Assembly: GCF_011207455.1 (NCBI RefSeq)
Contig: NZ_CP048877.1
Span: forward strand, 1-64,000
DNA from: Thermosulfuriphilus ammonigenes
Lineage (GTDB): Bacteria; Desulfobacterota; Thermodesulfobacteria; Thermodesulfobacteriales; ST65
Reading direction: 5' to 3'
Length of the DNA: 64,000 nt
Shown piece after piece: positions 1 to 64,000 of this stretch (its first letter is position 1; the number at the start of each line of letters is the position of its first letter). A program made the translations under genes and the position numbers. The notes under the pieces were generated by a model that did not search any database, was not told the DNA's origin, and was given only the letters and a program-made list of their open reading frames with translations.

Positions 1-285
1 CCCTCTCAGGCCTTGTATTTTCTTGTTCAGCTTAAGTCAGTGATCCGGAAGGAGCTTAGGGGAAGTGATCCCGATGAACTGATGGAATTTTTCTTCCGGA
101 TAGACGAGCTTATTCTTAAGGCTTTTGATGTTTATGTGTCTTGCCGGGAGAAGTTGTATGAGCTTAAGGTAGATGAATGGAAGAGAAAGGCCTATTTGCT
201 TCTTAAGCGGGCCAATATGATATATGATCCAGAACCAGATAACCCAAATTCAAGAAATACAGACAGTTTATGTGAAGCGAGGTAA
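1..285 (+). CDS. RsbRD N-terminal-domain-like protein (C-terminal part)
   Basis: The reading frame is open from the first base of the window (P-S-Q-A-L-Y-F...), so the gene starts upstream. A TTG at 13 is in frame but is probably internal. The visible 95 residues are helical and charged, with a PSQALYFLVQLKSVIRKEL-type stretch resembling the RsbRD N-terminal domain family. It stops 5 bases before dsrM, so the two are very likely cotranscribed. From memory, a small RsbRD-domain gene often accompanies dsrM in sulfate reducers. Its function is unknown; a sensory or stressosome-like role is only an inference. The family call is moderate because just the C-terminal part is seen. Confidence 0.6.
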   Translation, partial: PSQALYFLVQLKSVIRKELRGSDPDELMEFFFRIDELILKAFDVYVSCREKLYELKVDEWKRKAYLLLKRANMIYDPEPDNPNSRNTDSLCEAR

Positions 286-290
286 GGTAA

Positions 291-1343
291 ATGGGAGTTA
301 TATTTTCCCTCATAGTAGTTGGTGCCCTCGTTTTATTTGTTTATCTAGGTGTTGAGTTGGCTGGTTTGCGCTACTTGTTTGGGGTGGTGATCCCTTATGT
401 AGCCTTTGCTACTTTTCTTGGGGGGATCATCTACCGGGTGGTTAAGTGGGCCCAATCGCCGGTGCCCTTCCGTATCCCTACCACCTGTGGCCAGCAGAAG
501 TCTTTGCCGTGGATTAAATACAACAAGCTGGAGGCTCCGGCCAGCAACTCTGAGGTGGTTTTGCGGATGGCCTTGGAGATTCTCCTTTTTCGCTCTCTCT
601 TTCGTAATCTTAAGGGGGAGCTTAAGGGTCGGCAGCTGATCTATGGCTCAACTAAATGGCTCTGGTTGGGGGCTCTGGCCTTTCATGTTTCCTTTTTTGT
701 AATTTTTATCCGCCATCTGCGGTTCTTTACCCAGCCGGTGCCGGGTCTTGTGCAACTCCTTGATGCCGTTGATGGTTTCCTTCAGATAGGGGCTCCCCAT
801 ATGTATGTTACTGATGTGGTTGTTGTTCTGGCTCTGCTCTTCCTTTTTGTTCGTCGTCTCTGGATTCCTCAGGTGCGATATATCTCTCACGCAGGAGATT
901 ATTTTCCTCTCTTTCTTATTCTGGGGCTGGTGCTCTCCGGTATTTCTATGCGTTATTTCACCAAGACGGATATTGTTGGAGTCAAAGAGCTGACTATGGG
1001 GTTGGCCACCTTTCACCCCAAGGTACCAGAGGGTGTAGGCCTTCCCTTCTTTATCCATCTTGGTTTTGTTTGTGCCCTCTTCATCTACTTTCCTTTTAGT
1101 AAGCTGGTCCATATGGCTGGGGTCTTTTTGAGCCCGACGCGGAACCTTCCCAACAACAGTCGGGAAGTCCGTCATATTAATCCTTGGAACTATCCGGTTA
1201 AGTTTGTCACCTATAAGGAGTGGGAGGAGACCTTCCGCGATAAGCTTATTGGGGCGGGTATTCCCCTTGACGAAGAGGGTGAGGCACAGCCCTCTTCTGA
1301 GGAAGGAGAAGGTCAGGAAGAGGCTCAAAAGCAAGAGGCCTAA
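291..1343 (+). CDS. dsrM: DsrM, membrane cytochrome b subunit of DsrMKJOP
   Basis: A 350-residue membrane protein of the NarI/HdrE-like cytochrome b family. It is the quinone-interacting subunit of the DsrMKJOP complex, which moves electrons across the cytoplasmic membrane towards sulfite reduction through DsrC. Several hydrophobic segments are visible (for example residues 2-25, 120-145 and 170-190), with His residues in or near them that could bind heme b. The C-terminus is acidic and Glu/Gln-rich, rich in S-S-E-E-G-E-G-type sequence, and probably cytoplasmic. The ATG at 291 follows AGGTAA. It is the first complete gene of the operon, with dsrK starting 30 bases downstream. Confidence 0.93.
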   Translation: MGVIFSLIVVGALVLFVYLGVELAGLRYLFGVVIPYVAFATFLGGIIYRVVKWAQSPVPFRIPTTCGQQKSLPWIKYNKLEAPASNSEVVLRMALEILLFRSLFRNLKGELKGRQLIYGSTKWLWLGALAFHVSFFVIFIRHLRFFTQPVPGLVQLLDAVDGFLQIGAPHMYVTDVVVVLALLFLFVRRLWIPQVRYISHAGDYFPLFLILGLVLSGISMRYFTKTDIVGVKELTMGLATFHPKVPEGVGLPFFIHLGFVCALFIYFPFSKLVHMAGVFLSPTRNLPNNSREVRHINPWNYPVKFVTYKEWEETFRDKLIGAGIPLDEEGEAQPSSEEGEGQEEAQKQEA

Positions 1344-1373
1344 ATATTTCGGAAATTTTGGAGAGGATGAGGC

Positions 1374-2984
1374 ATGGCTAAGACTCCCAAACCTGAAGAG
1401 CTGTTAAAGATAGATTATACCCCACCAGAGAAGGATTGGATGGACACCAAGCCCGACTTTCGGGAGGGTACTTGGTGTTATCCGGGCAAGGTAAGTGTTG
1501 TTAAGGAGTTGGGGCTTCCCAATCCTAGAGAGTGGTCTCCAAAGGATGAGGACTGGAAGCTCCCTTCCAACTGGAAGGAGATCGTCCTTGATGGCATCAG
1601 GGATCGTCTGGAGAAGTTCCGCAGCTTCAAGCTCTTTATGGATATCTGTGTCCGCTGCGGGGCCTGTGCTGACAAATGTCACTTTTTTCTGGGCTCTGGA
1701 GATCCTAAAAACATGCCCGTGTTGCGGGCCGAGCTTCTCCGTTCGGTCTATCGAGGGGAATTTTCTAAGGCTGGCAAAATCCTCGGTCGCCTAGCCAAGG
1801 CCCGGGAATTGACAGAAGACGTCATTAAAGAGTGGTTCTACTACTATTATCAGTGCACCGAATGCCGGCGGTGTTCGGTTTTTTGCCCCTATGGGATTGA
1901 TACGGCCGAGATTACCATCCTGGCTCGGGAACTTCTTCATTTGGTGGGTTGTAATATTAACTGGATTCTTGAGCCGGTAAGAAATTCGGCCTTTATTGGA
2001 AACCACCTAGGACTTCAGCCTCATACCATCAAGGAAAATATTGAATATCTCCTTATGGATATTGAGGAGATAACGGGTCTTAAGATTGAGGTGCCCATCA
2101 ATCGGAAAGGTGCAGAGATCCTTTTTATTACCCCTTCGGCGGATTTCTTTGCTGATCCCGGTATCTACACTATGATGGGCTACATCCTCCTTTTCCATCA
2201 TATTGGTCTTGATTACACCATTAGCACCTATGCCTCAGAGGGAGGTAATTTTGGTCTTTTCACCTCCCACGAGATGATGAAAAAGCTCAATGCCAAAATG
2301 TACCATGAGGCGGAGAGGCTCAAGGTCAAGTGGATTTTGGGCGGTGAGTGTGGTCATATGTGGCGGGTGGTGCATCAGTACATGAACACCATGAATGGGC
2401 CACCACCGTCCAACCTCGAGGAGCCAGTATCCCCTATCACCGGTACAAAGTTCGAAAATGCCAAGGCCACCAAGATGGTCCATATTACGGAGTTCACGGC
2501 TGATCTTATTAAGCACAACAAACTCAAGATTGATCCTAGCCGTAATGACCATCTAACAGTGACTTTCCATGATTCTTGTAATCCCTCTCGGGCCATGGGG
2601 CTTTTTGAGGAGCCTCGCTATATTTTAAAGCATGTTTGTAACAATTTTTATGAGATGCCTGAAAACTGCATTCGGGAGAAGACCTTCTGTTGTGGTAGCG
2701 GCTCGGGTCTCAATACCGACGAGTTTATGGAGATGCGGATGCGGGGTGGTTTTCCCCGGGCCAACGCCGTGGAGAAGGTTAACAAGAAGCATGGGGTAAA
2801 CATGCTTTCCTGTGTTTGCGCCATTGATAGGGCTGTTTTGACCACCTTGATGAATTACTGGGTGCCGGAAGTCTCTGTCTGTGGTGTCCACGAGCTGGTA
2901 GGTAACGCCCTGATTATGGAAGGGGAGAAGGAAAGAGAGACAGATCTCCGTTTCCAGCCCCTCAAAGGAATGGAGGGTGAGTAA
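1374..2984 (+). CDS. dsrK: DsrK, HdrD-like iron-sulfur catalytic subunit
   Basis: A 536-residue cytoplasmic iron-sulfur protein of the heterodisulfide reductase HdrD family. It is thought to reduce the DsrC trisulfide with electrons from DsrM. A first ferredoxin-type cluster is visible at C92-x2-C95-x2-C98-x3-C102, and a second in CTECRRCSVFCP near residue 160. The C-terminal half has a CCG-type domain (HDSC near residue 400 and TFCCGSGSG near 440), which in this family binds the noncubane catalytic cluster. The ATG at 1374 follows GAGAGGATGAGG. The stop overlaps the dsrJ start by one base (TAATG), indicating translational coupling. Confidence 0.95.
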   Translation: MAKTPKPEELLKIDYTPPEKDWMDTKPDFREGTWCYPGKVSVVKELGLPNPREWSPKDEDWKLPSNWKEIVLDGIRDRLEKFRSFKLFMDICVRCGACADKCHFFLGSGDPKNMPVLRAELLRSVYRGEFSKAGKILGRLAKARELTEDVIKEWFYYYYQCTECRRCSVFCPYGIDTAEITILARELLHLVGCNINWILEPVRNSAFIGNHLGLQPHTIKENIEYLLMDIEEITGLKIEVPINRKGAEILFITPSADFFADPGIYTMMGYILLFHHIGLDYTISTYASEGGNFGLFTSHEMMKKLNAKMYHEAERLKVKWILGGECGHMWRVVHQYMNTMNGPPPSNLEEPVSPITGTKFENAKATKMVHITEFTADLIKHNKLKIDPSRNDHLTVTFHDSCNPSRAMGLFEEPRYILKHVCNNFYEMPENCIREKTFCCGSGSGLNTDEFMEMRMRGGFPRANAVEKVNKKHGVNMLSCVCAIDRAVLTTLMNYWVPEVSVCGVHELVGNALIMEGEKERETDLRFQPLKGMEGE

Positions 2985-3397
2985 TGTACGACGGTGGCAA
3001 GATCATTCCAGGGTTGGTTATTTTTGCGCTTTTTCTCACCTTTCCCTTCTGGGTAAACATGGGCAAGGCCGCGCCGGCTCCTAAGCCCAAGTTGCCCAAA
3101 ACGGAAAAACGTTGTGTAGAGTCCAAAGAGTTTATGCGGGCCGAACATATGAAGCTCCTCAACCATTGGAGAGATTGGGCTCTGCGTGATGGTAAACGTG
3201 TTTATGTAGGTTACTGGGGACGGAAGTTTAATATCAGTCTCCAGAATACCTGTATCAAACAGTGTCACACCGAGAAAAAGGAATTCTGTGATCAGTGTCA
3301 CAACTACGTGGCCGTAAAGCCTTACTGTTGGGATTGTCACTATGTTCCGGAGGAGACGAAGAAATGGGCGTCACCAGAAGAAGCTTCCTTAAAATAG
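2984..3397 (+). CDS. dsrJ: DsrJ, periplasmic triheme cytochrome c
   Basis: A 137-residue cytochrome with one N-terminal membrane anchor or uncleaved signal (residues 7-24) and a periplasmic domain. Two classical heme c sites are visible at C102-DQ-C-H106 and C115-WD-C-H119. The first site reads C90-IKQ-C94-H95, which is CX3CH rather than CXXCH. Cys44, in RCVESKEFMRAEHM, corresponds to the conserved cysteine reported as an unusual heme ligand in Allochromatium DsrJ; this is family knowledge, not shown here. DsrJ is the periplasmic redox subunit of DsrMKJOP. Its 3' end overlaps the start of dsrO by 34 bases. Confidence 0.93.
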   Translation: MYDGGKIIPGLVIFALFLTFPFWVNMGKAAPAPKPKLPKTEKRCVESKEFMRAEHMKLLNHWRDWALRDGKRVYVGYWGRKFNISLQNTCIKQCHTEKKEFCDQCHNYVAVKPYCWDCHYVPEETKKWASPEEASLK

Positions 3398-4152
3398 CCG
3401 GTCTATCTAGTTTGGTTGGCCTGGGAAGTGGCTCCATTGTGGAGCTCCTTGATCGGAGTCGGGCTCAGGCGGCCCAGACCCGAGTGGAGGTGCCAGAGGG
3501 GGCATTAAGGGCCAAAAGATGGGCTATGGCTATCTTCATTAAGAAGTGTCTGGAGCACGAACACTGTAATGAGTGTATTTCCGCCTGTCATTATGTTCAC
3601 AACGTGCCCAACATTCCCAATAAGAAGCACGAGGTGAAGTGGATCTGGAAGGAGGAGTACAAGCACGCCTTCCCGGACCAAGAGCATGAATTTAACGAGG
3701 AACTTTTTAAGGAGCTTCCTTTTCTTCTGCTTTGTAATCACTGTGAGCATCCACCTTGTGTTCGGGTTTGCCCTACCAAGGCCACTTTTCAGCGTCCTGA
3801 TGGAATAGTGGCCATGGATTATCACCGCTGTATTGGCTGCCGGTTCTGTATGGCTGCCTGCCCTTATGGTTCTCGAAGCTTCAACTGGGAAGACCCTCGT
3901 CCTTATATTAAGAATCCCTATCTTGAGTTTCCCACCCGGATGAAGGGTGTGGTGGAGAAGTGTAACTTCTGTGTAGAGAGGCTGGCTCGAGGATTGCGTC
4001 CGGCCTGCGTGGAGGCCTGTAAGGCCGGGGCCTTGGTTTTTGGGGATTTAGCTGATCCTGATTCGGAGGTCAGTGTGGCCCTAAGGGAAAATTTCAGTAT
4101 TCGCCGGAAGCCCGAGTTGGGAACCGGCCCTTGTGTCTTCTACATCGTTTAA
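3364..4152 (+). CDS. dsrO: DsrO, periplasmic ferredoxin-like subunit
   Basis: A 262-residue iron-sulfur protein with a twin-arginine signal (TRRSFLKIAG at residues 4-13), so it is exported folded. Four Cys clusters of the four-cluster ferredoxin family follow: CLEHEHCNECISAC, CNHCEHPPCVRVC, CIGCRFCMAAC and CNFCVERLARG...CVEAC. It passes electrons between DsrJ and DsrP on the periplasmic side. I chose the ATG at 3364 because GGAGGAG lies just upstream and the Tat signal begins there. An in-frame ATG at 3295 would add 23 non-signal residues and a longer overlap with dsrJ. Confidence 0.94.
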   Translation: MGVTRRSFLKIAGLSSLVGLGSGSIVELLDRSRAQAAQTRVEVPEGALRAKRWAMAIFIKKCLEHEHCNECISACHYVHNVPNIPNKKHEVKWIWKEEYKHAFPDQEHEFNEELFKELPFLLLCNHCEHPPCVRVCPTKATFQRPDGIVAMDYHRCIGCRFCMAACPYGSRSFNWEDPRPYIKNPYLEFPTRMKGVVEKCNFCVERLARGLRPACVEACKAGALVFGDLADPDSEVSVALRENFSIRRKPELGTGPCVFYIV

Positions 4153-4166
4153 CGGTGAGGTGATTT

Positions 4167-5324
4167 ATGCTTGAGAAGGCGTTAGTCGGCAGCAAAAGAT
4201 ATTGGGGTTGGGTTGCCTTCCTACTGGTTATTATTGGTATTGGTTTTATTAACTACTTAAGGCAGCTCAAGTTTGGTCTGGGAATCACCGGAATGAGTCG
4301 AGATGTTTCTTGGGGTTTTTATGTAGCCCAGTTTACCTTTCTAGTCGGAGTGGCTGCCTCAGCGGTTATGCTTGTTATTCCTTATTACCTTCACAACTAC
4401 AAAAAATTCGGAAAGATTACCCTCCTCGGCGAGTTTCTGGCGGTGGCCGCTGTCAGTATGTGTCTTCTCTTTATCTTTGTTGACATTGGTCAACCTATGC
4501 GAATCTTCAATGTCGTTCTTCACCCCACTCCGAATTCGATCCTTTTTTGGGACATGATCGTTCTCAATGGATACCTGCTACTCAATATCCTTATTGGCTG
4601 GTCCCACCTGCACGCCGAATATAAGGGATCTACGCCTCCTTCTTGGGTCAAGATCCTTATCTATATTTCTATTCCCTGGGCCTTTAGCATTCACACCGTG
4701 ACGGCCTTCTTGTACGCCGGTCTTCCTGGACGTCATATGTGGCTGACGGCTATTATGGCCCCCCGGTTTTTGGCCTCAGCTTTTGCCTCCGGACCGGCTC
4801 TTTTGATTATCCTGGCTCTGATTGTCCGCCGCGTAAGTAAGTTTGACCCAGGCCTTGATGCTATTCGGGCCATCGGCAAAATCGTGGCCTACGCCATGAC
4901 GGCCAATGTATTTTTCCTCCTCTGTGAGCTTTTCACCGCCTTCTATAGCAATATACCTGGTCACAAACATCCCTGGATCTACCTCTTTGCCGGCTTAGAA
5001 GGACATCGCAATCTGGTGCCTTGGTTGAGAATGTCAGCCATATTTGCCGTGGTTTCCTTAGTCCTCCTTATTCCTCCGTTTTTCCGAAACAGTATTCCTC
5101 TGCTTGTCTTAGGCTGTCTTTCAGTCTTTGCCTCTACCTGGATCGACAAGGGCATGGGGCTGGTGGTAGGCGGTTTTATACCCAATCCCTTCGAGAAAAT
5201 CACCGAATATACTCCAACCTTACCGGAGCTCTCTATTTCTCTTGGGGTTTGGGCGGTAGGTTTCCTTATTCTAACTATCCTTTACAAGATAACCATCTCC
5301 GTAAGGGAGCGAGCGGCTGAGTAG
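4167..5324 (+). CDS. dsrP: DsrP, NrfD-type membrane quinone subunit
   Basis: A 385-residue polytopic membrane protein of the NrfD/PsrC/HybB-like family, with about ten hydrophobic segments. It forms the second quinone-reactive membrane module of DsrMKJOP, coupled to DsrO and DsrJ on the periplasmic face. The ATG at 4167 follows GGTGAGGTG and lies 14 bases after dsrO. It is the last gene of the operon; a strong hairpin with a T-run begins 30 bases after the stop. No truncation or missing region is evident. Confidence 0.93.
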   Translation: MLEKALVGSKRYWGWVAFLLVIIGIGFINYLRQLKFGLGITGMSRDVSWGFYVAQFTFLVGVAASAVMLVIPYYLHNYKKFGKITLLGEFLAVAAVSMCLLFIFVDIGQPMRIFNVVLHPTPNSILFWDMIVLNGYLLLNILIGWSHLHAEYKGSTPPSWVKILIYISIPWAFSIHTVTAFLYAGLPGRHMWLTAIMAPRFLASAFASGPALLIILALIVRRVSKFDPGLDAIRAIGKIVAYAMTANVFFLLCELFTAFYSNIPGHKHPWIYLFAGLEGHRNLVPWLRMSAIFAVVSLVLLIPPFFRNSIPLLVLGCLSVFASTWIDKGMGLVVGGFIPNPFEKITEYTPTLPELSISLGVWAVGFLILTILYKITISVRERAAE

Positions 5325-5353
5325 TGAGTAGAAAGAAAAGGTTGTCTTTAAGG

Positions 5354-5384
5354 GGGGTGAGTTCTTAAGACTCACCCCTTTTTT
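5354..5384 (+). terminator. Rho-independent terminator of the dsr operon
   Basis: A perfect 9-bp stem, GGGGTGAGT (5354-5362) with ACTCACCCC (5370-5378), with a 7-base loop, is followed directly by six T residues. It lies 29 bases after the dsrP stop. The gene beyond it is convergent and its stop codon falls in the T-run, so the hairpin may also act on the opposite transcript. Confidence 0.9.
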
Positions 5385-6369
5385 ATTGCCAGCCAAGGGC
5401 CTCTTTTTGACTTTTGAGCCCCCAACGAAGTTCTCTGCTATTGGTGTAGCGAAACTCATGGACTAAATATTTAGGGCCTAAATAATTAATGATTTCCGCG
5501 ATTTTTCCTTGTCTGAAGGGACGATGTTCATCCATCTTGGCCACCCGTTCTCGGGCCAGCCGGTAGCGTTTCAAGGGATCCTTTAGCTGAAACAACTTGC
5601 TCAAACCCCGCTCATCGGGACGCCAAAGCTCTGGTCTGGAGAGAGAAAGATGGAGGTGAACCCCTAAGATGGATTTTCTTATCTCCGAGGGCATTTGGGT
5701 CAGAAAGGCCTGCAACCAGCCGATGGCCTCCTCTTCAGAAACCGTTCCCCCACGGGTGTTGAGAAGGTGACCGACATCAAGCATAATTCCCAACTGTTCT
5801 TTAGGGATCTTAAGACGTCCAAAGAGGTAATCCACCTCCCATGGCTCTCTGAGGGTGAGCCCCGGCCACCAAAGATTTTCAAAGAGGAGAAGGATTGTTG
5901 TCTCCCTGAGGGGTTCAGCCAGGGCCTCATTAACGAGATTGGCTACCTCTCTGAGGACAGTCTTTTTGTCGTAGCGGTGACAGAGGCTGAAGACCTCCTC
6001 TAGATTACAATTGGCGGCGTGGAAGACCAGGTATTGGGGCTTAAGCCGGAGAGATTTTTTTAACCAGTCCCTGACTAGCTGAATGAAATCCTTCTTTTGC
6101 GAGCCACCAAAAAAATGCCCCAGGTTCTCCTCTCCTGGAAAGACCTCTCGAAGGTAATTCCGATCCTCAAACCAGAAGGGAAGCCAAACCGGCTGAAAGG
6201 GGAGGTGAACTCCAGTCGTGATATCAGCAATGTCAGACGGTGGATTCCCAATAGGAAGGATTTCGAGGCCATCTAAGGCAAATTCTTCTTTTATCTCCTC
6301 AATAATCCCGGATTCAAAAAGGCTTAAATGCTCACCGTAGGTGGATAAGGATAAAAGTTCAAGGGGCAT
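5383..6369 (-). CDS. TIM-barrel protein, xylose isomerase-like / AP endonuclease 2 family
   Basis: A 328-residue soluble protein with the layout of sugar-phosphate isomerase/epimerase-type TIM barrels. Recognisable strands include LKPQYLVFHAANCN near residue 110, TILLLFENLWWPG near 160, LGIMLDVGHLLN near 195 and ILGVHLHLS near 240. The Glu, Asp-x-x-His and His residues on these strands are the usual metal ligands of the fold. The substrate cannot be told from sequence. It lies downstream of the cobalamin-riboswitch receptor gene in the same direction, but a terminator separates them, so any link to B12 is only positional. Confidence 0.7.
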   Translation of the reverse strand: MPLELLSLSTYGEHLSLFESGIIEEIKEEFALDGLEILPIGNPPSDIADITTGVHLPFQPVWLPFWFEDRNYLREVFPGEENLGHFFGGSQKKDFIQLVRDWLKKSLRLKPQYLVFHAANCNLEEVFSLCHRYDKKTVLREVANLVNEALAEPLRETTILLLFENLWWPGLTLREPWEVDYLFGRLKIPKEQLGIMLDVGHLLNTRGGTVSEEEAIGWLQAFLTQMPSEIRKSILGVHLHLSLSRPELWRPDERGLSKLFQLKDPLKRYRLARERVAKMDEHRPFRQGKIAEIINYLGPKYLVHEFRYTNSRELRWGLKSQKEALGWQ

Positions 6370-6407
6370 AAAAATTTTTTAACCCTGGAAAGGAGATTAA
6401 AAAGATA

Positions 6408-6429
6408 GGGGGCTCTTTTAAGAGCCCCC
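6408..6429 (-). terminator. Terminator after the TonB receptor gene
   Basis: An inverted repeat, GGGGGCTCT (6408-6416) with AGAGCCCCC (6421-6429), has a 4-base loop. Read on the minus strand it is followed by TATCTTTTT. It lies just beyond the receptor stop codon and separates that gene from the TIM-barrel gene. Confidence 0.85.
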
Positions 6430-6436
6430 GTCTTTC

Positions 6437-8347
6437 TTAGAAGCTCTTTAGCTTCAGACCAACAAAAAGGGACAGCCCTGGTGCCTTGTATCCTTTAGCC
6501 ATTTCGTAGTTTACATCAAAGAGGTTTTCGATGCGGCTGTAAAGTTCAATTACCCGGTTGACCTGATAAGATAGGCTTAAATCCACTCGGCTAAAATCAG
6601 TAATAATGTGTTTGTGATCATAGGCATAACGTCGGCCGGTGTACTGGTAGTAGATCCCGGCGGTAATCTTCTGCCAATTTATAGTGCCTCTTAGACCCAC
6701 TTTATGTCGGGGTACCAGAGCCAGGTTTTCATATTTGTCTTCTTGTCCGTCGGTGTAGGTATAATTGGCTGATAGCTTTAGCCATGAGGTAAGGCCAGCC
6801 TCAAGGACGGTCTCCAGCCCCGAGACGTTGGCCGTTCCGGAGTTATAATAGCTCCAGGTGGTGTAATTGAAGCCGATACGATCTTCATAGTGGGTATTGA
6901 AATAGACTGCCTCCCAGTGAATCCTCCCTCCCAGGAGATTTTGTTCAATACCAATGTCGCCGCCGGTGCTTTCCTCAGGATCCAGGTTGGGGTTGCCGTA
7001 ACGAGGATGGTAGAGGTTAAAGAGGGAGGGAGCCCGAAAACCAGTGGCCAGGTTACCTTTGAGCTTGAGACCATAAGGAAGAAGAAGAGCCGCTCCTATC
7101 TTATAGGTGGTATGGGTGCCAAACTCTTCATGGTCGTCGATCCGTCCGCCTAGGTTAAGGGCCAGACGATCCTGCCAGAGGAGGAGAAAAAGATTGGCAT
7201 AATAAGCAAAGGTGTCGATCTCATCAGAATAATCAGCCGTACTGTAACTGGAAGCGTAGTAATAACGCCCTTGTTCCCGGTAATATTCAACTCCAGCCGT
7301 CAGAGTAGCCCAGTCCTGGTAGCGAAAGTGGTTAAGGAAGACCACCGGATAGGTTTTCCCCCGCGACAGGCCTTCGGAGGCCGAATCTGTCACCGCGCTT
7401 CCGTCTGGGCGATACCCTAGGATACCATCATTGGGGTCAAAACGATCTGTCCGAAAGAAGTTGTAACCCAGGTTAAGGCTCCAGTCCCACCAAGAAAAGG
7501 GCTTCTGGGAAATTTTAAGGTTACTGATGAGGATGGTTTGTCTTCTTTCGGCATTAGGGTCATTGTAGGCCAAAAAACTTTTATAGTCCCACTGACCATA
7601 ATTGAGAAATGAGTAGGCATAGCGGAAATTTAAATCCAGCTCTAACTTTTTAGAGCCTCGGTCCTTAAAGATTTCGGTATTGAGATTGGTGTCAAAGGTG
7701 GTCTGGCGGAACTTGCTATCTTTATAGAGACCGCCGGCGTTAATTCCTGAAAGCCCTAGATAGTAGCCAACCCCTCGCATAGTTCCTCGGATACTTGAAG
7801 CCCCTCGCCAGGTATCATAGCGACCGAATTTTCCTTGAACATAGGCCCGGTTTGGCCCCCCACCTTTGGGAGTGAAGATCTGAATGGCTCCGGTCATGGC
7901 GTTTGAACCATAAAGAGAGCTCTGGGGGCCTCTGACGATCTCGATACGCTCAAGATCGAAGACATCCACATAGCTCCAGAAGTCTCCAAAATCGTTGGCT
8001 GGATTGGTGGGATTGTAAATACGGATACCGTTAAAAAGCACAGCTGTGTCCTGGTTTTTGCCGCCCCTTAAGCGAATGTAACCCCATTGTCCCAGCCAGC
8101 CATTGTGTTTGACATCAATGGCCGGATAGGTCTCCAAAATCTGATAGAGGCTCTCTACTCGACGATTTTCGATTTCCTTTTTGGAGATTATGGTTACCGA
8201 ATCAGGAAGTTTTTCTACCGCCACCGGGGCTCTGGTAGCGGTGACCACCACCTCACCGGCCTCTATCGCCTCCTGTCCCCAGACCTCAGAGACCATAAAG
8301 ACCAGTAGCACAAAAAGAGGGCCCAAAAAGACTGTCCTCCACGACAT
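6437..8347 (-). CDS. btuB: TonB-dependent outer-membrane receptor, BtuB-like
   Basis: A 636-residue outer-membrane receptor. It has a signal peptide ending near residue 24, a TonB box-like EVVVTATR near residue 32 and a plug domain with IRLRGGKNQDTAVLFNG and IEIVRGPQSSLYGSNAMTGA. A C-terminal beta barrel ends in an aromatic residue (LKLKSF). The length and plug match the BtuB group of cobalamin receptors. Strong support for B12 as substrate comes from the cobalamin riboswitch directly upstream. No btuCDF transport genes are visible here, so they must lie elsewhere. The start at 8347 has GAGGAGGTG just upstream, in a hairpin. Confidence 0.88.
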   Translation of the reverse strand: MSWRTVFLGPLFVLLVFMVSEVWGQEAIEAGEVVVTATRAPVAVEKLPDSVTIISKKEIENRRVESLYQILETYPAIDVKHNGWLGQWGYIRLRGGKNQDTAVLFNGIRIYNPTNPANDFGDFWSYVDVFDLERIEIVRGPQSSLYGSNAMTGAIQIFTPKGGGPNRAYVQGKFGRYDTWRGASSIRGTMRGVGYYLGLSGINAGGLYKDSKFRQTTFDTNLNTEIFKDRGSKKLELDLNFRYAYSFLNYGQWDYKSFLAYNDPNAERRQTILISNLKISQKPFSWWDWSLNLGYNFFRTDRFDPNDGILGYRPDGSAVTDSASEGLSRGKTYPVVFLNHFRYQDWATLTAGVEYYREQGRYYYASSYSTADYSDEIDTFAYYANLFLLLWQDRLALNLGGRIDDHEEFGTHTTYKIGAALLLPYGLKLKGNLATGFRAPSLFNLYHPRYGNPNLDPEESTGGDIGIEQNLLGGRIHWEAVYFNTHYEDRIGFNYTTWSYYNSGTANVSGLETVLEAGLTSWLKLSANYTYTDGQEDKYENLALVPRHKVGLRGTINWQKITAGIYYQYTGRRYAYDHKHIITDFSRVDLSLSYQVNRVIELYSRIENLFDVNYEMAKGYKAPGLSLFVGLKLKSF

Positions 8348-8353
8348 AGAACA

Positions 8354-8381
8354 CCTCCTCGCGATTTTTTTCGTGAGGAGG
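8354..8381 (-). promoter_or_regulatory. Hairpin containing the btuB Shine-Dalgarno sequence
   Basis: On the minus strand CCTCCTC (8375-8381) pairs with GAGGAGG (8354-8360). After one mismatch the stem continues for three more pairs and closes on an A-rich loop. GAGGAGG is the ribosome binding site of the receptor gene (start at 8347). In this fold the site would be closed, so this is a plausible expression platform through which the upstream riboswitch controls translation. The pairing is seen directly; its regulatory role is inferred. Confidence 0.65.
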
Positions 8382-8449
8382 CTTCAGGGAAGGTTCCTGG
8401 AAGGGAGGGAAACCCTTCAGGAACGAGGCAGTTAGCCCCGAAGCCTCGC

Positions 8450-8660
8450 TCCTTCAAGGGGCCGCGGGCCGGTCTCCCGGCTTCCGGATCAACCTACTTG
8501 CCGCGCCTTCCCAGGGCCTCCCGACCCCAGTGGCCTGTCACCCGGAGGCTTGTCCCTCCGGGCCTAGCGGCGTTCGTCCCCGGTCACGGTTGCGGGCCAG
8601 CGCCGGACTTGCACCGGACTTCCCGTTTAACCTCTCCTTGAAAGAGGCACCCGGGGCCCT
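8450..8660 (-). promoter_or_regulatory. Cobalamin (adenosylcobalamin-class) riboswitch
   Basis: Read on the minus strand, the leader contains GGGTGCC near 8650, GTTAAACGGGAAGTCCGG and GTGCAAGTCCGGCGC near 8605-8630. It then has CCGCAACCGTGA near 8580-8595 and the B12-box sequence AGCCGGGAGACC at about 8472-8483. These are the conserved core elements of cobalamin riboswitches in the correct order. It sits about 100 bases upstream of the TonB receptor gene and should lower its expression when B12 is plentiful. Boundaries are approximate. Additional hairpins between 8385 and 8450 may belong to the expression platform. Confidence 0.93.
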
Positions 8661-8756
8661 CTTAAAGCCAGAATTTTTAAGGCCTGATTGGTAGCATAAA
8701 TTTTTCTTTCTGTCTACACAGGGGGAGGCCAAACTCTCTTTGATCAATCTGGCCGG

Positions 8757-9653
8757 ATGGCCTTTACATCCCTTGAGCCCCAAGGGTATAGAACTTTTAT
8801 GGATATTCGCTACTCACAGAGACCGGACCCCGGGCCTCTTTTTTGTTGTTTCTGGCCGGGGCTAAAGCTCCTTTCGTGGGATGTCAACCAGACCCTGGTG
8901 GCTGAAAATACTATGGTAGCTCTGGCCCGTTTGGCGGGGCAAGAAGAGAGGGCCCGAGAGATTGTTGAAGCCCAGACAGCCGGTCAACGGCCGGTAAAGA
9001 CCACTCTCTTGGAACTAGCCCGACTTTTGGCCGGGCTTTCCCTTGAGGATGTAGTCTCTTATGTTTGTTCTCTTCCTGAACTACCTGGCCTAAGGCAGAC
9101 TTTAGGGGAGTTTGCAAGGGCCGGATTAATTCAGATCATTAACTCTACCGGCTATACCATTGTCCTTTCTCTCTGGAACGAACTTCTCAGGCAATCACTG
9201 GGACAGGCTCCCTTTGCTCGAATCTTGGCCAACCGTCTCGGTTTTGTGGATGAGAGAGGGCAAAAAGTCTCCGAGGAGGAGGTCTTCAAGGTCGGTCTTT
9301 CTCTTATAAGAGGTGAGACGCCAGGGAAAAATTTTTTTCTCTCCGGAGAAATTGATCTCCTTGTTGATCGGGAAGAGGCTAAGGCTCGCCTCTTGGCTGA
9401 AGAGATATTCCGGAGAGGGCTCCATATAACGGAGGTGGCTCATATCGGGGATTCTATGGGAGATGCCGCCGTCCTTGCTTGGTTAGCCAAAAATGGCGGA
9501 TTAGGGGTCGCCTTTAATGCTCGAAGAGAGCTAGCTTACTACCTTGATCTCCTCCAGGAACACCGTCTTCCCGGCCAACTGGTCCTGGTGGCCTCAAGCG
9601 ATCTTCGGGATCTAGCTCCGGTAATCCTGGGAGAGCTTTTTGAGGAGAAATGA
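8757..9653 (+). CDS. HAD-superfamily hydrolase-like protein
   Basis: A protein of up to 298 residues with HAD motifs. Motif I is WDVNQTL (nucleophile Asp42), motif II is the Thr/Ser of IINSTGYT, and the acidic motif IV is HIGDSMGDAAV near residue 230. The second acid of the usual DxDxT is replaced by Asn, which may change acid/base chemistry. The substrate is unknown. The start is uncertain: ATG 8757 has no clear ribosome site, ATG 8799 is an alternative, and the conserved part begins only near residue 37. It is followed at 9655 by a small Cys-rich gene and diverges from the riboswitch-controlled receptor gene. Confidence 0.7.
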   Translation: MAFTSLEPQGYRTFMDIRYSQRPDPGPLFCCFWPGLKLLSWDVNQTLVAENTMVALARLAGQEERAREIVEAQTAGQRPVKTTLLELARLLAGLSLEDVVSYVCSLPELPGLRQTLGEFARAGLIQIINSTGYTIVLSLWNELLRQSLGQAPFARILANRLGFVDERGQKVSEEEVFKVGLSLIRGETPGKNFFLSGEIDLLVDREEAKARLLAEEIFRRGLHITEVAHIGDSMGDAAVLAWLAKNGGLGVAFNARRELAYYLDLLQEHRLPGQLVLVASSDLRDLAPVILGELFEEK

Positions 9654-9654
9654 T

Positions 9655-9837
9655 ATGAAATGCCGCCATAAGGATTGTCAGGGGTGCTATCAGCCAAGAA
9701 GACTGGTCTGGGCCGTGAAAGAGAAGGGGGAAGTCCGTTACTTTGAAGCCGAGGCTCTCATCTGCCTCCTCTGTGGGGATTTCCTCATCCTGGAAAAAAC
9801 GGAGGTCAAACAGGAGGTAATTGTTCTCGGTTATTGA
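9655..9837 (+). CDS. Small Cys-rich (possible zinc-binding) protein
   Basis: A 60-residue protein beginning [11 protein letters not shown] and containing CLLC near residue 38, giving a CxHxxxCxxC...CxxC arrangement that could bind one metal ion. The ATG at 9655 directly follows the HAD stop (TGA 9651-9653) with GAGGAGAAA as ribosome site. That makes it a likely cotranscribed, translationally coupled gene. I do not recognise the family, and the function is unknown. Confidence 0.55.
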
Positions 9838-9916
9838 CCTTCCGCATTTTCATACCCTTGTTCCTCTTTTTGCGGCGTGCTACAAGGCATTTCAAAAGTC
9901 TTTAGAGGGGGTAATC

Positions 9917-10513
9917 ATGATAAGACGAGCCCTGATCAGTGTAACGGACAAGACCGGAGTGGCCTCTTTTGCCAAAGCCCTCCATGAGATGGGGGTGGAG
10001 ATCATCTCCACTGGAGGTACCGCTCGGGTTATTCGGGAGGCTGGCGTTCCGGTAACTGATGTCTCTCAGGTAACAAAATTTCCAGAGATGCTCGATGGTC
10101 GGGTAAAGACCCTTCATCCGGCTATTCATGGAGGTATCTTGGCTATTCGGGAGAAATCGGATCATATGGAGGCCCTTCGCGAGCATGGTATCGCACCTAT
10201 CGATTTGGTGGCTGTCAACCTTTATGCCTTTGAAAAAACGGTGGCTTCCGGGGCCGATCTGGATACTGCCATCGAGAACATCGACATCGGAGGCCCCACG
10301 CTCTTAAGGGCCTCGGCCAAGAACTTCCGTTATGTGACGGTGGTGGTAGATCCGGCCGACTACGAAATGGTCCTCAAAGAGATGAGAGAAAATGACGGCC
10401 AGACCACCTTGAAAACCCGCTTTCTTTTAGCCCGCAAGGTCTTTGAGACTACAGCCGCCTATGACCGAGCCATCGCCCAGTATCTGGCCGGTATCAATGT
10501 CGAGGGTATATAG
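9917..10513 (+). CDS. purH: Stand-alone IMP cyclohydrolase (PurH N-terminal domain)
   Basis: A 198-residue protein matching only the N-terminal, MGS-like IMP cyclohydrolase domain of PurH, which closes FAICAR to IMP in the last step of purine synthesis. Family signatures are [44 protein letters not shown] and [14 protein letters not shown]. The AICAR formyltransferase half of normal PurH (about 300 residues) is absent. The stop is followed by a convergent gene, so this is not a frameshifted fusion. ATG 9917 was chosen because GAGGGGG lies just upstream and the conserved [13 protein letters not shown] begins there. Its 3' end overlaps the convergent REC-kinase gene by 20 bases. Confidence 0.88.
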
Positions 10514-11687
10514 CCTGAGGAGGTTCTGGGGGAAGGAAAAAGTAGAAAATCACCCCTTCATTACTTTTGGGGGCTGGAGAGACCAATCCCAACCTTCCCC
10601 CAAGGGCCTCCAGGACCAAACGGCAAAAATAAAGCCCTAGGCCAATGCCTCCCTTCTTTCCTCCGGAGGGTAACTGGACAAAAGGTTCAAAGACCGTTCG
10701 TTGAAGTTCGATAGGAATTGGTGGGCAATGATTAAAGATACTGAAGACAATCCCCCGAGCTGAGTCCTGGTTTATGAGGTTTGAAAGGTGGGCCTCCTCA
10801 AGCCGGAGATGGATGTCACCACAGCCATACTTCATGGCGTTGGCCAGAAGATTATCTATTACTCGGGTAAGAAGCCTTCGGTCACTGAGTATTTGCTGAT
10901 CTCCGGAGAGATTCTCAAAGACAATTTGGCGTTTTTGTTCTTTTGCCTGTTGTTGATATAGGGCCACTAAGTTTTGAATGACTTCATCTAAGCGTACCGG
11001 TCTTATCTCCGGTTTGAGCCTTCCATCTCTGGTGGCCGCCAGAATGAGAAGATCCTCCAAAAACTGCCTTTGGCGATTCAGCACCTCATAGACTAGAGAA
11101 AGCCAGCGACGGTGTCGGGAGGAAAGATTCTCCTGGAGGATGAGATCCAGATAACCCATGGCCACCTGGAGAGGATTTCTCATGTCATGGACGATCATGT
11201 TGGTAAAGCTGATCAGGGCCTTAAGCCTTTCTTCCTGCTCTTCAAGCCTCTCTTCTAGGGCCTCTTTTTGGTGTTTTTTGGTGATTAAGACCTGAATCTT
11301 CTGTACCAGCAGGCGGTGGTCAATGGGGCGGGTGAGATAATCGTCAGCCCCGGCTTCCATCCCCAAGATGGCATCGCTGACCTCAAGTCTCTTGGAGGTA
11401 ATAAGCACCACGGGAATATCCCTTAGTTTGGGATCTTTTCGCAGAAGTTGGCAAAAGTCATAACCAGAGATCTCGGGCATCATTACGTCGCAAATGATAA
11501 GATCCACCGCCTCCCGGCGGAGGATGTCCCAGGCCTCTCCGGGGCAGGAGGCCTTGATTACCCTGTAGCCAGCTCCGCAGAGAACACCCTCAAGGAGAAG
11601 GAGATTGTCTGGATTATCATCTACCACCAGAATTCGGGCTCCTTGGGGCCCGGCTCTTTCCTGATGGTCTAATTTTTGGGGAGCCAT
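10494..11687 (-). CDS. REC-histidine kinase
   Basis: A 397-residue soluble two-component protein. The N-terminal receiver domain (residues 17-135) has the phospho-acceptor Asp67 in IICDVMMPE; the usual switch Lys-Pro is Arg-Pro at 120-121. A short coiled coil (138-157) leads to a dimerisation/phosphotransfer domain with His167 in VHDMRNPL and an ATPase domain with N (LLANAMKYG) and G ([11 protein letters not shown]) boxes. There is no membrane segment. It overlaps the upstream hybrid kinase by 19 bases, so the two are cotranscribed and possibly act as a phosphorelay pair. Confidence 0.85.
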
Positions 11688-14362
11688 TTGTAGACCACGT
11701 TGATCAAATCTTCGGGAACAAAAGGCTTGGCAATGTAGTCATTACAGCCGCTGGCCAGGATCTTTTCTCGATCTCCGGCCATGGCCTTGGCTGTCAGGGC
11801 TATGATGGGCACGTCTTCCAGACCAGGAAGCCTTCGGATGAGTTGCCCCGCCTCCAGCCCACTTATCTCTGGCATTTGAATATCCATAAGGATGAGATCG
11901 GGCCTTTCCAGTGAGGCCAGCTCAATGGCCTCTCGTCCATTTAGGGCCCGGATGATCTTGAATCCATGTCTTTTAAGGATCTCTTCGATGAAGTATTGAT
12001 TGTCAGGGTTGTCTTCGGCCACCAAAATCTTTCTCCCTCCAGGTCGTATCCTGGCCGGTGGTGGCTCCTTGACAAGCTCAGGGGAGGCCATGGAATCAAG
12101 GGCCTTCTTGATCTGATTTATTAATTCCTCCCGACCAATGTTTCCTTTGTAAATGATTCCTTGAATATTGCCCTTAAGTTCCCGAATTTGGGCTTCATTT
12201 AGATCCATAGAGGTGAGAACTATAACCGGGATATCAGCTATCTCGGGGTCTTTAACCAAGTGCTCCAGAAAGGTGAAACCATCCATAATAGGCATTTTGA
12301 GATCCAGAATGATGAGATCTGGTCGCTTTTCTTGGGCAATCTTAAGCCCTCCTTGGCCATCAAAGGCAAAAAAGAGCCGCCATCCGGTGCTCCTTAAAAG
12401 AACCCCCAGTTCCCGGATGACGATCATATCATCATCTACCACTAAGACTTTTTTCTCTTCACCGGAGGTTTTCACCTGGGGATCAACTTCTTTGTGTAAA
12501 GCCTGTTTGACCAAAGCCTTCCAAGATTCATCCGATGGACGTCTCTTACTGCGGCGATCTCGAGGAAGGGTGAGACTGAAGACAGACCCCTTACCGGGCT
12601 GGCTTCTTACCGAGATCTCACCTCCTAAAAGCTCGGTTAGCTTTTTGACAATGTGAAGTCCCAGACCAGAGCCACCATATTTACGAGTAATAGAGCCATT
12701 TATCTGGCGAAAGGCCTCAAATATAACCTTTTCTTGTCCTGGTGGGATACCAATTCCTGTATCCCTCACCTCAAAGCAGACAAAATCCCGCTCCGGCCCT
12801 TCTTTAAAGCGGATCTTAAGTTCCACCTCCCCCTCCTCAGTAAACTTCACGGCATTGGAGAGAAGGTTAATTAGAATTTGGCGGAGTCTTTTCTGGTCGG
12901 TGACTATAGTTTTGGGGGCCTCTTGGCTAGAGAGAATGAACCGGAGATTCTTTTTTTCCGCCAGGGGGCGGATGCTGGATTCAACATCTTTAAGAAGGTC
13001 ATCCAGGGAGAATTCAGCAAATGAGATATCTATTTTGCCTGACTCGATGCGGTTAAGATCCAAAATGTCATTTATAAGCTCAAGTAGCGAGTTGCCATTG
13101 CGGATGATAACCTCGAGATACTCTCTCTGACGTTCCGTAAGGGGGCCAGCAGCCTCGTCAAGCATCAACCTGGCCATTCCCAAGACAGCATTAAGGGGAG
13201 TGCGCAGCTCATGGCTCATATTAGAAAGAAATTCACTTTTTAAGCGATTAGCCTCTTCTATTTCTAGATTTTTCTTTTCCAGGACATCCCGTTGAGCGGC
13301 CAACTCTTCGGCCTGGGACTGAATTTCTTCGGCCTGGGCCATAAGCTCCTCGCTTTGGGCCTGAAGCTCCTCGTTCTGGAGCTCAAGGAGACGATTCTTT
13401 TCTTGAAGTTCAAGGTTAAGTTCCTCAATCTTCTGACGGCTAACAGCATTGAACAAGGCGATAGCCAGTTGGTTAATTAGCCCTTTAAGAAAGGCCTCTT
13501 TGGGGGAGAGGTCCTGTATGCTGGCCAGCTCTACCAAGCCCACAAGCTGATCTCCGACCTTAAGAGGAAAGAGGGCCAAACTTCGTGGAGGACTCTCTCC
13601 CAATCCTGAGCCAATTCGAAAATAGTCTTCTGGTACCTCTCTCAAAAAGAGAGGACTTCCATCTTTGGCCACCTGACCCGAGAGACCCTGTCCTACAGAA
13701 AATACCGGCGGACTTCCTTCTATTCCCCAGGTTGTAAGGGGCTTGAGTAGTTGGTCACCGTCCTGGCCATCAAGAAGATAGATAATCCCCAACTGGCTTT
13801 GACTTTCTTGGACAAGCCCTTTTAAGGCCTTATGAGCTAAAGAATCAAGGCGTATCTCTTTAACTAATTCTGTGACAAACTGACTGTAGGCCTCAAGCTC
13901 TCTCTGAATAATCTGAAGGGATTGGTTAGTGGCCTCAAGTTGCTGGATAATCTCTACATGTTCTGTAAGATCAAAAGTTATCTCGATTATGCCTATTATT
14001 TTGCCTTCAGGATCTCTGAAGGGAGCAGCCATAATCTTGGCCGGAAAACTATGGCCATCAAAGGTTTCTCGGTCAGCATTAAGGGTTACTATCTGGCGCC
14101 CGGCTTCTATTTGGCGTAAGGGGCAGAGATCGGTCTGGCAGACTTCAATGGTGCGCAGGAGCTCATAACAATATTTCCCCTGATACTCATCACCGACCAC
14201 CTTGACAATCTGGTTCATGGCTCGATTCTGGGAGAGAATCCGCCCATTTAGGTCTATAATCCTGGTGGGGCAGGGGGTAGCGTGGTAAGCCTGATCAAGC
14301 ATGGCATAAGTAAGAAGCCCTTTTTCATCGTAAAGTCCTGAAGAGCGTATGTTATCCTTCAT
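11669..14362 (-). CDS. PAS-GAF hybrid histidine kinase with two receiver domains
   Basis: An 897-residue cytoplasmic hybrid kinase. The order is: PAS (about 20-135, with Cys65, Cys75 and Cys80 in a CYELL...C...CP pattern), GAF (about 165-305), and a long Glu/Gln-rich coiled coil with heptad-like repeats (310-372). The HisKA domain has His384 in SNMSHELRTPLN, followed by HATPase_c with GSGLGLHIVKKL near 570. Receiver 1 has LIILDLKMP near 690 and receiver 2 LILMDIQMP near 825. No transmembrane segment is evident, so it probably senses an intracellular or redox/ligand signal. It overlaps CheR by 11 bases upstream and the REC-kinase by 19 bases downstream. Confidence 0.88.
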   Translation of the reverse strand: MKDNIRSSGLYDEKGLLTYAMLDQAYHATPCPTRIIDLNGRILSQNRAMNQIVKVVGDEYQGKYCYELLRTIEVCQTDLCPLRQIEAGRQIVTLNADRETFDGHSFPAKIMAAPFRDPEGKIIGIIEITFDLTEHVEIIQQLEATNQSLQIIQRELEAYSQFVTELVKEIRLDSLAHKALKGLVQESQSQLGIIYLLDGQDGDQLLKPLTTWGIEGSPPVFSVGQGLSGQVAKDGSPLFLREVPEDYFRIGSGLGESPPRSLALFPLKVGDQLVGLVELASIQDLSPKEAFLKGLINQLAIALFNAVSRQKIEELNLELQEKNRLLELQNEELQAQSEELMAQAEEIQSQAEELAAQRDVLEKKNLEIEEANRLKSEFLSNMSHELRTPLNAVLGMARLMLDEAAGPLTERQREYLEVIIRNGNSLLELINDILDLNRIESGKIDISFAEFSLDDLLKDVESSIRPLAEKKNLRFILSSQEAPKTIVTDQKRLRQILINLLSNAVKFTEEGEVELKIRFKEGPERDFVCFEVRDTGIGIPPGQEKVIFEAFRQINGSITRKYGGSGLGLHIVKKLTELLGGEISVRSQPGKGSVFSLTLPRDRRSKRRPSDESWKALVKQALHKEVDPQVKTSGEEKKVLVVDDDMIVIRELGVLLRSTGWRLFFAFDGQGGLKIAQEKRPDLIILDLKMPIMDGFTFLEHLVKDPEIADIPVIVLTSMDLNEAQIRELKGNIQGIIYKGNIGREELINQIKKALDSMASPELVKEPPPARIRPGGRKILVAEDNPDNQYFIEEILKRHGFKIIRALNGREAIELASLERPDLILMDIQMPEISGLEAGQLIRRLPGLEDVPIIALTAKAMAGDREKILASGCNDYIAKPFVPEDLINVVYKWLPKN

Positions 14363-15245
14363 TTTGCCCCCTTTTTCTGTATATTTGGGCTTCTTTGTCT
14401 ATAAGTTCAAAAAAATCACCGAGTTCTGGACAAACTGACTCTGCCTTACCCAGCACCAGAAAACCCTCAGGAGCTAGAGCGCGGTAAAGCTTTTTTAGGA
14501 CTCGTCCTTTAAGGGTCTGGGAGCAATAAATAAGAAGGTAGCGACAGAGAATCAGCTGATATTCGTGGTAGATCCCTGGTGGCGGTGAGGTTGTTTGGGG
14601 GGAGGTAACATCATGATGGAGAAAATCAACCATTTTTTGGATCTCCGGGCGGACCTGAAAAAGAGGTTTGGGGCCAGATAAGGGAATAAAGTATTTTTCG
14701 ATGATTTCCGGGCTGACATCTTTCAAAGCCTCGGGGCCAAAGACACCCTTTCTGGCTGAATCCAGGGCTTGTTGGTCTATATCGGTAGCAAATATTCGGC
14801 AGACGATCTCCTCCAAGAGGAGGGCCTCTTTTAGCTCTTGGATCAAAATGGCCAAGGAGTAAGGCTCTTCTCCACGGGCGCAACCGATGCTCCAGATGCG
14901 GATCAGTCCGAAGTCCCTTTTAGCCTGTCTGAAAAGCCCGGGCAGGATCTTTTCCTTTAAAAATTCAAAGACCTCTTTGTCCCGAAAGAAGCGACTCACT
15001 TTAATGGTAAATTCTTGGGCTAAGGCTATTCCCTCAGAGGGGGTGGTTTTAAGAAAATCCAGATATTCCTCAAGATGGTTGCAAGCCGCCAGGGCCATCC
15101 TTCTGGCCAGACGCCTTTTAAGGGTGTTGCGATTATATTCCCGAAAGTCGATCCCAATTTGCATCCGGACCTCCTGGAGAATGGCTTCCAGGATTTCCTC
15201 ACTTTTTGAGTCAGAAAATAGTGTTAACCAGCCCACAGGCCTCAT
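14352..15245 (-). CDS. cheR: CheR-type protein-glutamate methyltransferase
   Basis: A 297-residue protein with a CheR N-terminal helical domain followed by a SAM-dependent methyltransferase domain. Signatures are VSRFFRDKEVFEFL near residue 90, the SAM loop RIWSIGCARGEEPYS near 130, ATDID near 165 and a YLLIYC segment near 240. CheR enzymes methylate glutamates on chemoreceptors using SAM. No receptor, CheA, CheW or CheB gene is in the window, so the target is unknown. It overlaps the upstream CheD-HDOD gene by 35 bases and the downstream hybrid kinase by 11. Confidence 0.88.
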   Translation of the reverse strand: MRPVGWLTLFSDSKSEEILEAILQEVRMQIGIDFREYNRNTLKRRLARRMALAACNHLEEYLDFLKTTPSEGIALAQEFTIKVSRFFRDKEVFEFLKEKILPGLFRQAKRDFGLIRIWSIGCARGEEPYSLAILIQELKEALLLEEIVCRIFATDIDQQALDSARKGVFGPEALKDVSPEIIEKYFIPLSGPKPLFQVRPEIQKMVDFLHHDVTSPQTTSPPPGIYHEYQLILCRYLLIYCSQTLKGRVLKKLYRALAPEGFLVLGKAESVCPELGDFFELIDKEAQIYRKRGQNEG

Positions 15246-16572
15246 CCAAAATGGAATCCATGTCGTCTAGGGACAGGATCTCCATCGCCCTAGGATCAAG
15301 AGGATTAGAAAAACTACCCTGCCCCCCACTTACCCCTAGATAGGAGGCGACAATATTGGCCAAATGAACTACAGCTGCTACCTCAGGGTTTGAGGGGGCC
15401 ATAGAAGGCTCATGGTGGAAAATTATGGCCTCAAGCAGGGCCGGGGGGAAACCCCATCTTTGGGCCACAATCCCCCCCACGGTAGCATGGTCTGTTCCTA
15501 TGAGCTCTCTCTCAGCCTCTAAAAAGAGCCGATTGTGAAAAAGAACCAGGCGGATGATTTGATCAAAGAGATCGCGGGCAAACTCGTCTAGGAGAATCTT
15601 GCCTATATCATGGATAAGACCAGCGATATAGATCTCTTCTTTTTCCTTGATTCCTATTCTTCGGGCTATAAGCTCCGAGATCATGGCACAGGCTAAGGCG
15701 TGGCGGAAGAGTTCTTTTCTCTCAAGCTGGTAGCCAGGTAGGTCACGATCATACACACCCGCCAAAGCCGAAACCATAACCACCCTTCGGAAGGTCTCTA
15801 GCCCCAAAAAGGCAATAGCCTGGGAGAGAGATGAAACCTTTTCTTTGAGACCATAGAAGGCAGAGTTGGAAACCTTGAGAATATTGGCCGTTAAGGCCTG
15901 ATCTTTAAGGATTTCTTTTTCAAGATTCTTAAAATTTACGGTTGGATCACGGGCTAACCTCCAGACTTTAAGAGCCAATTCTGTTTGAGGATGAAGACGG
16001 TCGATCCTTTCTTCAAGCCTTTGAATCTCCTCAATAAGTGGGGTTTCCTGAGGGACGGGTCCCTTTATGGCCTTTCGGGATGAAGAAGTAATTTTTACCT
16101 TAAGGGTGTTCAGATCAAGCAGGAGACGGCGAGGAAAGTGTCCTCCTACATCTTCTCTTATTACTGGGATGGCCAGTTCTTTTAGGTATCGTCGGCTGGC
16201 TAGAGCGTTTCGGGCCCCTACAGCATGACGATCTGGTTCCCTAAGTACCGAGGCGCCTCCAGTAACCACGGCTACCAGATCTTCGTTTTTTCCCCCAAGG
16301 GCTAATATCTCTTGGTAGAGAGCTTGAATCCCGCTTCGGACATATCTATAGGGGTATTCAGCTTCTTTCTCTGGTGATCCCTCCGGAAGGATGGCGTGGA
16401 GAAGTCCTCCGATGTTTCTTTTAAGATCATAGATAGCCACTCCTACACAGGCGCCCAGGATGGTTTCAAGGATCAGGTTTTTCCCCCAGGCTGCTTCTCC
16501 TGGTGATACTAATACCGGACTTCCGGTAAAAGGAAAATCTTCTCCATGGAGAGACCCCACTTTCAGACTCAT
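15211..16572 (-). CDS. CheD-HDOD fusion protein
   Basis: A 453-residue two-domain protein. Residues 1-165 match CheD, the chemoreceptor glutamine deamidase: ETILGACVGVAIYD with Cys42, then GGLLHAILP with His59. The C-to-H spacing of 17 equals that reported for Thermotoga CheD, so the deamidase site looks intact. Residues 190-450 form an HDOD/HD-related domain with DPTVNF, LKVSNSAFYG, AIAFLGLETFRRVVM and an HD motif HDIGK at 321-325. The upstream kinase stop overlaps its start (ATGA). Separate CheD and HDOD proteins are common; I do not recall this fusion as standard. Confidence 0.85.
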   Translation of the reverse strand: MSLKVGSLHGEDFPFTGSPVLVSPGEAAWGKNLILETILGACVGVAIYDLKRNIGGLLHAILPEGSPEKEAEYPYRYVRSGIQALYQEILALGGKNEDLVAVVTGGASVLREPDRHAVGARNALASRRYLKELAIPVIREDVGGHFPRRLLLDLNTLKVKITSSSRKAIKGPVPQETPLIEEIQRLEERIDRLHPQTELALKVWRLARDPTVNFKNLEKEILKDQALTANILKVSNSAFYGLKEKVSSLSQAIAFLGLETFRRVVMVSALAGVYDRDLPGYQLERKELFRHALACAMISELIARRIGIKEKEEIYIAGLIHDIGKILLDEFARDLFDQIIRLVLFHNRLFLEAERELIGTDHATVGGIVAQRWGFPPALLEAIIFHHEPSMAPSNPEVAAVVHLANIVASYLGVSGGQGSFSNPLDPRAMEILSLDDMDSILDEACGLVNTIF

Positions 16573-18065
16573 ATAGGAAACCCCACTTCGATTTTGGTTC
16601 CCTCTCCAGGACGGGAATGGATTTCAAAGGTGGCTCCTACAAAGCAGGCCCTCTGCCTAATACTCATCAGGCCATAGCCTCCCGGACGTTGCTGGTTATT
16701 CTCTTCTTGAGGATTGAAACCAATTCCATTGTCCTCAATAGTTAAGAGAATGCGCTTACCGTCTCTTTTTAAGCGGATACTGACCGAATCTGCCCGGGCG
16801 TGTTTTATCACGTTACTCAGGGCCTCCTGAGTAATGCGATAAAGGATGATTTTGTAGGCTTCAGGGATGGCCTCTTCCTCCACCTCGAAGAAAAGTTGGC
16901 AGGTGAGATTAGTTCCCGAAGTAACATGATCGATATACCAACGAAGGGTGGCTTCAAGCCCCAGATCGTCAAGTAAGGGAGGACGGAGATTGAGAATGAT
17001 ATGCCGTGTCTCCTGCATAACTTTGTCTAGAAGTTCCAAAGCTTCTTCGATTTTGGGAGCCTCAAGCCCTCTTCCTTGTTGATGACTCACCAGTACGTGC
17101 TCCAATGTATATCTCACCGCGCTGAGGACTTGGCCTATACCGTCATGAATCTCCATGGAGATTCGTCGACGTTCGTCTTCCTGGGCCTCTAGAAGGCGGT
17201 AGGTCAGGTTTTGAAGCTGTTGTTTAAGACGAGAGATGAGACGATAGTGGGAGTTGCGAATATCTTCGGCAGCCCGCTGGATTATCCTCTGGCGGACTTC
17301 TTGGCTGATGTCTCGAATGACACCGCAAATACTTTCAGGTTGTCCGGTCTGATCAAAGGTGAGGCTGGCATAGATAGCCCCCCAGAGAGGCCGCCCTTGG
17401 GGACCACGGAATCCCATCTCCACTCCCTTGATTATTTCTCCAGAAAGGAGTTGCTGGACCATTTTTTCCCAGGCTGAAACATCCATGGCAAAGGAGGCAA
17501 GCCTCTGGCCGTTAAGCTCATTTTGGCCCAGCCACTGCCTCAGAGCCTGGTTGACTGAAAGGAGGTGACCATCTGGTCGGGGTTCCATACGAAAGATCGG
17601 CAGCGGGAGGTGATCAAGGAGCCCCAAAGGGTTGAGTTCTTTGTAACCATCAACCTCCTTTAAAGTGTGGAGCAGGTAGCGCCCTCGACCTTCAGAGTCT
17701 CGGAATTTTTTAAGCAAGATAAGATATAACCCCCCTCGCCAGAAAAAGGGGATCCGTAAAGCGGGAGTACCCTTTTGGGAAAAGGGGCAGCTTGGGGGAC
17801 GCTGATTTGTTCCGTGGATCAGCTTATAACAAGAGGCTCCTAGAATCTCCTGACGAGGGAGCCGGAGGCAATCTTCAAAGGCCTGATTGGCTTCGATAAT
17901 CATCCCCATTTCGCTGGTTAGAAAGGCGGGCTCTGAGAGGGTGGTAACCTTACTGAGGAGTTTATTAAGGGGGACCTTCTCTGCCTGGGCCCAAGAAGAA
18001 TCCTTCTCTTTTATGGCCTGTGTGGGGCGAGAAAGGCCTTTTTCAGAAGATTCACTAAGCACCAT
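16569..18065 (-). CDS. PAS-containing NarX-type histidine kinase
   Basis: A 498-residue cytoplasmic sensor kinase of the HisKA_3 class. Two PAS-like domains are recognisable. The first is at about 35-150, with a CYKLIH...C...CPF cysteine pattern like that of the hybrid kinase in the same cluster. The second is at about 155-265. A coiled linker precedes the phosphotransfer motif ERRRISMEIHDGIGQ near 300, and an ATPase domain with TIEDNGIGF and GYGLMSIRQRA ends the protein. Such kinases pair with NarL/LuxR-type regulators, and one lies immediately upstream (start 18794, stop 18144). No membrane segment is seen. Confidence 0.87.
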   Translation of the reverse strand: MVLSESSEKGLSRPTQAIKEKDSSWAQAEKVPLNKLLSKVTTLSEPAFLTSEMGMIIEANQAFEDCLRLPRQEILGASCYKLIHGTNQRPPSCPFSQKGTPALRIPFFWRGGLYLILLKKFRDSEGRGRYLLHTLKEVDGYKELNPLGLLDHLPLPIFRMEPRPDGHLLSVNQALRQWLGQNELNGQRLASFAMDVSAWEKMVQQLLSGEIIKGVEMGFRGPQGRPLWGAIYASLTFDQTGQPESICGVIRDISQEVRQRIIQRAAEDIRNSHYRLISRLKQQLQNLTYRLLEAQEDERRRISMEIHDGIGQVLSAVRYTLEHVLVSHQQGRGLEAPKIEEALELLDKVMQETRHIILNLRPPLLDDLGLEATLRWYIDHVTSGTNLTCQLFFEVEEEAIPEAYKIILYRITQEALSNVIKHARADSVSIRLKRDGKRILLTIEDNGIGFNPQEENNQQRPGGYGLMSIRQRACFVGATFEIHSRPGEGTKIEVGFPI

Positions 18066-18143
18066 AATAATTTTTTACCGTCTTTGTCCCCCCTTGGGAA
18101 TAAACAGGAACAAACAATGGCTCTAAACACTGATTAGGTCTCT

Positions 18144-18794
18144 TTACTGAGGAGGCCACCCCACCTTGTGAAGAAAGGAGAGCATTTCCAGTCGATTCTT
18201 CACTCCTAGCTTTTTCATAATGTTGGAGAGATGAACCCTGACGGTATGGGGACTTATACAGAGAATCTGCGAGATATCTCGGTCACTTTTACCTTCGGCC
18301 AGAAGATTGACAATTTCCCGTTCTCTCTTTGTCAGCGACTCGAGGGGAGTCTTGTTAATGCTTTTTTCTACCCGTAAGTAGCCATCTACCACTTGGTCTG
18401 CCACCATAGGGCTCAGATACCGATGTCCAGAGACCACAGCCTTGATAGCCATTTCTAACTCGGAAAAAGAGGCGCCTTTGAGAAGATAACCGTCCGCTCC
18501 GGCCTTAAGGGCTTGGTAAATGTATTCTCGATGACAATACATAGTTAAAACAATGACCTTGGTTTCAGGACAGAGACGCTTGATCTCCTTTGTGGCTTCT
18601 ATGCCCCCTAACCCCTCCATCCGGATATCCATGATGACCACCTGGGGTTTTAACCTGGCAATCTCACTAATAGCTTTACGGCCTTCATCTGATTCCCCAA
18701 CGACATTGAAGTCGGGATTAAGGGAAAGTAGCCCTTTTAGGCCTTCTCTGAGAATGGTGTGATCATCTACTAGAAAAATATTGATCTTAGCCAA
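18144..18794 (-). CDS. NarL/LuxR-family response regulator
   Basis: A 216-residue two-domain regulator. The receiver domain has the acidic pair Asp10-Asp11, phospho-acceptor Asp56 in VVIMDIRME, and a conserved Lys in YLLKGAS near 106. The C-terminal GerE/LuxR helix-turn-helix contains LTKREREIVNLLAEGKSDRDI and HTVRVHLSNIMKKL. It is the first gene of the minus-strand signalling cluster and the obvious partner of the NarX-like kinase that follows after 78 bases. The upstream 207 bases are AT-rich and probably hold the cluster promoter, but I could not settle on a convincing -35/-10 pair. Confidence 0.92.
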   Translation of the reverse strand: MAKINIFLVDDHTILREGLKGLLSLNPDFNVVGESDEGRKAISEIARLKPQVVIMDIRMEGLGGIEATKEIKRLCPETKVIVLTMYCHREYIYQALKAGADGYLLKGASFSELEMAIKAVVSGHRYLSPMVADQVVDGYLRVEKSINKTPLESLTKREREIVNLLAEGKSDRDISQILCISPHTVRVHLSNIMKKLGVKNRLEMLSFLHKVGWPPQ

Positions 18795-19001
18795 AATTAC
18801 CTCACCTTGACAAAGTCTGTCTTATAATCGACGTTTGACCCCAATTTTTAAATAGTCTCATTTAAGTATATTGATCTAAACAGATTAGTAAACATTAGCG
18901 CCGGGAAGGAAATAGGTCTGAAGACTTAGGAAATATTCAGATAGATTTTGGAAGGCCATAAAACCAGAAAGAGAGTCAAATCTTTAAAAAGATAGAATAA
19001 T

Positions 19002-19604
19002 TTAAATAAAAAAACTTATCAACTCCCCTGGTACTGGAGCGGAGACCGACGAGGTAGTGTATTTACCCTGATCAGCCATCTGTCTTTTTTCTATAAGTTC
19101 TTTTAGAATCTCCTCAAGGGCCTCTCTTTCTTTTTGGGAAGCTTTAGCAGCTACCCGATAGTCTTGGGGGGAAGGATTGGCAGGGGCCAGAGCGGCTCTT
19201 TTGACTTGTCTCATCTTAGCAAGTGTGGCCCTCGGATCACCCGGGATACTGCTGGTGTCGATGGAAACCTCACCGCCAACAGCATATTTTCGGCCATCAG
19301 GCCCGGTTCGGTACTGATAATGGGGGCCACCTCGCACATACTGGCCACCTACAGTAAGATGGGCCATCTCATGGGCTCTTACTTGGGCATCGATTTGTTT
19401 GAGGCGACGAATTTCGGCAAGTTCCTCAGGACTTAAAGGTTGACCGTCTTTGCCCTTAACCCTAGAAAGGGAGAGGTGGTCAGAGCTCTTCGGGGCCTCA
19501 GACGAAGACTCTTTGACCCTCTGGAAGGTGGCTTCCCTCGGAGATTGTTCCGAGGGAGAGGAAAAGACCCTTATGCTGGCAGGGTCTATCTTTCGGAGCT
19601 CCAT
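19002..19604 (-). CDS. SprA-like protein with HExxH motif
   Basis: A 200-residue protein of the SprA-related family. The core RAHEMAHLTVGGQYVRGG contains a zincin-type HExxH at His78-His82, followed by GPHYQYRTGPDGRKYAVGGEV, the other hallmark of the family. The N-terminal 50 residues are Ser/Arg-rich and of low complexity, and the C-terminus is helical. Whether it is an active metalloprotease is unknown. It starts one base before the fliD stop region on the same strand, making it the last gene of the flagellar operon. No signal peptide is evident. Confidence 0.75.
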   Translation of the reverse strand: MELRKIDPASIRVFSSPSEQSPREATFQRVKESSSEAPKSSDHLSLSRVKGKDGQPLSPEELAEIRRLKQIDAQVRAHEMAHLTVGGQYVRGGPHYQYRTGPDGRKYAVGGEVSIDTSSIPGDPRATLAKMRQVKRAALAPANPSPQDYRVAAKASQKEREALEEILKELIEKRQMADQGKYTTSSVSAPVPGELISFFI

Positions 19605-19605
19605 T

Positions 19606-21039
19606 CTATGATTTTTGGCCTCCTTTAGCTATGGCAGTGAGCAAATCTATCTGCCGGCTCAGGTAATCTGAGGTCTGCTGATACTGTCCAAGGATAAGTT
19701 CAAGGTTATTAAATTGTTTCCTTAATCGCTCTTCATAACGGCTGATCCGCTCCTCAAGGACTTCTTTTCGCTTGGCAATCCGGTCAAGGGACTCCTGGAT
19801 TCCATCTTCACGGCTGGTGATAGCTCCATCTGTTTCATTAAGGAAGGAATCAAGGGTACTGTCCAGTTTGACCATCAAACCATTGGTACTATCAGTAAAA
19901 AGGGTGGAAACCTGATCAGGATAGTTCTGGAGGACTTCGGTTAGACGAGTGTCGTCTACCTCAAGCTTTCCATCTTCGTTAAAAGCAATTCCAATGGCTG
20001 CCAAACTGTTTACTTCTGCCGGCAAAGAGGTTACCTGAGTGGTGGTCACCCGCTGAAGCCTGGTTCGCATCATGGTGGTGGTAGCGTCTCCAAATAGGGC
20101 CCCCGTCTCCCCAGTAGCTGCGTCGTATTTTTGGAGTTCCTGAAAGGCGGAGACCACTCCATTATAAGCCTCCACAAAGGTCGCCAGCTTTGCCTTAACA
20201 GAGGCTATATCCCGGGAGATACTTATAGTGACAGTCTTGGTGGAGTCTGCGGAGACTAGGCTTATCTCCACCCCCTCGATAAGATCACTGAAGGTATTAG
20301 AGGAGCGATAAACAGTGAGACCATCAAATATAAGTTCGGCATCTTGGGCCGCCTGGGTTTCGGTCATGTTGGTGACCGAACTATTATAAGCCAAAGCCGA
20401 AAGGCCGGTGGTATCCTGCTCATCTGGGGCTTCATTAAATACGCCGTCACCGTCTTCGTCTATATCGATGGTGATGGTATTACTTGCCCCGGTCTGGTTG
20501 GCCGAAAGAAGGAGGTAATAATTGCCTGTTCCGTCGTTAACAACCTGGGCACTTACTCCGGCATTGGCCTCGTTTATGGCCTGAGCAATTCCCGAAAGGG
20601 AGTTGTTGGTGCTGGTGATTTCTATATCAACCGGGGTTCCAGAGCTTACGGTGATCCTTAAGGTTCCGGTGCCTATGGTGGCCGTAGAGGAGGAAAAGGC
20701 AGCGCTTTGGAGCTTTTGAGAGGTAGCCAGGCGGTTGACAGTAATTTCATGGCTTCCGGGTAAAGGGGTGCCGGTGGTTGAAACAGTAAGAATACTCTCA
20801 TCAGAACTTGAGGCCTGATAGGCCTCAAAGGAGCTAGAATTTTTTAAGCTTGAAACCTCACTGGCTAGGGTATTTAGGGCTGCCCGTAAGGTTCCGTAGG
20901 CACTCAGTTTTACATTGTAGATCTCTTCCTGGTTCTCCAGGAGCTTTATAGGACGCCGCTCAAGCTCCACCAATTGTTGAATGATGTTGTCAACATCTAG
21001 GCCGGATACCAGACCACTTACGCTGATAGCCATAGGCAC
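19606..21039 (-). CDS. fliD: FliD, flagellar filament cap protein
   Basis: A 477-residue flagellar cap (HAP2) that promotes polymerisation of exported flagellin at the filament tip. The N-terminal ISVSGLVSGLDVDNIIQQL and VELERRPI are characteristic, as is the C-terminal coiled coil with YEERLRKQFNNLE. The length is normal. It starts with GGAGGAG upstream and follows the fliT-like gene by 10 bases. The export substrate probably uses FliT as chaperone, and the order fliS-fliT-fliD matches many flagellar operons. Confidence 0.95.
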   Translation of the reverse strand: MPMAISVSGLVSGLDVDNIIQQLVELERRPIKLLENQEEIYNVKLSAYGTLRAALNTLASEVSSLKNSSSFEAYQASSSDESILTVSTTGTPLPGSHEITVNRLATSQKLQSAAFSSSTATIGTGTLRITVSSGTPVDIEITSTNNSLSGIAQAINEANAGVSAQVVNDGTGNYYLLLSANQTGASNTITIDIDEDGDGVFNEAPDEQDTTGLSALAYNSSVTNMTETQAAQDAELIFDGLTVYRSSNTFSDLIEGVEISLVSADSTKTVTISISRDIASVKAKLATFVEAYNGVVSAFQELQKYDAATGETGALFGDATTTMMRTRLQRVTTTQVTSLPAEVNSLAAIGIAFNEDGKLEVDDTRLTEVLQNYPDQVSTLFTDSTNGLMVKLDSTLDSFLNETDGAITSREDGIQESLDRIAKRKEVLEERISRYEERLRKQFNNLELILGQYQQTSDYLSRQIDLLTAIAKGGQKS

Positions 21040-21049
21040 TCCTCCTTTT

Positions 21050-21361
21050 TCAAAGGGCCCGATACCCTTCGTAGGCCTTGAGAGCCTCTTTTTTTCGGGG
21101 AATCTGGGAGAGCTTCTGGGCTATGGCCTTTTTCTTCTCTCGAGCCAGTTGCTCTACGCTCTCCTCAAGGGCCCGGAGTTCCTTTAAAAAGGGGAGCATC
21201 TCTGGCCCTAATAAATCTTCTCTTTTTCTCAATTCTTCATAAAGGACAGCCCTTTGAGACATAAGGGGATTTAACTCTTCATATCGATCTTGGTTGAGGA
21301 GTTCGCCTATTTCCTGAGAAAGAGAAATTAGCTGATTTAAGAGGCTATAGAGGTTATTCAT
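21050..21361 (-). CDS. fliT: FliT-like flagellar chaperone
   Basis: A 103-residue, all-helical, highly charged protein between fliS and fliD. Size, helical content and position fit FliT, the export chaperone that binds FliD. Sequence conservation of FliT is low, so the call leans on context. Its start overlaps the fliS stop by 8 bases. Confidence 0.65.
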   Translation of the reverse strand: MNNLYSLLNQLISLSQEIGELLNQDRYEELNPLMSQRAVLYEELRKREDLLGPEMLPFLKELRALEESVEQLAREKKKAIAQKLSQIPRKKEALKAYEGYRAL

Positions 21362-21758
21362 TTTCTTTTTCCGCCTTTCTTTCCTGTTTAACGGCCTCTT
21401 TCCAGGCCTCGTAAAGAATATTCAAGACCTTTTCGACATTTTTAAGGTGAGAGACTTCATTTTTGAGATTGGCCCAGGTGAGCTCCTGCTGGATAAATAG
21501 ATAAAGCCCTTCAAGGTTGGCCACCAGCTCTTCCTGGAGGTTGCGATCCAGGGCGGCATTAAGCTCTCCGACAATGGCGATGGCTTTGGTAAGGTGTCTC
21601 CCCTTTTCGGCCATATTTCCGGCTAAAATGGCCTTGGTAGCCATACGGACAGATTCCAGTAGCCCCTCATAGAGTTTTAAAAGAATCCATCCTTTATCGG
21701 TAAAGGTGGTGGTTTCGACTTGTTTATATGTGGCAAGCGCCATGGCTGGGTTAGACAT
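21354..21758 (-). CDS. fliS: FliS, flagellin export chaperone
   Basis: A 134-residue helical protein of the FliS family. It binds the C-terminal disordered region of flagellin in the cytoplasm and prevents premature polymerisation. The family pattern YKQVETTTFTDKGWILLKLYEGLLES near the N-terminus is clear. GGAGGAG precedes ATG 21758. It lies downstream of the flagellin gene on the same strand, beyond a GC-rich hairpin, and starts the fliS-fliT-fliD-SprA run. Confidence 0.92.
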   Translation of the reverse strand: MSNPAMALATYKQVETTTFTDKGWILLKLYEGLLESVRMATKAILAGNMAEKGRHLTKAIAIVGELNAALDRNLQEELVANLEGLYLFIQQELTWANLKNEVSHLKNVEKVLNILYEAWKEAVKQERKAEKENE

Positions 21759-21786
21759 ATAACTCCTCCTGGAACTCTCTAATTGA

Positions 21787-21794
21787 TTATCGGC
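21787..21794 (-). promoter_or_regulatory. Possible sigma-28 -10 element upstream of fliS
   Basis: On the minus strand GCCGATAA at 21787-21794 equals the sigma-28 -10 consensus and lies 29 bases before the fliS start. No TAAA box sits at the usual distance, so the promoter is uncertain; a TTTAAAA lies only a few bases upstream. Confidence 0.35.
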
Positions 21795-21875
21795 ATCTCC
21801 GTTTTAAAGCCTGAGTCTGGATACACTTCTCCCTCTTTCTAGAAAATGCTACTTAAATGTAGATTAGAGCCAATT

Positions 21876-21903
21876 CCGGGGCACGGGAGCCCCCGTGCCC
21901 CGG
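21876..21903 (-). terminator. GC-rich hairpin after the flagellin gene
   Basis: A perfect 12-bp stem, CCGGGGCACGGG with CCCGTGCCCCGG, has a 4-base loop and starts 9 bases after the flagellin stop. There is no T-run after it on the minus strand, so it may be an mRNA-stabilising hairpin or an inefficient terminator that keeps flagellin mRNA in excess of fliS. Confidence 0.7.
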
Positions 21904-21912
21904 TCTAAGGCC

Positions 21913-24198
21913 TTATCCCTGGAGGAGGGAGAGGGCCGCCTGCGGCAGCATGTTGGCCTGGGCCAACATGGCTGTTCCTGCCTGCTGCAGGATCTGAGCC
22001 CGGGTGAGCTCGGCCGTCTCGGCAGCGAAGTCGGCATCCAGGATCCGGCTTCTGGCCGCTGAGAGGTTTTCAGAGACGTTGGCCAGATTGGAAACGGTGG
22101 ATTCAAGACGATTCATCACCGCACCAAACTGGCTTCGGATGTCACTTATCTGTTGGAGGGCCTCGTCGATAATATCAATGGCCTTCTGGGCCCCGGCCTT
22201 GGTGGAGATATCGATACTCTGGACGGTGCCAAAGTCGGCTTCATCAAAGCCGCCCACGGTGGCATCTTCACCACCGATACTGATGGGATCGCCGGTGAGA
22301 CTCTCAAGGGCTACCGTTCCCTTGAAGTAATAGTAACCCACTGAAGAGTCGGTGGTGTCGACACCATCATGGGTGAAAAGATCGACGTTATTGGTATCAA
22401 GGCTGGTGCTACCATCTGAGGCCGTACCATTAAACTTGAGCCGGATATTCTGACCATATTTGGCCTCAATGATCAAATGGCTGGTACCATCACTCTGCTC
22501 CTCCATATAGGCCCTGATACCCGCCAGACGATAGGTTCCACTGGAGACGGCCTGCTGGATAGCGTTGTTAATGGCTCCAACCAGCACGCCGGTGGAGTCA
22601 TCAGCCTCGATATCGGCCTCGATTTTTACCGTGACACCGTTTATCTCAAAGATAATGGAGTCGGAGCTGCTGGCATCAACGGCATTCACCCGACCCAGAT
22701 CAACCTTGGTATAGGCTGTAGCCTTGACCACGTCTTTAAGACCCTCGGTGTTGTTGATCTTTCGGGCGATAGCCACTGCCGACCAGGCATCGGAGGAGTC
22801 GCCAGAGCTGGTGGTGTAGGCAGCCGTGAGGAACACCTCGCTAGTGGAGGAGTCCTCGTCAATGTTCCAGTAGGCATCGCTGGTAGAGGTGCTGGTAAGG
22901 GTGTAACCCACGTCACCTACTTTGATGGTGATATCACCGTTATCAATGCCGAAGGTAGAAGAAGTGAATTCGGTGTTGGTGAAGGCCGTATCTGCCTCGT
23001 AAGTTCCTTCAGCAAACCCGGCGATGTTAGGACCTGGTCCGGAGATGACAATGTCTTTTTGGGAGCGCAGGGTTACCGAACCCCGGATGACAAAATTATC
23101 TCCATTGTCGAGGTTATAGACGTTGGAGAGCCCGCTATCAGTGGTGAAGACATCTTCTCCAGCCCCAAGAGTGGCCTCGATTTCGATGTTGCGGCCATCG
23201 ATGGACTTAAGGGTGATCTTATAAGGAGCCGTGGTGTTACCGGTGGCAGCGTACTCGGCCATAACGCCGGTGGAGTCACTGATTTCATTTATGGCCTCAA
23301 CCAGATTCTGGGCGACGGTGACAGCTGAAGCATTTACTGTTACCGCCCCTACATTGACCCCGTTGATCACCAGGTCGCCGGCCTCAAGGTTATCTGTTCC
23401 GGCGGTGATACCGAAACTGACCTCGGCCTGGTTGACCACCGCCCGGACACCGGTTTTCTCCGCATAATCGTTGATGGCCGCTGCCAGAGCGATAGCGCTG
23501 GCCGCATGGTCGGTGGTGGAGTAGGGGTCGTCAGAGGCCCGGGTGCCCCGAATCTCATAACCATTGATAACCAGATCCCCATCCTCAAGGGCGGCGAGGC
23601 TTCCAGCGTTGGCCGGTTTGCCTATTCCAGGTCCGGAGTTGGTTACACTTACCAGACCAAACTCACCAGTCTGGGTGCCGCCGGTGGCTCCAAGCTTGTA
23701 GGCCTGGACAGCGGAGAACTTGGCCTCGATAGTCTCCCTGGAGTTAGCCCCAACCTGGAACTCGGCCTTTGTCAGGCTACCATCGAGGAGTTTAATCCCC
23801 GAGAAACTGGTGGTGTTGGCAATTCGGTTGATCTCTTCAATCCTCTGTTTGACCTCGAGCTGGAGCGAAGCTCGATCCTCGTCGGTGGCATCATCGTTGG
23901 CTGCCTGGACAGCCAGCTCCCGGATACGCTGGAGCATGTTAGTGACCTCATCCAGGGCCCCTTCAGCCGTCTGAAGCATGGAAATACCATTGTTGGCGTT
24001 ACGGATGGCTTGGTTAAGACCCCGGATCTGAGCGGTCATCCTGGTGCTGATGGCCAGCCCAGCGGCATCATCCTTGGCGCTGTTGATCCTCAGGCCTGAA
24101 GAGAGCCTCTGAAGTGAACGCTGAAGCAAACTCTGGGTCTTGGTGAGATTACGCTGAGCGTTTAGTGAGGCGATGTTAGTGTTGACAACGATAGGCAT
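21913..24198 (-). CDS. fliC: Flagellin with enlarged central domain
   Basis: A 761-residue flagellin. The N-terminal D0/D1 region (MPIVVNTNIASLNAQRNL, then residues to about 170) and the C-terminal D1/D0 region (about 660-761, ending SLLQG) are strongly conserved. The roughly 480 residues between them are Thr/Ser/Asp-rich and include two flagellin_IN-type repeats containing GDLVING near 205 and 275. The protein is much longer than typical 280-500-residue flagellins and its outer domains should be surface-exposed. Strong AAGGAGGAGG precedes ATG 24198, about 130 bases downstream of a sigma-28 promoter. The Ser/Thr-rich surface makes glycosylation plausible. Confidence 0.95.
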   Translation of the reverse strand: MPIVVNTNIASLNAQRNLTKTQSLLQRSLQRLSSGLRINSAKDDAAGLAISTRMTAQIRGLNQAIRNANNGISMLQTAEGALDEVTNMLQRIRELAVQAANDDATDEDRASLQLEVKQRIEEINRIANTTSFSGIKLLDGSLTKAEFQVGANSRETIEAKFSAVQAYKLGATGGTQTGEFGLVSVTNSGPGIGKPANAGSLAALEDGDLVINGYEIRGTRASDDPYSTTDHAASAIALAAAINDYAEKTGVRAVVNQAEVSFGITAGTDNLEAGDLVINGVNVGAVTVNASAVTVAQNLVEAINEISDSTGVMAEYAATGNTTAPYKITLKSIDGRNIEIEATLGAGEDVFTTDSGLSNVYNLDNGDNFVIRGSVTLRSQKDIVISGPGPNIAGFAEGTYEADTAFTNTEFTSSTFGIDNGDITIKVGDVGYTLTSTSTSDAYWNIDEDSSTSEVFLTAAYTTSSGDSSDAWSAVAIARKINNTEGLKDVVKATAYTKVDLGRVNAVDASSSDSIIFEINGVTVKIEADIEADDSTGVLVGAINNAIQQAVSSGTYRLAGIRAYMEEQSDGTSHLIIEAKYGQNIRLKFNGTASDGSTSLDTNNVDLFTHDGVDTTDSSVGYYYFKGTVALESLTGDPISIGGEDATVGGFDEADFGTVQSIDISTKAGAQKAIDIIDEALQQISDIRSQFGAVMNRLESTVSNLANVSENLSAARSRILDADFAAETAELTRAQILQQAGTAMLAQANMLPQAALSLLQG

Positions 24199-24336
24199 GG
24201 TTACTACCTCCTCCTTGATTTTTGTTGGGCGTCCTTGCCCTTTAGTTAGGTGGTGCTTAAGAGCAATCTTTTAAAAACCTATGAACAATCCCGGGCTATC
24301 ACCTCCTTAACTCTCTAATCTTTCATCTAGTAAAGA

Positions 24337-24364
24337 TGGTCGGCTGGAAGGCAGGGAAACTTTA
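24337..24364 (-). promoter_or_regulatory. Sigma-28 (FliA) promoter of the flagellin gene
   Basis: On the minus strand TAAAGTTT (24357-24364) is followed after 12 bases by GCCGACCA (24337-24344), close to the sigma-28 consensus TAAAGTTT-N11-GCCGATAA. It lies about 140 bases before the flagellin start and abuts the stop of the upstream glycosyltransferase gene. The leader it would produce also contains an AAGGAGGTGAT sequence that is not next to a start codon. Confidence 0.75.
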
Positions 24365-24370
24365 AACTTT

Positions 24371-26392
24371 TTAGTGGGTTCCACAGGCAACCTTATTCTT
24401 GGCCCAAGTCTCTATCTGGGAGAGAAATTCTGGTTGATATTGGATACCAAGGTTAATCCCTCTTTGGATAAGGTTAAGGACTCTTTCCACCGAGACTCGA
24501 CGACCGTTTTGGATAAGATCTTCAATAAAGACCGGATCCGGATATACTTCGCGGGCGATCTCTAAGGCCAACCTAGCACATCCCTTTTTGCCCTGATCCT
24601 GATAGTTTCTCTTAAGCCCCACCAGGAAGGCAGCCAGTTCTTCAAGGGAGTTAAGCTCTACATGAGCCTTAAAGTCTTGGGCCTCTAGGCTTTTATCCAG
24701 CCACCGAAGACACTCTTCAAGATTTCCTTTCTGGGCTGAGATAAGGGAAGCAAATAGCAGGGCCTCTTCATTATTGGGTTCGATTTCGATGAGTTTTTCA
24801 AACATCTTCTGAGCTTCATCTAGATTCCCGGTCTCAAATAACATCTGGCCTAAATTAAAGAGGGTCTCTTCGTGGAATGGGTCTTCAGCAAGGGCCTCTC
24901 GATACCAGTTTTCAGCCTTTTGGAGGTCTCCAAGTTGATGATAAGCCACCCCTAGGTTACAGGCGTAGGCCGGGATCTTTCTCTCCAACCAGAGTTCTTG
25001 CAGAAGAGCGATGGCCTTACGGGGCTCTTTGTGGGCCAGATAATATTCAGCTAACTTGGCCCGCCATAGTTCCTTCCCGGAGATAGCGGCTAGTTTTTTT
25101 AGACAGTCAATTACCCCCTTTAGGTTCCCTCGGGCATCTTCTACGGCCATTTTGATGTGCCAGAACCCTTCATCTTGGGGAAAGTCTTTTAGGGCTTTGT
25201 TTACATAGTGATCAATTATCTCTACATCCACTTCCCCTTCGGCATCACTGGCCACCAGATGGTGCATTACTTTGGCATAGGTCTTTTCGCTTCGGTCCGC
25301 AGAGACCACAGCATCGAAATAGCGGCGAGCTCGGGACTTATCCCCAAGTTTTAGGGCCGCTAGGGCCATAAAAAGCAGAGCGTGTACTTGCTTGCCGATG
25401 GAGTAAACCAGATAGGCCTTGTAGAGAAGGTGGTCTTTAAACCCCACTCTCATTTGTTGGTTGTAGTAGGAAAGAGTCTCCAGGAATCTTTCTCCCCACT
25501 TGATGGCCCCTGGAAAGTCTTTTTCCATGAAGCTGGCATAGGTCAGAATCCAGAGGGCATCCACATATTTAGGATCCATAGAAAGGGCTTTAAGGGCGAT
25601 CTCCTTGGCCCTTTTAAAGTTGCGAATGTTAAGATAGGCCGCTGCCGTGGCGTAAAAGGCGTTTATATAAACAGGGGGAAACTTCTTTTTCTTTTCTAGG
25701 AGTTCGATGAGCCGTTCACCGTATTCGGTAGCCCCGGCTGGCCGGCGGCACATATTGTAGATGTTTACTAAATTAAAGAGGGTAAAGAGATTATCCGGCT
25801 CCTCTTCTAACTGCTTGTGAAGCAGACCGGCGGTGCGCTGGAATTTTTTCTCTAAGCCCGCCTCATCAAGATCATACCCATAATGATAGATGGTTAAATC
25901 GACATCGGCAGTGGGTCCATCGCCTACTAATTGGTTATGAACGAAGCCTTCATAATGAAAAGTTCCGTCATTCGTAAACATCCGTACAGATTTCATGGCC
26001 ATCCGGAGCTCACCACTGCGACTTTTGTCTACCACGGTGAAGCGAAGACTTTTGATCCCCTTGGGAATAGAGGCTAGCGTCTTTCGGAACCGACGGGCTG
26101 AAAGGGCATCGAGTTCTTCGTCGGCATCCATGATGAGGATCCAATCTCCGGTGGCGTAGGAGATGGACTGGTTTCTGTGGAGACTGAAGTCATTCTGCCA
26201 GGGATGAAAAAAGACTCGCGCTCCATAGCTTTTGGCAATTTCGGGGGTTCGGTCTTGGGAGCCAGTGTCAACAATGACTATCTCATCGACCACATTTTTG
26301 ACGCTTTCCAGACAGCGAGGAAGATTCTCTTCTTCGTCTTTGACGATCATGCATAGAGAAACCCGGGGTTTAGACTGTCCTTTTCCGGCCAT
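24371..26392 (-). CDS. Family 2 glycosyltransferase with TPR repeats
   Basis: A 673-residue protein. Residues 10-230 form a GT-A family 2 domain with VSLCMIVKDEEENLPRCL, IVIVDTGSQDRT and a metal-binding WILIMDADEEL. Residues about 235-640 are tandem TPR-like helical repeats, such as YACNLGVAYHQLGDLQKAE. GT2-TPR proteins of this kind often glycosylate proteins, and the flagellin gene directly follows it on the same strand, suggesting flagellin as acceptor. That acceptor is an inference. There is no membrane segment, so it would act in the cytoplasm before export. The divergent gene at 26557 starts the sugar-biosynthesis operon. Confidence 0.82.
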   Translation of the reverse strand: MAGKGQSKPRVSLCMIVKDEEENLPRCLESVKNVVDEIVIVDTGSQDRTPEIAKSYGARVFFHPWQNDFSLHRNQSISYATGDWILIMDADEELDALSARRFRKTLASIPKGIKSLRFTVVDKSRSGELRMAMKSVRMFTNDGTFHYEGFVHNQLVGDGPTADVDLTIYHYGYDLDEAGLEKKFQRTAGLLHKQLEEEPDNLFTLFNLVNIYNMCRRPAGATEYGERLIELLEKKKKFPPVYINAFYATAAAYLNIRNFKRAKEIALKALSMDPKYVDALWILTYASFMEKDFPGAIKWGERFLETLSYYNQQMRVGFKDHLLYKAYLVYSIGKQVHALLFMALAALKLGDKSRARRYFDAVVSADRSEKTYAKVMHHLVASDAEGEVDVEIIDHYVNKALKDFPQDEGFWHIKMAVEDARGNLKGVIDCLKKLAAISGKELWRAKLAEYYLAHKEPRKAIALLQELWLERKIPAYACNLGVAYHQLGDLQKAENWYREALAEDPFHEETLFNLGQMLFETGNLDEAQKMFEKLIEIEPNNEEALLFASLISAQKGNLEECLRWLDKSLEAQDFKAHVELNSLEELAAFLVGLKRNYQDQGKKGCARLALEIAREVYPDPVFIEDLIQNGRRVSVERVLNLIQRGINLGIQYQPEFLSQIETWAKNKVACGTH

Positions 26393-26556
26393 TTATTCCT
26401 CCTGGATACCTTTGAACTTGGTTGAGAAGTTAAAGAGCAACTTTTGTTCCTGAAAAACCAGGCCTCTTACTAACAGAGATCAGTATTGGCATGTTTTTTG
26501 GTTTATTAGAGATTTTTCGGAAGAGGTCTAAGACCTGTTTAAGGAGGAGATAGGCG

Positions 26557-28107
26557 TTGATTGGTGTCATTGGTGCGGGTTACTGGGGTAAAAATCTGGT
26601 GCGTAATTTTTATTCCTTAGGGGTTTTGAGCGCGGTCTGTGACAAGGATTGGGAAAACCTTTCCCGGGTGCGGCAGAACTTTCCGGAGATAAAAACCACC
26701 ACTTCTTACACGGATATTCTCTCCAACCCCAACATAAAAGGGGTGGCCATTGCCACCCCGGCAGAACTTCACTATCTCCACGTAAAGGAGGCCCTGCTTG
26801 CTGGTAAGGATGTTTTTGTAGAAAAACCCCTGGCTCTAGACTTCACTCAGGCCAGGGAACTTTGTGAGTTGGCTGCCTCAAGGGGGCTCATCCTTATGGT
26901 TGGGCACCTGCTTCAGTATCACCCGGCTTTTCAGAAACTTAAAGAAATGGTCGCTTCTGGAGAGCTGGGGCGGATTGACTACATCTATTCTAATAGACTT
27001 AACCTCGGCAAGATTAGGCGAGAGGAAAACATCCTTTGGAGTTTTGCCCCCCACGACATCTCAATGATTCTCTCCTTGGCTGGAGAGATGCCCGAGTCAG
27101 TTTTTGCCACCGGGGGCAATTATCTTCATCGGCAGATTGCCGACGTAACCACCACTCACCTCGTCTTTCCCAGTGGGCTAAAGGCCCATATTTTCGTGTC
27201 GTGGCTTCATCCCTTCAAGGAACAGAAGCTGGTAGTGGTTGGTGAGGGGAAAATGGCCGTTTTTAATGATACCGAGCCATGGGAACGCAAACTTCTTCTT
27301 TATCATCACTCTATTGCCTGGAAAAATGGTCTTCCCGTACCTATAAAGTCGGAACCCCAGAGCATTGAGATAGTAAAGGCCGAACCTTTAAGGGAGGAAT
27401 GTCGTCATTTTCTGGATTGTATTACCTCCAGAAAGTCGCCCCTTACCGATGGCCAGGAGGGGCTCCGGGTTCTTTCTATCCTGGCCGCGGCCCAGGAGTC
27501 ATTGGAGGAAGGAAAGTTCATCCATCTACGCACCAATGGATCAAATAAGGGCTATTTTGTTCATGAAACGGCTGTAGTGGATCGGGGAGTGGAAATAGGC
27601 GAGGGCAGTAAGATCTGGCACTTCTCCCACATCCTTCGAGGGAGCCGGATAGGTGAAGGATGCATTATCGGACAGAATGTGATGATCGGCCCAGATGTTT
27701 CAGTGGGTCGGAAATGTAAGATCCAAAATAACGTTTCTGTTTACAAAGGGGTGACTCTTGAAGACGAAGTCTTCGTTGGCCCTTCGGCTGTTTTTACCAA
27801 TGTTATCAACCCCCGGGCCTTTATTGAACGCAAGGATGAATTTCGTCCCACTCTAGTTAAGAGGGGGGCCACCATAGGGGCCAACGCCACCATTGTGTGT
27901 GGAATAACAATTGGTGAGTATGCCATGGTGGGGGCCGGGGCAGTGGTTACTAAAGACGTTCCCCCTCACGCCCTGGTAGTAGGGGTGCCGGCCCGACAGA
28001 TAGGCTGGGTGTGCTGCTGTGGTTTTCGTATGGACAATGGAAAGCAAAGGTGTCCACAGTGTGGGTTTGAGATGGGAGCCAAAGTGCTCGAGGGAGGCCA
28101 AAGGTGA
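26557..28107 (+). CDS. WlbA-WlbB-like fusion: sugar 3-dehydrogenase plus N-acetyltransferase
   Basis: A 516-residue bifunctional protein. Residues 1-320 are a Gfo/Idh/MocA NAD-dependent oxidoreductase ([23 protein letters not shown]). Its [18 protein letters not shown] segment resembles WlbA-type UDP-GlcNAcA 3-dehydrogenases. Residues 330-480 are a left-handed beta-helix acyltransferase ([19 protein letters not shown] and similar hexapeptides) like WlbB/WbpD. The C-terminus has a possible zinc ribbon, CCCGFRM...CPQCGF. In the known pathway these two steps flank an aminotransferase, encoded at 29024. The start codon is TTG 26557, supported by AAGGAGGAGA just upstream. The stop overlaps the next start (GTGA). 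Confidence 0.82.
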
Positions 28108-29027
28108 TCCTCATAACAGGGGCTTTAGGGTTTGTGGGGCGGAATCTAGTTTTGAGGCTTCTTGAAACGGGGCGAGAGTTTGTGGCTACAGACACTTGGC
28201 CGGAGAGGGAGGCCAGAGAAAGCTTCGGGGGTTCATTCCCTTATCAGAGCCTTGATATTACCAATGCGGAGGCGGTGGAGACGGCCTTTTCTCAAACATC
28301 TCCACAATATGTGATTCACCTTGCCGCCCATCCCCTGCCGGCCTCGATTAAAGAGCCGGTAAGCAATGCCCAGGTAAATATTATCGGTAGCCTTAATCTG
28401 CTCGAGGCCTCCAGAAGACATGAGGTAAAAAGGGTAATCTTTGCCTCAGCTTCCTCCATTGTCGGAAAGGTGGAAAGAAATCCTGTCTCTGAGGATCAGC
28501 CATGTCTTCCTCAGACTCCTTATGGGGTGGCTAAGTACGCTGTAGAACACTATTTGCGAGTATTTAATCAACTCTACGGTCTGGATTATCTTGTTTTCCG
28601 TTTTTTTAACGTCTACGGTCCCCATCAGCGTCCAGAGAGCGGGGCACTCGTACCGCTGGTTATGAGCCGGATTATTCGAGGAGAAGAGGTCTTTGTCTTC
28701 GGAGATGGTTCCGTGGCCCGAGACTTCGTCTTTGTTGACGATGTGGTGGACTTCTTAATCAAGGCCCTGGAGGTAACCACCCCCACTCATCGGGTTCTTA
28801 ATCTGGGGACAGGAAGACTGACTACAATCGCTCAAGTGATCGAAATGATCGGTAAGGTGGTTGGTTGCCGGCCTAAGGTGGTCCAAAAAACCCCAAGACC
28901 GGGGGAGATAACCAATTTCTCTGCCGATACATCCAGGTTGCGAGAGGTCTTTGGGCAAGTCCCGTCAACGGATCTTCTCTCCGGGCTCCAAAAGACTTTC
29001 CATTGGCTAAAGGAGGAGATTGGGTGA
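28104..29027 (+). CDS. NAD-dependent nucleotide-sugar epimerase/dehydratase (extended SDR)
   Basis: A 307-residue extended short-chain dehydrogenase, GalE/WbpP-like. The Rossmann motif [11 protein letters not shown] is at the N-terminus, the catalytic Tyr-x3-Lys is in [13 protein letters not shown] near residue 150, and the [13 protein letters not shown] and [13 protein letters not shown] signatures follow. It probably epimerises or dehydrates a UDP-sugar; substrate and position cannot be fixed from sequence. GTG 28104 overlaps the previous stop, with GGGAGGCC as ribosome site. Its own stop overlaps the GTG of the aminotransferase. Confidence 0.85.
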
Positions 29028-30136
29028 GTGAAAAGATTTTTCTCATGCGTCCTCTGGTGGGCCAGGAGGAGCTGGATCTTATCGGTGAGGTTCTGGAGTC
29101 AGGTTTTCTTACCGAAGGACCTCAGGTGGCGGCCTTTGAGGAGAAGGTCGCCGCATATCTTGGTGTAAAGTATGCCATTGCTACTACTTCCTGTACCACA
29201 GCCTTGGAACTGGCCCTTTGGGCTCTGGGGATAGGGCCTGGGGATGAAGTCATCATTCCCGATTTTACCTATCCGGCCACGGCTTTGGCCGTCTATCGTC
29301 TGGGGGCCACTCCAGTCTTGGTAGATGTGGATCCGGATACCTATAACATTACTCCTGAAGCTATAATCCAGGCTCGAGGTCCCAAAACCAGGGCTGTAAT
29401 TCCTGTTTCTCTCTTTGGGCAGCCCCTTTCTCAGGAGATATATGACACCTGTTGTCAACTGGGGCTTTGGGTGATTGAAGATGCTGCCTGTAGTCTAGGA
29501 GCGGCCATTCAAGGAAAGAAGACTGGGACTCTGGCTCATCTAACCTGTTTCTCCTTCCATCCTCGTAAGGTTATCACCACCGGAGAAGGGGGGATGGTGG
29601 TTACCAATGATGAACATCTGGCCGAAAAAATTCGTTCTCTTAAGAGGTTTGGTCTGCGGCCGCTGAAAACGGGCCTGCATTTTGTGGACTGGGGAACAAA
29701 CTACAAAATGAGCGACGTTCAAGGGGCCTTAGGAGTGGTCCAGATGGAGAGACTGGAGGCCATTGTGGAAGACCGAATCAAAAAGGCCTCATACTATCAG
29801 GAACTTCTTTCCGGACTTTCGGGAATCCTTCCTCCCAAGATAATTCAGGGGGGCAGGCATATCTTTCAGACTTACGCTTGCAGGCTTTCTGAGCCTCAAA
29901 AGCGAGATCCTTTAAGATCTTTCCTTGCCAAGAGAAATATTGAAACTCAGATAGGTACCTTTGCCCTTCATCTTGAACCAGCTTTTTTAAAAACTCCTAG
30001 GGTGGGAGATCTCTCTAATTCTGAACTTCTTTATCATTCTTTGATAGCCTTGCCCCTTCATCATCAACTAACTCCTGAACAACAGGAACAAATAGTAGCC
30101 TGTATTAAGGATTTCCTAAGGGAGGATCAGACTTAG
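29024..30136 (+). CDS. DegT/DnrJ/EryC1-family sugar aminotransferase
   Basis: A 370-residue PLP-dependent aminotransferase of the nucleotide-sugar group. ATTSCTTALELALWALG, DEVIIPDFTYPATA, VIEDAACSLGA and the PLP lysine in FHPRKVITTGEGGMV are all present. In the UDP-2,3-diacetamido-uronate pathway this family (WlbC/WbpE) transaminates the 3-keto sugar made by WlbA, which fits the neighbour at 26557. I chose GTG 29024 (overlapping the TGA of the epimerase, with AAAGGAGGAGA upstream) over TTG 29003. The asnB-like gene starts one base after its stop. Confidence 0.87.
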   Translation: MSEKIFLMRPLVGQEELDLIGEVLESGFLTEGPQVAAFEEKVAAYLGVKYAIATTSCTTALELALWALGIGPGDEVIIPDFTYPATALAVYRLGATPVLVDVDPDTYNITPEAIIQARGPKTRAVIPVSLFGQPLSQEIYDTCCQLGLWVIEDAACSLGAAIQGKKTGTLAHLTCFSFHPRKVITTGEGGMVVTNDEHLAEKIRSLKRFGLRPLKTGLHFVDWGTNYKMSDVQGALGVVQMERLEAIVEDRIKKASYYQELLSGLSGILPPKIIQGGRHIFQTYACRLSEPQKRDPLRSFLAKRNIETQIGTFALHLEPAFLKTPRVGDLSNSELLYHSLIALPLHHQLTPEQQEQIVACIKDFLREDQT

Positions 30137-32143
30137 ATGTGCGGTATCTTTGGGGCTGTTTCCCTGGGAGAGACCGCCTTAAAAGATGTGGATTTTAAGT
30201 CTCTGCTGGATATTTTAGAACACAGAGGGCCCGATGACAGTGGCTTTGTTTTCATCGATTCAGGCCGCTTTAATCCCCGGGGGTACACTATCTGGGAGGC
30301 CTTTTCCGAGAGTCGCTTCTCTCATTTGTCTCCTCTCCTTCCTCTCATAGATTCTCCGGCAGGAAGTAAGGCAATAAAAGAAGGACACTGGGATGTTTTT
30401 CTGGGCCACAGACGCTTGGCCGTTATCGACCCTACTCCTACTGGGCATCAGCCCATGTCTGATCCTAGTCGAACTTACTGGATTATTTATAATGGTGAGA
30501 TCTATAATTTTTCTGAGATTAGGGAAGAATTACTCAAACGAGGATATCAGTTTCGAGGTAGAAGCGATACTGAAGTCGTTTTATTCTCTTACATAGAGTG
30601 GGGCGCAGAATGTGTCAAGAAATTCAATGGTATGTTTGCCTTAGCTATATGGGATGGCAAACGAAGAGAACTTTTTTTGGCCAGAGATAGATATGGTATT
30701 AAACCTCTATATTATGCTATATGGAATGAACTATTTCTCTTTTCTTCCGAAATAAAAGCTATTTTGGCATGGCCTGGATTCCCTCGAGAAGTTAACCTTA
30801 CTGCCCTTAATGAATATTTTACCTTTCAGAATCTTTTTAGATATCATACTCTATTTGATAAGGTTTTTCTCCTCCCTCCTGCTAATATAGCCTTTGTCTC
30901 ATACGAGAAAGGTTTTAGACAATATTCTTACTGGGATTATCATTTTGTAGCCCAAAATGGCTCTCGTCAAGAAAAAGACATTCTTTGTGATTTGCATGAT
31001 CTTCTAAAGCAGTCCGTTAAGAGACAGTTAGTTTCAGATGTTCCTTTAGGTTCTTATCTCAGCGGAGGAATGGATTCAGGAAGTATTGTTGCTCTCGCAT
31101 CGCAAGAGATTCCACGTTTGGCTACCTTTACCGCTGGCTTTGAGGTTTCACGAGCTGAAGGAATAGAAAAAAGCTTTGATGAGCGCCGAGATGCAGAGCT
31201 TATCTCTTATCATTTTGGGACAGAACATTATGAACAGGTCATTCATGCTGGCGATATTTCGTGGGCCCTTCCCAAGGTTGTCTGGCACCTGGAAGATCTT
31301 CGTTTAGGTATGAGCTATCCGAATTTTTATATCAGTCGTCTAGCATCAAGATTTGTCAAGGTGTGCCTTTCTGGTGGTGGAGGTGATGAACTTTTTGGAG
31401 GATATCCTTGGCGATACTATCGAGTTTTTCGCTCCCTTTCTCGTGATGATTTTTTGAGACAATACTATGACTTTTGGCAACGATTAATAAAGGATGAAGA
31501 TAAACGTATATTTTTCCATTCTCAAATTTGGCAAGATACTTTTCGCACAGAACCTTTTGAAGTTTTTTCTCAAGTTTTTACTTATAATCCTCTTCTTAAA
31601 TACGATTCTCCCGAAGATCATGTTGCTAATTGTCTTTATTTTGAGGCCAAAACTTTTTTACATGGCCTATTTATTGTGGGAGACAAGCTTAGTATGGCTA
31701 ATTCCCTGGAGGAAAGATTCCCTTTTATGGATAATGATTTGGTTGATTTTGCCATGCAAGTTCCCGTTAAATTTAAGTTAGGTAATTTAGAGAAGATGGT
31801 AAAAATGGATGAAAATGAGCTAAATAAATTAAAAAAATACTATTTTCAATTTGATGATGGGAAAAATATTCTCCGTAAGGCCATGTCCAGTCTTCTTCCT
31901 CCTGAGATTACCTGGCGACGTAAACAGGGTTTCTCTCCTCCCGAGGCCTCCTGGTATCGAGACGAAAATGCCGCCTATGTTAAAAAGCTTCTTCTCGATT
32001 CTCAAGTAAAATACAAAGACTATATAAACCAATCTTATCTGGAGAACATCCTAAGGGAGCATTTTTCTGGTAAAACTAACCATCGTCTCTTAATTTGGTC
32101 TTTGCTTTGTTTTGAAACCTGGTTACAGGTATTTTTTGATTAA
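30137..32143 (+). CDS. asnB: Asparagine synthase (glutamine-hydrolysing)-like amidotransferase
   Basis: A 668-residue AsnB-family protein. The N-terminal Cys2 glutaminase (MCGIFGAVSLGE, HRGPDDSG) releases ammonia. The synthetase domain has the PP-loop SGGMDSGSIVALA near residue 310 and GGGGDELFGGYPWR near 410. It may make asparagine, but homologues inside glycan loci are thought to amidate uronic-acid sugars, as proposed for WbpS. Neighbours that would make an amino-uronate favour the second role. The first 340 bases have normal composition for the window; from about 30,470 the DNA becomes very AT-rich. Confidence 0.85.
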   Translation: MCGIFGAVSLGETALKDVDFKSLLDILEHRGPDDSGFVFIDSGRFNPRGYTIWEAFSESRFSHLSPLLPLIDSPAGSKAIKEGHWDVFLGHRRLAVIDPTPTGHQPMSDPSRTYWIIYNGEIYNFSEIREELLKRGYQFRGRSDTEVVLFSYIEWGAECVKKFNGMFALAIWDGKRRELFLARDRYGIKPLYYAIWNELFLFSSEIKAILAWPGFPREVNLTALNEYFTFQNLFRYHTLFDKVFLLPPANIAFVSYEKGFRQYSYWDYHFVAQNGSRQEKDILCDLHDLLKQSVKRQLVSDVPLGSYLSGGMDSGSIVALASQEIPRLATFTAGFEVSRAEGIEKSFDERRDAELISYHFGTEHYEQVIHAGDISWALPKVVWHLEDLRLGMSYPNFYISRLASRFVKVCLSGGGGDELFGGYPWRYYRVFRSLSRDDFLRQYYDFWQRLIKDEDKRIFFHSQIWQDTFRTEPFEVFSQVFTYNPLLKYDSPEDHVANCLYFEAKTFLHGLFIVGDKLSMANSLEERFPFMDNDLVDFAMQVPVKFKLGNLEKMVKMDENELNKLKKYYFQFDDGKNILRKAMSSLLPPEITWRRKQGFSPPEASWYRDENAAYVKKLLLDSQVKYKDYINQSYLENILREHFSGKTNHRLLIWSLLCFETWLQVFFD

Positions 32144-32145
32144 AA

Positions 32146-33198
32146 ATGAAAGTTGTTATTCTTGACTCTAATTTAGAAGATAAGTACCAAGACTTTCTGG
32201 AGAAAAATTCTTATAGTCTTTTTTATTATTCCTTAAAATTTAAATCTTTTTTAGAATCTCTTCTTTCCTGCCAATCCCACTATTTTGTTTGTCTGAAATT
32301 TAATTCTGTGGTAGGTATTTTCCCTTTGATGGGAAAATTTGGTAGATATGGTTATGTTTATAATTCACTACCTTTTTATGGTAGTTATGGTGGTCCTTTG
32401 GCTTTTGATAGACAAGTTTATTCAATATTGATTTCTGAATATAATCATTTTTTATCGCTTCATCAAAAACTGGCCTCTTCTGTCGTTGTTTTAAATCCCT
32501 TTCTTGATGATGAATCTATTTTTTCTAATATTGTTGCTTCGCTTTATGATCAACGCGTTATACAATATACTTTTCTTTCTTTTGACTCTTCTGATCCTTC
32601 TTCCTCTTTAATGTCGACTATTTCTCCATCTGCAAGGAGAAATATTAAAAAAGCTATTAAGTCAGGTATTAAAGTGTTTGTGGATAATTCTTGTATTCCC
32701 TTTTTGAAAAAAACTCATTATGAAAATATGGCCTCTATTGGTGGTCGTCCCAAACCTGAATCTTTTTTTGATCTTTTTCCTCGATTTTTTACCGAAGATA
32801 AGGATTATAATTTATACGTTGCTTTTCTCGATGGCATTCCTGTGGCTGCTCTTTTGCTTTTTTATTATAAAGATGTTGTTGAATATTATATTCCCGTTAT
32901 AGTAAATAGTTTTAGATCTTTACAACCACTTTCTTTGATAATTTATCAGGCTATGCTTGATTCTTTTAAAAGGGGTTTTAGACTGTGGAATTGGGGAGGT
33001 ACCTGGCTTTCTCAGTCAGGTGTTTATAAATTTAAAAAAAAGTGGGCCTCGCGGGAGAATATTTATTCTTATTTTATTTATGTGTCTAATAATGATTTAT
33101 ATGGCTCTAGTTCTTCTGAATTATGTTCAGAATATGGTAATTTTTATGTTTTACCATTTGACTTGTTAAGGAGAAATAAATGTCAAGGAAGGTTATAA
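32146..33198 (+). CDS. FemAB/GNAT-like acyltransferase
   Basis: A 350-residue protein resembling the FemAB-related acetyltransferase group found in exopolysaccharide and peptidoglycan loci. It has SPSARRNIKKAIKSG near residue 160, a central acyltransferase core, and a C-terminal WNWGGTWLSQSGVYKFKKKW pattern like the GG...G.YKFK motif of FemAB relatives. It could transfer an amino acid or acyl group to an amino sugar; the donor and acceptor are unknown. It follows asnB after 2 bases, overlaps the next gene by 19 bases and is strongly AT-rich. Confidence 0.65.
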   Translation: MKVVILDSNLEDKYQDFLEKNSYSLFYYSLKFKSFLESLLSCQSHYFVCLKFNSVVGIFPLMGKFGRYGYVYNSLPFYGSYGGPLAFDRQVYSILISEYNHFLSLHQKLASSVVVLNPFLDDESIFSNIVASLYDQRVIQYTFLSFDSSDPSSSLMSTISPSARRNIKKAIKSGIKVFVDNSCIPFLKKTHYENMASIGGRPKPESFFDLFPRFFTEDKDYNLYVAFLDGIPVAALLLFYYKDVVEYYIPVIVNSFRSLQPLSLIIYQAMLDSFKRGFRLWNWGGTWLSQSGVYKFKKKWASRENIYSYFIYVSNNDLYGSSSSELCSEYGNFYVLPFDLLRRNKCQGRL

Positions 33199-33839
33199 TT
33201 TTTGGTACTGGCACCTTTGCAGAAGTTGTTCTTTTTTATTTAAAGCAAGATACGCGCTACGATGTTGTCGCTTTTACAGCTACAGATAACTATGTTAACT
33301 CTGATTCTATTTTTGGTTTCCCTCTGGTGCCTTTTGAGGGTATAGAGTCTTTTTTTCCCCCTCATGATCATGAAATGTTTATTGCCATAGGTTATAGTAA
33401 TCTTAACAAGATTCGTGAAAAATTTTATTATTTGGCCAAGGAAAAAGGATATAAATTATTAACATATATAAGTCCGATGTCTGTTGTTTTGACAGAAAAG
33501 ATAGGAGATAATTGTTTTATTTTTGAAAATAATACTATTCAACCTTATGTATCTATTGGGAATAATGTTATTATTTGGAGTGGCAATCACATAGGTCATC
33601 ATTCCATAATTGAGGATCATTGTTTTATTTCTTCTCATGTTGTTATTTCTGGTCTTTGTCATATAAAGAAATATACTTTTCTTGGTGTTAATGCTACTAT
33701 TCGAGATTCAGTGGTTGTTGAAGAAGAGAACATCATTGGAGCTGGGTCACTAATAATGAAAAATACTAAACCTCGACAGGTTTATTTTGCTAAAAGAGCA
33801 GAGCTTTTCCCAAAAGATAGTAGTAAGGTTAGGCTTTAA
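33180..33839 (+). CDS. PglD/NeuD-like sugar O- or N-acetyltransferase
   Basis: A 219-residue protein with an N-terminal Rossmann-like half (VIIFGTGTFAEVVLFYL). The left-handed beta-helix half contains hexapeptide repeats such as NNVIIWSGNHIGHHSIIEDH, with the catalytic-type His pair in GHHS. This is the PglD/NeuD architecture, which acetylates UDP-amino sugars using acetyl-CoA. The substrate may be the amino sugar made by the upstream operon. It begins within the 3' end of the FemAB-like gene. Confidence 0.78.
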   Translation: MSRKVIIFGTGTFAEVVLFYLKQDTRYDVVAFTATDNYVNSDSIFGFPLVPFEGIESFFPPHDHEMFIAIGYSNLNKIREKFYYLAKEKGYKLLTYISPMSVVLTEKIGDNCFIFENNTIQPYVSIGNNVIIWSGNHIGHHSIIEDHCFISSHVVISGLCHIKKYTFLGVNATIRDSVVVEEENIIGAGSLIMKNTKPRQVYFAKRAELFPKDSSKVRL

Positions 33840-33849
33840 GGTATGACAA

Positions 33850-34485
33850 ATGTTTAAGGATTTTGATTTAGATAAAATAGATTTAAAAAAAATAGAAGAA
33901 CTTTACAGTAAGTGTTTGAAAAAATATGGCTTTCAACCCCAGAGTGTTGGTTGGAATGACGAGAAAAGTCATTTTTTAAGATTTGAAAAATTGGTTCAGG
34001 TTATTGAGGATCCTTTAGTAGCTATTACTATTAATGACCTTGGTTGTGGTTACGGAGCTTTATTTTCTTTTCTTGTTGCTCGTCAATTTAATGTTTCTCT
34101 TTATCGTGGTTATGATATTAGTCAAGATATGCTCAATGCTGCTCAATCTTTTATTTCTGATAAGAGAGCTTTTTTTATTCAAAGTAATGTTTTGCTCCAT
34201 CCGGCTGATTATTCTTTTGCTTCTGGTATTTTTAATGTCAAATTTGATATTGATGTTCAAGTATGGGAAAAATATATCATTTACATATTAAATAATTTAA
34301 ATCAATTTTCTCTTAAAGGATTTGCTTTTAATCTTCTCACCACTTATGTTGATTTTAAAAGAGATCATCTTTATTATGGTGATCCTTTGTTTTATTTTGA
34401 TTTTTGTAAGCGTTATTTTTCGAAAAAAGTTTCTCTTCTTCATGATTATGATCTTTTTGAATGGACTATACTTGTTAAAAAATAA
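33850..34485 (+). CDS. SAM-dependent methyltransferase, class I
   Basis: A 211-residue protein with a Rossmann methyltransferase fold. The SAM-binding loop is NDLGCGYGALFSFL near residue 60, followed by YRGYDISQDML, with the acidic residue after strand 2. C-terminal variable elements offer no clue to the acceptor. In this setting an O-methyltransferase for a glycan residue is likely but unproven. It is AT-rich like its neighbours. Confidence 0.75.
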   Translation: MFKDFDLDKIDLKKIEELYSKCLKKYGFQPQSVGWNDEKSHFLRFEKLVQVIEDPLVAITINDLGCGYGALFSFLVARQFNVSLYRGYDISQDMLNAAQSFISDKRAFFIQSNVLLHPADYSFASGIFNVKFDIDVQVWEKYIIYILNNLNQFSLKGFAFNLLTTYVDFKRDHLYYGDPLFYFDFCKRYFSKKVSLLHDYDLFEWTILVKK

Positions 34486-34493
34486 ACTTAGCG

Positions 34494-35417
34494 ATGTTTG
34501 TTTGGAAAAAAATCGGTCTTATATTTAAGCCTAATTCTGAATTTTATTGGATGAAATCCCACGCTCAACTTCCAACTGTTGATCATCTTGATGCTAGTAT
34601 TTATAGGGTTTATTTTGCTTCTAGAGATGAGTATAATATATCTCGCATAGGTTATTTTGATATTGATATTAGGTTTCCTGACATTATTTTAGATTGTTCT
34701 GTATCTCCTGTTCTGTCTCCCGGTCCTCCAGGTTGTTTTGATGAACATGGTGTTTATCCTTCATCTATAATTACTATCAATGGTATTAAATATTTATATT
34801 ATATTGGCTGGAATAAGGGCTCAGAATATCCTCTGTTTTACTCTTCTATAGGTCTAGCTATTAGTGAAGATGGTGGGAAGAACTTTTATCGTTTCTCCTC
34901 GGCTCCTATTATGGCTAGAAGTCAATATGATCCCTGTCTTGTTACTTCCCCTTTTGTTTTTTATGCAAATGGTATTTGGAAAATGTTTTATGTTTCTGGA
35001 ATAAAATGGGAGAAATACAATAATCGTTTGATCTCTTTTTATCATATTAAGTATGCTTATTCTTACAATGCTATTAATTGGTTGCCAACTGGTCATGTTC
35101 TTTTAAATTTTAAAGATGATTCTGAAACAAATATTGCTAGATGTTCTCTTTTGAAGATAGAAAATCAGTATCATTGTTGGTATTCTTATGCTTCTTTGGA
35201 TTTTTCTTATAGCATAGGTTATGCTTTAAGTTCTGATGGTTTTTTGTTTATTAGAAAAGATAATTTGTCTTTTTCTCCTGAAACTTTTACTTTTGATGAT
35301 CAAATGATGTGTTATCCTTATGTTATTCGTCATAAGGACACTTTATATATGTTTTATAATGGTAACCAATATGGTCATGATGGTATTGCTCTTGCTATTT
35401 TGGAGGGAATGTCGTGA
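34494..35417 (+). CDS. Beta-propeller protein, possible GH43/GH130-like glycan enzyme
   Basis: A 307-residue protein with repeated beta-rich units that suggest a five-bladed propeller. Examples are CFDEHGVYPSSII, KYLYYIGWN, YDPCLVTSPFVFY, WKMFYVSG and MMCYPYVIRHKDTLYMFYNG. Propeller enzymes of this shape (GH43, GH130 and relatives) cleave or transfer sugars, and Asp/Glu residues occur on the expected blade edges. I cannot assign the family or activity with certainty. No signal peptide is visible, so it probably acts in the cytoplasm. The stop overlaps the next start (GTGA). Confidence 0.55.
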   Translation: MFVWKKIGLIFKPNSEFYWMKSHAQLPTVDHLDASIYRVYFASRDEYNISRIGYFDIDIRFPDIILDCSVSPVLSPGPPGCFDEHGVYPSSIITINGIKYLYYIGWNKGSEYPLFYSSIGLAISEDGGKNFYRFSSAPIMARSQYDPCLVTSPFVFYANGIWKMFYVSGIKWEKYNNRLISFYHIKYAYSYNAINWLPTGHVLLNFKDDSETNIARCSLLKIENQYHCWYSYASLDFSYSIGYALSSDGFLFIRKDNLSFSPETFTFDDQMMCYPYVIRHKDTLYMFYNGNQYGHDGIALAILEGMS

Positions 35418-36826
35418 TTAAGGTTATACATTTGCCTATTATTATTGCTGGAACTTCTCCTATTTTATCTAAATATTTAAAAAAAATGGGCGTTTATTCT
35501 AAAGTTATTTCTTTTTATAAAACTTTTTTGGGATATTATGGTGATATAAACTTAGATCTTGATTCTCTATCTCCTAGAGAAAGATCTAATAAAATTAGAA
35601 ATTTTATGTCTCATTTTTTAAAGCATGATCTTCCTAAATATGATATTATTCATATTCATTTTTTAAATTCCCTCTCTACTGGTGATTCTTTTGGTGGGTG
35701 GAATCTTTCTGATCAGCTTTTTTATGATTTAAAGATAGCAAAAGATTTAGGAAAAAAGATAGTTTGTAGTGCTTATGGTTCTGATGTTCAAAATATTTCT
35801 AAAATAGTATATTATCAGCTAAAGTTTCAATATCCTCATATTGATCTTCCTTATCCTCCTCTTAATAATTTTTCTCAAATCAAAAAGATTTCTGCTCTTA
35901 TGTCTTATGTAGATGTTTTTGTTACTGGTACTACACTGATTAATCATCTTCCTTATGGTTATTATATAACTATGCCTTTTGATGTTGAATTTTATGATTC
36001 TTATGCCTCCAGTGTTGATTCTGGTCGTTTTACCATTCTTCATGCTCCTTCAAATTCTTTTGTTAAAGGTACTAGATTTTTGGATCAGGCCATTGAAAAA
36101 TTGCGTTTAAAATACAATAACTTTGATTATATTCTTGTTAAGAATATGCCACATGATAAGGCTATTTCTTATTATCCTGGTTTTGGTGTAGCAGTTGATC
36201 AAATTAATTATGATTTCGGTTTGGTAGCTTTAGAATATATGTATTATGGACGTCCTGTTATTTGTTGTTTTCGTAAAGAAGAATTTCAACCTTTTGATGC
36301 TAAATATAATGCCCCTATTGTTTCAGTTTTTAACCAAGAAGAGCTTTTAGAAGTCTTAGAAAAGAGTATAAGAGGTGAAATTCTCTACAATAAAGAGGAC
36401 TTAAAATCCTACGTTCTCGAGAATTTTGCTGCTTCACTGATTGCTTCTAAATATAAAGAATTATATGAAATTCTTATAGATGGAGGGAAAATTCCTCAAT
36501 TTGTTAATCCTAATTGGTTTGCTCAATACCAACGCTTTCTTAATAAGGAACCAATTGATAAAGATAACTATTATTCAAAAGTAACAGACTTTTTGCTCTC
36601 CCAGAAGGAGCTTTCTCTTTTGTTGGTTGAAATTCAAAATGGTTTCAATCTGGCCTCTAATGTCGAGCTTTTGGCCAAACTTATTCTGGCCAAAGAGCTC
36701 CTTGGAGATCATAAATCTGCTAGTGCTTTGCGGAACCAAAATGCCTCTTTAGTCGCCTCGGAGGCCTTTCGCAGTCATTACGAAAGGGCCAAAGAGATTT
36801 ATCAGAAAGAAGTTCCTGACCCATAA
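35414..36826 (+). CDS. GT-B glycosyltransferase (GT4-like)
   Basis: A 470-residue protein. The C-terminal half carries GT4-like features: FTILHAPSN, KGTRFLDQAIEKL and FGLVALEYMYYGRPVIC, in which the Glu and Gly are typical of the nucleotide-sugar site. The N-terminal half contains an IIHIHFLNS motif near residue 80 and KKIVCSAYGSDV near 115. A helical tail of about 120 residues follows. The donor and acceptor are unknown. It is the last gene of the glycan operon; its final 240 bases return to normal composition. Confidence 0.7.
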   Translation: MIKVIHLPIIIAGTSPILSKYLKKMGVYSKVISFYKTFLGYYGDINLDLDSLSPRERSNKIRNFMSHFLKHDLPKYDIIHIHFLNSLSTGDSFGGWNLSDQLFYDLKIAKDLGKKIVCSAYGSDVQNISKIVYYQLKFQYPHIDLPYPPLNNFSQIKKISALMSYVDVFVTGTTLINHLPYGYYITMPFDVEFYDSYASSVDSGRFTILHAPSNSFVKGTRFLDQAIEKLRLKYNNFDYILVKNMPHDKAISYYPGFGVAVDQINYDFGLVALEYMYYGRPVICCFRKEEFQPFDAKYNAPIVSVFNQEELLEVLEKSIRGEILYNKEDLKSYVLENFAASLIASKYKELYEILIDGGKIPQFVNPNWFAQYQRFLNKEPIDKDNYYSKVTDFLLSQKELSLLLVEIQNGFNLASNVELLAKLILAKELLGDHKSASALRNQNASLVASEAFRSHYERAKEIYQKEVPDP

Positions 36827-36912
36827 AGAACGTTTTTTGAGAAGAAAGGAAAACCAAAAAGATTTATTTTACAACAATTTCATTTTTATCTAATTTCTGA
36901 CTCTTATCGTTC

Positions 36913-36941
36913 TTGACTTTTGAAGGGTGCCGATTCATAAA
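36913..36941 (+). promoter_or_regulatory. Sigma-70-type promoter of the rnf operon
   Basis: TTGACT (36913-36918) is followed after 17 bases by CATAAA (36936-36941), about 30 bases before the rnfC start. AAGGAGAG just before the start is the ribosome site. The 144-base gap between the glycan operon and rnfC contains no other clear element. Confidence 0.6.
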
Positions 36942-36970
36942 GGCAAGAGCTTAAGGAGAGAAACCAGTTT

Positions 36971-38314
36971 ATGGTTCAGGCCATCAAAAAGTACACCTTT
37001 GATAAAGGTGGAATCCATCCTCCTGACCATAAGGAGTTAACCCGAAATCTTCCGGTAGAGACTATGCCCCTTCCTGATGAACTTTGGGTCTCCATGGCGC
37101 AGCATTTTGGGGCCCCAGCTACTCCCTTGGTTAAACGAAAGGACAGAGTAGGAGAGGGAGATCTTATTGGTGCCGTGGAGAAGGGGTTAGGGGCCAACGT
37201 TCATTCCCCGGCCAGCGGTGAGGTTGTGGCCATTGCCTCGGTGCCCCATCCTATTTTAGGAAAGGTACCGGCGGTGGTCATCAAGGTTGATCATTCGGCT
37301 CCTCCCAAGGATTATGAAGCCCGGCCCTGGGATGGACTTTCCCCCCAGGAGCTCCTTGGGCGAATTAAAGAGGCGGGTATTGTGGGTATGGGTGGGGCCG
37401 GTTTTCCTACCCATATCAAACTTAATCCTCCTCCTCAGGCCAAGGTTGATACCTTGATCATCAATGGGGCCGAGTGTGAGAGTTACCTTACCGCCGATCA
37501 TCGTCTAATGGTCGAACACCCCGAAGAAGTGGTTGAGGGAGTGGCCATCATTATGAAGATTCTTGGGGTGGCCAGGGCCTACATTGGGGTGGAGCTTAAT
37601 AAGCCCGAGGCCATTGAAGCCCTTGAACAGGCCGTTAAGAAATCCGCTCGCCAGATCACTGTTGCCCCCCTTGAGGTGAAATATCCCCAGGGTTCAGAAA
37701 AGCAGCTCATCCAAGCCATTACCGGAAGACGGGTTCCGGGGGGAGGCCTTCCAGCAGATGTAGGATGTGTGGTTCAGAATGTAGGCACCACTTGGGCCAT
37801 TTATCAGGCGGTGGTCTTGGGAAAGAATCTTTACGAACGTATTCTCACTGTCTCGGGAAGGGGAGTTAAAAGGCCGGCCAACCTTCTCTGTCGCGTAGGG
37901 GTAAGAGTGGCTGATATCGTTGATTATCTGGGAGGGCTTTCAGAAGAAACAGTTAAATTTATCCTTGGTGGTCCCATGATGGGGTTTGCCATGGCTGATC
38001 TCTCCGCCCCGGTGACTAAGACCACCTCGGGAGTCACCTTTCTCAGTCGAAAGGAGGCCGACCTTTCAAATTATGGCCCCTGTATTCGCTGTGGTCGGTG
38101 TCTGGCGGTCTGTCCTATGGGGCTTTCTCCTAACGAGATCTCTATTTATATGGAGAAGGGACGCTTTGAGGATACGCCTCGCTTTGGTCTCTTGGATTGT
38201 TTTGAGTGTGGTTGTTGTGCCTTTATCTGCCCTTCCAAAAGGCCCCTGGTGCAGTTCATCAGGACAGCCAAAATGAAACTCCGTCAGAAGGCCATGGCTA
38301 CCAAGAAAGGGTAA
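36971..38314 (+). CDS. rnfC: RnfC, electron-input subunit of the Rnf complex
   Basis: A 447-residue peripheral subunit. The N-terminal Rnf barrel-sandwich part and the NADH/FMN-binding Complex1_51K-like domain (GIVGMGGAGFPTHIK, TLIINGAECESYLTADHRLM) are clear. Two 4Fe-4S motifs, CIRCGRCLAVCP and CFECGCCAFICP, lie near residues 365 and 405. RnfC links NAD(H) to the complex on the cytoplasmic side. It starts the order rnfCDGEA-nitroreductase-rnfB-apbE. The length is typical. Confidence 0.93.
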   Translation: MVQAIKKYTFDKGGIHPPDHKELTRNLPVETMPLPDELWVSMAQHFGAPATPLVKRKDRVGEGDLIGAVEKGLGANVHSPASGEVVAIASVPHPILGKVPAVVIKVDHSAPPKDYEARPWDGLSPQELLGRIKEAGIVGMGGAGFPTHIKLNPPPQAKVDTLIINGAECESYLTADHRLMVEHPEEVVEGVAIIMKILGVARAYIGVELNKPEAIEALEQAVKKSARQITVAPLEVKYPQGSEKQLIQAITGRRVPGGGLPADVGCVVQNVGTTWAIYQAVVLGKNLYERILTVSGRGVKRPANLLCRVGVRVADIVDYLGGLSEETVKFILGGPMMGFAMADLSAPVTKTTSGVTFLSRKEADLSNYGPCIRCGRCLAVCPMGLSPNEISIYMEKGRFEDTPRFGLLDCFECGCCAFICPSKRPLVQFIRTAKMKLRQKAMATKKG

Positions 38315-38318
38315 GGGG

Positions 38319-39314
38319 ATGGAAAAACCCATCTTTTACGTCTCCATATCCCCCCACATTCGGGATGTTGACACCGTGCCCCGAATAATGTGGACGGTTT
38401 TTATTGTCCTCTTACCCCAGCTATTTTTGGCTACCTGGGTCTTTGGACCTCGAGTACTTCTGGTGGCTTTAGTAAGCATTCTTTCCTGTGTGGTTGTAGA
38501 GGCTATTAGTCAGCGTCTTTTGGGGCGGCCGGTGACCATAAAAGACGGTAGTGCTGCTCTGACGGGGCTCCTCTTGGCCTACGTGCTTCCGCCGGGAGTG
38601 CCTATTAGCCTTCCCCTTTGGGGGTCTGTGATGGCCATCTTCGTGGCCAAACAACTCATGGGAGGGCTGGGCTACAATATTTTTAATCCGGCCCTGGTAG
38701 CCCGGGCCTTCTTGGCAGCTGGCTTTCCTGTGGCCATGACTACTACTTGGCTTGAACCGTTTGCCTGGCGGAATCAGGCTGACGCTATCTCCTCGGCCAC
38801 CCCTCTTTATCTCCTCAAACATTATGGGCCAGAGGCCCTCAGTGGGCGCTTTGGGGGCTATGAGAACCTGCTCAAAAACTTCTTCTTCGGCCTTCAGTCC
38901 GGCTCCATTGGCGAGACCTCAGCGGCCCTTCTTCTTGCTGGAGGGGTCTTTCTTATATATCGCCGGATTATTACCTGGCATATTCCAGTAGCCACCCTGG
39001 CCACGGTAGCTCTACTTTCCTGGATTTTTGGGGGAGAGGGCCTTTTTAAGGGGGATCCTTTGGTGCACCTCCTTTCGGGAGGCATTATTCTGGGGGCCTT
39101 TTTTATGGCTACCGATTACGTAACTTCGCCCTCACTTCCCCTTTCCCGAATTATCTTTGGAGTTGGGGTGGGGGCCCTTACGGTGCTTATCCGTCTGCGC
39201 GGAGGATATCCAGAGGGGGTCTGCTATGCCATTTTGTTGATGAATTGCTTTGTCCCGGCCCTTGATGAGTGGATCCGGCCCAAACGCTTTGCCCCTCCTA
39301 AGGTGAGGACCTGA
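38319..39314 (+). CDS. rnfD: RnfD, membrane flavin subunit
   Basis: A 331-residue polytopic membrane protein of the NqrB/RnfD family. The probable covalent-flavin region is in ATDYVTSPSLPLSRI, with the Thr of the D-Y-V-T-S-P motif. Eight to ten hydrophobic segments and GGLGYNIFNPALVARAFL are family hallmarks. It carries electrons within the ion-translocating Rnf complex. Its ATG follows a GTAAGGGG site, and its stop overlaps the rnfG start by one base. Confidence 0.93.
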   Translation: MEKPIFYVSISPHIRDVDTVPRIMWTVFIVLLPQLFLATWVFGPRVLLVALVSILSCVVVEAISQRLLGRPVTIKDGSAALTGLLLAYVLPPGVPISLPLWGSVMAIFVAKQLMGGLGYNIFNPALVARAFLAAGFPVAMTTTWLEPFAWRNQADAISSATPLYLLKHYGPEALSGRFGGYENLLKNFFFGLQSGSIGETSAALLLAGGVFLIYRRIITWHIPVATLATVALLSWIFGGEGLFKGDPLVHLLSGGIILGAFFMATDYVTSPSLPLSRIIFGVGVGALTVLIRLRGGYPEGVCYAILLMNCFVPALDEWIRPKRFAPPKVRT

Positions 39315-40210
39315 TGCGGGAGTTTTTAAAGATTACCCTTAATCTTTTTGTCATTTCCTTGGTGGCAGCAGCCATTTTGGGATTTGTCTTTCTTAAAACC
39401 GAAGCCGCACGTAAGGCCAACGAAAAGGCCCGGAAGGAGGAGGCCATGGTCCGCCTCCTTGGCCTCTCTGCTGGGGATAAGGCCAAGGTTCACTTTGTAA
39501 ATATCTATCGCTACCTGATTGAGACTTCCGGGAAGACCCTGATAGGCTACCTTTTTGAGACCAGAAAGGGCCCGGCTTTTGTCGTGCTTACCCCCGAAGG
39601 AAACCTGAGGATGCTGGAGTATCTGGATATTTCAGCCAAGGATCTGGAAGATGAGACTTCCCGGGAAGAGGCTATCAAGAAAAAACTCGGGGCGGGGGAG
39701 CGCCTTACCTTTACTGACAACTATATCGTGGCCACTCTAAATGGCCAACGACTGGGATATTTTATTCTGGGACGAACCCAGGGCTTTAAGACCTGGATCA
39801 AAATGATGATTGCTCTCTCTCCAGATTACACCCTAAAGGGTCTAGAGATTCTGGAGCAAGAGGAGGATCCCGGGCTGGGGGGAGAAATCGAGAAAGAATA
39901 TTTTAAAAATCAGTTTATTGGCAAAACCTTGCGGCGTCTGATGACCTTAAAGGTGATAAAAAGACCCCTGCCAGAGGAGTATCGCCGGTGTCTTGAGCGT
40001 AGTCGCTGGCCAAAGTTGGGGCTCTCGCCTGAGGAGGCTCAAAGGCTCTGTCAGCAATACGTTAACGACGACATCTATGCCATCACGGGGGCCACCATTT
40101 CCAGCACCCGGGTCACCGAGGGGGTCAAAAGGCTTGTTAAGGCCTTTGTCCATCGGATGGAGCTTATTGACCATCTGATAAAACAAAAGGGTCTTGAGGT
40201 TCCCTTTTAG
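39314..40210 (+). CDS. rnfG: RnfG, FMN-carrying periplasmic subunit
   Basis: A 298-residue protein with one N-terminal membrane helix (about 8-27) and a periplasmic FMN-binding domain. The flavinylation site is AITGATISST, with the probable modified Thr261 at the end of TGAT. The usual Asp three residues before this motif is Tyr here (DDIYAITGAT). The FMN would be attached by ApbE, encoded at the end of the operon. It is longer than most RnfG proteins (about 200 residues). Confidence 0.9.
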   Translation: MREFLKITLNLFVISLVAAAILGFVFLKTEAARKANEKARKEEAMVRLLGLSAGDKAKVHFVNIYRYLIETSGKTLIGYLFETRKGPAFVVLTPEGNLRMLEYLDISAKDLEDETSREEAIKKKLGAGERLTFTDNYIVATLNGQRLGYFILGRTQGFKTWIKMMIALSPDYTLKGLEILEQEEDPGLGGEIEKEYFKNQFIGKTLRRLMTLKVIKRPLPEEYRRCLERSRWPKLGLSPEEAQRLCQQYVNDDIYAITGATISSTRVTEGVKRLVKAFVHRMELIDHLIKQKGLEVPF

Positions 40211-40219
40211 GGAGGAGGC

Positions 40220-40837
40220 ATGAACGACAAAGCCCCGGGTATTGGTCGTCTGCTGTTTAACGGCCTTTTTAAAGAGAATCCGGTCTTTCGTTTGGCCCTT
40301 TCCATGTGTCCGGCGGTGGGGGTAACGACCACGGTGCGCAATGGTTTCCTCCTTGGTTTGGCGGTGCTTTTTGTCCAGGTGGCCTCTAATGTCACGGTGG
40401 CCCTCCTCCGGCGCTTTATCCACCCTCGGATTCGCATTCCGGCCTTTATCATTATCATCGCCACCTGGGTGAGTGTTATCGATATGATCTTGGCCGCCTA
40501 TGTGCCTACTTTCTATAAAGAGGTGGCCCTGTACGTGAAACTGATTGTCGTCTTTGCCATCATCATCTCTCGTCTGGAGGTTTTTGCCAGCCGTTATCCG
40601 GTATGGCCTTCTCTATGGGACGGCGTGGGAATGGGGTTGGGGTTTATGTTTGGGCTTATGCTTACCGGTTTTGTTCGGGAGCTTTTTGGGGCGGGGACAG
40701 TCTGGGGCTATGAGGTCCTGCCTGGCCGGGTTCTCTTCTTCCTGGCCCTGCCGCCGGCGGGCTTCTTCACCATAGGTTTTCTAATGGCCCTGTTTAACTG
40801 GGTGGAGAAACAATATCTCCGCTGGAGGTCACGATGA
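40220..40837 (+). CDS. rnfE: RnfE, membrane subunit
   Basis: A 205-residue integral membrane protein of the RnfE/NqrD family with six hydrophobic segments. LFKENPVFRLALSMCPAVGVTT near the N-terminus includes the conserved Cys that in Rnf/Nqr binds an intramembrane iron-sulfur centre shared with RnfA. GGAGG precedes its ATG. It overlaps rnfA by 4 bases (ATGA). Confidence 0.93.
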   Translation: MNDKAPGIGRLLFNGLFKENPVFRLALSMCPAVGVTTTVRNGFLLGLAVLFVQVASNVTVALLRRFIHPRIRIPAFIIIIATWVSVIDMILAAYVPTFYKEVALYVKLIVVFAIIISRLEVFASRYPVWPSLWDGVGMGLGFMFGLMLTGFVRELFGAGTVWGYEVLPGRVLFFLALPPAGFFTIGFLMALFNWVEKQYLRWRSR

Positions 40838-41784
40838 GGGCCCTGGGAAAGTTAGTCTTTTTGCTTCTTTTGGTTCTTATGTTTCGGGGAGAGAGCTCCT
40901 GTTGGGCAGCCCAATTTATTAAAAAAGGCAGCTTTAAGGGAGAAAAAGCTCTCTCCCTTACCCTGGCCGGGCCGATAGACAAAGGCTGGGAGCCAAAAGG
41001 GCGGGTTATCGTCTATGAACATTCAAGCCCCGATATCCCTCTTGATATTCAAAAGGTCGAGATCTCCCCTGATCGAAGACATCTTCTCCTTCTTCTCAAG
41101 GAGCCCATCTCTACAGCTGAGGCCTATGTGGTCAGGCTTAAAGATTTGTCTTCAAAAGGAATCAAAATCGAAGAGGCCCATTACGTTGTCCGGAAATCCT
41201 ATCTGAGTATCATTATGGGGATCTTTCTGGCGGCCAGCCTGGTGCAGAATTTTGTCTTTACCCGCTATCTGGGGCTCTGCATCTTCTTTGGTACCTCTCG
41301 TCGCAAGGAGACAGCCGTCGGTATGGGAATCTCTTTCACTATAGTGATGGTTCTTTCGGCCATTATGGCCTGGGCCATCTATAACTTTGTTCTAAAACCA
41401 TTTCATCTTTATTTTCTCCAGGTTCTGGTCTTTGTGGGAATCATTGCCATCTTTGTCCAACTGCTGGATACCATCCTCCGCAAAGTAAATCCTTATCTTT
41501 TCAAAAAGCTGGGCGTCTATCTCGTTCTTATCACCACCAACTGTATTATTCTGGCTGTACCCCTCATCTTAGCGGATAATGCCTATGATCTTCTGGAAAG
41601 CCTCGCTCTGGCCCTTGGGGCCGGTTTGGGCTTTGCCCTGGCACTATTTCTCATGGCCACGGTAAGAGAAAGGCTGGAGCTGGCCAATGTCCCGGAGGTC
41701 TTCCAGGGGTTGCCCATTGCCTTTATTACTGCCGGCCTTTTTGCCTTGGCCTTTTTAGGTTTCTCGGGGCTTAACCTCTTTTAA
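40834..41784 (+). CDS. rnfA: RnfA with an extra N-terminal exported domain
   Basis: A 316-residue protein. Residues 123-316 are a complete RnfA (SIIMGIFLAASLVQNFVFTRYLGLC and ITTNCIILAVPLI, holding the conserved membrane Cys). RnfA is normally about 190 residues. Here residues 1-26 look like a signal peptide or membrane helix and 27-120 like a beta-rich extracytoplasmic domain rich in charged residues. The ATG overlaps the rnfE stop (ATGA) and there is no start with a better ribosome site at the core. The extension is in one frame without a break, so it is probably real. Confidence 0.9.
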   Translation: MRALGKLVFLLLLVLMFRGESSCWAAQFIKKGSFKGEKALSLTLAGPIDKGWEPKGRVIVYEHSSPDIPLDIQKVEISPDRRHLLLLLKEPISTAEAYVVRLKDLSSKGIKIEEAHYVVRKSYLSIIMGIFLAASLVQNFVFTRYLGLCIFFGTSRRKETAVGMGISFTIVMVLSAIMAWAIYNFVLKPFHLYFLQVLVFVGIIAIFVQLLDTILRKVNPYLFKKLGVYLVLITTNCIILAVPLILADNAYDLLESLALALGAGLGFALALFLMATVRERLELANVPEVFQGLPIAFITAGLFALAFLGFSGLNLF

Positions 41785-41794
41785 GGAGGATCAG

Positions 41795-42367
41795 GTGCTA
41801 AAGGATCTCATCCGAGCCTGCCGGAGCTACCGTCGTTTTCTTCAGGAGCCTATTTCTCGGGAGGTCCTTCTAGAACTCATAGATGGAGCCAGGCTTTCGG
41901 CCTCGGCGGCCAACCTCCAGCCCCTTCGCTATGTGGTGGTTCTGGATCCTGGGGTTAGGGAGCAGGTTTTCTCCTGCCTGCGTTGGGCGGCCTATCTCCA
42001 AGACTGGCCTGGACCAGCGGAAGGGGAGAGGCCTACGGCCTATGTAATAGTTCTCGGCGACTGTCGAATATCAAAGGACTTTAAGATTGACGCCGGCATC
42101 GCTATTCAAAATCTGCTTCTTCTGGCGGTAGAAAGGGGGCTTGGGGGGTGTATCATTGGTTCTATAGACCGTCACACCTTAAGAGAGATTCTAGGGATTG
42201 AGGGTCACTATGAGATCATCGTCACGGTGGCCTTGGGCCGACCGGCAGAAAGGGTGGTCATCGAGGAGCTCGGTCCTGCTCAAGACATCAGATACTGGCG
42301 AGATGAGGCCGGTGTCCATCATGTGCCCAAACGTCGTTTAGAAGATCTTATCATCAAGGTCATTTGA
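41795..42367 (+). CDS. Nitroreductase-family flavoprotein inside the rnf operon
   Basis: A 190-residue FMN-dependent nitroreductase-like protein. The N-terminal LIRACRSYRRF...GARLSASAANLQP is the FMN/phosphate region, GIAIQNLLLLAVERGLGGCIIGS is the dimer/flavin helix, and ALGRPAE is close to the end. Substrates of this family vary widely. Its position between rnfA and rnfB, 10 bases after rnfA and 7 before rnfB, implies coexpression with Rnf, perhaps as an electron-accepting partner; this is an inference. The start is GTG 41795 with AAGGAGGATC upstream. Confidence 0.85.
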   Translation: MLKDLIRACRSYRRFLQEPISREVLLELIDGARLSASAANLQPLRYVVVLDPGVREQVFSCLRWAAYLQDWPGPAEGERPTAYVIVLGDCRISKDFKIDAGIAIQNLLLLAVERGLGGCIIGSIDRHTLREILGIEGHYEIIVTVALGRPAERVVIEELGPAQDIRYWRDEAGVHHVPKRRLEDLIIKVI

Positions 42368-42374
42368 GGGGACT

Positions 42375-43220
42375 ATGGAGCTTAAGGAGTTAGTAGTCAT
42401 AGGCCTGATAACCTTTGGGACCATTGGCCTTATTTCAGGTATGGCCTTGGCCTTTGCGGCCATTAAGTATGCTGTGGAAATAAATCCTAAAATCGAGGCC
42501 GTTAAAGACATCTTGGCCGGAGCCAACTGTGGTGGTTGTGGTTACCCTGGCTGTGAGGCCTATGCTGAGGCGGTGGTTACAGATCCTAATGTCCCTCCAG
42601 ATCTCTGTCGGCCCGGGGGCCCAGAGGTGGCAAGAAGGGTGGCCGAACTTACTGGAAAGACCTTAGGGGCCGTAGAGCCCACGATCTCCTTTCGTCGTTG
42701 TCAACGTAATGAGGGAGGGGTTAAAGAGCGGTTTCGTTATCTGGGAGTGGAAACCTGTGCCGCCGCTAATCTGGCCCTATCCGGGCCTTATGCCTGTCTT
42801 TATGCCTGCTTAGGGCTTGGTGATTGTGTTCAGGCCTGTCCCTTCTCGGCCCTCACCTTGAGGGAAGGGCTTCCGGAGGTAGATCCTCAACGTTGTACAG
42901 GCTGTGGTCTTTGTGTTCGTACCTGCCCCAAGGGCATTCTGGAGCTCCTGCCCCGGGGAGCCCGGGTGATGGTTCACTGTGCCAGTGCCGACCGGGGCAA
43001 AGAAGTGATGGCCGTCTGTCAAGTGGGCTGTATCTCTTGTGGTCTTTGTGTCAAGAAATGTCCGGCCTCGGCTATAGCCCTGGAGGGAGGCCGTATCAAG
43101 ATAGATCATCAGCGGTGTCTGGATCATGGCCCTCAGTGTGGTGAAGTCTGTGTTGAGGCCTGCCCTCGTAAGATTTTAAGGCGCCAGCCGACTTTTGAGG
43201 CTGTATCTCAAGTAGCCTAA
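42375..43220 (+). CDS. rnfB: RnfB, ferredoxin-like input subunit
   Basis: A 281-residue protein with an N-terminal membrane helix (about 8-30). A first 4Fe-4S site is in GANCGGCGYPGCEAYAEA. Further ferredoxin-type Cys clusters follow: C...CLGLGDCVQACP, CTGCGLCVRTCP, CISCGLCVKKCP and C...CGEVCVEACP. RnfB takes electrons from reduced ferredoxin. It is separated from the other rnf genes by the nitroreductase gene. Length and motifs are normal. Confidence 0.92.
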   Translation: MELKELVVIGLITFGTIGLISGMALAFAAIKYAVEINPKIEAVKDILAGANCGGCGYPGCEAYAEAVVTDPNVPPDLCRPGGPEVARRVAELTGKTLGAVEPTISFRRCQRNEGGVKERFRYLGVETCAAANLALSGPYACLYACLGLGDCVQACPFSALTLREGLPEVDPQRCTGCGLCVRTCPKGILELLPRGARVMVHCASADRGKEVMAVCQVGCISCGLCVKKCPASAIALEGGRIKIDHQRCLDHGPQCGEVCVEACPRKILRRQPTFEAVSQVA

Positions 43221-43230
43221 GGAGGTAATA

Positions 43231-44199
43231 ATGAAACGTCGGACCTTAATCAAAGGTCTTCTTGCTGGGGGTCTTTGGGGGGTCGCTTATCAGGCCGTGG
43301 AGGCTATAGAAGGAGAATTTTCTTGGGGTAAAGGGGAGCATCTCGTCTCCCGGAGCCGTACGGCTATGGGAACCCTGGTCTCTGTCACGGTGATTGATCA
43401 TTCTCGAGATTTAGCCGAGGAGGCCATTTTACAGGCCTTTGAAACCATGGATTCTTTGGTGGCCACGCTCAGTCGTCATCAAAAAAAATCCCCCATTTTT
43501 ACCCTTAATACCACCGGCTATCTTAGAAACCCTCCCCAACCTGTGGTCGAAGTCTTAAGTTTGGCTAGCCATCACTGGAAGATAACCAGGGGAGCCTTTG
43601 ATATTAGCGTAAAGCCTCTCCTTGATCTTTACCAAAATCGCTTTTCCCAAGGACAAAGACCCGATGTGAAGGAAATAAAAGAGGCTTTAGAGACTGTGGG
43701 CTTCGAGAAGGTTGCCTTCTCATCAAGGGGCATCTTTTTTAAACGTCAGGGCATGGGTATTACCCTGGATGGTCTGGCCAAGGGCTATATAGTGGATGCC
43801 ATGGTAGATGAACTCAGAAAAATGGGGGTTAATCACGGACTGGTAAATGCCGGTGGGGATCTTAGAGCCTTTGGAGGGCGAGGCCCAAATCGTCCTTGGA
43901 GAATTGCCGTCAGGGATCCGAAACAAAAGAGCGGGATCCTCAAACGTTTTGAGCTTTTTGACGGTGCCTGTGCCACTTCTGGCGATTATGAAATATATTT
44001 TGATCGAGAGCGTCTCTTCTACCATATTGTTGATCCTCAAAGCGGCCTGTCCCCTAAAGGGTTGTCTTCGGCCACGGTGTTGGCCCGGTCGGCGGCCCAG
44101 GCAGATGCCCTCTCCACAGCCCTTATGGTTCTAGGGCCATCGGGGCGGGGTATGTTGAGTAGCCTAGGCTTTAGGGCCTACATAGTACCTAAGGTTTAA
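43231..44199 (+). CDS. apbE: ApbE, FAD:protein FMN transferase
   Basis: A 322-residue ApbE-family protein with an exported N-terminus (KRRTLIKGLLAGG, a possible twin-arginine signal or anchor). The core has GTLVSVTVI, DGLAKGYIVD, VNAGGDLRAFG and PQSGLSPKGLSSATV. ApbE attaches FMN to Thr residues of RnfG and RnfD. Its place at the end of the rnf operon fits that role. The stop overlaps a weak AAGGTT...AACCTT inverted repeat. Confidence 0.92.
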   Translation: MKRRTLIKGLLAGGLWGVAYQAVEAIEGEFSWGKGEHLVSRSRTAMGTLVSVTVIDHSRDLAEEAILQAFETMDSLVATLSRHQKKSPIFTLNTTGYLRNPPQPVVEVLSLASHHWKITRGAFDISVKPLLDLYQNRFSQGQRPDVKEIKEALETVGFEKVAFSSRGIFFKRQGMGITLDGLAKGYIVDAMVDELRKMGVNHGLVNAGGDLRAFGGRGPNRPWRIAVRDPKQKSGILKRFELFDGACATSGDYEIYFDRERLFYHIVDPQSGLSPKGLSSATVLARSAAQADALSTALMVLGPSGRGMLSSLGFRAYIVPKV

Positions 44200-44634
44200 T
44201 TTGAACCTTATGTCTTCTGTTAGCCCTTGAAGGAGCTCCCTTAACCTTAAAAGAAAGGCCAGTTTTTAGCCTCTTTAGGGACAAACTTTGTGAAACTTGT
44301 AATTTTTAAAAATTTTTAACCCTAAAACTAAAGACAATCTCAAAATTCCCTGCTAACTGCTATTGACTTTCCCCACCCACTCATGGTGAATTCTTCCCCG
44401 GCAGATGAGGAGAAACGCCCCGGTTTTGAATGAATATTCAATCATAAGCCTAGTTAGAAGAAGTTAGTTAGTAAGATAAGAAAGTTTTTCCTAATTTTTA
44501 GCGATTTTTCTCTATAAGACGGATTTATTTTATCAAACTTTAATTTATCTTTTATTCTTGACATTAGTTGGCAATTTAAGTAGAAGAGACTGAGCCTTGT
44601 TGCCGGTTGAATTGTTCGAGGTGCAGGGGGTTTG
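44200..44634 (+). other. Intergenic region between apbE and nuoA
   Basis: A 435-base non-coding stretch with no supported gene. It holds a weak inverted repeat (AAGGTT 44191-44196 with AACCTT 44204-44209) that overlaps the apbE stop. TTGAAT-N4-ATTCAA at 44426-44441 resembles a small operator. AT-rich sequence follows from about 44450 to 44560, and the nuo promoter described separately. I see no tRNA-like or riboswitch-like structure in it. Confidence 0.6.
44558..44586 (+). promoter_or_regulatory. Sigma-70-type promoter of the nuo operon
   Basis: TTGACA (44558-44563, consensus -35) is followed after 17 bases by TAGAAG (44581-44586), about 50 bases before the nuoA start. It lies at the end of an AT-rich tract, the only strong candidate in this intergenic region. 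Confidence 0.6.
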
Positions 44635-45000
44635 ATGGGAGGTTTTGAATACATTGCTGCCTACCTGGCTATTGCCGCTGTAGTGGCAGCGGCAATGATC
44701 TTTTTCTCCTATCTTTTGGGGCCCAAGCGGTGGGATGCCGACAAGCTTGACACCTATGAATGTGGTGTCCCTCTTCTTGATCCTTCTCGCAAAAGGTATG
44801 ACGTTAAGTACTACCTGGTAGCTGTTCTTTTCCTCATCTTTGATCTGGAGACGGTCCTTATTTATCCCTTGGCTTCCAAGTTTAGGGTCTATGCCCAATA
44901 CGGCTGGGCCATTTTTATAGAGGTCTTCATCTTCGTCTTTATCCTTCTGGTGGGTCTTATCTATGCGCTGAAGAAGGGCGCTGTGGAGTGGGAGCGTTAA
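44635..45000 (+). CDS. nuoA: NuoA, complex I membrane subunit
   Basis: A 121-residue subunit with three hydrophobic segments and the family motif [10 protein letters not shown] followed by [17 protein letters not shown]. It is a small membrane-arm subunit at the quinone-binding junction. I chose ATG 44635 over the adjacent in-frame TTG 44632; GCAGGGGG is the probable ribosome site. It opens nuoABCDHIJKLMN; there is no nuoE, nuoF or nuoG in the operon. Confidence 0.94.
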
Positions 45001-45002
45001 TC

Positions 45003-45497
45003 ATGGGTGTTGAAGGGTATACCGGAGAAGGCTGGTTTTTAACTCAACTCAACAAACTGGTTAACTGGGGGCGTAAAAATTCTCTCTGGCCCCTTCCTTT
45101 TGGAACAGCCTGCTGTGGTATAGAGCTTATGGCCACTTTGGCTTCCTCCTATGATATGGCTCGCTTTGGAGCTGAGCGGGTATCTTTTGCCCCCCGCCAG
45201 GCTGATCTTCTCATAGTGGCCGGGACCATTACCAAAAAGATGGCTCCGGTGTTGCGCAAGATTTATCTCCAAATGGCCGAACCCAAGTGGGTGATTGCCA
45301 TGGGAGCCTGTGCCTGTAGTGGGGGTGTCTTCCGTACCTACGCTACTTTGCAGGGGATTGATCTCATTATTCCTGTGGATGTCTATATTCCTGGTTGTCC
45401 GCCAAGGCCTGAGGCCCTCCTTCAGGCCCTAATTATGATCCAGAAAAAAATCGAAAAGGAACGGCCTCTGTCACGGGTGGCCCAGGCTGGAGGTTAG
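45003..45497 (+). CDS. nuoB: NuoB, complex I N2-cluster subunit
   Basis: A 164-residue subunit of the Q-module with the adjacent Cys pair [13 protein letters not shown] and further Cys in [10 protein letters not shown] and [13 protein letters not shown] that ligate the terminal 4Fe-4S cluster N2. ATG 45003 is two bases after the nuoA stop. An in-frame GTG at 44988 inside nuoA is less likely. Confidence 0.95.
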
Positions 45498-45501
45498 GCA
45501 G

Positions 45502-45987
45502 ATGGAGCTTCAGGCCCGCTTAAAGAGCCGTTTCGCGGATGATATCCTGGAGTTTATCGAGTTTCGGGGAGATCTGACCATAGAGATTCCCCGTGAGAAG
45601 CAGTTTTCGATTCTTAAGGCCCTTCGAGAGGAGGATGATTTCTCCTTTGATATGCTTATTGATGTCATCGGGCTTGATAACTACCCCCCGCCAGAAGGAA
45701 AGCCTCGCTTTGAAGTTATCTATCTTCTTTTGGCTACCAAGACTAATGAGAGATTGAGGGTCAAGGTTCGAGTGCCTGAAGACGATCCCCGACTTCAGTC
45801 GGTGACTTCTATCTGGAAGGCCGCTGATTGGCCGGAGAGGGAGACCTATGACATGTTCGGCATTGTTTTTGAGGGCCATCATAATCTAAAGCGTCTCCTT
45901 ATGTGGGATGAATTTCCGGCGCATCCCCTGCGGAAAGACTACGCTCTCGAGGGTCAGGGAGAAGAAAGGGTTCTTAAGTATCGCTAA
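45502..45987 (+). CDS. nuoC: NuoC, complex I 30-kDa subunit
   Basis: A 161-residue subunit with the family segment [34 protein letters not shown]. It belongs to the hydrophilic Q-module with NuoB and NuoD. It is separate from NuoD, unlike the fused NuoCD of E. coli. Its start follows GGAGGTTAGG. Confidence 0.94.
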
Positions 45988-45999
45988 AGAAAGGGAGCC

Positions 46000-47139
46000 A
46001 TGGCTATCAGGGAAAAGATCGTCGAGTTTTCGCCAGAACATATCGTCAAAATTAATATTGGTCCCTCCCATCCGGCCATGCATGGGACTCTCCGGGTGAT
46101 CACTAAGATCGACGGAGAGTTAATCATCGATGCCCAGCCCGAGATAGGCTACCTTCATCGAGGTTTAGAGAAGCTCTGCGAGAACCTCAATTACCACCAG
46201 ATAATTCCCCTGACAGATCGTCTTAACTATGTCTCGGCCATATGTAACAACGTGGCCTATCAAATGACAGTAGAGAAACTTCTTGATATTGAGGTCCCTG
46301 AAAGGGCCCAGTGGTTACGGGTCATCTTTATGGAGCTGGCCCGTATCGCGGATCACATTGTCTGTTTGGGCATTCTGGGGGTAGATATCGGGGCCTTTAC
46401 CCCCTTTCTCTATGTCTTTATCGAGAGAGAAAAGATCTACGACATCTTTGAGGCCTACAACGGAGCCCGCCTAACAAACACCTTTGGTCGTATCGGTGGC
46501 CTGGATCAAGAGCCTCCAGAGAATCTTGAGGAGATGATTCGAGATCTTTTTAAGACCCTTCCCCGGGCCATCGACGAGATGGATAAGCTCCTTACCCGCA
46601 ATCGTATTTGGATGGACCGTACCATCGGTGTCTCGGCCTTTACCCCTGAGCAGGCCATAGAATGGGGGTTTACCGGGCCTTGCCTTCGGGCCTGCGGTGT
46701 AAGAAGGGATCTCCGGAAGGACGAACCATATCTTACCTATCCGGCCCTAGAATTTGAGGTCCCGGTGGGCAGTCACGGAGATATCTATGATCGCTACATT
46801 GTCCGTCTGGAGGAGATGCGGCAGTCCATTCGGATCATCGACCAGTGTCTCAGGATGATGCCCAAGGAGGGCCCCATCAAGGCGGCTACCCCTATCAAGC
46901 CAGCGGCCAAGGCCAAGCTTCCCGCAGGGGATGTCTATTTTGCCCTCGAGTCTCCTAACGGGGAGTTAGGTTTTTTTATCCGGAGCGATGGTACAGAGCG
47001 TCCGGCCCGCCTCCATGTGCGGGCTCCATGTTACATGATATACCAGGCCTTTCCTGAGCTTACCCGTGGGGGGATGGTGGCTGATCTCATTGCCGTCCTC
47101 TCCAGCCTTAACGTGATTGCCGGAGAGCTGGACCGATGA
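46000..47139 (+). CDS. nuoD: NuoD, complex I 49-kDa subunit
   Basis: A 379-residue subunit related to hydrogenase large subunits. Motifs include [38 protein letters not shown] and the C-terminal [11 protein letters not shown]. It forms much of the quinone-binding site with NuoB. It overlaps nuoH by 4 bases (ATGA). The length is typical for a stand-alone NuoD. Confidence 0.95.
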
Positions 47140-48179
47140 ATATCGAGATTCTCATTGCGGCCATAAAGATGGTTTTCATCTTTGCCTGGACTCTGACTAT
47201 TGCTGCCCTTATGACCTGGGTGGAAAGGAGGGGATCGGGGCTTATCCAGAATCGTCTGGGGCCCAACCGGGTGGGGCCCTTTGGTCTGTTTCAGCCTTTG
47301 GCCGACGCCATAAAGTTCTTTTTTAAAGAAGATCTCATTCCCCTGGCCGCCGATAAGATACTCTTTCTGGCGGCCCCTTTTATTTTTGGGCTCACAGCCT
47401 TTGCTGCTTACGCAGTCATTCCCTTTGGAGACAAAATTGTCATCAACGGGCGAGAGATTTTTCTCCAGGTGGCCGATGTTAACATTGGCTTTCTCTATGT
47501 TTTGGGTCTTTCCTCTCTGGCGGTATATGGCCTGGTGATTGGTGGTTGGGCCTCAAACAACAAATACTCCACTCTTGGGGCTCTGCGTTCTACAGCTCAG
47601 ATGGTTTCTTATGAAGTTCCCATTGGTCTTTCTCTTCTGGCAGCGGTGATGGTGTATTCCACCTTCTCCTTGAGAGAGATTGCCGAGGCCCAGACAGGAA
47701 CCATTTTGGGCTTCCTGCCCAAATGGGGGATCTTCCTTCAACCCTTGGGTTTCCTGGTTTATTTGGTGGCAGCCTTTGCCGAGGCTAACCGTCTTCCCTT
47801 TGATCTTCCGGAGACCGAGAGCGAGATCGTTGCTGGTTATCATACCGAATATGGCTCTATGAAGCTGGGGCTTTATCTCTTTGGCGAGTACGTCAATATG
47901 TACGTGCTCTCGGCCATGATCACTACGGTTTATTTAGGCTCCTGGCATTTGCCTTGGATTGATCTTTCCCAATATTTACCTCCTCTCCTTTACGGAATTG
48001 TCTCCTTTTTGATCTTTTTTGCCAAGGTGGCCTTCTTTCTCTGGCTTTTTGTCTGGATTCGTTGGACCCTTCCTCGTTTCCGGTGGGACCAAGTTATGGG
48101 GCTTGGTTGGAAGGCTTTGATCCCCCTGGCCCTCTTTAACATCTTGATCACCGCCTTGGTGATCCAACTGACCAGCTAG
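47136..48179 (+). CDS. nuoH: NuoH, complex I membrane subunit
   Basis: A 347-residue membrane subunit with about eight hydrophobic segments and the signatures RLGPNRVGPFGLFQPLADA and ANRLPFDLPETESEIVAGYHTEY. It forms the quinone channel with NuoB and NuoD. The start overlaps the nuoD stop. Confidence 0.95.
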   Translation: MNIEILIAAIKMVFIFAWTLTIAALMTWVERRGSGLIQNRLGPNRVGPFGLFQPLADAIKFFFKEDLIPLAADKILFLAAPFIFGLTAFAAYAVIPFGDKIVINGREIFLQVADVNIGFLYVLGLSSLAVYGLVIGGWASNNKYSTLGALRSTAQMVSYEVPIGLSLLAAVMVYSTFSLREIAEAQTGTILGFLPKWGIFLQPLGFLVYLVAAFAEANRLPFDLPETESEIVAGYHTEYGSMKLGLYLFGEYVNMYVLSAMITTVYLGSWHLPWIDLSQYLPPLLYGIVSFLIFFAKVAFFLWLFVWIRWTLPRFRWDQVMGLGWKALIPLALFNILITALVIQLTS

Positions 48180-48192
48180 GAGGCGTAGATTC

Positions 48193-48960
48193 ATGGCCTG
48201 GGAGTATCAAGACAACAGTATTATCAAGGTCAATGATGTCCCCCGGAAATATAGATTTGCAGAGAAGGTCTATCTTATCGAGATACTTAAGGGGATGCTG
48301 ATTACCATCTCCCACTTCTGGGAGAATTTCCGGGCGGCTTTAAGAGGGCGAGGACGCCCTCGTTATTTTACCACCAAAGAAGGAAACCCCAGTTATCCCT
48401 GGACATGGCAATATCCTGAGGAGAAGCGTTTTGTCCATCCCCGTTGGCGGGGCCTTCATATTTTTAAGAAAGATAACAAAGGTCTTGAGGCTTGTATTGC
48501 CTGTGGAATGTGCGAGAAGGTCTGTCCGGCCAAAGCCATTAAGATTAAGGCCGGCAAAAGCGGTGAGGAACAGGGGAAAAGATATTCTGGTCCTCGCTAT
48601 GCTGTCAGTTACGAAATTGATCTCCTTCGCTGTATCTTCTGCGGTTTTTGTGAAGAGGTCTGTCCTAAAAAGGCCATTGAACTCAACCAGGAATATGAAT
48701 TGGCCGCTTATCGCCGTGAAGAGACCATTTATACCAAAGAGAGGCTTTTAGCCAATTTTGAACGGGCCCAGGCTCGAGGCACGGTTAAGGTTATCCCCAA
48801 AGCTCCTCCGCCTAAGAAACCTGCAGCCAAGGCCGGGGCTAAGGCCGGGGTTAAACCGACTGCCAAAGCGGGAGCCAAGTCTTCTGAGGCCTCGGCGGCC
48901 AAGGAGGTTAAGGCCAAAGCCTCACAGACCTCTAAAGAAGCTAAAGAAGAGAAGGAATAG
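48193..48960 (+). CDS. nuoI: NuoI, ferredoxin-like subunit with long basic tail
   Basis: A 255-residue subunit with two 4Fe-4S motifs, CIACGMCEKVCPAKAI near residue 96 and CIFCGFCEEVCPKKAI near 146, carrying electrons to N2. After about residue 195 comes a low-complexity tail of roughly 60 residues built from Lys, Ala, Pro, Gly and Ser (for example PKKPAAKAGAKAGVK). Typical NuoI ends by about 150-180 residues. In a complex without NuoEFG, NuoI is the probable entry side for ferredoxin or another donor, and the tail might contact it; that is an inference. Confidence 0.92.
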   Translation: MAWEYQDNSIIKVNDVPRKYRFAEKVYLIEILKGMLITISHFWENFRAALRGRGRPRYFTTKEGNPSYPWTWQYPEEKRFVHPRWRGLHIFKKDNKGLEACIACGMCEKVCPAKAIKIKAGKSGEEQGKRYSGPRYAVSYEIDLLRCIFCGFCEEVCPKKAIELNQEYELAAYRREETIYTKERLLANFERAQARGTVKVIPKAPPPKKPAAKAGAKAGVKPTAKAGAKSSEASAAKEVKAKASQTSKEAKEEKE

Positions 48961-48968
48961 GGAAGGTT

Positions 48969-49460
48969 ATGGACTGGACATTTCTTATTTTTGCTAATCT
49001 GGCTATTGTGGCTGCCTTTTTGATGGTGGTAGCCAAAGATCCCATCTTTGCGGCTTTAGCTCTATTAGTGGTTCTCATCAGTCTGGCGGTTCAGTATATC
49101 CATCTTCATGCCCCGCTTATCGCCATATTTCAGATAACAATTTATGCTGGAGCTATTTTAGTCCTTATTTCTTACGTCATAATGCTGCTTTCGCCTTCGG
49201 ATACTTACAAAACACCCATCAAAAATCGTTTTTTCCGGGGGCTGGGCGGGGTTCTGGGGTTTGTCTCTATCGCTATTTTGGGGCTTACGGCTAAAGGGGC
49301 TTCAGATGTTATCGTCCACATTAGGGATCATGAATTCGGTTCTCCCGAGCAGATAGGCCAGATGCTTTTCAGTCGCTATATACTCCACTTCGAGGTGGTT
49401 TCCGTACTCCTTTTGGTGGCTCTTATTGGAGCCATTTATCTGGCTAAAAAACGACTTTAG
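48969..49460 (+). CDS. nuoJ: NuoJ, complex I membrane subunit
   Basis: A 163-residue membrane subunit with five hydrophobic segments and the segment IFQITIYAGAILVLISYVIMLL characteristic of NuoJ. It links NuoH to the antiporter-like pumps. The ATG follows AGGGAAGG. Confidence 0.93.
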   Translation: MDWTFLIFANLAIVAAFLMVVAKDPIFAALALLVVLISLAVQYIHLHAPLIAIFQITIYAGAILVLISYVIMLLSPSDTYKTPIKNRFFRGLGGVLGFVSIAILGLTAKGASDVIVHIRDHEFGSPEQIGQMLFSRYILHFEVVSVLLLVALIGAIYLAKKRL

Positions 49461-49470
49461 CGAGGAGAAG

Positions 49471-49782
49471 ATGGAATATACTGCCAGTCTTCATGATTAC
49501 ATCGTTCTTTCTTGTATTCTTTTTGGCATCGGATGTGTAGGTTTCCTTACCCGAAGAAATGCCCTTTTCCTCTTTATGTTTCTAGAGCTGATGCTTAATG
49601 ATACCAACCTTCTCTTTGTGGCCTTTTCACACTTCAGGGGAGAGATGGACGGCCAGGTGGTAGTCTTCTTCATTTACGCTTTGGCCGCTGCTGAGGTGGC
49701 TGTAGGGCTAGCCATCATGATCTCCCTCTTCCGGCATCTTAAAGACGTTGATCTTGACAAAATCCGTCTCATGAAATGGTGA
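49471..49782 (+). CDS. nuoK: NuoK, complex I membrane subunit
   Basis: A 103-residue, three-helix subunit with the conserved Glu in MFLELMLNDTNLLFVAF and a second in ALAAAEVAVGLAI, both in the proton path. I chose ATG 49471, which follows GAGGAGAAG 10 bases after nuoJ; the upstream in-frame ATG at 49426 lies inside nuoJ. Confidence 0.93.
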   Translation: MEYTASLHDYIVLSCILFGIGCVGFLTRRNALFLFMFLELMLNDTNLLFVAFSHFRGEMDGQVVVFFIYALAAAEVAVGLAIMISLFRHLKDVDLDKIRLMKW

Positions 49783-49792
49783 GGGCTCTGAT

Positions 49793-51793
49793 ATGGAGAA
49801 ATACATATTCTTGATACCCATCTTTCCTCTTTTAGGATTTTTAATCAATGGCGTCTCCGGTCTTATCGCCGGTCGCTGTGGACGAGAGGTCTCTAAATCA
49901 TTCACTTCCTTCTTCGGGGTAGTTTCTGTCCTTTTTTCTTTCCTTACAGCTTCTCTAGTTTTCTGGGAACTTCTTTCCCGCCCTGTCCACGAGCGTTTTC
50001 TCCACCAGACCCTTTTTTCTTGGATGGCGGTAAACGGTTTCTCGGTGAGTTTCTCTTTTCAGGTGGATCAACTATCCGGTTTGATGATGATGATCGTCAC
50101 CGGGGTGGGGTTTCTCATCCATGTCTATTCTATAGGATACATGCACCATGATCGGGCGTATTGGCGTTATTTTGCCTATCTTAACATGTTTGTCTTTTTC
50201 ATGCTCACCTTGGTTTTGGCTGACAACTATCTCCTTATGTTCGTCGGTTGGGAAGGGGTGGGCTTGGCTTCTTATCTTCTTATTGGCTTCTGGTACGAGG
50301 GTAAAGAAAACGCAGATGCGGGCAAAAAGGCCTTTGTTGTTAACCGGGTAGGGGATTTTGGCTTTGCCCTGGGAATGTTCTTGATGTTTGTCACCTTTGG
50401 TAGCCTCACCTATCAGGAGGTCTTTGACAAGGCCTTTCATATGTACGAGGCCGGCCACTTGTCCTTGAACGCCCCGATTCTGGTGGCTATCTGTCTGTTG
50501 CTTTTCGTGGGGGCTACAGGGAAGAGCGCCCAGATCCCTCTCTATGTGTGGTTACCTGATGCTATGGCTGGTCCGACACCGGTTTCGGCCTTAATTCACG
50601 CAGCCACTATGGTTACCGCCGGAGTATATATGGTTGCTCGGACCAATGTTCTTTATTCTTTGGCCCCCACGGCCCTGATGGTTGTAGCCTTTATTGCTAT
50701 GTTGACAGCGGTCTTTGCCGCTACCATTGGCGTCCTCCAGAACGACATTAAGCGGGTTTTGGCCTACTCTACGGTTAGCCAGCTAGGTTATATGTTTATC
50801 GGAGTAGGGGTGACTGCCTACTGGGCCGGGATGTTTCACCTTATGACTCACGCCTTTTTCAAGGCCTGCCTATTTCTTTGTTCTGGGGCTGTAATTCACG
50901 CCCTGCACGAAATCCAGGATATGCGCCTGATGGGTGGTCTCAGGAAATATATGCCTGTGACCCATATTACTATGTTCATAGCGACCTTAGCCATTGCTGG
51001 TATTCCACCTTTCGCCGGTTTTTTTAGCAAAGATGAAATCCTCTGGAAGGCATTTAATTTTCCTTATAACCCTTCTTTAGGGCGTATTATCTGGGCCTTT
51101 GGCACTTTAGGGGCCGGTATCACCGCTTTTTATATGTTTCGCTTGATTTTTATGACTTTCTATGGCAAGGAGCGGATTCCTGAGGATGTAAAACCTCATG
51201 TCCATGAGGCCCCACCGTCTATGCGATATGTTCTCATTATTTTGGCCTTTCTTTCCATTGTAGGCGGCTGGATTGGTATCTCTCCCTTAATTGGTCATAA
51301 GATCGGGGTTCCTAATTATCTCGAACACTTTCTTGAGCCGGTTTTTGAACGCTCTATAGAGATTGTTCAGAATGAGGTTGGTTTTCCGGCCACTCTTCAG
51401 GACCATCATTTAGAGTCTATCCTTATGAAGACCTCGGTCTTGGTGGCCCTCGGCGGGGCTTTTCTGGCTTGGTTAATTTACATAGCCTTTCCGGCTATTG
51501 CTGATTCAGCCCGTCAAAGTCTGCCTATTCTCTATAAGGTTGTTTATAATAAATACTATGTAGATGAAATATATGAGTTTATTTTCGTTAGAGGTGGTCT
51601 GTGGTTAGGTAATTTCTTTTGGAAAATCTGTGACGCTCTTATTATAGATGGCTTGGGTGTTAATGGCACAGCTTATGTTATTCGGTGGTCTTCTGATAAA
51701 GTTAAACATGTTCAAAATGGTTATGTTCAAACTTATGGGGCAATCATGATTTTGGGTCTTATTGTGCTTTTAACTTACTATATGTTCTACTAA
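49793..51793 (+). CDS. nuoL: NuoL, antiporter-like proton pump subunit
   Basis: A 666-residue membrane subunit of the MrpA/NuoL family. It has MFVGWEGVGLASYLLIGFWY, the lysine-containing pumps in GATGKSAQIPLYVWLPDAM, and a long C-terminal helix region. It is one of three proton-pumping antiporter-like units. The last 250 bases and the start of nuoM are clearly more AT-rich than the rest of the operon. Confidence 0.95.
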   Translation: MEKYIFLIPIFPLLGFLINGVSGLIAGRCGREVSKSFTSFFGVVSVLFSFLTASLVFWELLSRPVHERFLHQTLFSWMAVNGFSVSFSFQVDQLSGLMMMIVTGVGFLIHVYSIGYMHHDRAYWRYFAYLNMFVFFMLTLVLADNYLLMFVGWEGVGLASYLLIGFWYEGKENADAGKKAFVVNRVGDFGFALGMFLMFVTFGSLTYQEVFDKAFHMYEAGHLSLNAPILVAICLLLFVGATGKSAQIPLYVWLPDAMAGPTPVSALIHAATMVTAGVYMVARTNVLYSLAPTALMVVAFIAMLTAVFAATIGVLQNDIKRVLAYSTVSQLGYMFIGVGVTAYWAGMFHLMTHAFFKACLFLCSGAVIHALHEIQDMRLMGGLRKYMPVTHITMFIATLAIAGIPPFAGFFSKDEILWKAFNFPYNPSLGRIIWAFGTLGAGITAFYMFRLIFMTFYGKERIPEDVKPHVHEAPPSMRYVLIILAFLSIVGGWIGISPLIGHKIGVPNYLEHFLEPVFERSIEIVQNEVGFPATLQDHHLESILMKTSVLVALGGAFLAWLIYIAFPAIADSARQSLPILYKVVYNKYYVDEIYEFIFVRGGLWLGNFFWKICDALIIDGLGVNGTAYVIRWSSDKVKHVQNGYVQTYGAIMILGLIVLLTYYMFY

Positions 51794-51808
51794 TCTGGGG
51801 TGAGGCAG

Positions 51809-53392
51809 ATGGAGTTCCCGATACTTAGTCTAGTAACCTATTTACCTTTAGTAGGTATTTTGCCGATTTTGTTTATCTCTCAACGTACTGAATCTGGTAA
51901 AAATTTTATTCGTATAATCAGTTTGTTAACTACCCTGATAGTCTTTTTGGTCTCTCTTAAGCTTTACCTTGCCTTTAATGCCCAGGTAACGGGTTTTCAA
52001 TTTGTTGAACGTCATGACTGGATAAAGGCTCTGGGAATACGTTATCTGATGGGACTTGATGGTATAAGTCTGTGGTTAGTTCTACTTACCACCTTTATTA
52101 TGCCCATCACTATTCTTTCTACCTGGTCTGCCATTGATAAGCATGTTAAGGAATTTCAAATCTCCATGCTTCTTTTAGAGACGGCCATGGTGGGCACCTT
52201 TTTAGCCCTGGATCTTTTTCTTTTTTATATCTTTTGGGAGCTAATGCTCATTCCCATGTATCTTATTATTGGTGTCTGGGGTGGAGAGCGCCGAATATAT
52301 GCTGCCGTCAAGTTTTTTCTCTACACCATGTTTGGCTCCCTCCTTATGTTGGTCTGTATTATCGGTTTGGTGTATCTCCATTGGCAACAGACTGGAGAGA
52401 TAACCTTCACCCTGACAGATCTTTATGGGACAAACATCCCTCGGAATCTAGAGATCCTCTTTTTTGCCGCCTTTGCCTTGGCTTTTGCCATTAAAGTGCC
52501 CATGTTCCCCTTTCATACGTGGCTTCCCGATGCCCACGTGGAAGCCCCTACGGCTGGTTCGGTTATTCTGGCCGGTATTCTCCTGAAGATGGGAACCTAT
52601 GGTTTTATTCGTTTTGCGATGCCCCTTTTCCCCGAAGGCTCAGCGGCCTTAGCGCCCCTGATCATGATTCTGGCTGTTATCGGGGTCATATATGGGGCCC
52701 TAGTAGCTATGGTGCAGCCGGATATAAAGAAATTGGTGGCCTATTCTTCGGTCTCTCATCTGGGTTTTGTCATGTTAGGGATGTACGCTCTTACTCCCGA
52801 GGGAGTAGAAGGGGCCCTTCTTCAGATGATTAATCATGGTGTCTCTACTGGGGCCTTGTTCTTGTTGGTAGGTATTATCTACGAGCGCCGACATACCCGA
52901 CTTATTTCCGAATATGGAGGCATTGCCAGGGTGATGCCCCTTTATGCCACCATTTTTCTCATTGTAGCCCTTTCTTCTATTGGTTTGCCTCTTACCAATG
53001 GGTTTGTAGGGGAGTTTCTCATTCTTTTGGGCACTTTTAAGGTCTCTAAGGTTCACGCCATCTTGGCCGCTACCGGGGTGATCCTCTCGGCAGTCTATAT
53101 GCTCTGGATGTATCAGCGGGTCTTTTACCAGAAAGTTACCAATCCTAAAAACGAAGGCCTTCGAGATCTTAATCTCCGTGAGTTTGTTTATCTGGCTCCA
53201 TTGGTGGTTATGATCTTTTGGATCGGTATTTATCCCAACTTTTTCCTCTCCAAGGTTCATACCTCGGTCAACTCCTTTATTAAGATGGTCAAATTAGAAC
53301 CGGCCTGCCGGGTGCCGAGGAGTCATCTGGTCCGCCTGGAGACCACTGAGACGACCAATCTTTTAGAGAGGGCAGTGGAGAAGGAGCTATGA
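51809..53392 (+). CDS. nuoM: NuoM, antiporter-like proton pump subunit
   Basis: A 527-residue membrane subunit with [21 protein letters not shown] and [23 protein letters not shown]. The conserved Glu and Lys of the pump are visible in these segments. I chose ATG 51809 (GGGGTGAGG at 51797-51805) rather than GTG 51800. The stop overlaps nuoN by 4 bases. Confidence 0.95.
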
Positions 53393-54933
53393 AAGCGATT
53401 CTTCCTGATTTCGATCTGCAGACTTTTATCTGGGTAATGGGACCACAGCTTATTGTCCTGGCCACCGGCCTACTGGTCATCATTATAGATCTCTTCATTA
53501 AAGAGTTTCGGAATCTTTCTCTTAAGGCCAATATCCTCGGGATTATCTCTATGATCGGCCTTATTTATGCGGCGGGCTTTGCGGCTACCGTGAGCTGGTC
53601 AGCCCCCAGGCACGTCTTTATGAATGTCTTCTCTATGGAGCCATACACGGCCCTGTTTTGTCTTATCCTTCTTCTGGCGGGGGTCATCGCCACTCTTTTG
53701 GGCATCGGCTACACCCAGAACAATAGCCAAGTGAAGGGGGAGTTTTTTGCCCTGCTGCTTTTTGCCGTCTATGGCAGTCTAGCTATGGTCCAGGCGGTGG
53801 ATCTCCTGATGATGTTCATCGCCCTTGAGACCATGTCTTTAGCAGTTTATGTCCTGGCCGGCTATCTTAAGGGCTATGCTCGAAGTCAGGAGGCGGCCTT
53901 TAAATACTTTCTTCTCGGATGTTTTGGTTCCTCTTTTATCCTCTTTGGTATGGCCTTTTTGTACGGTCTTACCGGCTCCCTTAACCTGGCTCACATTGCC
54001 GCCAAGCTGGCCGAAGGGCACTATCAGAATATCATGGCCATGGCAGGTTTAGCCCTTATCTGTGCTGGCTTTTTCTTCAAGTCGGCTCTGGTCCCCTTTC
54101 ATATGTGGACTCCGGATGTCTATGAGGGAAGTCCGTCGGTGGTTACCGGTTATATGGCTACTGCTGTAAAGGCGGCGGCTTTTGCCACCTTTATCAAGAT
54201 CCTGACCATCTGTTTCACCCCTCTTCTTTCCCAAACCGGAGAGGGAATGTTTATTGATACCGGTGCCCTGGCGGTCTTTGTTCCTTATTGGAAGAATACC
54301 CTGGTGGTGGTTTCCTTTTTGACCATGTTGCTGGGTAATCTTTTGGGGGTTATCCAGCGCAACGTCAAACGAATGTTGGCCTACTCCTCCATTGCCCACG
54401 CTGGTTATATTGCCCTTGGGGTTCTTGCAGGTGACGACCTGGGGCGGACTGCTGTAATCTTCTATCTTGCCGTCTATACCCTCATGAACTTAGGGGCCTT
54501 TGGAATAGTTTATCTTTTTGACCAATATGAAGGACAGGCCCAAGAGCTTCCTGACTATGCTGGGCTGGCCTATAAGTACCCGGTCCTTTCGGCCTTGATG
54601 GCAATCTTTATGTTCGCGATGGCCGGGGTGCCTCCTATGGCCGGTTTTGCCGGTAAATTTTATCTCTTCGCAGCGGCAATCAAATCAGGCTACCTCCTTC
54701 TGGCAGCCATGGGTATTCTTACCAGTGCCATTGGGGCCTACTATTATCTGCGGGTAATTGTCTATCTTTACATGAAGGAGCCGGAGCGAGAGGTAAAAAG
54801 GGGACCGGTGGCCATTGCCCCGGCTTTGGCTATTGCCGCTACGGCGATAGGGATAATCTACCTAGGGATCCGGCCAGACACCCTGTATGCGGTAGCCGAA
54901 GTCGCCCAGAAGAGCATCCTCTATATTTTTTAA
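53389..54933 (+). CDS. nuoN: NuoN, antiporter-like proton pump subunit
   Basis: A 514-residue membrane subunit with [38 protein letters not shown] and a C-terminal [17 protein letters not shown]. It is the third pump and the last gene of the operon. After the stop there are about 70 bases before the convergent tRNA genes; I see no strong terminator there. Confidence 0.95.
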
Positions 54934-55004
54934 GTTCCTTCCGGTTTGTTAAATCTTCCAGGCCAGATTTCTCTCTATGGCTTAAGGCAAGGTGCAGGTC
55001 AGGC

Positions 55005-55080
55005 TGGAGCCGGCGAGGGGACTTGAACCCCTAACCTGCTGATTACAAGTCAGCCGCTCTGCCAATTGAGCTACACCGGC
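55005..55080 (-). tRNA. tRNA-Thr (anticodon TGT)
   Basis: The minus strand folds into a cloverleaf. The 7-bp acceptor stem is GCCGGTG/CGCCGGC (with one G-U), the D arm is GCTC...GAGC, and the anticodon stem CTGA/TCAG encloses CTTGTAA with anticodon TGT. The T arm has loop TTCAAGT. The 3' CCA is encoded (plus-strand TGG at 55005-55007). It is the last of three adjacent tRNA genes on this strand. Confidence 0.95.
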
Positions 55081-55103
55081 TCAAGTGGAGCAAAGAAACT
55101 AAA

Positions 55104-55195
<92 letters not shown>

Positions 55196-55220
55196 GCAGA
55201 TGAGTCAAGTTTTGGCGGCC

Positions 55221-55312
55221 TGGCGGAGGGGGAGGGATTCGAACCCCCGTCCCGCAGGTGTGCGGGAAGCGGTTTTCAAGACCGCCGCCTTCGTCCGCTC
55301 GGCCACCCCTCC
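55221..55312 (-). tRNA. tRNA-Ser (anticodon TGA)
   Basis: A class II tRNA with acceptor GGAGGGG/CCCCTCC and anticodon loop CTTGAAA between CGGT and ACCG (anticodon TGA). The variable arm CCCGCACACCTGCGGG is long and the T loop is TTCGAAT. CCA is encoded. It is the first of three tRNA genes on this strand and decodes TCA and related serine codons. Confidence 0.95.
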
Positions 55313-55341
55313 TGTTGGCAAAGAGCGTTGAGCTGTCCTTT

Positions 55342-55370
55342 AAAATAGCGTCCCTCTGGCCCTCGTGCAA
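55342..55370 (-). promoter_or_regulatory. Promoter of the tRNA gene cluster
   Basis: On the minus strand TTGCAC (55365-55370) is followed after 17 bases by TATTTT (55342-55347), about 30 bases before the first tRNA. It fits a housekeeping promoter moderately well. Confidence 0.5.
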
Positions 55371-55462
55371 GCGATAGATAAGGTGAATTCTTTAAGTGTT
55401 GCCTCTTTACTGTTAGACTTTTCGGAAAATTCATTGAACACTTCACCGCTAAGGAGGTAGCT

Positions 55463-55807
55463 ATGGCCCTTAAACTTCTTATCCATGTGGCTGAGGACAC
55501 TCGCTGGGAGGTGGCTGTAGTGAATGCCATTAACTTCCTTAAGAGTCTCAAGGAGGGTGAGGAGGGAGATCTGGTCATGGTGGCCAATGCCAACGCCGTG
55601 ACCAGGTGTGTCCAGTGTGACCCTGAGCTCTTTAAAGGTATTCGTCAGGTGGTTTTGGATGGAGGACAGATCTATGTCTGTGAAAATGCCTTGAGAAAAT
55701 TTGGTATTCCCAAAGACCGTCTTCCGGAGGTCTTTAAGACGGTGCCGGCAGGTATCCGGGCCCTGGTGGAGTTTCAGATCCAAGGCTATCATTATGTTCG
55801 TCCCTGA
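55463..55807 (+). CDS. DsrE-family sulfur-relay-like protein
   Basis: A 114-residue protein with the DsrE/DsrF-like fold pattern (KLLIHVAEDTRWEVAVVNAINF, DLVMVANANAV, IYVCENALRKFGI). Cys73 sits where DsrE-like proteins carry the persulfide-forming cysteine. Cys49 and Cys52 (CVQC) are additional. Such proteins transfer sulfane sulfur or act as redox partners. AAGGAGGTAG gives a good ribosome site. The role in this sulfur-metabolising organism is plausible but unproven. Confidence 0.75.
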   Translation: MALKLLIHVAEDTRWEVAVVNAINFLKSLKEGEEGDLVMVANANAVTRCVQCDPELFKGIRQVVLDGGQIYVCENALRKFGIPKDRLPEVFKTVPAGIRALVEFQIQGYHYVRP

Positions 55808-55855
55808 ACCGTTTCCTTCTCTATAAGAAAGCCAAATTTTAAGGAGGGGTATTTT

Positions 55856-56299
55856 ATGGATGCTCAGGAATACTATGAAGAGGGGGCCTGGCTTCTGGCC
55901 CAGCAGAGATTTGAAGAAAGTGTTGACTGTTTCACCAAGGCCATAGAGGCTGATCCTTCACTTGCTAAGGCCTATCATGCCCGAGGAGCAGCCTATTTCC
56001 GTCTGGGCCAGGACGAGGCGGCCCTTCATGATTTTAAAAAGGCCCTGGAGTTTGAACCCGAAAATCCTCGTCTTTACTACAGCATCGGCCTTATTTATTT
56101 TCGCCGTCAAGATTATGAGAAGGCCTTAGAACATTTTAATACGGCCCTTAAACACGATTCCCTCTATGCCCCGGCCTATCTGGCTAAAGGGCAGGTCTTT
56201 GAGGCCCTGGGGGAGGAGGCCGCCGCCGATATAGAATACGAAAAGGCCGCGGCGGCGAAGAGGGAGCAGATTAAGGCCAGCCGCATCGTTGACTTCTAG
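55856..56299 (+). CDS. TPR-repeat protein
   Basis: A 147-residue protein made of about three or four tetratricopeptide repeats, for example AKAYHARGAAYFRLGQDEAALHDF and PRLYYSIGLIYFRRQDYEKALEHF. No signal peptide or other domain is visible. It is probably a cytoplasmic scaffold of unknown partner. It follows the DsrE-like gene by 48 bases with AAGGAGGGG upstream. Confidence 0.85.
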   Translation: MDAQEYYEEGAWLLAQQRFEESVDCFTKAIEADPSLAKAYHARGAAYFRLGQDEAALHDFKKALEFEPENPRLYYSIGLIYFRRQDYEKALEHFNTALKHDSLYAPAYLAKGQVFEALGEEAAADIEYEKAAAAKREQIKASRIVDF

Positions 56300-56319
56300 A
56301 GTTTGTCTTCCGGCCCCTT

Positions 56320-57504
56320 ATGAAAGTCCTTTATCTTGACTGTTTCTCCGGTATAAGCGGAGATATGTTTCTGTCTTCTTTGGTGTCCTTAGGGGCACCG
56401 GAGATGGTAGTAGCCCAAGCTATCGGGAGGCTCCTTCCCGACCTTAGATGGGAGTTTCTGCTTCGAGAACATCAGGGTGTTAAGGCCCAGGGATTTAGAG
56501 TTTCCTCTGTTCAGTCTTTACCTCGGCCCCTGAGGGAGATTTTCCTTCTTATTGAGAGGGCAGACCTTTCTCCTTGGGTTAAGCTCAAGGCCCGGGAGAT
56601 CTTTGAGCTTCTCGGGCAGGTGGAGGCCAGGGTCCACGGCTGCTCTCCGGAGGAAGTCCATCTCCATGAACTTGGGGCTGAGGATACCATTGCTGATGTG
56701 GTAGGTACCCTGGTAGCCCTTGAGGTCCTGGGGAGGCCTGAGGTTATCTCTTCTCCTTTGCCTCTGGCCCGAGGTTTTGTTTCTACGGCCCATGGTCGCC
56801 TGCCGTTGCCGGCCCCAGCCACTCTGGAGATCCTCAAAGGGGTGCCTACAATCGGGGAAGAGACCCCCTTTGAGTTTGTCACCCCTACGGGAGCAGCTCT
56901 GGTTAAGATACTGGCCAGAGGATTCGGCCCTCCCCCCACCGGGGTTCCTCTGGCTATCGGTTACGGAGCGGGGACAAAACCTCTTCCAGATCGGCCCAAC
57001 ATCCTTCGGACTGTTCTTTATCAGTTAACCGAGAGTGAGATTCCCCATCAAAGGGTAGCCGTTCTTGAGACTAATATTGATGATCTCAATCCTCAGGTTT
57101 ATGGATTTGTAGCCGAAAGGCTTTTTGCTGCCGGAGCCCTTGATGTAGTTCTTATCCCCCTTCAAATGAAAAAGGGCCGCCCGGGGGTACTTCTTAAGGT
57201 CGTTGCCCCGCCAGACAAACTTTATCCCCTGAGGGAGATAATCTTTTCTGAGACCACAACTACTGGTCTCCGTTATTACTGGACAGATCGTCTAACTCTT
57301 CCTCGAAAGATCATCTCTTTGAAAACACCGTGGGGAAAGGTCAGAGCCAAGAAGATCCTTGGCCCTCGAGAGACAGTTCGTTTAAGCCCAGAGTATGAAG
57401 ACTGTTTAAAACTTGCCCGGGAAAAGGGTGTCCCCCTTGAGGAAATTCTTTCTTGGGTTCGGGGAAGAGCCCCCAACGAGAAGACAGGAATAGACGAACA
57501 ATGA
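56320..57504 (+). CDS. larC: LarC, nickel-pincer cofactor nickel insertase
   Basis: A 394-residue LarC-family protein, formerly DUF111, that inserts nickel into the pincer nucleotide cofactor of lactate racemase-type enzymes. The start LDCFSGISGDMFLSSLV and ETNIDDLNPQVYGFVAERLF are family marks. In many bacteria larC is expressed through a frameshift; here it is one continuous frame. No larA, larB or larE is in the window. The stop overlaps the pgpA start (ATGA). Confidence 0.88.
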   Translation: MKVLYLDCFSGISGDMFLSSLVSLGAPEMVVAQAIGRLLPDLRWEFLLREHQGVKAQGFRVSSVQSLPRPLREIFLLIERADLSPWVKLKAREIFELLGQVEARVHGCSPEEVHLHELGAEDTIADVVGTLVALEVLGRPEVISSPLPLARGFVSTAHGRLPLPAPATLEILKGVPTIGEETPFEFVTPTGAALVKILARGFGPPPTGVPLAIGYGAGTKPLPDRPNILRTVLYQLTESEIPHQRVAVLETNIDDLNPQVYGFVAERLFAAGALDVVLIPLQMKKGRPGVLLKVVAPPDKLYPLREIIFSETTTTGLRYYWTDRLTLPRKIISLKTPWGKVRAKKILGPRETVRLSPEYEDCLKLAREKGVPLEEILSWVRGRAPNEKTGIDEQ

Positions 57505-57974
57505 GAAAAAAATTCTCTGATCGGGTGGCCTTGATTTTGGCCAGTGGTCTTTTTTCTGGTTATCTACCCCTGGCTCCGGGAAGCTGGGCCTCGGCCTTTA
57601 CTCTTTTTCTTCATTGGTTTTTGGCCCCTTTAGGGCCTGGTCCTTATCTTTTGTTTATTTTGATCCTCTCCGGCGTTGGAGTTTGGTCAGCAGCCAGGGT
57701 GGCCAAAAATCTCGGCCTGGAGGATCCACGTTTGGTAGTTATTGATGAGATTGCCGGTATGCTTCTTACCCTGTGGGGGCTGGCCGCTGATCCTTTTCTT
57801 ATGGTGGCCGGTTTTTTTCTCTTTCGTATCCTGGATGTCTTTAAACCCTGGCCTATCCGGGTAGCGGAGAAGACCTTTCCCGGTGGCTGGGGCATCATGG
57901 CCGATGACCTTCTGGCTGGCCTGATAGGTAACCTCTTCTTAAGATTGGCCCTTTTCCTTCTTCACCTCTTCTAA
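57501..57974 (+). CDS. pgpA: PgpA, phosphatidylglycerophosphatase A
   Basis: A 157-residue membrane phosphatase of phosphatidylglycerol synthesis. LPLAPGSWAS, DPRLVVIDEIAGM and FRILDVFKPWPI are the conserved catalytic and structural segments; several membrane helices lie between them. ATG 57501 was chosen because it overlaps the larC TGA and starts the conserved part. The 3' end overlaps the convergent Trm112-like gene by 36 bases. Confidence 0.92.
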   Translation: MRKKFSDRVALILASGLFSGYLPLAPGSWASAFTLFLHWFLAPLGPGPYLLFILILSGVGVWSAARVAKNLGLEDPRLVVIDEIAGMLLTLWGLAADPFLMVAGFFLFRILDVFKPWPIRVAEKTFPGGWGIMADDLLAGLIGNLFLRLALFLLHLF

Positions 57975-58133
57975 GGGGCGGGCCTCATCAATAAGCATAA
58001 TAGGGATACCTTCTCTTACCTCGTAAAAAAGGTGGCAGTTTTCGCACACCAGCCCCCCAAGGCTTTCATCCAGCTTAATCTCTCCGCGACACTTGGGACA
58101 AGCCAAAATCTTAAGAAGATCTTCAGGAATCAT
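57939..58133 (-). CDS. Trm112-family zinc-ribbon protein
   Basis: A 64-residue protein with MIPEDLLKILACPKC...GGLVCENC, a zinc ribbon of two CxxC pairs, and YEVREGIPIML. Homologues act as partners of methyltransferases or are of unknown role. GGAGGAGAG precedes ATG 58133, which is why I prefer it to a longer frame. It is the last gene of the minus-strand cbiD-cobL-gmhB operon. Confidence 0.85.
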   Translation of the reverse strand: MIPEDLLKILACPKCRGEIKLDESLGGLVCENCHLFYEVREGIPIMLIDEARPLEEVKKEKGQS

Positions 58134-58152
58134 TTCTCTCCTCCTTTTATCT

Positions 58153-58749
58153 TTAAAATGGGCCATCCTTGGAACGAGCTTGGCCCTCAAGGATGGCCTT
58201 AGCGGCCATAGCGATATCAGCCGTGATTCGCCAAGGACGGAAGGAGATGGCCTTAAGGCGGGATAGTTCCCGCTGGCCATATCCGGTGAGGACCAAGATT
58301 CCCCGGGCGCCCAGGTTATGGGCCAGATGGAGGTCAACCAGCTTATCTCCAATGACGTAGGCCCGGGTTAAGTCAAGGTCAAGATCTCTGGCGGCCTGTT
58401 GGGCCAGCCCGGGAGCCGGCTTGCGGCAGGAGCAGAGGACGTTGTAGGGGGGCCTGTCTCCCTCAGGGTGGTGGGGACAGACATAGATGGCATCCACAGT
58501 GGCCCCCTCCTTCTTAAGGAGTCTGAGAAGATGTTTGTTTACCCGGGAGACATCGCTGAGGTCAAAATAGCCTCGGGCTACCCCGCTTTGGTTGGTGATG
58601 ACCACCAAGGCATAGCCGGCTGCCTTCAGGGCCTTAAGGGCCCCGGCGGCCCCGGGGATGAGCTTCAGGGACTCCGGGTGCCGTAAGTAACCGACTTCTT
58701 CGTTTATCGTTCCGTCCCGATCAAGAAAGACCACTGGTCGGCGTTTCAT
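58153..58749 (-). CDS. gmhB: GmhB, heptose bisphosphate phosphatase
   Basis: A 198-residue HAD phosphatase with the nucleophile and acid in FLDRDGTINEE (Asp10 and Asp12). The zinc-binding loop reads CPHHPEGDRPPYNVLCSC. It removes the C7 phosphate from D-glycero-D-manno-heptose 1,7-bisphosphate, a step towards lipopolysaccharide core or glycan heptose. It overlaps cobL by 29 bases, so it is translated from the same transcript although the pathways are unrelated. Confidence 0.9.
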   Translation of the reverse strand: MKRRPVVFLDRDGTINEEVGYLRHPESLKLIPGAAGALKALKAAGYALVVITNQSGVARGYFDLSDVSRVNKHLLRLLKKEGATVDAIYVCPHHPEGDRPPYNVLCSCRKPAPGLAQQAARDLDLDLTRAYVIGDKLVDLHLAHNLGARGILVLTGYGQRELSRLKAISFRPWRITADIAMAAKAILEGQARSKDGPF

Positions 58750-59938
58750 CTGTCTTCTCGCAGCTTATAATAAAGATGACGTTTTCCGCCCTAAATATCC
58801 GCGGCTTGGTTCCAGAATCTGTTCGATTTATCTGCACAGAGATTATCTCTGGCCGCAGCCCCTCGCCTCTTAGTATTTCATCAGCTTGACTTAGGGTATC
58901 AAGGGTTACCGCCGAGATAACTATCCGGCCTCCGGGATTGAGTCTGGCCAGAGTTGTTTGGATAATCTCTCTGAGCTTTCCACCTGAGCCACCGATAAAG
59001 ACTCGATCCGGTGAGGGTAGGCGCTTGATGGCTGTTTCGGCGTTCTCAAAGAGGGCCTCTATCTGGAAGGCCTGATATCGCCGGATATTTTCCTGAAGAT
59101 ATTTGATCTGCAGGGGGTCCTTCTCTATGGCATAGACCCTGAGTTGCGGCGAAATTCCTAGGGCCTCAATAGCTACAGAACCCGATCCTGCCCCTATGTC
59201 CCAGAGTATCCCTTGAGCAGGAAGCCGCAGTTTGGCCAAGATAATGGCTCGGACTTCATCCTTGGTGATAAGTCCTCTCTGATAGGAAAACTCCTCTGTC
59301 CTTAGGCCCAATCGGGGGCGTGGGAGAGGGGACCAATCAATGATAACGAGATTCAAGTCTGAATAAGGTCCAGGGGGAAGGCTCCTGGCCCTGGCCTCGG
59401 TAATCCTCTGGCTGGGGGTTCCTAGATCCTCCAAAACCCAGAGCTTGAGATCTTCCAGACCGGCCGAGCAGAGCCTCTGGGCCATTCGGAAAGGATCTTT
59501 TCCAGATGAGGTAAGAACAGCCACTTTGGTTTGAGGAAGCGAGGCCAGCTTTCTTAATAGTTCATGTGAACGTCCGTGGAGAGAGATAAAGTGGGCCCTG
59601 TCCCAGGGCTCCTTGATAGCGGCGAAGGCCAATTGAATAGAAGAGACAGCCGGATAAAAGGAGAGTCTGGGGGCTTCTATCTCCTTGAGGAGCCGGCGTC
59701 CGATGCCAAAAAAAAGCGGGTCTCCCGAGGCCAGGACGGCCACCGACTCTCTGGAGAGGCGTTCTTTTATCTCCTTTATGGACTGATCAAGCGGCATAAG
59801 GGGCTTAAGGAGGAGGCCTGGGGGGAGCCAGGGGCTGTGGCGCTTGGCCCCAAAGGCCACCTTGACACCGGAGAGGGCCTGGTGTCCATCTTTCGTGGGA
59901 CCGTGGGGGCCGATACCAATTACGTGGGCTAAAAACAT
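58721..59938 (-). CDS. cobL: CobL-type CbiE-CbiT fusion, precorrin methyltransferase/decarboxylase
   Basis: A 405-residue bifunctional enzyme. Residues 1-210 form the CbiE tetrapyrrole methylase domain (VIGIGPHG, SVAVLASGDPLFFG). Residues about 215-400 form CbiT (LWDIGAGSGSVAIEALG, the SAM motif). Together they methylate C5 and C15 and decarboxylate C12 of the corrin intermediate. The start is ATG 59938 inside the end of cbiD (10-base overlap). Neighbours cbiD upstream and gmhB downstream form one operon. Confidence 0.9.
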   Translation of the reverse strand: MFLAHVIGIGPHGPTKDGHQALSGVKVAFGAKRHSPWLPPGLLLKPLMPLDQSIKEIKERLSRESVAVLASGDPLFFGIGRRLLKEIEAPRLSFYPAVSSIQLAFAAIKEPWDRAHFISLHGRSHELLRKLASLPQTKVAVLTSSGKDPFRMAQRLCSAGLEDLKLWVLEDLGTPSQRITEARARSLPPGPYSDLNLVIIDWSPLPRPRLGLRTEEFSYQRGLITKDEVRAIILAKLRLPAQGILWDIGAGSGSVAIEALGISPQLRVYAIEKDPLQIKYLQENIRRYQAFQIEALFENAETAIKRLPSPDRVFIGGSGGKLREIIQTTLARLNPGGRIVISAVTLDTLSQADEILRGEGLRPEIISVQINRTDSGTKPRIFRAENVIFIISCEKTDETPTSGLS

Positions 59939-60993
59939 CGGGAGAGAATCACCTCTTGGGCGTAAGAAATAAGATGATAGCAGAGCCTTTGTTCTCTTCT
60001 AAGGAGAGTTTTGAGTCGCCAGCCGGCCTGCTCAACGACCACTTTGAATATTTCTTGGGCGTCTTCACGTTGGCAGATAATTTCAAAGGTTTCCCGGGCG
60101 GTATTTGCCTCAGGAAATGAGATTTTTTTATGGGGAAGAAGCTCCTTGAGCAGTCTTTCCACCTCTTTGGGGCCGGCGATTCCATGGCGGACGTGGGTTT
60201 GATCAAAACCCAGGGCGGCCTTGACCAGTTTGGCCCACTGGGTGGTCAGGTGAATGGTGTTGAAGCGGCGTCTGCCTGCCTCTTTTAAAGAGAAGGCCAG
60301 ATAATCCCCCATGTGGATGAAGGCCTCTTCTGGGAGCTGTAGGATTTTACCTACGGCATTTTCTGAGGTTCGGCCAGTAGCCAGAACTATTTCTCTGATT
60401 CCCAGGGCCTGGGCTACATTCATGGCTGTGGCTATGGTAGCACACCAGGCCTCAGCAGAGACGGGTTTAACAATACCTGTGGTCCCAAGAATAGATATTC
60501 CTCCGACTATTCCCAGACGGGCATTAAGGGTATAACGGGCCAGCTCTCGTCCTTTAGGGACTGAGATTATTACTTTAAAGGCCAGGTTATTTTCGGCCAC
60601 TTCGGATAGAGCCTCCTGGATCATCTTTCTGGGGCCCGGGTTTATGGCCGGCTCTCCCGGGGGGATAGGGAGCCCCGGCTTGGTGACCGTTCCTACTCCT
60701 TCTCCGGCCTGAAAGTCTATGCCTTTGCCGTTTGGCAATGGCTTAAGTCCCACCAATATTTCGGCTCCATTGGTCACATCTGGGTCATCTCCGGCATCTT
60801 TGATGACCCCGGCCCAGGTAGTTTCTCCCTCTTGCCAGATTCGGTTTACAGGCAATCGGCGCCTTATTCCATCTGGAAATGGTATCTCTACTTCCCGGGG
60901 ATATTCTCTCCGAAGAAGGTAAAGGGCAGCCGCCTTGGCGGCGGCGGCGGCACAGGCACCGGTAGTATAACCAGAACGAAGTCGCTTTTTCAC
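59929..60993 (-). CDS. cbiD: CbiD, cobalt-precorrin-5B C1-methyltransferase
   Basis: A 354-residue enzyme with the family signature RSGYTTGACAAAAAKAA at the N-terminus and GGISILGTTGIVKP near residue 170. It methylates C1 of cobalt-precorrin-5B in the anaerobic cobalamin pathway. The start codon is GTG 60993; the ribosome site is weak. It is the first gene of the minus-strand operon. Other cbi genes are not in the window. Confidence 0.92.
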   Translation of the reverse strand: MKKRLRSGYTTGACAAAAAKAAALYLLRREYPREVEIPFPDGIRRRLPVNRIWQEGETTWAGVIKDAGDDPDVTNGAEILVGLKPLPNGKGIDFQAGEGVGTVTKPGLPIPPGEPAINPGPRKMIQEALSEVAENNLAFKVIISVPKGRELARYTLNARLGIVGGISILGTTGIVKPVSAEAWCATIATAMNVAQALGIREIVLATGRTSENAVGKILQLPEEAFIHMGDYLAFSLKEAGRRRFNTIHLTTQWAKLVKAALGFDQTHVRHGIAGPKEVERLLKELLPHKKISFPEANTARETFEIICQREDAQEIFKVVVEQAGWRLKTLLRREQRLCYHLISYAQEVILSRCF

Positions 60994-61147
60994 TTATCTA
61001 AAAGGCCTTTTCTGTTTTTCGAAAAAAACTGCCGGACTAAGACCTGCGGCTTGCAGTTTTGACACCTGTGGCCAGATTTTTTGATCCCGAGGCAAGCCTC
61101 TCCTAAAAGATTTTTGACATCTCAAGCTCTATTTTTAAACTATTTAC

Positions 61148-61363
61148 ATGGTTCAAGAACAGTTTAAACCCTCAAAAGATTCTTCTTCCGCCCCTAAAAA
61201 AGGCCATTTTCTTCTTTCCTGTGGCATCTTTTTGGGCCTTGCCGGCCTGTGGTCTTTTTCTCCTTTGATCAACCTCTTGGGTCGTCAAAGGCTTCGGAGT
61301 CGTTTGTTTCCGGAGCGATCCCCCGGCCGAGATCCAAAATCCCAAGATCCGGGAGAGAGATAA
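61148..61363 (+). CDS. Short hypothetical protein (weakly supported)
   Basis: A 71-residue open frame with one hydrophobic stretch (HFLLSCGIFLGLAGLW, residues about 20-35), possibly a membrane helix. It lacks a clear ribosome site and has no recognisable family. It may be a chance frame in the gap between the cbiD promoter region and the AAA+ gene. The remaining 210 bases to 61574 show no gene. Confidence 0.25.
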   Translation: MVQEQFKPSKDSSSAPKKGHFLLSCGIFLGLAGLWSFSPLINLLGRQRLRSRLFPERSPGRDPKSQDPGER

Positions 61364-61574
61364 AAAAACGGATCAGACTGTAGGATTTTCCCTTCGCTCT
61401 ATTAGTATATTTTGGTATCTTCTGGTTAACCTCTTTGGATTTTTCCCCTTTTGCTCCTTCTTTGTTGGTGCATTTTAGGATTTTTTGTTCTGATCCGAGG
61501 GTCTTTTTCAGGAATAGTGATTGCTACTTGAGGATTATCAGCTATTTACCGAACCTTGTCTTTAAGGAGAGAAA

Positions 61575-62759
61575 ATGCGGGTCTTGGTTCTTTCTCCAGA
61601 GGCAAATTTTCGGGAGTTTGTCTGTCAGCTCCTGGAGGGCTGGGGCCTTGAGGCCTTCTCTGGGACCAAAGAATGGAAAAGACCGGATCTTATGGTCACC
61701 CTTGAGGCCCGTAGTCAAGATCTACGTTTCCTGGATTCCCTGTTTGAAGGGCAAGGTCGGGTACCCATCATCAATATTTCCCGGCGTCCCCGGGGCCACC
61801 ACTGGGAATTTAAAAACATCCATCCTGTAAACCTCAGACGCCCCTTTTTCCCGCACCAGCTTCTCTTAAGCATAGAGCGCCTTCTTAAGGCTAAATTAAG
61901 TGTAGGTCCAGACCGACGTCTTCTGGCCCTGGTAGGGCGCAGTCCGGCGATGATGAGCATCAAGAAGTTCTTACCCGCCGCGGCCAAGGCCGAACTGCCC
62001 ATTTTTATTGAGGGGGCACCAGGCACCGGAAAGACCCTTCTGGCCCGGTTTCTTCATGCCTATTCGGATCGGGCCGATGGCCCCTTTGTGATCTTTGATC
62101 CCCGCAATCTTCCCCCTACACTTCAGGCAACAGCCCTTCTGGGGGCCGTAAGAGGAGGCTTTAAAGGACAGCGTCGGGCCTTACCAGCCCGGCTGAAAAT
62201 GGCTCAGGGAGGAACCCTTCTTATTAAGAATATTGAGTATCTCTGCCCCGACCTGCAAAAGGCCCTTCTAAGGGTCCTTGAATCCGGTAAATTCACCCCC
62301 CTTGGCTCTCGGGCCTCAGAGATGGCTGATATTCGCCTGATCACCACCAGTATCTGGGATCGTGAGGCCATTATCAGCTCCGGCCGCGTCTTTCCCCAGT
62401 TGTTCTTCCGTCTGGAAAGCCTCCATTTTTATCTTCCTCCTCTTCAGGAACGTTTGCAGGATATTGGCCCCCTTATAGAATATTTTCTGGAGATTTATGC
62501 AGCCTTCTACGGATTCTCTTATCAGGCAATGGGAGGGCGAGCCGAGAGGGCCCTGCGTGAACATCGCTTCTCGGACAATGTCAGGGGGTTAGAGGAGGCG
62601 GTGAAGGTCTTCCTGTTGGAAGGTGAGGAAGGCCTCTCCCGAATGATTCCAGAAATATCCAGGATGCCTGAGATCCGGATTCGTCCTCTCAGCCAGATCG
62701 AAGACGAGCTCCTATCGGCTATGCCTACCGTGGCCGCCACCAAGGCCCTTAATCAATGA
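61575..62759 (+). CDS. Degenerate NtrC/enhancer-binding-protein-like AAA+ regulator
   Basis: A 394-residue protein. Residues 1-105 look like a receiver-type domain but lack the acidic pocket and phospho-acceptor. Residues 115-345 align with sigma-54 activator AAA+ domains: Walker A GAPGTGKT (147-154) is intact. The GAFTGA loop is GGFKGQ (194-199), and the Walker B end of GGTLFLDEI is GGTLLIKNI, with Lys218 and Asn219 in place of Asp and Glu. There is no C-terminal DNA-binding helix-turn-helix. It should not activate sigma-54 in the usual way and may be a nucleotide-binding adaptor. AAGGAGAG precedes the ATG, and the 3' end overlaps ilvE by 11 bases. Confidence 0.75.
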   Translation: MRVLVLSPEANFREFVCQLLEGWGLEAFSGTKEWKRPDLMVTLEARSQDLRFLDSLFEGQGRVPIINISRRPRGHHWEFKNIHPVNLRRPFFPHQLLLSIERLLKAKLSVGPDRRLLALVGRSPAMMSIKKFLPAAAKAELPIFIEGAPGTGKTLLARFLHAYSDRADGPFVIFDPRNLPPTLQATALLGAVRGGFKGQRRALPARLKMAQGGTLLIKNIEYLCPDLQKALLRVLESGKFTPLGSRASEMADIRLITTSIWDREAIISSGRVFPQLFFRLESLHFYLPPLQERLQDIGPLIEYFLEIYAAFYGFSYQAMGGRAERALREHRFSDNVRGLEEAVKVFLLEGEEGLSRMIPEISRMPEIRIRPLSQIEDELLSAMPTVAATKALNQ

Positions 62760-63819
62760 TCTTTATCCAGCCATAGGGGTCTTCTTTTTCGCCGTACTGG
62801 TAGGCAGTAAGTTCATTAAATAGCCTCTGGGCGAGCGGCCCTGTCTGACCGCCGTTTATGACATACTCCTGGTCCTGATAGCGGAGGAGGCCAACGGGGG
62901 AGATAACGGCCGCCGTACCGGTACCGAAACACTCCTTGAGGCGACCGGTAGCAATACCTTCAATGACTTCCTCTATGCTGATACGCCTTTCGGCAACCGG
63001 GATTCCCCAGTCTCTGGCTAGCTTAATTACCGAATCTCTGGTAATTCCCGGCAGGATACTGCCGGTGAGCTCCGGGGTTACCAGCTCATCTTCAAAATAA
63101 AAGAAGATGTTCATAGTCCCCACTTCTTCAACAAAACGACGTTCTTTAGCGTCTAACCAGAGGACCTGAGTAAAACCTTTGGCCTTAGCCTCCTCAGAGG
63201 CCATAAGGCTGGCGGCGTAGTTGCCTCCTGTTTTGACATCTCCTACTCCTCCGGGTACGGCCCGGACATAGCGATCCGTAACGTATATTTTTACCGGATT
63301 GAATCCCTCGGCATAGTAGGCCCCTACTGGAGAAAGGATAACGTAATAGTAATAACTACAGCTGGGTTTGACCCCCAGGGTGGCCTGGGTGCCAATCATG
63401 GTGGGGCGGATATAAAGCGAAGCCCCCCGTTCGGAGGGGATCCACTCTCTTTCAAGGCGAACAAGCTCGATAAGGGCCTCAAGAGCAAAGGTTTCATTTA
63501 TCTCCGGCATGACCATCCGCCGGGCCGAGCGATTCATACGAGCCATATTGTCCTTGGGGCGAAAAAGTCTTACCCGGCCATCAACACCTAAATAGGCCTT
63601 AAGCCCCTCAAAGATGGTCTGGGCATAGTGAAGGACAATAGCCGCAGGGTCGAGTACCAGGGGCTGGTACGGACATATCCGGGGATTATGCCATCCCCGG
63701 TCGCGGTCATAATCCATGATAAACATGTGGTCCGTAAAGTAACGACCAAAGCCTAAAGTCTTGGGATCCGGTTTGGGTTTGCGCCTTTCTTTGGGGACCA
63801 GCTCCAGGTTGATTTCCAT
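62749..63819 (-). CDS. ilvE: IlvE, branched-chain amino acid aminotransferase
   Basis: A 356-residue fold-type IV PLP enzyme. It interconverts leucine, isoleucine and valine with their 2-oxo acids. The PLP lysine is Lys196 in GGVGDVKTGGNYAAS. HYAQTIFEGLKAY and EVGTMNIFFYF are further signatures of the long (BCAT type II) group. AAGGAAGG precedes ATG 63819. The gene diverges from the partial gene at the window end. Confidence 0.93.
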   Translation of the reverse strand: MEINLELVPKERRKPKPDPKTLGFGRYFTDHMFIMDYDRDRGWHNPRICPYQPLVLDPAAIVLHYAQTIFEGLKAYLGVDGRVRLFRPKDNMARMNRSARRMVMPEINETFALEALIELVRLEREWIPSERGASLYIRPTMIGTQATLGVKPSCSYYYYVILSPVGAYYAEGFNPVKIYVTDRYVRAVPGGVGDVKTGGNYAASLMASEEAKAKGFTQVLWLDAKERRFVEEVGTMNIFFYFEDELVTPELTGSILPGITRDSVIKLARDWGIPVAERRISIEEVIEGIATGRLKECFGTGTAAVISPVGLLRYQDQEYVINGGQTGPLAQRLFNELTAYQYGEKEDPYGWIKIID

Positions 63820-63896
63820 AGGCCTTCCTTGAAGTTAAACTAGAGACAGGATAAATCTTGATGGAACAAACTGAGTTCTTACCCCAAGAGGTGTTT

Positions 63897-64000
63897 ATGT
63901 TCAAGTGGTTCAAACGACTGGGCAAAGAGGAGGGAGCTGCTGAGGTTAACTCTTCTCCCAAGGAGATTGAGGCTTCTAGTCCGGTGAACCTGCTGGGCCG
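63897..64000 (+). CDS. Partial CDS at window end, unidentified
   Basis: A frame starting MFKWFKRLGKEEG that is open to the last base (34 full codons). AAGAGGTG lies 4 bases before ATG 63897; an in-frame ATG at 63861 has a poorer site. The N-terminus is basic then Glu/Ser-rich and probably a linker. The family cannot be told from this fragment. Confidence 0.5.
   Translation, partial: MFKWFKRLGKEEGAAEVNSSPKEIEASSPVNLLG

Follow-up and report, generated by a model that had tools for sequence, protein, structure and literature searches.

Results

An rnf operon with an extended rnfA

We analyzed the first 64,000 nucleotides of the Thermosulfuriphilus ammonigenes chromosome (NCBI RefSeq assembly GCF_011207455.1, contig NZ_CP048877.1, positions 1 to 64,000, forward strand; hereafter the window). 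An rnf operon lies on the plus strand in the order rnfC (36971–38314), rnfD (38319–39314), rnfG (39314–40210), rnfE (40220–40837), rnfA (40834–41784), and rnfB (42375–43220), followed by the flavin transferase gene apbE (43231–44199), so that all six subunits are encoded together. A nitroreductase-like gene (41795–42367, +) sits between rnfA and rnfB, where no other operon we read has one. Genes that by eye look like those of complex I (nuoA, B, C, D) follow the operon directly (44632–47139). An Rfam search found nothing in the operon, and elsewhere in the window it found a cobalamin riboswitch (8450–8669, −; 95 bits) and three tRNA genes in a row (55008–55312, −).

We first evaluated the sequence-only reading that this RnfA, normally about 190 residues with six helices, carries in its first 122 residues a probable signal or anchor and a roughly 95-residue soluble domain ahead of an intact core. 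That observation is confirmed. RnfA is 316 aa, the Pfam Rnf-Nqr family covers residues 128–313, solved RnfA chains align from residue 127 on, and nothing known covers residues 1–125. The boundaries given in that reading are essentially right, with a signal peptide at residues 1–25 (40834–40908, +), a domain at residues 26–122 (40909–41199, +), and the core from residue 123 on (41200–41781, +), in which the cluster cysteines Cys149 and Cys237 are kept. The RnfA scored 214.8 bits with the curated NCBIfam model TIGR01943, below its cut-off of 229.3, although the Pfam Rnf-Nqr cut-off was passed.

We next tested whether the extension could be an annotation artefact, with translation starting near Met128, which is close to the usual start of standard RnfA; an internal start near residue 120 and strains lacking the extension had both been named beforehand as refuting conditions. 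The rnfA ATG overlaps the rnfE stop codon (ATGA) and is preceded by GGAGG, whereas Met128 has no Shine-Dalgarno in front of it. A pattern scan of GTDB species genomes found 12 loci with the extension, and whole-genome searches found orthologues in 48 other genomes. In detail, the extension was present in 11 of 395 sampled Desulfobacterota genomes, sharply separated from about 135 genomes with a core-only match, in all 18 genomes of one family (which includes records named Desulfomonile), and in 29 of 85 genomes of another class. Together with the window this makes 49 distinct proteins. Their start lies −4 to +14 nt from the rnfE stop in 48 of 49, and their length is 310–324 aa in all but one, a contig-truncated 249 aa. 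Among 24 sufficiently close pairs, median dN/dS was 0.14 for the extension and 0.03 for the core, so the extension is translated in this frame and evolves under purifying selection. An internal start is therefore rejected as very unlikely, as is an artefact of one strain. Strains lacking the extension exist only in the sense of a different Rnf clade, since all orthologues of this clade keep it. None of the 40 genomes from the window's own order had any match, suggesting that the window's operon was probably acquired horizontally, which is an inference.

A predicted Ig-like domain on the periplasmic side

We then asked what the additional domain is. AlphaFold2 with a 20-sequence alignment gave an all-beta fold, a confident Ig-like beta-sandwich (pLDDT 94.3), for which Foldseek found S-layer SbsC (TM 0.84) and the periplasmic copper protein CopC (TM 0.55–0.70). 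The Pfam Big_5 profile matched 17 of 20 homologues (best E 1.2e-6) but not the window copy itself, and a profile search found the S-layer protein Sap at E 3e-4. CopC-like copper binding was rejected, as the cap has no conserved His, Met or Cys, and in particular no invariant or nearly invariant His.

To place the domain, we examined export signals and charge bias. By manual and regular-expression reading rather than SignalP, the window has a Sec type I signal, while about half of the orthologues carry a lipobox (23 of 49 by a loose pattern that includes at least one doubtful case and misses two likely ones) and the others mostly have Sec type I-like ends. Both kinds of signal place the domain outside. 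Successive loops of the core carry on average 3.1, 1.3, 3.4, 0.1, 3.2, and 0 K+R over the 49 proteins, so by the positive-inside pattern the core is N-out and C-out. RnfA and RnfE have inverted topology (PMC12174285), and E. coli RnfA is reportedly N-out (Saaf et al. 1999). Together with a confident Ig-like fold of a kind common in envelope proteins, these sequence-based lines of evidence support a periplasmic position well.

The domain diverges faster than the core (29% mean identity to the window versus 69%), which fits a spacer or surface role as well as a docking face. It also fits the loose constraint expected if the extension were a biogenesis aid, in which the signal peptide and folded domain force N-out insertion or stabilize RnfA without a role in electron transfer; a signal peptide would, by inference, help N-out insertion. 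We consider this unlikely, since a conserved (S/D)PDI motif and about 16 positions conserved in at least 90% of the 49 proteins suggest a specific surface, and standard RnfA is made without such an aid. It is also possible, though less likely than a role within the complex, that the cap binds peptidoglycan, the outer leaflet, or another periplasmic protein, anchoring or organizing Rnf rather than serving RnfG. Big_5/SbsC-type Ig domains are common in S-layer and envelope proteins, and a lipobox would fix the N-terminus in the membrane. Against this, no conserved neighbor gene in the operons examined encodes an obvious periplasmic partner, and a search for a conserved flanking partner such as a multihaem cytochrome gave only one candidate, with seven CxxCH motifs, near one operon. 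The domain instead tracks an enlarged RnfG in every operon read. In lipobox-bearing lineages (loci L067, L068, L070, L073, and L074), a conserved gene that by its start sequence looks like riboflavin kinase/FAD synthetase precedes rnfC.

The extension co-occurs with an enlarged RnfG

Every clade operon read has the order C-D-G-E-A-B. The window's RnfG is 298 aa, and RnfG is about 300 aa and aligns end to end in 20 of 20 clade operons, while standard RnfG is typically about 190–210 aa where the start is clear (a few longer values are probably over-extended starts). The covalent flavinylation motif is kept in the window (Thr258-Gly259-Ala260-Thr261). The added periplasmic segment (about residues 53–125; 39470–39688, +), absent from standard RnfG, is beta-rich in an AlphaFold2 model (pLDDT 88.6 overall). 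The conserved motif (E)TPGLG reads (E)DPGLG in all 20 clade RnfG (window residue 185, 39866–39868), whereas the Thr is kept in 21 of 21 standard ones.

RnfE lacks a cluster cysteine described as invariant

We next compared 20 clade and 27 standard operons and found many clade-fixed changes around the RnfA/RnfE cluster kinks, including RnfA P150I/V, P231V, and G241A and RnfE G28S and N112F. The key change is in RnfE (205 aa), where Phe112-Ala113 (codons at 40553–40558, +) replaces Asn-Cys. A gapless alignment puts window Ala113 on Clostridium tetanomorphum RnfE Cys109 and Vibrio cholerae NqrD Cys112. Read by alignment column, with one frameshifted locus left out, 49 of 49 clade members lack this cysteine (47 F-A, 2 F-S), while it is kept in 27 of 27 standard operons, in all readable standard RnfE as N-C, and in all four solved homologues. 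The other three cluster cysteines, including RnfE Cys30, are invariant in the clade wherever readable. We looked for a compensating cysteine and found none conserved across the clade in RnfA or RnfE; the window's RnfA core and RnfE together contain just three. The cluster cysteines of RnfB and RnfC are kept. The literature calls this region strictly conserved and the four cysteines invariant (PMC9588780), and in NQR they ligate a [2Fe-2S] in NqrD/E (PMC9325719, PMC10643135), the ligands being NqrD Cys29/Cys112 and NqrE Cys26/Cys120 (PMC9325719). Neither the long RnfG nor the missing RnfE cysteine had been noted in the sequence-only reading, and both matter more, the missing cluster ligand being the more surprising result.

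V. cholerae NqrD-C29A lacks the cluster (PMC10643135), so a three-Cys centre might hold no cluster at all. An RnfA/RnfE pair without any redox cluster, with a changed electron path, for example through RnfG and RnfD only, would also fit the other fixed changes around the kinks. We regard this as unlikely, because invariance of the three remaining cysteines is improbable if no metal is bound, and the RnfB and RnfC cluster cysteines being kept also speaks against it. Clade-specific polar residues that could matter are RnfE Ser28 (two residues from Cys30), Gln53, His68, and Lys107, and RnfA Asp212, each no more than a candidate ligand.

The extension marks one clade of Rnf complexes

A tree of RnfE plus the RnfA core put all clade members on one side of a 100/100 branch of about 1.5 substitutions/site, also when solved Rnf and NQR chains were included, with the root relative to NQR not resolved. 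The clade has been found so far only in Desulfobacterota, the sole search outside this group being the pattern scan of GTDB species genomes, which reaches only close relatives. Five sampled genomes hold both a clade-type and a standard Rnf (G375, G263, G303, G140, and G393), while by match counts others apparently hold only the clade type (for example the window, G182, G322, and G139), so the variant probably works on its own. A literature search for an N-terminal extension of RnfA gave no paper, and four papers mentioning both the Rnf complex and Desulfomonile did not address it in title or abstract.

Discussion

We interpret the locus as encoding a distinct, apparently undescribed subtype of the Rnf ion pump, with a probability of roughly 0.6. 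In this view, RnfA starts with a cleavable signal peptide (a lipoprotein signal in about half of the orthologues) and an Ig-like beta-sandwich held on the periplasmic end of helix I. Because RnfA is N-out, the domain would sit over the outer mouth of the RnfA/RnfE pair, where the RnfG flavin head picks up the electron in known complexes, RnfG moving between RnfA/E and RnfD on the outer side (PMC12174285, PMC11889175). We propose that the RnfA cap and the added RnfG segment probably work together and form a periplasmic docking or gating surface that positions the RnfG flavin for a remodelled three-Cys centre with a non-cysteine fourth ligand and a shifted potential, the cap having evolved together with this changed centre. 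Sequence and prediction show the extension, its conservation, its fold, its periplasmic side, its co-occurrence with long RnfG, and the loss of the cysteine, whereas contact between cap and RnfG, the nature of the centre, and ferredoxin:NAD oxidoreduction coupled to ion transport remain inferred. Co-occurrence within one monophyletic clade may reflect shared ancestry rather than function, as a single origin makes it one event without independent replication. The suggestion in the sequence-only reading that the domain lies outside the membrane and possibly docks RnfG or a periplasmic partner is thus partly supported: its placement is well supported, while docking on RnfG is plausible and favored by the perfect co-occurrence with an enlarged RnfG but is not shown.

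A more far-reaching reading, which we hold only tentatively, is that the membrane-crossing electron centre of this clade is not the four-Cys [2Fe-2S] cluster but a three-Cys centre with a non-cysteine ligand (for example RnfE Ser28) or another metal centre, coupled to the cap and the enlarged RnfG shuttle and giving a different redox potential or gating than any Rnf/NQR studied. How Rnf and NQR carry an electron across the membrane through the RnfA/RnfE cluster, and whether that step drives the ion, is under active dispute. A natural clade that lost a ligand described as strictly conserved, yet keeps the complex under strong selection and in several genomes seems to have no other Rnf, is a ready-made test of that model, and the cap and long RnfG give visible handles on the moving periplasmic step.

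Comparison with known systems

The cap shares its predicted fold with SbsC-type S-layer Ig-like domains, and Big_5 hits occur in 17 of 20 homologues, but the window copy itself has no Big_5 hit and the cap is a single copy on an energy-converting membrane protein. It has a beta-sandwich similar to that of CopC without the conserved copper-binding His residues. In Na+-NQR (V. cholerae 7xk3), NqrD/NqrE are homologues of RnfE/RnfA, and NqrC, like the long RnfG, has extra sequence before the flavin domain. However, Na+-NQR has no RnfA-type cap, NqrD Cys112 is present, and the window core scores higher with Rnf than with Nqr models (rnfA 214.8 bits against nqrE 152.3, cut-off 247.6). Compared with the canonical Rnf complex (C. 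tetanomorphum 7zc6, A. woodii 9eri, and A. vinelandii 8ahx), the locus encodes the same six subunits, with six-helix RnfA/RnfE, the flavinylation motif in RnfG, and the RnfB and RnfC cluster cysteines, but its RnfA has a predicted Ig-like cap, its RnfG is longer by about 100 residues (about 75–100 across the clade), and its RnfE lacks the Cys109 equivalent.
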